A stretch of 14,902 nt of DNA from positions 1 through 14,902 of the forward strand of contig JAUNAE010000052.1 of assembly GCA_030527765.1 (NCBI GenBank), written 5' to 3'. Positions 1 through 14,902 of this stretch are shown piece by piece (the stretch's first letter is position 1; the number at the start of each line of letters is the position of its first letter). The stretch is from Eubacteriales bacterium. Lineage in GTDB: Bacteria > Bacillota_A > Clostridia > Lachnospirales > Lachnospiraceae. Both the position numbers and the translations under genes were made by a program. The notes beneath the pieces are model-generated. The model did no database searches and was not told the DNA's origin. It was given only the letters and a program-made list of their open reading frames with translations.

Positions 1-2584
1 TCGACGATTCAGTCAGATCGTTTTGAGCCGCTTCAAGCTCGTTCTGCGCGTCGGCAAGATTTTTGGAAACTTTTTCAAACTCCTCTTGTGTATGATTTGT
101 ATCATTTAAGACCTTATCATATTCATCTTGTGCCTTTGTAACTTTCTTGCTTGCTTTTTCGACTCTCCCTAACGCTGTGTTGTACGCTTCATTGGCTTCA
201 TTTAATTCGCCCTGAAGGTCCTCTAGCGTCATTTCTGCTTCAATTTGCTTCTTCTGTGCCTCAATCACTTTGTCGATAATGTCTTTGTATGCTTCCATGT
301 AGGCTTTCGCCAATGTCATGTCTTTCATACTCTTAACATAATCTTTGATTTCTTGCGTTCCCTTGTTGAGCTTTCCTGTTGTTCCCTCAATCTCTAGCCC
401 CAGCTCCGGATAGATCGAATTCAGTTCTTCGACTACAGTCATCATTCGAACCTGCTCTTCTGTGGTAAGAGAAGACTTATTTGTCAATACGTCAAGCTGT
501 TTAACAAGCTTTTCGGCAAGTGCAGATTGTGCAACCGCGTCTGAAATCGAATTAGATGCAGCATCGTATGCGCTTTTCATCGCATCGCCTGATTCATTTA
601 ATGCATCACGCGCTTCTTTTGCCTGCTCCGATGTTTCTCTAATCTTGTCATTAAAATCATCTGATTCACCTGTCGCTTCGCTAGTGCATAATGCATAGGT
701 CCCTATCGCTGCTGCCACGAGCCCGATAGCGATTGCAACGGCTCCGATAGGATTCGCGGCAAGTGCCCCGTTGAAGAGGAGCTGGGCCGCCGTAGCTACC
801 TCTGTTGCTGTCGTCTCTGCAATTGTTGCGGCAGTATTTGCCGTAGTTACAGCAGTATTGATCTTCTTATAAGTGATAGCTGCATTTCGAATCGTAGCCA
901 GTTCAGCCAGAACAGGGATTGCTTTTGATGCAGCCGTCGTTCCCGCTCCCAATAATCCAATTGTCGTTTTGATTGGTTTTGGTGCGTCATTAATGCTATC
1001 AACAAATTTCGAAAAAGCATTGGACGCTTTTGTATATGCTGGCGCAAGCGTTGATAGTGTTGACTTTGCAAGCTGTGATCCGGATGTCTTTAATTTATTC
1101 TGCGCAATGGTCATCTCGTCCCATGCGTCCATTGTGGTCTCGTAGGTCGTTTCGACGATGCCGGAATAATTTTCTGTCGCCTGTGACAGCTCTTTAAGGT
1201 TGATCGTGCCGTTTTTGAGTGCCGGATACACCCTCGCTGCTGCTTTTGAGCCAAACAGCTCCGTGGCAATCCTCATTCCCTCTGTGTCATCCGTCGCATT
1301 AACAAGCTGGCTCTGTAAATTTTCAAGTGCTGTGCTTAGTGGCATACCTTGCTTTGTCGCATTGTTAAGAGCTTTGCTCAGACCATTCATCACTGCTGAA
1401 GAATCTGTTCCGGACATCTCCAATTCCCCAAGAAACTCAAGAGAACCATATGCATCCGCTCCTAGCTCCTGCAGCACTGTCGCGTTTGAAACCAATGAGT
1501 TCTGCAGAGTGTCCATAGACACACCTGTGCGCTGGCCAACGCTGGTCATTGCATCAAGCAGATCTCCCGCCTCTGAAGCGTCCATATTAAACGCTGCCAA
1601 ATCCTTCTGGACCATATCAATGGATGTGTTGACATCCGTTTCATTAATATCGGCAAACTTCAGAAACTTAGAAGACAATGCTTCCAATTCATCTCCGGTA
1701 TAGCCAAACCTTGTGTTGACTTCTCCAACGGCTGTGCCGACATCGGACATATCACTTGACATAGATCCAAAAATATTATTGGCAACATCCTCCAACTCTT
1801 CTAACGTCTTGCCTGTTGCACCAGTTTTCTTGATGATTGCATCATAACCTTCGTCGAGTTCCTTTGCTGCATTATATGCAGCTTCCGCAACGCCTGATAC
1901 CTTATCCGCTAATTGGGGAAGAATGTCTGAGATTGCTTTTGAGCTATCCATCAATGCAATTTCGTCAACAAAGCCTTCCGTCAGATCCTTTGCTTGCTTT
2001 ACTTCCTTGCCATAATTATCGATCGATGTTGCACAGTTATCTGTAGCTTTCTCAGCTTCAGACATGTATTTCTCGTTTTGAGCAAGCGCATCATTGGTGT
2101 TTGCAATATCTCTTTCCGTGTCATTGAGCTGTGTCTGCCATCTGCTCACAGATCTCTCTGCGGATGCATAGGCAGTTGTGCTCTTTTCCACTTTGTCTGA
2201 CAGCTCATCCACCTTTTTCTGCTGAGCATCAATTTCTTCATTTGTTGCTGTCCCTGAGGACTTCATACGGTCAAGCTCGTCCCTTGCCTCTTCAAGCTCC
2301 TTGCTGTACTTGTCAAGATTCGTCCCAGCTTTTTCGTACTTTTCCTTTTCAGCGTTCACAATTTTCTGCAACGCTTCCGATTTTTGTTTATGTGCATCAA
2401 GAGTGCGCTGTAAGATGTCGTGTTTTTGCCGAAGTGCATCCAGTGAGTTTGCCTGCCCCTTAAAGACTGTCGACGATAACTTTAACTCAGAATCAAGCTC
2501 TTTTAATGACTGCTTTGCACTCGTGACTGCACTTTTAAATTGCTTTTCGCCATCCAAGGCAATTGTTGCGCCTATTTTACTCAT
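1..2584 (-). CDS. Tail tape measure protein, TP901-type (partial, C-terminus off window)
   Basis: The frame is open from ATG 2584-2582 to the left edge: 861 codons with no stop, so the gene runs out of the window. The protein sets tail length and helps DNA delivery. The start reads MSKIGATIALDGEKQFKSAV, typical of Firmicutes tape measures. About residues 10-250 are rich in Glu/Lys/Gln/Ala and look coiled-coil. About 270-480 resembles the TP901 core domain (segments such as GEVNTRFGYTGDELE and NALNNATKQGMPLS-like helices). About 604-631 is a Gly/Ala hydrophobic stretch (ANPIGAVAIAIGLVAAAIG), the membrane-active segment usual in this family. About 700-861 is again coiled-coil. A weak Shine-Dalgarno (GAGG, about 8 bases upstream) precedes the ATG. 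It follows the tail chaperone genes as expected, but a terminator hairpin and a small membrane gene separate them. Confidence 0.93.
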   Translation of the reverse strand, partial: MSKIGATIALDGEKQFKSAVTSAKQSLKELDSELKLSSTVFKGQANSLDALRQKHDILQRTLDAHKQKSEALQKIVNAEKEKYEKAGTNLDKYSKELEEARDELDRMKSSGTATNEEIDAQQKKVDELSDKVEKSTTAYASAERSVSRWQTQLNDTERDIANTNDALAQNEKYMSEAEKATDNCATSIDNYGKEVKQAKDLTEGFVDEIALMDSSKAISDILPQLADKVSGVAEAAYNAAKELDEGYDAIIKKTGATGKTLEELEDVANNIFGSMSSDMSDVGTAVGEVNTRFGYTGDELEALSSKFLKFADINETDVNTSIDMVQKDLAAFNMDASEAGDLLDAMTSVGQRTGVSMDTLQNSLVSNATVLQELGADAYGSLEFLGELEMSGTDSSAVMNGLSKALNNATKQGMPLSTALENLQSQLVNATDDTEGMRIATELFGSKAAARVYPALKNGTINLKELSQATENYSGIVETTYETTMDAWDEMTIAQNKLKTSGSQLAKSTLSTLAPAYTKASNAFSKFVDSINDAPKPIKTTIGLLGAGTTAASKAIPVLAELATIRNAAITYKKINTAVTTANTAATIAETTATEVATAAQLLFNGALAANPIGAVAIAIGLVAAAIGTYALCTSEATGESDDFNDKIRETSEQAKEARDALNESGDAMKSAYDAASNSISDAVAQSALAEKLVKQLDVLTNKSSLTTEEQVRMMTVVEELNSIYPELGLEIEGTTGKLNKGTQEIKDYVKSMKDMTLAKAYMEAYKDIIDKVIEAQKKQIEAEMTLEDLQGELNEANEAYNTALGRVEKASKKVTKAQDEYDKVLNDTNHTQEEFEKVSKNLADAQNELEAAQNDLTESS

Positions 2585-2593
2585 CTAAAAGCC

Positions 2594-2625
2594 TCATAAT
2601 AAAAGGACGCCTCTAAGGCGTCCTT
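2594..2625 (-). terminator. Intrinsic terminator between the small membrane gene and the tape measure gene
   Basis: On the minus strand AAGGACGCC (2625-2617) pairs perfectly with GGCGTCCTT (2611-2603) around a 5-base loop, followed by TTATTAT. The stem is 9 bp with a T-rich tail. It ends only about 10 bases before the tape measure ATG, so it would attenuate tape measure transcription rather than end the late operon, unless antitermination operates. Confidence 0.75.
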
Positions 2626-2647
2626 ACACTTCCGCAATAATATGTGT

Positions 2648-2860
2648 TTACCATTTCAAATATCCGATTTTTATTAAGTTCCATGTTATGGCGCACATCT
2701 TCCAAACGAATACTATTATAAATTCGAATACTACAAAAATAGCTGTTGCAATAATACTAGCTCCAAGACATGACAGAATATCTGATGCCCCCATCATAAT
2801 CCCTACAAACATCACCATCCAGTATACGATCGCTAACGATACTAATACTTTCCTCTTCAT
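2648..2860 (-). CDS. Small two-span membrane protein, moron-like
   Basis: This is a 70-aa protein of unknown function. The ATG at 2860 is chosen because GGAGGT lies 7 bases upstream; an in-frame ATG at 2953 would add 31 residues that overlap the gpT reading frame and has no such site. Residues 5-24 and 33-53 are strongly hydrophobic with few charges, so two membrane helices are likely, with a basic N-terminus (MKRK) and Lys/Trp-rich C-terminus. By hand count the 2641-2880 stretch is about 35% GC, against more than 50% in the major tail gene nearby. A small membrane protein between tail chaperone and tape measure is unusual. It has a TATAAT box in front and a terminator behind. A role in superinfection exclusion is possible but is inference only. 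Confidence 0.7.
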   Translation of the reverse strand: MKRKVLVSLAIVYWMVMFVGIMMGASDILSCLGASIIATAIFVVFEFIIVFVWKMCAITWNLIKIGYLKW

Positions 2861-2887
2861 ATCAGCACCTCCATTTCTCTTGATATT

Positions 2888-2916
2888 ATTATATCGCTTC
2901 CATGAAGGACTTCTAT
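2888..2916 (-). promoter_or_regulatory. Possible promoter for the small membrane gene
   Basis: A perfect TATAAT lies at 2893-2888 on the minus strand, about 28 bases before the membrane-gene ATG. The hexamer 17 bases upstream (2916-2911, ATAGAA) is a poor -35, so a promoter is only suggested. Confidence 0.35.
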
Positions 2917-3532
2917 AGGCATAATGCCGATTGTACTTCTTGCTTTTCGGCAAAAATCATTCTCTTAATCTGCATATTGTAGCGTGACCGGTAGATTTCA
3001 CTGATTTCGCACCATTTGGAATATGTCATCCTTGCCGCTTCTTCTTCCGTATACCCCACGGCCATCGCCTCAAATACCGCTACGGGAAATTCAATGGCAA
3101 AATGGTGATCTTCCTTCGTCTCGACGGGCCGATAAGAGGCGTCTAATTCTTCCTCCCTCGACCGGCGATAAAATTTTTCATGTACTCGGCATGGACGAAT
3201 TCAACAATCTCATAGAGCGAGTATTCACCCTGCATTTTCAGCTCATCCAATGTCGGGAGTGTGATTTCACTTGCCGTCACATATGCTCCCTCCTCCATCA
3301 TCATGAGAAGCACAGAGCATGCAACATTGATGTCCGGAATCTTTTTTCCGTCCTTTGCGCGATCTCTGTCACCGTTTTCTGCAAAATATGGCTCGATTCC
3401 CAGGAGCTTGTCCTCAAACACGATCAGATCTTCGTATTTATTCTGGATCTGCTCCAGTACCCTCATATCGCAGACATATGGGAATTTGTCTTTCCCAAAG
3501 CTGATATATTCCGGTTTTACTTTTTCAAACAT
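2913..3532 (-). CDS. Tail assembly chaperone gpGT (product of a -1 frameshift from gpG)
   Basis: Siphophages commonly make a long form of the tail chaperone by ribosomal frameshifting; the T part recruits tail tube protein to the tape measure. Here a -1 shift at 3170-3176 joins gpG residues 1-121 to an 85-residue extension read from 3170 to a TAG at 2915-2913, giving about 206 aa. The extension begins YRRSREEELDASYRPVETK and contains AVFEAMAVGYTEEEAARMTY. It has no ATG until well inside, and the frame is closed upstream by TGA codons shortly before the slip site, so it is not a free-standing gene with a good start. Position between major tail protein and tape measure is the standard place for G/GT. 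The fusion itself is predicted, not proven. Confidence 0.75.
3143..3532 (-). CDS. Tail assembly chaperone gpG (short form)
   Basis: This 129-aa protein sits directly after the major tail protein and before the tape measure, the invariant location of the gpG-type chaperone that binds the tape measure during tail assembly. The sequence is acidic and helical (MFEKVKPEYISFGKDKFPYV at the start; NVACSVLLMMMEEGAYV in the middle), as in Firmicutes tail chaperones. It ends MKNFIAGRGRKN at TAG 3145-3143. A GGAGG lies close upstream of ATG 3532 (6-10 bases). Family assignment rests mostly on position, length and the frameshift partner, since this family diverges fast. Confidence 0.75.
   Translation of the reverse strand: MFEKVKPEYISFGKDKFPYVCDMRVLEQIQNKYEDLIVFEDKLLGIEPYFAENGDRDRAKDGKKIPDINVACSVLLMMMEEGAYVTASEITLPTLDELKMQGEYSLYEIVEFVHAEYMKNFIAGRGRKN
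3170..3176 (-). promoter_or_regulatory. Programmed -1 ribosomal frameshift site (A AAT TTT)
   Basis: Read in the gpG frame, codons 119-121 are AAA AAT TTT; the heptamer A AAT TTT fits the canonical X XXY YYZ slippery pattern. A slip back by one base puts the ribosome in the 85-codon extension frame. It is 8 sense codons before the gpG stop, a usual spacing for phage G/GT. Confidence 0.7.
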
Positions 3533-3548
3533 TCACGCCTCCAAAATA

Positions 3549-3582
3549 GCCGCGCAGAAGTCCTTCGCGACCGCTGCGCAGC
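3549..3582 (-). other. Stem-loop after the major tail protein gene
   Basis: In the 59-base gap before gpG, GCTGCGCAG (3582-3574) can pair with CTGCGCGGC (3557-3549), 9 bp with one G-U, around a 16-base loop; TATTTTGG follows. It resembles an attenuator or mRNA-stabilising hairpin that would keep tail tube expression above that of the chaperone. The T-tract is too short for a confident terminator. Confidence 0.45.
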
Positions 3583-3591
3583 TGCTCTCCC

Positions 3592-4125
3592 TTATGCTGT
3601 AAACTTGCCCTCGATCCATGTGATTGCATCCGCCTCTGTGTCGCAGATCTTGTCAAACTTCCAATCTCCGTTATCCAGTGCAAGTGCGCTGCCTTCCAGC
3701 GAAGGTGTATTGTAGGTGATGCTATCGCCCTTCGTCTCGTAGGACTTGCCGGGCTCCGCGAATTTCACGCGCGGAAGGAATGTCGCGACGTACTTTTTTA
3801 CGCCGTCAATCTTTTCAACTCCGATGAATCCAAGTCCAACATACGGCACCTCGTCATATGCGTTGTAAGTTGTCTCGTCTACATTCAACGCATGTCCAAA
3901 CATAGATTCGTTAAATTTCACAGGAACAGTAGTTGTTCCAAGTGTGACAGTGGCGTCAATGAATTCTCTGTCTTCCTCGCATTTTGTGTCGTCGCCGTAC
4001 AGCGCTCCAGTTGCGTAGTTCGGTGTTACTTCAATGGATACGGCCTTGCCAAGAGTAGCATGCGTATCATATCCTGTGTCTGTCTTCTTTCCAACAAAAG
4101 GTTTTCTAAGTCCGATATTTGCCAT
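3592..4125 (-). CDS. Major tail (tube) protein, phi13-type
   Basis: The 177-aa product forms the hexameric rings of the tail tube. The N-terminus MANIGLRKPFVGKKTDTG and phrases such as YVGLGFIGVEKIDGVKKYVA and FLPRVKFAEPGKSYETKGD match the beta-rich phi13-family major tail proteins of Gram-positive siphophages (known family pattern; no search was possible). Length is usual. The ATG follows the TAA of the tail terminator gene directly (TAAATG), and GGAT/GAGAGGA sequences in the end of that gene supply the ribosome site, so translation is coupled. It is followed by a stem-loop that may set its higher expression. GC is clearly higher than in the membrane gene downstream. Confidence 0.88.
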   Translation of the reverse strand: MANIGLRKPFVGKKTDTGYDTHATLGKAVSIEVTPNYATGALYGDDTKCEEDREFIDATVTLGTTTVPVKFNESMFGHALNVDETTYNAYDEVPYVGLGFIGVEKIDGVKKYVATFLPRVKFAEPGKSYETKGDSITYNTPSLEGSALALDNGDWKFDKICDTEADAITWIEGKFTA

Positions 4126-4467
4126 TTAATTATCCTCTCCTTCTTCATCTGCTGTCTGCAGCGTAAGATGTCTTGTGTTTCCCTCAATCGAATTATTTAC
4201 GATCTCGGGATAATTTAGCCCGTATTTCACGAGCGCGTCCTGCAGTTTTCTTCGGATCTTAATAAATCCCTGGTCATGAGGCATGAATAAATGCACATAC
4301 ATTCCCATTGATGTTTCCTGCACCTCATCATCTGCAGACAGCCTTACACGTTCGTCAAATACATTTGCGACCACATATGTTTTTTCTTTTCCTGTATAGA
4401 CTGTATCGCCTGCATAATAGATACCGCATTCATTACATGCAGCTCTCACTTTCTGATAAGCATTCAT
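4126..4467 (-). CDS. Putative tail terminator / tail completion protein
   Basis: The 113-aa protein lies between the gp10-like gene and the major tail protein, where siphophages of this layout encode the tail terminator that caps the tube and joins it to the head. The sequence has an N-terminal helix (MNAYQKVRAACNECGI), a beta-rich centre and a helix near IKIRRKLQDALVKYGLNYP. These resemble the alpha/beta fold of the family, but I recognise it by position more than by motif. It starts at an ATGA overlapping the previous stop and ends flush against the next ATG. Confidence 0.6.
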   Translation of the reverse strand: MNAYQKVRAACNECGIYYAGDTVYTGKEKTYVVANVFDERVRLSADDEVQETSMGMYVHLFMPHDQGFIKIRRKLQDALVKYGLNYPEIVNNSIEGNTRHLTLQTADEEGEDN

Positions 4468-4865
4468 AATTTCAGATCCTTTATTTCTTTTTCAAAGACT
4501 TCCTTCATTGTTTTTTCAACTGCAGTTTTTGCCGCTCTTGTCCCCGGAGCTATTACGGGTGTGGCTTTCTGCTTTGATGTGCCAAATTCCAGATAAGCCA
4601 TTTTTTCCATGTTTCGGACTCCTTTTGAGTCCTTGCCTGTTGGTCTTACTGTTACATAATGGCCATCTTTGTTTTTGCCCACCTTTGTCTTTTTGATCGA
4701 TCCGAGCATAGATCCTTTTCTGTAATGAGGCGTAGCGGCAGCTACAATTTCATCTTGCAGGATCGGAGCCGCTGCTTCCAGCATCTTAGGTGCAATTTCA
4801 TCTACTTCCAACGCATCAAGCCCTTTAAAAAGGTCATCCACGCCTTCATAGTCCAATCTTGCCAT
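4464..4865 (-). CDS. HK97 gp10-family head-tail/tail component
   Basis: The 133-aa protein contains the hallmark of the HK97 gp10 family near residues 91-107 (YLEFGTSKQKATPVIAP), preceded by a lysine-rich strand region (GSIKKTKVGKNKDG, 55-68) and followed by a C-terminal Lys/Glu helix. Family members are small neck or tail-joining proteins encoded between head closure and tail terminator genes, as here. The ATG overlaps the end of the head-closure gene by 20 bases, and GAGGTGAGAG about 8 bases upstream serves as the ribosome site. It ends in an ATGA overlap with the next gene. Confidence 0.82.
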   Translation of the reverse strand: MARLDYEGVDDLFKGLDALEVDEIAPKMLEAAAPILQDEIVAAATPHYRKGSMLGSIKKTKVGKNKDGHYVTVRPTGKDSKGVRNMEKMAYLEFGTSKQKATPVIAPGTRAAKTAVEKTMKEVFEKEIKDLKL

Positions 4866-5172
4866 GGTCTCTCACCTCTCCTGTAAGCTGGATCATATTA
4901 GCCTTGTCGGCTTTAAACGCTCTCGCAACGCTGTACTCCTTGCCGGAGGCTACGTCAAGGAAATATCCCTGCCCTGTATATGCCGCTGCAAATACCATTA
5001 CTGCCACATCTGCCTTGTAGCCTTTCTGTGTTGCAAGCTCCTGTTCTGCCCGGGTCACATCCATAACATTTGCCGGGATCTGATCTCCATATTCAATAAC
5101 GTTTCTATCAAATCCCTCATCATCAGTTACGGTATAAGTCCCGGTTGATAGACAAATTGCCCCAGTCCACAT
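4846..5172 (-). CDS. Putative head closure protein
   Basis: The 108-aa protein sits between the gp6-like connector and the gp10-like protein, the usual place of the head closure (SPP1 gp16-like, HK97 gp7-like) protein that seals the portal opening. It begins MWTGAICLSTGTYTVTDDEG and is predominantly beta with a Gly-rich strand (YTGQGYFLDVASGKEYSVAR), consistent with the small barrel of that family. Assignment is by position, size and general resemblance. The gene starts two bases after the previous stop, so it is coupled. Confidence 0.58.
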   Translation of the reverse strand: MWTGAICLSTGTYTVTDDEGFDRNVIEYGDQIPANVMDVTRAEQELATQKGYKADVAVMVFAAAYTGQGYFLDVASGKEYSVARAFKADKANMIQLTGEVRDHGKIGL

Positions 5173-5173
5173 A

Positions 5174-5464
5174 TTACCCCTCCAGCATCAGCTTAAATAT
5201 TTTGCTTCTGTACATTGTTTTGTACCTGTTTGTGTCCGATCTGTCGTTTCCTCTGTACATCTGTACGTAAAGGACAATAGCTGTGAGCGTTCGCGGATCG
5301 TATTCTTCTACGCGTTCATTGATTGGCAGGATGTCCGTAGGGACACCTGCCATTGCCATATCTTTGATCGCATCGCAAATCAGTGGCACCAGCTCAGTAG
5401 CATCATATATTGTGACGCTTTCCGGTATGCCACATCTTGCCTTAACTGCTGCCAAAACTGTCAT
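5174..5464 (-). CDS. Head-tail connector protein, gp6-like
   Basis: The 96-aa all-helical protein follows the major capsid gene, where HK97-like phages encode the gp6/gp15-type adaptor ring that binds under the portal. The pattern is typical: an N-terminal helix (TVLAAVKARCGIPES), a segment with LVPLICDAIKDMAMAGVP, then a long helix with TLTAIVLYVQMYRGND and a basic C-terminus. A good ribosome site (AAAGGAGCTGACT before ATG) overlaps the capsid stop region. Confidence 0.75.
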   Translation of the reverse strand: MTVLAAVKARCGIPESVTIYDATELVPLICDAIKDMAMAGVPTDILPINERVEEYDPRTLTAIVLYVQMYRGNDRSDTNRYKTMYRSKIFKLMLEG

Positions 5465-5475
5465 AGTCAGCTCCT

Positions 5476-6606
5476 TTATGCTACTGTGATATAACCGTTG
5501 ATCAGAGCCTTGTCGTCAACTACCTGCACATCAAGTCTCTCTGTTGCTCTGTAAATTGTCAGATCTTCCTCAAATGCGTTTACGTCTGTAGTAGCGGCAA
5601 TGTCGGATACCTTCAGAGTGATTCTTCGTCTGTCAAACAGTCTGATTGCCTCTTTCATATCGCCAAGGATGAAAGGAACCTTGTTGGCTGCAGTCTTAAG
5701 GATGTCGTTGGGCACAACCTGTACCGGCACACGTCTTGCACCTACTGCAAGCACCATATCAAAAGGTATGTTGGACAGAGCGTTAGGTGTAAGCAGAGGA
5801 CGACCATTGCCATCTGTAAGTGTGTCAAGGTAGTTGAGACCATCATCGTTTGTGACGATTGTTGTGCTGGGCGCAAATGCCTGGCCGAGCTTTGTGTTGA
5901 TTGCGGTCTTAATGCCCTTAAGGTCAGTAAGATCGGACTGTGTGAAGTTTGCGTTGATCGCATCCAAGATGATTGTATTTCTTGTTGCGATGTCTTCCTG
6001 TCCAAGCCACTCGACAAGGACGCTTGCGATGTTTGCATCAGAGTCTTCCAACAGCTCATTTGTTACAGGAAGATATCCGCCATACTTTTTAACTTTGAAC
6101 TCGACGCGCTCAAAAGAAGGACCCTTTTTCTTGCCGATCTTCTGTGCCTCGCCTACTGCAGTAAAGCCGGTGTGCTGTGCTCTTGTCTTGTAAGTGCGAG
6201 CGCCGGAAAGGGTGTTTACAGACTCTACGGTTACAAGAGACTCAAGGCTGAAGTGTGCCTCTTTGAACTCGTTAATACGTGTCTGGATATCTTCCGGGAC
6301 AGTATAGCCACCATCTGCAGGCGTGGACTCATTGTTGTTCATCACTGCAAAGCCGTGTCTTGCAGCCTCCGCAAAGTCGTGAATAGCATCTCTTTTATTA
6401 GAGCCAGACACAGGTGTTGCGTCATCCCTAATTCCATCTGCGGCGCTGTCCATTACTTCAGACATGAGGTCGAATTTTGCCTGCATCTTCTCAAGATCAG
6501 CCTTTGCAGCTTCTGCCTCATCCATCTTATCTTCTGCTACAAGGTTTACAATTTCTGTTTTTTTGTTATTGATTTTGTTTAAGAGTTCTCTCAACTTCTT
6601 ATTCAT
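5476..6606 (-). CDS. Major capsid protein, HK97 family
   Basis: The 376-aa protein forms the icosahedral shell. Residues 1-55 are a Lys/Glu coiled-coil (MNKKLRELLNKINNKKTE), the delta domain that acts as internal scaffold and is normally removed by the head protease encoded just upstream. The mature part starts around the conserved DGGYTVPEDI (98-107). It continues with a beta-hairpin E-loop region (HTGFTAVGEAQKIGKKKGPS) and the spine/P-domain segment KKYGGYLPVTNELLEDSDAN. Later strands include VQVVPNDIL and FILGDMKEAIRLFDRR, all typical of HK97-fold capsids. AAGGAGAACAAGA precedes the ATG. Length without the delta domain (about 275-300 aa) is usual. The exact cleavage site is not evident. 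Confidence 0.95.
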   Translation of the reverse strand: MNKKLRELLNKINNKKTEIVNLVAEDKMDEAEAAKADLEKMQAKFDLMSEVMDSAADGIRDDATPVSGSNKRDAIHDFAEAARHGFAVMNNNESTPADGGYTVPEDIQTRINEFKEAHFSLESLVTVESVNTLSGARTYKTRAQHTGFTAVGEAQKIGKKKGPSFERVEFKVKKYGGYLPVTNELLEDSDANIASVLVEWLGQEDIATRNTIILDAINANFTQSDLTDLKGIKTAINTKLGQAFAPSTTIVTNDDGLNYLDTLTDGNGRPLLTPNALSNIPFDMVLAVGARRVPVQVVPNDILKTAANKVPFILGDMKEAIRLFDRRRITLKVSDIAATTDVNAFEEDLTIYRATERLDVQVVDDKALINGYITVA

Positions 6607-6617
6607 TCTTGTTCTCC

Positions 6618-7304
6618 TTAGATTCCATATTTCCAGAGATCAGAAGTGATCTCTTCTTTTTTTGCATCTTTCTGAGCTTTTTGCTCTTTGGCTTTCATTT
6701 CATGCTCTGCCTGCTGCATCATTTCCGGTGTAATTCTGATTCCGCCTGCTGCCGCCGTGAGTCTTCCCCAATCGCTTTCGGCTGTTGTCCCTGTGATAGC
6801 ATCAACAAGTCCTAGCTCAAGACACTGGTTGGCTGTGAGCCATGTTTCTTTATCCATCAGACTGATTGCCTTTTCAAGGCTCATGCCGGACTTCTGCACA
6901 TAGGCCTGCGCAATTGCTTCGTCAAATGTCTTCAGCGTTTTCGCCGTTGCGGTCATGTCATTTGCGTTTCCATGTGTGATCGCGCTGACTCTGTGGACCA
7001 TGATCAATCCGACCGGTGTGATTTCGCAGTATCCGGCGCAGGCAATAATTGATGCGGCGCTACATGCCTGACCGTCAATATGGATACGCACATTGTCAGC
7101 AGCTCTGAGCAAAGAATAAATTTCCTGACCAGCAGACACTAACCCGCCGCCGGAGTTAATATATACATCCAGCGTTTCGCCGTTTTCGCGTGCGTTAATA
7201 GCTTCTGTCACCATGGACGGGCATGCACATTCCCATTCGAAATACTCATAAAATCGACGGTATTCATTTGTTACAATGTCGCCCTTGATGTTAAGTACTG
7301 CCAT
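6618..7304 (-). CDS. Head maturation protease, ClpP-type
   Basis: The 228-aa serine protease cleaves the capsid delta domain during prohead maturation. The ClpP fold is clear. YINSGGGLVSAGQEIYSLL (48-66) supplies the oxyanion and helix region. GQACSAASIIACAG (78-91) carries the nucleophile, Ser82 by alignment to the GQAAS motif of ClpP. IMVHR holds His104, and MDKETWLTANQCLELGLVD (150-168) holds the acidic residue, with Asp151 or Glu153 as candidates. The C-terminal 50 residues are Lys/Glu/Gln-rich and extra to the protease core, as in phage versions. The gene overlaps the portal stop by 14 bases and has AAAGGAGAAGAG before its ATG. Confidence 0.95.
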   Translation of the reverse strand: MAVLNIKGDIVTNEYRRFYEYFEWECACPSMVTEAINARENGETLDVYINSGGGLVSAGQEIYSLLRAADNVRIHIDGQACSAASIIACAGYCEITPVGLIMVHRVSAITHGNANDMTATAKTLKTFDEAIAQAYVQKSGMSLEKAISLMDKETWLTANQCLELGLVDAITGTTAESDWGRLTAAAGGIRITPEMMQQAEHEMKAKEQKAQKDAKKEEITSDLWKYGI

Positions 7305-8553
7305 CGCTCTCTTCTCCTTTCTCCGCTACCGCAGTAACAGGAATATAGTTGCCGTTGCACATGAGGATGTCTCCGCCCTCCATTGCGGGAAGCTGGAGGA
7401 GGCCTCGTGCTTCATTTGGCGTATAAACAGCGTTATTTACAGCTTCGACAAGCGCATCCATCTGCGTCTTAGAATCTGTACGCAGGATTGCTTTCTCATT
7501 GAATCTATAAAAAAACTCCGCATCCAGCTGATCCGGATCCAGAGTCTTCGCGTTTATTTCTTCTTCATAACCCTTAATTGAATGCTGCATTGTCTCCACT
7601 AAGAATACTAACTGCTGCATTTCAGAGTTACTGTATGACGATTTTTCATAATCGTTGATCTGATTTGGCGTTATTCCAAATGCTGCGGCAATTTGGAGCG
7701 CGCTGTATTTTTTCAGTTCGTAGAACTGCGCATCAGTCAGCTTGACATCCAACGGCTGCAATTTCAGCCCATCCGGAATGGGAATGACCTTTCCTGCAGC
7801 CTTCGGCCCTGTCAGACCTTCTGCGAATTTTTTTCGGAGCTTTTCTCTTCTTTCGTCATCAAGATCTGCGCTGTATTGCATCACCATCGATGCGGTCATA
7901 CCGTTCTTGTAAAGATTGCCCATCACCTTCTGAGAGGCAATTGCTCCGTTAATTGTATCTGACAAAATTCTTCTTACCGGCTCACCTGTTACGCCGTCCA
8001 GTGAGTACCACGTTTTGAAGTGCATAACCTCTTCTGAGTCAAAGAAATGTTCCTCTCCGTTATACGGATTGATGTACTGGTATTTGACTCTTCCAGATTC
8101 TCCAAAGATACCGGCATTGTCGATCCATATCTTTACATCCTTCGGATGCATCGGATACAGGCCTTTATATTCGATCCGTCCTCCATATCGGCTTCTGATC
8201 AGCTCCTGGTCGATATAGATAAATGCATTGCCGTAATGTTGTCGCATCATCTCCGTGGTCGTCCACAGCGTTGTAGGCGTCATATAGTCATTCGGACGAA
8301 TTGTCAGAAGTTTTGTCATGCTTGTTGGCTCCGCCCGGATCGTGCCACGATCAGAATGCTGGTAATAGTGGAGCGGAAGCTTTCCCATTGTCTCAGACAG
8401 CTTTTTCAGGCATGTAAAATACGTTACTTCCTGTATAGCTTCTGTGTTATTTCGGTCGATTCCAAGCCACGTGAGCAGTTCTTCATCTTCCAGTGTTACC
8501 GTCTTTCTGTCCTTCGGCAAAATAAGAGATTTTAAAGTTGTCCAGATTCCCAT
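7291..8553 (-). CDS. Portal protein, HK97 family
   Basis: The 420-aa portal forms the dodecameric ring at one capsid vertex through which DNA enters and leaves. Family features are present. An N-terminal helix region has YFTCLKKLSETMGKLPLHYY (ending near residue 64). The middle has GRVKYQYINPYNGEEHFFDS and EVMHFKTWYSLDGVTGEP. The stem and crown helices lie around LQIAAAFGITPNQINDYEKS and EEINAKTLD. It lies between TerL and the protease as usual. The ATG is one base past the TerL stop (TGAAATG), with GAAGAGGA in the end of TerL as ribosome site. Length is usual. Confidence 0.95.
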   Translation of the reverse strand: MGIWTTLKSLILPKDRKTVTLEDEELLTWLGIDRNNTEAIQEVTYFTCLKKLSETMGKLPLHYYQHSDRGTIRAEPTSMTKLLTIRPNDYMTPTTLWTTTEMMRQHYGNAFIYIDQELIRSRYGGRIEYKGLYPMHPKDVKIWIDNAGIFGESGRVKYQYINPYNGEEHFFDSEEVMHFKTWYSLDGVTGEPVRRILSDTINGAIASQKVMGNLYKNGMTASMVMQYSADLDDERREKLRKKFAEGLTGPKAAGKVIPIPDGLKLQPLDVKLTDAQFYELKKYSALQIAAAFGITPNQINDYEKSSYSNSEMQQLVFLVETMQHSIKGYEEEINAKTLDPDQLDAEFFYRFNEKAILRTDSKTQMDALVEAVNNAVYTPNEARGLLQLPAMEGGDILMCNGNYIPVTAVAEKGEESDGST

Positions 8554-8554
8554 T

Positions 8555-10315
8555 TCACCAATCCTCTTCTAAAAATTTGTCAATACTCTCCATCTTGCTC
8601 AATGTGTCAAAGTCATGATATAAAGCAAGCTTAAATGCACACAGCGTTGCATCAACAGGGTCAATTCGTTTTCGTGTTGCGTCTTTGTCTATTTTAATCA
8701 ATCCATTATTTGTTCGTATTACCGCATTCCCCATCGCATAAGTCAGCAAGGGATTCTCTAGGTAACTCACATTTTTACAGTAAACCTGTTCACGGAAGCC
8801 GGAAGTCGATTCATTCAGAGATCTGTGTGATTGATAAACCTCTTGCACATCGTATCCAAGATCTGATACATCCATCTCCATCTTTGATGCGTTTGCAGGA
8901 TCGAAGCACCAGTATTTAATTCTCAAGCCCTTTTGTTCGCAAAAATCTATGACATATTGCATTACTCTTGCCTGATCTACGATTGGTGTGTCTGTCACTG
9001 ACAAAAAGCCCATCATCTCCCATGCGTCATATGGGACATGGTCGGTTGTGATTCGCTCCATAAGCTTATCTCTGTTTGGGATAAAGCTATGCGAATATAG
9101 GATGTACTTTGTAATCTCATTCCCCTGGTGATCTCTTTTCCCGGATCTATAAGGGATGATAAACGCCACAGAGGTCAAGTCGATCTTTGCCGACATATCC
9201 AAACCAACATATACGTCCATTCCTTTGAGCGCTTCCTCCGGGATCGGAATAACATCCACCTCGCATGCTCTCCACTTGGACATATCCATGTAACCGTTTT
9301 CTTTTGCCTGCACCCAAACGTCAAACATCTTTGTGAGCACGGCGATCATCTTCTCCGGGGTGCTGAGCGCAATTTTGAGCTCTTCACGAATTTTATCAAG
9401 GCCTTCCTTGTACGTTGCTCTGATCGGATTAGACTTCAGCCAGATTTTTTCGTTTTTGAGGTTGGAAATATCAGCATAGTCTTCCGGATCCTGTTCGCAA
9501 ATATCGATCAGATAGCTGTCGTTAAAAACTTCTATATCTGGGTTTAAGATCTCTGAGCAATACTTATATTCCTGCGTGTAGCAAGGATATGACAGGTCTC
9601 TTCCTGCTGTTGTGATAATCATTAATAGCGGATTCTTCGTATTTCCGCCTAATCCCAGATCGTAAAACTCTGTTGTTGGGTGCTGATGATACTCATCGAT
9701 AATCAGCGTCGCAGGGTTTGTGCCATCGCCTTTCTGGCCATCCTCTTTCGATAATGGCTTCATAAACGATCCACTGGCATTGTGCGTGATGCTATCTCTT
9801 TTCACGTTAAACTTCGTTCGAAGCGGTGACAGCTTCAGCATCAGCTTCGCCTCATTGAATACAATCTTAGACTGGTCTCTCTTAACACCGGCCGTGTATA
9901 CCTCGTACAGCTCTTTGTATTTTGTAGCTTCCACCGACATATTGTAGAGAGCCACACCGGACATTTCCTGTGATTTTCCGTTCTTACGTGAGACCTCCGT
10001 GAACGATTTTGTAAATCTCCTGTATCCAGTGCCCTTCATCCTCCAACCGTAGAGCTGGCATAATCGGAACTGTTGCCACTCTGTCAGCTTGATCGGGGTT
10101 CCCGCAAGGACTCCCTTCGAGTGGTAGAGCAACGAGAACCAGTCCACAATGTTCTGAGCATCCCTCTCGCTCCATTCAAACGGGCAATCGGAACCTTTTG
10201 CCCTCTCAATGTCAGACAAGAGTCTCATACACGCCCATTTGTGCTTCTGACCGGAGGAAATCTCTCCACTGATGCAGTTTCTTGCGTATTGCGCAATTGT
10301 TTCAAGCCTCGTCAT
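8555..10315 (-). CDS. terL: Terminase large subunit
   Basis: The 586-aa protein is the packaging motor ATPase and genome-cutting nuclease. The N-terminal ATPase has a deviant Walker A, SRKNGKS (109-115), Walker B LIIDE (204-208) with the catalytic Glu208, and a coupling motif around IITTAG (233-238). The C-terminal RNase H-like nuclease shows VGLDMSAKIDLTS (370-382; Asp373), WCFDPANASKM (469-479; Asp472) and RIDPVDATLCAFKLA (550-564; Asp552/Asp555), the expected acidic triad. This arrangement fits the phage terminase-like family found with P27-type TerS and HK97-type heads, usually cos packagers. It starts in a 4-base ATGA overlap with TerS. Confidence 0.97.
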   Translation of the reverse strand: MTRLETIAQYARNCISGEISSGQKHKWACMRLLSDIERAKGSDCPFEWSERDAQNIVDWFSLLYHSKGVLAGTPIKLTEWQQFRLCQLYGWRMKGTGYRRFTKSFTEVSRKNGKSQEMSGVALYNMSVEATKYKELYEVYTAGVKRDQSKIVFNEAKLMLKLSPLRTKFNVKRDSITHNASGSFMKPLSKEDGQKGDGTNPATLIIDEYHQHPTTEFYDLGLGGNTKNPLLMIITTAGRDLSYPCYTQEYKYCSEILNPDIEVFNDSYLIDICEQDPEDYADISNLKNEKIWLKSNPIRATYKEGLDKIREELKIALSTPEKMIAVLTKMFDVWVQAKENGYMDMSKWRACEVDVIPIPEEALKGMDVYVGLDMSAKIDLTSVAFIIPYRSGKRDHQGNEITKYILYSHSFIPNRDKLMERITTDHVPYDAWEMMGFLSVTDTPIVDQARVMQYVIDFCEQKGLRIKYWCFDPANASKMEMDVSDLGYDVQEVYQSHRSLNESTSGFREQVYCKNVSYLENPLLTYAMGNAVIRTNNGLIKIDKDATRKRIDPVDATLCAFKLALYHDFDTLSKMESIDKFLEEDW

Positions 10316-10761
10316 ATCTCGCCAAACTTATCCTCAATCTGCGAATCTTCTTTCTTCACAAGCTCTGCTGCAAATTTCAGTCGATCGGATGCTGACATAT
10401 GGAGTCTGTTTTCCAGCTTTGTCAGCTCCGGAGATAATTTTCGGAGGGATTCTACAGCCTCCAGAAAATCTTCGCCTTCTTTTTCGTTTGCAGTCTTCTC
10501 AAGCTTCCTAACTGCCACCACCAGTGTGCAATATCGATCGAGTGCATTGTAATCAAGGGACGATAACATCCCGAAATCCTTTTGCGTATTTACGATCATT
10601 TTCCACTCTTTTTTCGCTTCTGCGCACAAATGCTTTGGCGGTTTCTGCAATCTTGAGCTGTCTTCAACTTTTACCGCCTCTTCTTCTCTTTTTCGATTCG
10701 CTACATATTGGTTCGTTAAATTTCCGCTCTGAAGGTCGAGCGGTTTTCTAGGCCTTCCCAT
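10312..10761 (-). CDS. terS: Terminase small subunit, P27 family
   Basis: The 149-aa protein recognises the packaging site and regulates TerL. ATG 10761 is preferred over the GTG at 10770 because GGAGGT lies 7 bases before it; from the GTG the same site would be too close. It starts MGRPRKPLDLQSGNLT, the characteristic P27-family opening. It has a helical centre (LCAEAKKEWKMIVNTQKDFG, then LSSLDYNALDRYCTLVVAVR) and a C-terminal Asp/Glu/Lys segment (SASDRLKFAAELVKKED) typical for the family. It ends in the ATGA overlap with TerL and follows a candidate cos region. Confidence 0.93.
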   Translation of the reverse strand: MGRPRKPLDLQSGNLTNQYVANRKREEEAVKVEDSSRLQKPPKHLCAEAKKEWKMIVNTQKDFGMLSSLDYNALDRYCTLVVAVRKLEKTANEKEGEDFLEAVESLRKLSPELTKLENRLHMSASDRLKFAAELVKKEDSQIEDKFGEI

Positions 10762-10770
10762 TGCTCCCAC

Positions 10771-10867
10771 CTCCGGTCTAATTCGAAAACCTCTTTTTTA
10801 GAAATTTACGTTTTCTAAAGAGGGACTGCGGTCTGGAAGGGTTTGTTTAAAACTTTTTCGACCGCCC
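10771..10867. other. Non-coding stretch with two inverted repeats; candidate cos / TerS-binding region
   Basis: Between the HNH gene and TerS there are 97 bases without a gene. They hold GCGGTC (10828-10833) and GACCGC (10860-10865), a perfect 6-bp dyad with a 26-base AT-rich centre. Nearby CCTCTTT (10790-10796) pairs with AAAGAGG (10817-10823), and AGAAA (10800-10804) pairs with TTTCT (10812-10816). HNH-TerS-TerL phages usually package from cos, and the site is often beside these genes. The cut position cannot be read from sequence alone. Confidence 0.45.
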
Positions 10868-11281
10868 CTACCCATTGATTCGTAAATATTTTTGCAACAT
10901 TTCATTTAATTGTCTGATAATTCGACGCTTAGCAATACTATCCTTGTATTGCTTCTCAATTTTTTCGTGCGTCGCGTGCCTGATCGGCAACAGGTTGTTG
11001 ATATCCGTTGCTTTCGATCGATCTTCACGCAATGGAATGATGTGATGCACAGTGTCTGCAGGTACTACTATTCCTTCTGTCATATATAGGTATACGTCTA
11101 TTCCGTCACACCTATTCATGGCTGCTGCTCTTGCTCGGATCCAGTCTGCAGAGTTGTAAAATGTTTTGCTCTCCTGGTTACGAGATTGGCGATCATATTC
11201 TTTATGCCTGTTACTTGTACATGCACAAGCCTTATTAACTTCTACTTGTTTCCCACAGCGCGGGCATTTCCTGTAGATCAT
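10868..11281 (-). CDS. HNH endonuclease (terminase-associated)
   Basis: The 137-aa protein is the small HNH nuclease encoded next to TerS in many HK97-like phages; in studied phages it works with terminase in cos cleavage. ATG 11281 is chosen because GGAGG lies just upstream; a longer frame to 11392 would have to translate a tRNA-like element. Residues 6-21 hold a zinc knuckle (CPRCG, then CAC: Cys6, Cys9, Cys19, Cys21). The HNH core is DTVHHIIPL (His79/His80), DINNLLPI (Asn95/Asn96) and RHATHEK (His102/His105). The usual second Cys pair ahead of the HNH is reduced to one Cys58. The C-terminus is a basic helix. Confidence 0.9.
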   Translation of the reverse strand: MIYRKCPRCGKQVEVNKACACTSNRHKEYDRQSRNQESKTFYNSADWIRARAAAMNRCDGIDVYLYMTEGIVVPADTVHHIIPLREDRSKATDINNLLPIRHATHEKIEKQYKDSIAKRRIIRQLNEMLQKYLRING

Positions 11282-11294
11282 CTCATCCTCCAAC

Positions 11295-11379
11295 GCCACC
11301 TGCCGGACTTGCACCGGCGCCTTATATCGCCCGTCACACAGCTGTCGCCGTGCCGCTCTACTCCCTGAGCTAAGGTGGC
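11295..11379 (-). ncRNA. tRNA-like element in the HNH leader (degenerate anticodon arm)
   Basis: The 85 bases fold as a cloverleaf. The acceptor stem is GCCACCT (11379-11373) with AGGTGGC (11301-11295), 7 bp perfect. TA then precedes a D arm, GCTC-AGGGAGTA-GAGC. The T arm is GCCGG-TGCAAGT-CCGGC, 5 bp perfect with a 7-base loop that has G where tRNAs have T55. The anticodon arm is abnormal: CACGG/CTGTG with one G-U and a 6-base loop CGACAG that lacks U33, so no usable anticodon is visible. An 18-base variable region follows. No CCA is encoded. The element begins where the preceding terminator tail ends and stops 4 bases before the HNH Shine-Dalgarno. It may be a decayed tRNA or a cis-acting tRNA mimic. 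Confidence 0.65.
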
Positions 11380-11412
11380 ATAAGAAAAGCACCCCACGCC
11401 TGTGAGATGCTT
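11380..11412 (-). terminator. Intrinsic terminator ending the accessory module
   Basis: AAGCATCTCAC (11412-11402) pairs with GTGGGGTGCTT (11397-11387), 11 bp including two G-U pairs, around a 4-base loop AGGC, followed by TTCTTAT. It lies 8 bases after the ribbon-helix-helix gene and directly abuts the tRNA-like element, so transcripts from upstream must read through it to reach the late genes. Confidence 0.75.
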
Positions 11413-11419
11413 CTCTGTC

Positions 11420-11620
11420 TTATGTTTCTTTGTTTTCGTCAATGAACTGCTGCATGAGTTTGATTAGTGTCTCTGTTTGACTTACGTCTAATCGCATGCA
11501 AGTCTTTTCAAACTCGTCCTTAAGAGTCTTTTTTAATTTAAAAGACTTTGTTACAATTCCCTTTTTCTGCCGATACTTTTCGGTTGCTCTTGTCTGAGCA
11601 TTTGCCTTACTCTTTGTCAT
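11420..11620 (-). CDS. Ribbon-helix-helix DNA-binding protein
   Basis: The 66-aa protein has a basic N-terminal arm (MTKSKANAQTRATEKYRQKK), then a short strand (GIVTKSFKLKK, 21-31), a first helix (LKDEFEKTCMRLD, 33-45) and a second helix after a Ser/Thr cap (SQTETLIKLMQQFIDENK). This is the Arc/MetJ-type ribbon-helix-helix layout, which binds DNA as a dimer through the strand. Similar short proteins are common in Firmicutes phages, with roles mostly unknown; some members are antitoxins or autorepressors. AAGGAG lies upstream with about 9 bases spacing. It is the last gene of a module with a dyad-containing promoter, so autoregulation is plausible but unproven. Confidence 0.78.
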   Translation of the reverse strand: MTKSKANAQTRATEKYRQKKGIVTKSFKLKKTLKDEFEKTCMRLDVSQTETLIKLMQQFIDENKET

Positions 11621-11702
11621 CGTCCTTGCTCCTTAAATATAAGCCATAAGCCAGTTTGGCAAGCCCAATGCATAAAAAGAATATTGCTAACGTTCTGATC
11701 AT
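11607..11702 (-). CDS. Very small membrane peptide (31 aa), uncertain
   Basis: A 31-codon frame (MIRTLAIFFLCIGLAKLAYG, then LYLRSKDDDKE) overlaps the start of the ribbon-helix-helix gene by 14 bases. Residues 3-23 would form one membrane helix and the tail is charged, a composition not expected by chance. There is no clear Shine-Dalgarno before its ATG, so translation would depend on readthrough from the module transcript or be weak. Translating it would couple to the ribbon-helix-helix start. It could also be only leader sequence containing that gene's ribosome site. Confidence 0.4.
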   Translation of the reverse strand: MIRTLAIFFLCIGLAKLAYGLYLRSKDDDKE

Positions 11703-11706
11703 AATT

Positions 11707-11735
11707 TTGCTAAGATGAGCGCTTTATGTTATATT
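11707..11735 (+). promoter_or_regulatory. Candidate plus-strand promoter for an antisense RNA
   Basis: TTGCTA (11707-11712) and TATATT (11730-11735) are separated by exactly 17 bases on the plus strand, facing the 3' end of the 39-aa peptide gene. A start near 11742 is expected. Together with the plus-strand terminator at 11848-11875 it would make an RNA of about 130 bases complementary to most of that gene. Both hexamers deviate from consensus by two bases or less. Confidence 0.45.
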
Positions 11736-11736
11736 T

Positions 11737-11765
11737 ATGGGAGAGAGTTCTGACCTCTCTCCCAT
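11737..11765. repeat. Perfect 11-bp stem-loop after the 39-aa peptide gene
   Basis: ATGGGAGAGAG and CTCTCTCCCAT are exact reverse complements around a 7-base loop. It lies 6 bases beyond the peptide stop codon on the minus strand. Neither side has a proper T-run, so it looks more like a stability or pausing hairpin than a terminator. It would sit in both the peptide mRNA and the start of the proposed antisense RNA. Confidence 0.6.
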
Positions 11766-11875
11766 TATTGCTAGTCTAGAAGATGCTCTAGAAGCATCAG
11801 AGACAAGCTGACGATCAAGTCCAATGTTGCTGAAGCTATGAGGGTTTTCCAGTCAACACTGGGCTTTTTCTTTTT
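11742..11875 (+). ncRNA. Predicted antisense RNA to the 39-aa peptide gene
   Basis: Defined only by a promoter-like pair at 11707-11735 and a terminator-like hairpin at 11848-11875. It would cover the peptide coding region from about codon 6 to the stop. Type I toxin-antitoxin loci have this layout. The extent and existence are predictions. Confidence 0.3.
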
Positions 11876-11890
11876 GTGTTTCTTGCTCAT
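11771..11890 (-). CDS. 39-aa basic/hydrophobic peptide, candidate type I toxin
   Basis: ATG 11890 is preceded by AGGAGGT with ideal spacing, one of the strongest ribosome sites in the window, and by a consensus promoter, so this short frame is almost certainly translated. The peptide begins MSKKHKKKKPSVDW, a poly-lysine head, followed by one hydrophobic segment (residues about 16-38, containing LIASATLDLIVSLSLMLLE) and ends HLLD. Short peptides of this type with a Lys-rich head, an aromatic Asp-Trp and one membrane helix recur in Firmicutes prophages, but I know of no proven function. It is first in a module with a ribbon-helix-helix gene. A membrane toxin, a superinfection-exclusion peptide or a regulator peptide are all possible. 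Confidence 0.75.
   Translation of the reverse strand: MSKKHKKKKPSVDWKTLIASATLDLIVSLSLMLLEHLLD
11848..11875 (+). terminator. Plus-strand terminator-like hairpin inside the 39-aa gene
   Basis: CCAGT-CAAC-ACTGG (11849-11862) followed by GC and TTTTTCTTTTT. The stem is only 5 bp, but the T-run is excellent. Caution: the T-run is also the complement of the poly-lysine codons of the peptide, so it may exist for coding reasons. Confidence 0.4.
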
Positions 11891-11915
11891 CTTTTCACCT
11901 CCTTTCTATGTTTTT

Positions 11916-11944
11916 ATTATACTATAGGGGTTCCCCTATGTCAA
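11916..11944 (-). promoter_or_regulatory. Consensus sigma-70-type promoter of the accessory module
   Basis: TTGACA (11944-11939) and TATAAT (11921-11916) both match consensus exactly with a 17-base spacer on the minus strand. The start of transcription should be near 11909, about 20 bases before the 39-aa peptide ATG. It lies just after the early terminator, so the module is an independent transcription unit, likely active without phage factors. Confidence 0.88.
11924..11939. promoter_or_regulatory. Inverted repeat in the promoter spacer, likely operator
   Basis: ATAGGGG-TT-CCCCTAT, 7-bp perfect arms around 2 bases, fills nearly the whole spacer between -35 and -10. A protein bound here would block polymerase, so it is a good operator candidate. 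The binder could be the module's ribbon-helix-helix protein, the phage repressor or a host factor. Confidence 0.6.
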
Positions 11945-11983
11945 CACTTTTAGGAGGCTTTTTATCTATTTTCGTATTATTTC

Positions 11984-12015
11984 TACAAAACAAAAGCGGA
12001 TGTCTCCACCCGCTT
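11984..12015 (-). terminator. Intrinsic terminator at the end of the early operon
   Basis: AAGCGGGTG (12015-12007) pairs with CATCCGCTT (12002-11994), 9 bp with one G-U, capped by a GAGA tetraloop and followed by TTGTTTTGT. It lies about 120 bases after the DUF1492-like gene and 40 bases before the accessory-module promoter, and so separates the two units. Confidence 0.85.
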
Positions 12016-12137
12016 ACCTGTACTTATATTGCGCATTGATCAGGCCTGCGCCGTGGGTTAAGTATGAATAAATAAAAGGGGAAACAAGCACTGTCTGCCT
12101 GTCCTCCACGTGAATCCACTATACATTATGCCACGTG

Positions 12138-12605
12138 TCATGGTGCAAAAGAGTGCAAGGATTGCAGGATTTCAAATAAATGTTCAATCGCCTGACTCTT
12201 GAAGTAAAGAACGCTCCGACGACTGTAGTGCAATTCGGCCTCGATATCCGACAGCTTCAGGCGCTTCCCGTGCTTGTCCCTCTGGATGTAGTACATGGTT
12301 AACACCTTCTGCTCTCGTGTATCTTCCAGCCTGCTGATTGCATTGGATACCTCGATAACTTTGCGCGAAAGAAGGTTCTGCAGCCTGTTCACCTCGTTCT
12401 GCAGGTCGGCCACCTTTGCCAGTGTGTCGCCCATTTGATCGAGTGAGTGCGATGTCTGCACGTGGTCCGCATTAAGTGACGGGCTTTTCAGTCCTTGCGA
12501 CGCTTCCAGTCTTTCAATCGTGGCAAGCTTGCACGCGATAATGTTTTCAATATCGTTTGGCTGGTAAAGAAAATCGCTCACCAGCTTCCTCTCCTTGTCT
12601 GTCAC
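12138..12605 (-). CDS. DUF1492/ArpU-like phage transcriptional regulator
   Basis: The product is 155 aa from GTG 12605, chosen because AGGAGAGG lies just upstream and the GTG forms a GTGA overlap with the previous stop; a longer frame from ATG 12662 has no such support. Residues 60-95 are a probable coiled-coil (LQNEVNRLQNLLSRKVIEV). Residues 96-145 resemble sigma-70 region 4: REQKVLTMYYIQRDK, then LSDIEAELHYSRRSVLYFKS, a helix-turn-helix. Proteins of this kind close the early operon just ahead of HNH-terS in Firmicutes phages, and ArpU-like members are linked to late gene expression. Here that would mean activating the packaging and structural operon. The role is inferred from family and position. 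Confidence 0.78.
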   Translation of the reverse strand: MTDKERKLVSDFLYQPNDIENIIACKLATIERLEASQGLKSPSLNADHVQTSHSLDQMGDTLAKVADLQNEVNRLQNLLSRKVIEVSNAISRLEDTREQKVLTMYYIQRDKHGKRLKLSDIEAELHYSRRSVLYFKSQAIEHLFEILQSLHSFAP

Positions 12606-12871
12606 GTTCCTCTCCTCATTGCTTTTTTTAGCTCCATAATGGCTTTTCTCGGGCACATCCACTCGTGCAGGTACTCTTTCGCCATCGTGTTGTTAAAATC
12701 CACTGTGTGGTCTAATTCCGACCCGCTGATCTTTACTATGTAGGCGCCACGCTTTCTGAAGGTCATGGTATACTCAACCGGATCTCCAATAACACTTGAT
12801 TCGATGCTGTAGTGGATTTTGTGCCGATCTGTCCACTTTCTGATATGCTCCAACGACTTTGGTAAAATCAT
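12602..12871 (-). CDS. Hypothetical phage protein (89 aa)
   Basis: I do not recognise a family. The protein starts MILPKSLEHIRKWTDRHKIH, has a beta-rich centre (EYTMTFRKRGAYIVKISGSE) and ends in a basic helix with MCPRKAIMELKKAMRRGT. There are no membrane segments. It begins in an ATGA overlap with the 52-aa gene and ends overlapping the start of the DUF1492-like regulator. The central strand-rich fold with Lys/Arg could be nucleic-acid binding, but this is a guess. Confidence 0.7.
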   Translation of the reverse strand: MILPKSLEHIRKWTDRHKIHYSIESSVIGDPVEYTMTFRKRGAYIVKISGSELDHTVDFNNTMAKEYLHEWMCPRKAIMELKKAMRRGT

Positions 12872-13026
12872 TTTCTTTGCCTCTCCAACTCATCCATGTA
12901 CGCCTGCATGTTTTTATAAAACTCCAATGCCTTTATTGCAAGTGCGATGTCTTCTCGGTCTTCCTTCGTGGTGCAGTATTTCTGCAGCACAAATAGCTGC
13001 GTCTCAATTGCTCTTTCGATGTTCAT
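12868..13026 (-). CDS. Small hypothetical protein (52 aa)
   Basis: The frame runs from ATG 13026 to a TGA overlapping the next ATG (ATGA). It starts directly after the stop of the DUF551 gene (TAAATG), with GAGGAGGAA as ribosome site. The product is helical and charged: MNIERAIETQLFVLQKYCTT, then KEDREDIALAIKALEFYKNM. Short proteins with an I-x-x-A-I-x-A-L-E pattern are common in early regions of Firmicutes phages with unknown roles. Coupling on both sides makes a real gene likely. Confidence 0.72.
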   Translation of the reverse strand: MNIERAIETQLFVLQKYCTTKEDREDIALAIKALEFYKNMQAYMDELERQRK

Positions 13027-13344
13027 TTATTCCTCCTCCGGCAATTCCGGTAAAGGCATCCAGTGTGTTACCTCCGCTGTTCCTCGGTGGACAAACCGCC
13101 CATCAAGCAGAAAACCCTTGTCAATGTTTTGGAATCCTTTCTTTGTCTTTGTCAAAACAAGCACTCCAGATTCCTCTTCTGGCAACCTCTCACTGCATGG
13201 GATCCATTTGCTACCGACATTTGCGTCGGTCACTGTCGGCTGTGCGTCAATTGCCTGAAATACGTGCTTGTTCTCCATAAGCTGATGGCTCGCGTACTTT
13301 TCTAGCCACTCTTTGAATGCATCTGCATCAATTAACCTAGACAT
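13027..13344 (-). CDS. DUF551 domain protein
   Basis: The 105-aa protein begins MSRLIDADAFKEWLEKYASH, the LIDADA opening common in Firmicutes phage proteins, and continues to the DUF551 domain. That domain runs from KWIPCSERLPEEESGVLVLT (about residues 46-65) to VTHWMPLPELPEEE at the end, the conserved W-x-P-C-S-E-R-L-P and H-W-M-P-L-P signature. The domain's function is unknown. AAAGGA lies before the ATG, inside the tail of the HNH fragment, which it overlaps by 13 bases. A second protein with the same kind of C-terminus lies at 14486-14827. Confidence 0.85.
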   Translation of the reverse strand: MSRLIDADAFKEWLEKYASHQLMENKHVFQAIDAQPTVTDANVGSKWIPCSERLPEEESGVLVLTKTKKGFQNIDKGFLLDGRFVHRGTAEVTHWMPLPELPEEE

Positions 13345-13646
13345 CTTGAATTTTCCTTTCTAATCAAGTTCTTGCCCCTATTCCCTCTTGCATATCTAGT
13401 GCTGATCGTACTTCTGTTAATTCCAGTTATGTCAGACCATTCAGAGATGGTATGGGTAACTCCCTCTATTTCAACGAAAAGCGTGTTCCTCCTGTTGTTG
13501 CATTGCTCCTTTGGTGTAGCCCAACGACAATTACTTGGCTCATAATCTCCGTTCACATCAATGCGATCTATTGATAGCCCATTTGTATAACCATTTTCAG
13601 TCGCCCATTTTTCAAAATTGCGAATATCGTGCCATTCTCTACACAC
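13332..13646 (-). pseudogene. HNH homing endonuclease, N-terminally truncated
   Basis: The 104 codons carry a clear HNH homing nuclease core: CREWHDIRNFEKWATENGY, then LSIDRIDVNGDYEPSNCRW (24-42) and EQCNNRRN (47-54). A C-terminal DNA-binding helix-turn-helix follows (THTISEWSDITGINRSTIS). Full-length relatives have about 50-70 residues before this, ending in Y-G-G-R-G-I-T-V-C. Here the bases upstream of the only possible start, a GTG with no Shine-Dalgarno, still read I-T-V in frame, then the frame runs into unrelated sequence and a TGA. So the 5' end is lost and the start is probably false. GC of about 41% by hand count. It sits between two small early genes without breaking the downstream one, and was probably acquired from elsewhere and decayed. 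Confidence 0.75.
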
Positions 13647-13648
13647 TG

Positions 13649-13795
13649 TTATTTCTGAATCTGACCGTATCTGTCAACCTCATAGTTAATGAGAGCATCG
13701 CTCGGCACAATGTCGTCTTCAAGGTTGAAATGCACCTCTGCGTCCTCTGGATAATGTTTCAGTTCTTCGATCAAGTCCTTTACTGTATACGTCAT
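13649..13795 (-). CDS. Small hypothetical protein (48 aa)
   Basis: The frame from ATG 13795 reads MTYTVKDLIEELKHYPEDAE, then VHFNLEDDIVPSDALINYEV and ends QIQK at TAA 13651-13649. The V-x-D-L-I-x-x-L-x-x-x-P-x-D-A-E-V opening is a frequent pattern in small phage and bacterial proteins of unknown role. AAAAGGAGAAAAAGA precedes the ATG, and the start lies just inside the end of the upstream gene. Its end abuts the truncated homing endonuclease, so the last few codons may be changed by that insertion. Confidence 0.68.
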   Translation of the reverse strand: MTYTVKDLIEELKHYPEDAEVHFNLEDDIVPSDALINYEVDRYGQIQK

Positions 13796-14058
13796 TCTTT
13801 TTCTCCTTTTAGAATCAGTGAGATTAAGTCTTGCTCTTTGAGCAGCTTCCGCACGATCTTATCTGCAGTCTTTTCTACAACCCTGTCGTAATATTCGTCA
13901 CGATTCTCAAGGCACACTTTGTCGATGGTTTCTTTCACCGCCCTGCCGATTACACGCTTCTCAAACGATGAACGTGTACTGCTTGTGATTGTGTCAACCA
14001 GGTGGTCTCTCACAAGTCGTGTGAGTTCTTCTTCGTCAATCTCAAGTTCAATTTTCAT
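13792..14058 (-). CDS. Hypothetical protein (88 aa)
   Basis: The start at ATG 14058 is chosen because it forms an ATGA overlap with the preceding stop and has GGGGGTGG just upstream; a GTG three codons earlier is the alternative. The product begins MKIELEIDEEELTRLVRDHL and is charged and helical throughout, with a central RAVKETIDKVCLENRDEYYD and C-terminal KIVRKLLKEQDLISLILKGE. No known domain is recognised. It overlaps the next small gene by 4 bases. Confidence 0.72.
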   Translation of the reverse strand: MKIELEIDEEELTRLVRDHLVDTITSSTRSSFEKRVIGRAVKETIDKVCLENRDEYYDRVVEKTADKIVRKLLKEQDLISLILKGEKE

Positions 14059-14228
14059 TTCAGCCACCCCCAGTCTAAAAAGATATATGTTGTCTCAACC
14101 GCAATCAACGTAGCCATAAGCACTGCGTTTGAAAACTTTAGGTCATCATTGTCGCTATTTTCCGCCGCTATCTGTATTCCGAATAGGGCGGCAAGAATCA
14201 AAATAAAAAATGCTATTGTTCCGATCAT
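14055..14228 (-). CDS. Small two-span membrane protein (57 aa)
   Basis: ATG 14228 forms an ATGA overlap with the previous stop and has GGAGGGCAG before it; a longer frame to 14270 lacks this. Residues 2-21 (IGTIAFFILILAALFGIQI) and 34-52 (NAVLMATLIAVETTYIFLD) are hydrophobic with an acidic loop (ENSDNDD) between, so a hairpin membrane protein is likely. Family and role are unknown. The early-operon position does not suggest lysis. Confidence 0.7.
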   Translation of the reverse strand: MIGTIAFFILILAALFGIQIAAENSDNDDLKFSNAVLMATLIAVETTYIFLDWGWLK

Positions 14229-14482
14229 CTGCCCTCCAATCTGTCTATGATATCCTGCGCCGTCAACCATCCTGTCACACCCTTTTTGTCTTCCGGCATG
14301 CCCATTGTCTCAATGAGTCCGTTCGTTCCGCCATAGCTGTATTTGCCACACACCGCGTCCCACGCTTTTTTATTCTTGTCATTCCACACAACGATCTGAT
14401 CTGATCCATATGGCAGTGTGTGGCGTTTGAATTCATATCCATGCCCCCGCAGATACTCCGCAAGTTTATCAATCTCTGTCAT
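14225..14482 (-). CDS. Hypothetical phage protein (85 aa)
   Basis: The protein begins MTEIDKLAEYLRGHGYEFKR and contains QIVVWNDKNKKAWDAVCGKY and SYGGTNGLIETMGMPEDK, ending GWLTAQDIIDRLEGR. Proteins with this I-x-V-W-D ... W-D-A-V-C ... S-Y-G ... G-L-I-E ... G-W-L-T-A-x-D-I-I layout recur in early regions of Firmicutes phages; function is unknown. It starts three bases after the upstream stop, with GGAGGAC as ribosome site, and ends in an ATGA overlap. Confidence 0.78.
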   Translation of the reverse strand: MTEIDKLAEYLRGHGYEFKRHTLPYGSDQIVVWNDKNKKAWDAVCGKYSYGGTNGLIETMGMPEDKKGVTGWLTAQDIIDRLEGR

Positions 14483-14485
14483 AGC

Positions 14486-14827
14486 TTAGTCCTCCTCCGG
14501 GAAAAAATCGGGCAGTGGCATCCACCCGTGAACTACGATGTTCTTCATTTTGTCCATAACCAGATCTGTAAACTCCCACCCGTCTTCATACATTCGCGCA
14601 ATCGCAAATGCATGATCATAGGTCACCACTTCCTTTTCTCCGGATACGCATACAAGCACAGCCTCTCCTTCGTTCGGGAAGTCTGCAGCTTCCGTATGAT
14701 GCCAGGAGAAGTGCACTCCTCTTCTGATCGTCTGTTTGAGCTTGTCGTCTTCCTCTTTGCTCAGTACGTGATAAACGTCGTATGGCTCCTGCCACAATCC
14801 CGTATACTCGTTAAACACTAGGTCCAT
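14486..14827 (-). CDS. DUF551-like protein (113 aa)
   Basis: AAAGGAG precedes ATG 14827. The N-terminal half (MDLVFNEYTGLWQEPYDVYH, then LSKEEDDKLKQTIRRGVH) is not recognised. The second half follows a DUF551-like course: DFPNEGEAVLVCVSGEKEV, a variable stretch, then VVHGWMPLPDFFPEED at the end, the same closing motif as the DUF551 protein at 13027-13344. The usual W-I-P-C-S-E-R-L-P opening of the domain is degenerate, so it is a divergent member. Function is unknown. Confidence 0.75.
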   Translation of the reverse strand: MDLVFNEYTGLWQEPYDVYHVLSKEEDDKLKQTIRRGVHFSWHHTEAADFPNEGEAVLVCVSGEKEVVTYDHAFAIARMYEDGWEFTDLVMDKMKNIVVHGWMPLPDFFPEED

Positions 14828-14847
14828 GTTTCGGCTCCTTTCCTGCG

Positions 14848-14902
14848 TCAGGTCAAATGTATCTCTTTTTCCGCCACAATCCCTGTCACTTCTCTGCTGA
14901 CT
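14848..14902 (-). CDS. 3' end of an upstream gene (partial)
   Basis: The last 18 codons of a frame enter from the right edge: VSREVTGIVAEKEIHLT and TGA at 14850-14848. It lies at a normal distance before the next Shine-Dalgarno. Too little is visible to name it; another frame is also open across these bases, so the choice rests on the stop position. Confidence 0.35.
   Translation of the reverse strand, partial: VSREVTGIVAEKEIHLT

Follow-up and report, generated by a model that had tools for sequence, protein, structure and literature searches.

Gene organisation around the leader

The phage represented in the window (the whole stretch of 14,902 nucleotides analysed here) is kin to prophages of gut bacteria. 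The order on its minus strand is a DUF1492 regulator (12662-12138), which we take to be ArpU-like, a small regulator-like gene (11620-11420; PHROG 3887 'transcriptional regulator', weakly Arc-like), a terminator-like hairpin, a tRNA-like cloverleaf, a Shine-Dalgarno sequence (SD) and the genes for an HNH endonuclease, the terminase small subunit (terS), the terminase large subunit (terL) and the portal. The HNH gene (10868..11281) is the first of the packaging cluster and matched PHROG 144 with an E value of 1.1e-20 when the protein was searched from residue 6 onward; terS (10312..10770; Pfam Terminase_4, PHROG 83) and terL (8555..10315; Pfam TerL, PHROG 9) are located downstream on the same strand. 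The HNH gene starts with the ATG at 11281-11279, and in eight aligned homologues, the starts of which were chosen by us, the start codon is at the same place or one codon earlier. A coding interpretation of the leader, with an open frame that begins at a GTG (11392) and continues through the cloverleaf into HNH, was rejected in view of these homologue starts near Met 11281.

The terminator-like hairpin (11411-11388) and its T-rich tail, which extends to 11380, were recognised by folding as a 10-bp stem followed by TTTCTTAT. The hairpin was absent from the output of a simple terminator scan; similar hairpins were found by eye ahead of HNH in many relatives. Two Rfam matches, ctRNA_p42d at this hairpin (E 0.011) and Plastid-ycf2 on the opposite strand (E 0.19), were below the gathering score and were regarded as chance. 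The tail abuts the 5' side of the cloverleaf (11294..11379, minus strand, including the discriminator base G at 11294), just as the first-pass annotation of this DNA had placed it. The other end had been put four bases before the ribosome site of HNH; this distance has to be corrected, as the SD, GGAGG, occupies 11291-11287, two bases past the discriminator.

Some further features of the region may be mentioned. A perfect sigma-70 consensus promoter (TTGACA, 17, TATAAT) is located at 11944-11916 of the minus strand, upstream of the small regulator-like gene. A second HNH gene (13332-13646, minus strand; best PHROG 3377) is found in the upstream region of small genes and, judged by best matches, belongs to a family different from that of the packaging HNH. 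The gap between HNH and terS (10771-10867), which we take to resemble a cos region, has short motifs (AAGTTTT, GACCGCA.GTCC) in common, by eye, with the same gap in L001, one of the related loci described below. For six named Paenibacillus phages, the distance from the HNH match to the right end of the record is at most about 170 bases, as is expected beside cos.

Structure of the cloverleaf

The cloverleaf carries a 7-bp acceptor stem formed by 11379-11373 (GCCACCT) and 11301-11295 (AGGTGGC), U8 and A9, a 4-bp D stem (11370-11367/11358-11355) and a T arm (11302..11318) with a 5-bp stem (11318-11314/11306-11302); all pairs of the three stems are intact (7/7, 4/4 and 5/5), as had been read for the acceptor and T stems in the first-pass annotation. 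From the tRNA point of view, the anticodon arm consists of a 5-bp stem (11352-11348/11341-11337) and a 6-base loop without U33, CGACAG, at 11347-11342. The C and G of this loop can close as well, and together with one outer pair this gives a 7-bp hairpin with a GACA loop (11336..11353), which replaces the anticodon arm. The T loop, placed by sequence and Rfam alignment, is UGCAAGU, with G at position 55 (11312), and no CCA is encoded. While the short loop, the replaced T55 and the lack of CCA had all been noted earlier, the enlarged variable region (11319..11335), which at 17-18 nt is long for a D-arm type of this kind, had gone unmentioned.

The cloverleaf is real and goes beyond chance. In a 181-base search it matched the Rfam tRNA family RF00005 with 39.1 bits, against a cut-off of 29 (E 2.8e-7). 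Fold z-scores were -4.67 (131 nt) and -3.25 (90 nt), with 0 of 200 shuffles as good in each case, and our own cloverleaf score was 29.0, compared with 24.5 for the second-ranking site over both strands of the window and a maximum of 24.8 among 399 shuffled HNH leaders. No match to the cloverleaf was returned by the whole-window Rfam search up to E 10, and ARAGORN with default settings called no tRNA in the window.

Judging from its sequence, the element should not decode, because its loop, C-GACA-G, has six bases and no U33. The general features of a functional tRNA, namely a cloverleaf with a 7-bp acceptor, a D arm, an anticodon arm and a 5-bp T arm, are present. A 7-base anticodon loop with U33 was absent in every pairing register checked by eye, the T-loop motif U54 U55 C56 is broken by the G at 55, and the earlier opinion that a decoding tRNA is unlikely is supported by the loss of these required features. 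In hosts of related prophages a missing CCA is nothing unusual: in two such genomes CCA is encoded at the 3' end of at most 13 of 68 tRNA genes, and a separate, less reliable placing of the gene ends gave a count of one.

One explanation would be that the element is a decayed phage tRNA, which has lost U33, U55 and the normal variable loop and does nothing now; we consider this plausible, at somewhat under an even chance. tRNA fragments arising through integration have been described (PMC9897764), but the element is neither a partial copy nor an array of broken stems: it is of full length and none of its 23 pairs is broken, which is not expected of a decaying gene that has already lost several decoding features. 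This last argument is biased, since the element was noticed for its perfect stems. The enlarged variable loop is not a product of simple point decay either.

Distribution among related HNH loci

HNH loci were taken from viral contigs and genomes, 216 of them with an HNH match (several contigs were fetched more than once). Loci with less than 120 nt upstream were dropped, and clustering at 95% protein identity produced 133 clusters, of which one member each was scored over up to 500 nt before HNH, together with three dinucleotide shuffles per cluster (399 in all). Ten of the 133 clusters scored above all 399 shuffles and nine of them looked like tRNA (the window, L001, L039, L063, L037, L148, L048, L052 and L054). 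The tenth, L049, reached 25.0 against the shuffle maximum of 24.8, did not look like tRNA by eye and was not counted. The other 123 clusters were within the shuffle range, according to a scorer that can miss remodelled forms because it demands a 2-base linker after the acceptor.

In four clusters (the window, L001, L039 and L063) the element fills the gap between the terminator tail and the SD; from the end of the cloverleaf nearest to HNH it is 12 to 23 nt to the start codon, so that the SD is spared. In L037 the element precedes the terminator, and in L148, L048, L052 and L054 it ends 172 to 365 nt upstream of HNH, the HNH start being less certain in the last three. Rfam found one tRNA each in the 43-kb record of L001 and the 37-kb record of L063, both inside the terminator-HNH gap, and no tRNA match in six other viral records. 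The gap of L063 holds a tRNA-Met that is close to a host tRNA-Met of the elongator type. A tRNA-Ile(UAU) is located directly after the late terminator in L001 (2092-2164), L039 (2791-2864), L410 and L411, that is, beside two HNH families: the last two loci, found by a DNA search of 58 genomes of one genus, share the terminator and the tRNA-Ile(UAU) with the first two, continue with a different HNH and lack a mimic beyond the tRNA-Ile.

For the interpretation given in the first-pass annotation, the survey is partly supportive. Three further HNH phages of the survey have tRNAs or comparable cloverleaves in this gap, but most clusters stay within the range of shuffles and a mimic is missing from the two loci with the other HNH family. 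The decay interpretation is favoured both by the ordinary-looking tRNAs at the same spot (tRNA-Met in L063, tRNA-Ile(UAU) in the four other loci) and by the many clusters with nothing above shuffles.

A tree was built from 70 HNH proteins, one for each cluster with a strong, nearly full-length match, and so without L048, L052 and L054. On this tree, four changes are required for the label 'tRNA or tRNA-like upstream', which applies to 6 rows, and at least three of the changes are forced by well-supported branches; shuffled labels required 5.9 changes on average and as few as four in 4 of 500 cases. These changes suggest that the gap between terminator and HNH was filled or emptied several times. 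L001, L039 and L037 are grouped on the tree (92/82), and the window falls within a supported set of 28 rows, inside which the tree does not single out its neighbours. The mimics of the window and of L001/L039 may have a common or an independent origin.

Within the sequences searched, nothing closely related to the element of the window itself was present. Blastn of 240 bases around it against named phages gave 10 records with E values of 0.2-0.8 only, nine of which are mycobacteriophages with a tRNA-Thr under the match. The L039 leader had no near match among named phages. For the L001 leader there were 275 matching records, and the best 20 of the 275 match over the tRNA-Ile, 19 of them with a tRNA-Thr annotated. 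A phage tRNA-Thr was the best candidate parent of the window element among 470 distinct ARAGORN tRNAs of the collected loci, with 36.6 of 51 over the acceptor, D and T arms; this was found unconvincing and rejected.

Compensatory changes in the mimics of L001 and L039

Both L001 and L039 carry a second cloverleaf after the tRNA-Ile, with a 6-base loop C-GAAA-G and no U33. These mimics align end to end to the tRNA model, with scores of 26.4 and 21.3 bits that are below the cut-off. They differ from each other at 22 of 73 sites, and the GAAA-capped loop is unchanged. In the D, anticodon and T stems there are 10 substitutions over 30 sites and all 15 pairs are kept, four of them by changes on both sides (double compensation) and two with a change on one side; the same number of substitutions placed at random keeps 8.5 pairs on average (P 4e-5 for 15). 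The T stem by itself retains 5/5 pairs with one double compensation, and the acceptor stem retains 5/7 (P 0.18). For comparison, 12 of 23 fourfold sites of HNH differ between L001 and L039, so that the mimic is slower, the difference being not significant (P 0.08). A small hairpin after the tRNA-Ile in both loci also has a compensated pair (GGCUGAAAAGCC / GGCGGAAACGCC).

The compensated D, anticodon and T stems suggest that the L001/L039 mimic was selected for its shape. Thus, the evidence from one phage pair indicates that an anticodon-less tRNA fold can be maintained, which speaks against simple decay. That selection acts on shape had been proposed for the window element from its acceptor and T stems; the comparison agrees as to arms kept by compensation around an abnormal capped loop, extends the T arm to the D and anticodon arms, and does not bear out the emphasis on the acceptor. 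For the window's copy the same selection can be argued only by analogy and from its own unbroken stems. The HNH proteins of L001/L039 are about 50% identical to that of the window, which points to related phages that are not close, and in a MAFFT alignment of the three mimics the stems of the window element are out of register with the other two.

All three mimics precede an HNH of the same family, and the two tRNA-Ile loci with the other HNH family lack a mimic. The thrS operator of mRNA is known to bind ThrRS, and a comparable operator might be imagined here, in which a synthetase, or the HNH protein itself, binds the tRNA-like fold and so controls the late operon. With three cases only, and with many HNH genes of the same family lacking a mimic according to our scorer, we regard such an operator as very improbable.

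Capped anticodon arms in other phage tRNAs

Scans for the loop pattern yielded 114 and 46 stretches, which were passed through cloverleaf filters. Good capped examples, selected by their loop, remained in L240, L253, L281/L292/L305, L291/L296 and L288. The 463-kb viral contig L253 encodes two full CCA-bearing tRNAs (10222-10297 and 10618-10692, minus strand) with capped arms, CGAAAG and CCUCGG, adjoining three tRNAs with a CUA anticodon. In L305 (5172-5797), and also in L281 and L292, several odd units resembling tRNA are built on a tRNA-Pro-like backbone (C1-G72). The first unit shows a C-GAAA-G loop, and the second and third of L305 are preceded by an identical hairpin. GNRA capping as a general rule was rejected, because it was seen in 0 of 7 distinct 6-base-loop tRNAs that had not been picked by the pattern, one of which had CCUCGG. 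The occurrence of such odd tRNAs with 6-base loops in other phages, without the GNRA cap where the pattern did not select them, likewise counts in favour of decay.

Capped-anticodon cloverleaves near or among the tRNAs of large phages, some of which encode CCA (L253, both loops; L240), might also point to a stable RNA acting in trans, which would be processed like tRNA and then, without decoding, serve some host factor that binds tRNA as a decoy or ligand. Possible partners would be tRNA-targeting toxins, modification enzymes or synthetases; we know of no host factor for such a role. Apart from the second one in L253, these examples had been picked out by means of the loop pattern, and neither blastn nor the comparison with the 470 ARAGORN tRNAs gave a close sequence match to the window element. 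A trans-acting role is therefore quite unlikely in our view.

Possible role in the late-operon leader

We tentatively propose, with a confidence that stays a little below one half, that the window element descends from a phage tRNA, was remodelled into an anticodon-less cloverleaf and has been retained as a structured component of the late-operon leader. That the window's copy acts in cis, and in what manner, we infer. The compact fold would bring the terminator tail up to the HNH ribosome site. Host tRNA-processing enzymes might recognise the tRNA shape, RNase P at its 5' side and RNase Z at its 3' side, and trimming would leave a late mRNA that starts just before the HNH ribosome site. Translation control and antitermination, which the first-pass annotation had named beside an RNase P site, would be further candidate roles. 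RNase Z cleaves right after the discriminator of CCA-less tRNAs (PMC8549757), and RNase P has been reported to cleave between genes of polycistronic mRNAs (PMC2777011).

In the predicted fold of the window leader, the U-rich tail of the terminator pairs with the SD while the cloverleaf holds both together. With the cloverleaf in place, the SD was unpaired with a probability of 0.23; shuffling of the cloverleaf gave a mean of 0.50 (2 of 150 shuffles were as low as 0.23), and cleavage at its 5' end gave 0.54. The value of 0.23 is in itself unremarkable, as 61 tRNA-less leaders span the same range with a lower quartile of 0.24. In L063, the value rises from 0.02 to 0.84 on cutting, and shuffled leaders gain too (0.38 vs 0.82). 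Release of the SD by a 5' cut of the mimic was not predicted for L001 or L039. The folding models thus hint at a release of the SD by 5' cleavage in the window and, with less specificity, in L063.

Since the acceptor stem is not significantly kept between L001 and L039, RNase P or Z is disfavoured as the selected partner of that pair. Against the leader interpretation it also counts that compensation was measured on other phages, that the mimic is not significantly slower than the fourfold sites of HNH, and that nothing similar was found in most relatives or, beyond the tRNA-Ile, in L410/L411. We accordingly place the cis-acting leader element, which RNase P or Z may cut, on a level with simple tRNA decay, and it is the compensated pair L001/L039 that makes us lean to the leader element. 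A bolder version, that phages have repeatedly made tRNAs into hairpin-sealed, anticodon-less cloverleaves, some of them acting as cis switches in the packaging-operon leader, where the folded shape would hold the terminator tail clamped to the HNH ribosome site up to the moment of cleavage by tRNA-processing enzymes, seems to us rather unlikely.

Selection for the fold without decoding would mean that phage tRNA genes are more than decoding aids and that some are parts of regulatory RNAs. Abnormal phage tRNA calls, which are easily dismissed as pseudogenes or 'undetermined', would then merit closer attention, and host tRNA-processing enzymes would have a part in the late-gene control of these phages.

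Comparison with known systems

Phage tRNAs, tRNA pseudogenes and tRNA-like viral elements are already known. Among the literature matches listed, which lie mostly outside subscription journals, none describes a tRNA mimic that lacks an anticodon and is located in the leader of a phage packaging operon, and a paper on non-canonical tRNAs (PMC7609411) mentions neither 'phage' nor 'bacteriophage'; this is weak evidence for the novelty of such a mimic. The jumbo phage XacN1 has a large tRNA set that includes a tRNA pseudogene (PMC5852040), and a tRNA of undetermined anticodon was reported for Arthrobacter phage Windest (PMC12933202); as far as these reports describe them, they share with the window a tRNA cloverleaf in a phage genome. 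The window element differs in having no usable anticodon, a tetraloop-type hairpin cap and a place in a packaging-operon leader instead of a tRNA array.

In the thrU...tufB and metY-nusA operons of E. coli, processing of tRNAs that do decode sets the 5' end of the downstream mRNA. The window element is likewise located ahead of a protein gene, but it should not decode and its processing is a proposal. Viral tRNA-like structures (PMC5723415) are similar to the window element in that the tRNA shape serves beyond decoding, possibly inside an mRNA. The same applies to the thrS operator. The viral cases known to us are parts of the genomes of RNA viruses; the window element is a DNA-phage leader with a complete cloverleaf. 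No tmRNA was detected in the window by ARAGORN, and no tmRNA family was matched in Rfam. The tRNA-like domain of tmRNA lacks the usual anticodon arm too, whereas the window element unites its D and T arms within one contiguous unit of 86 nt.
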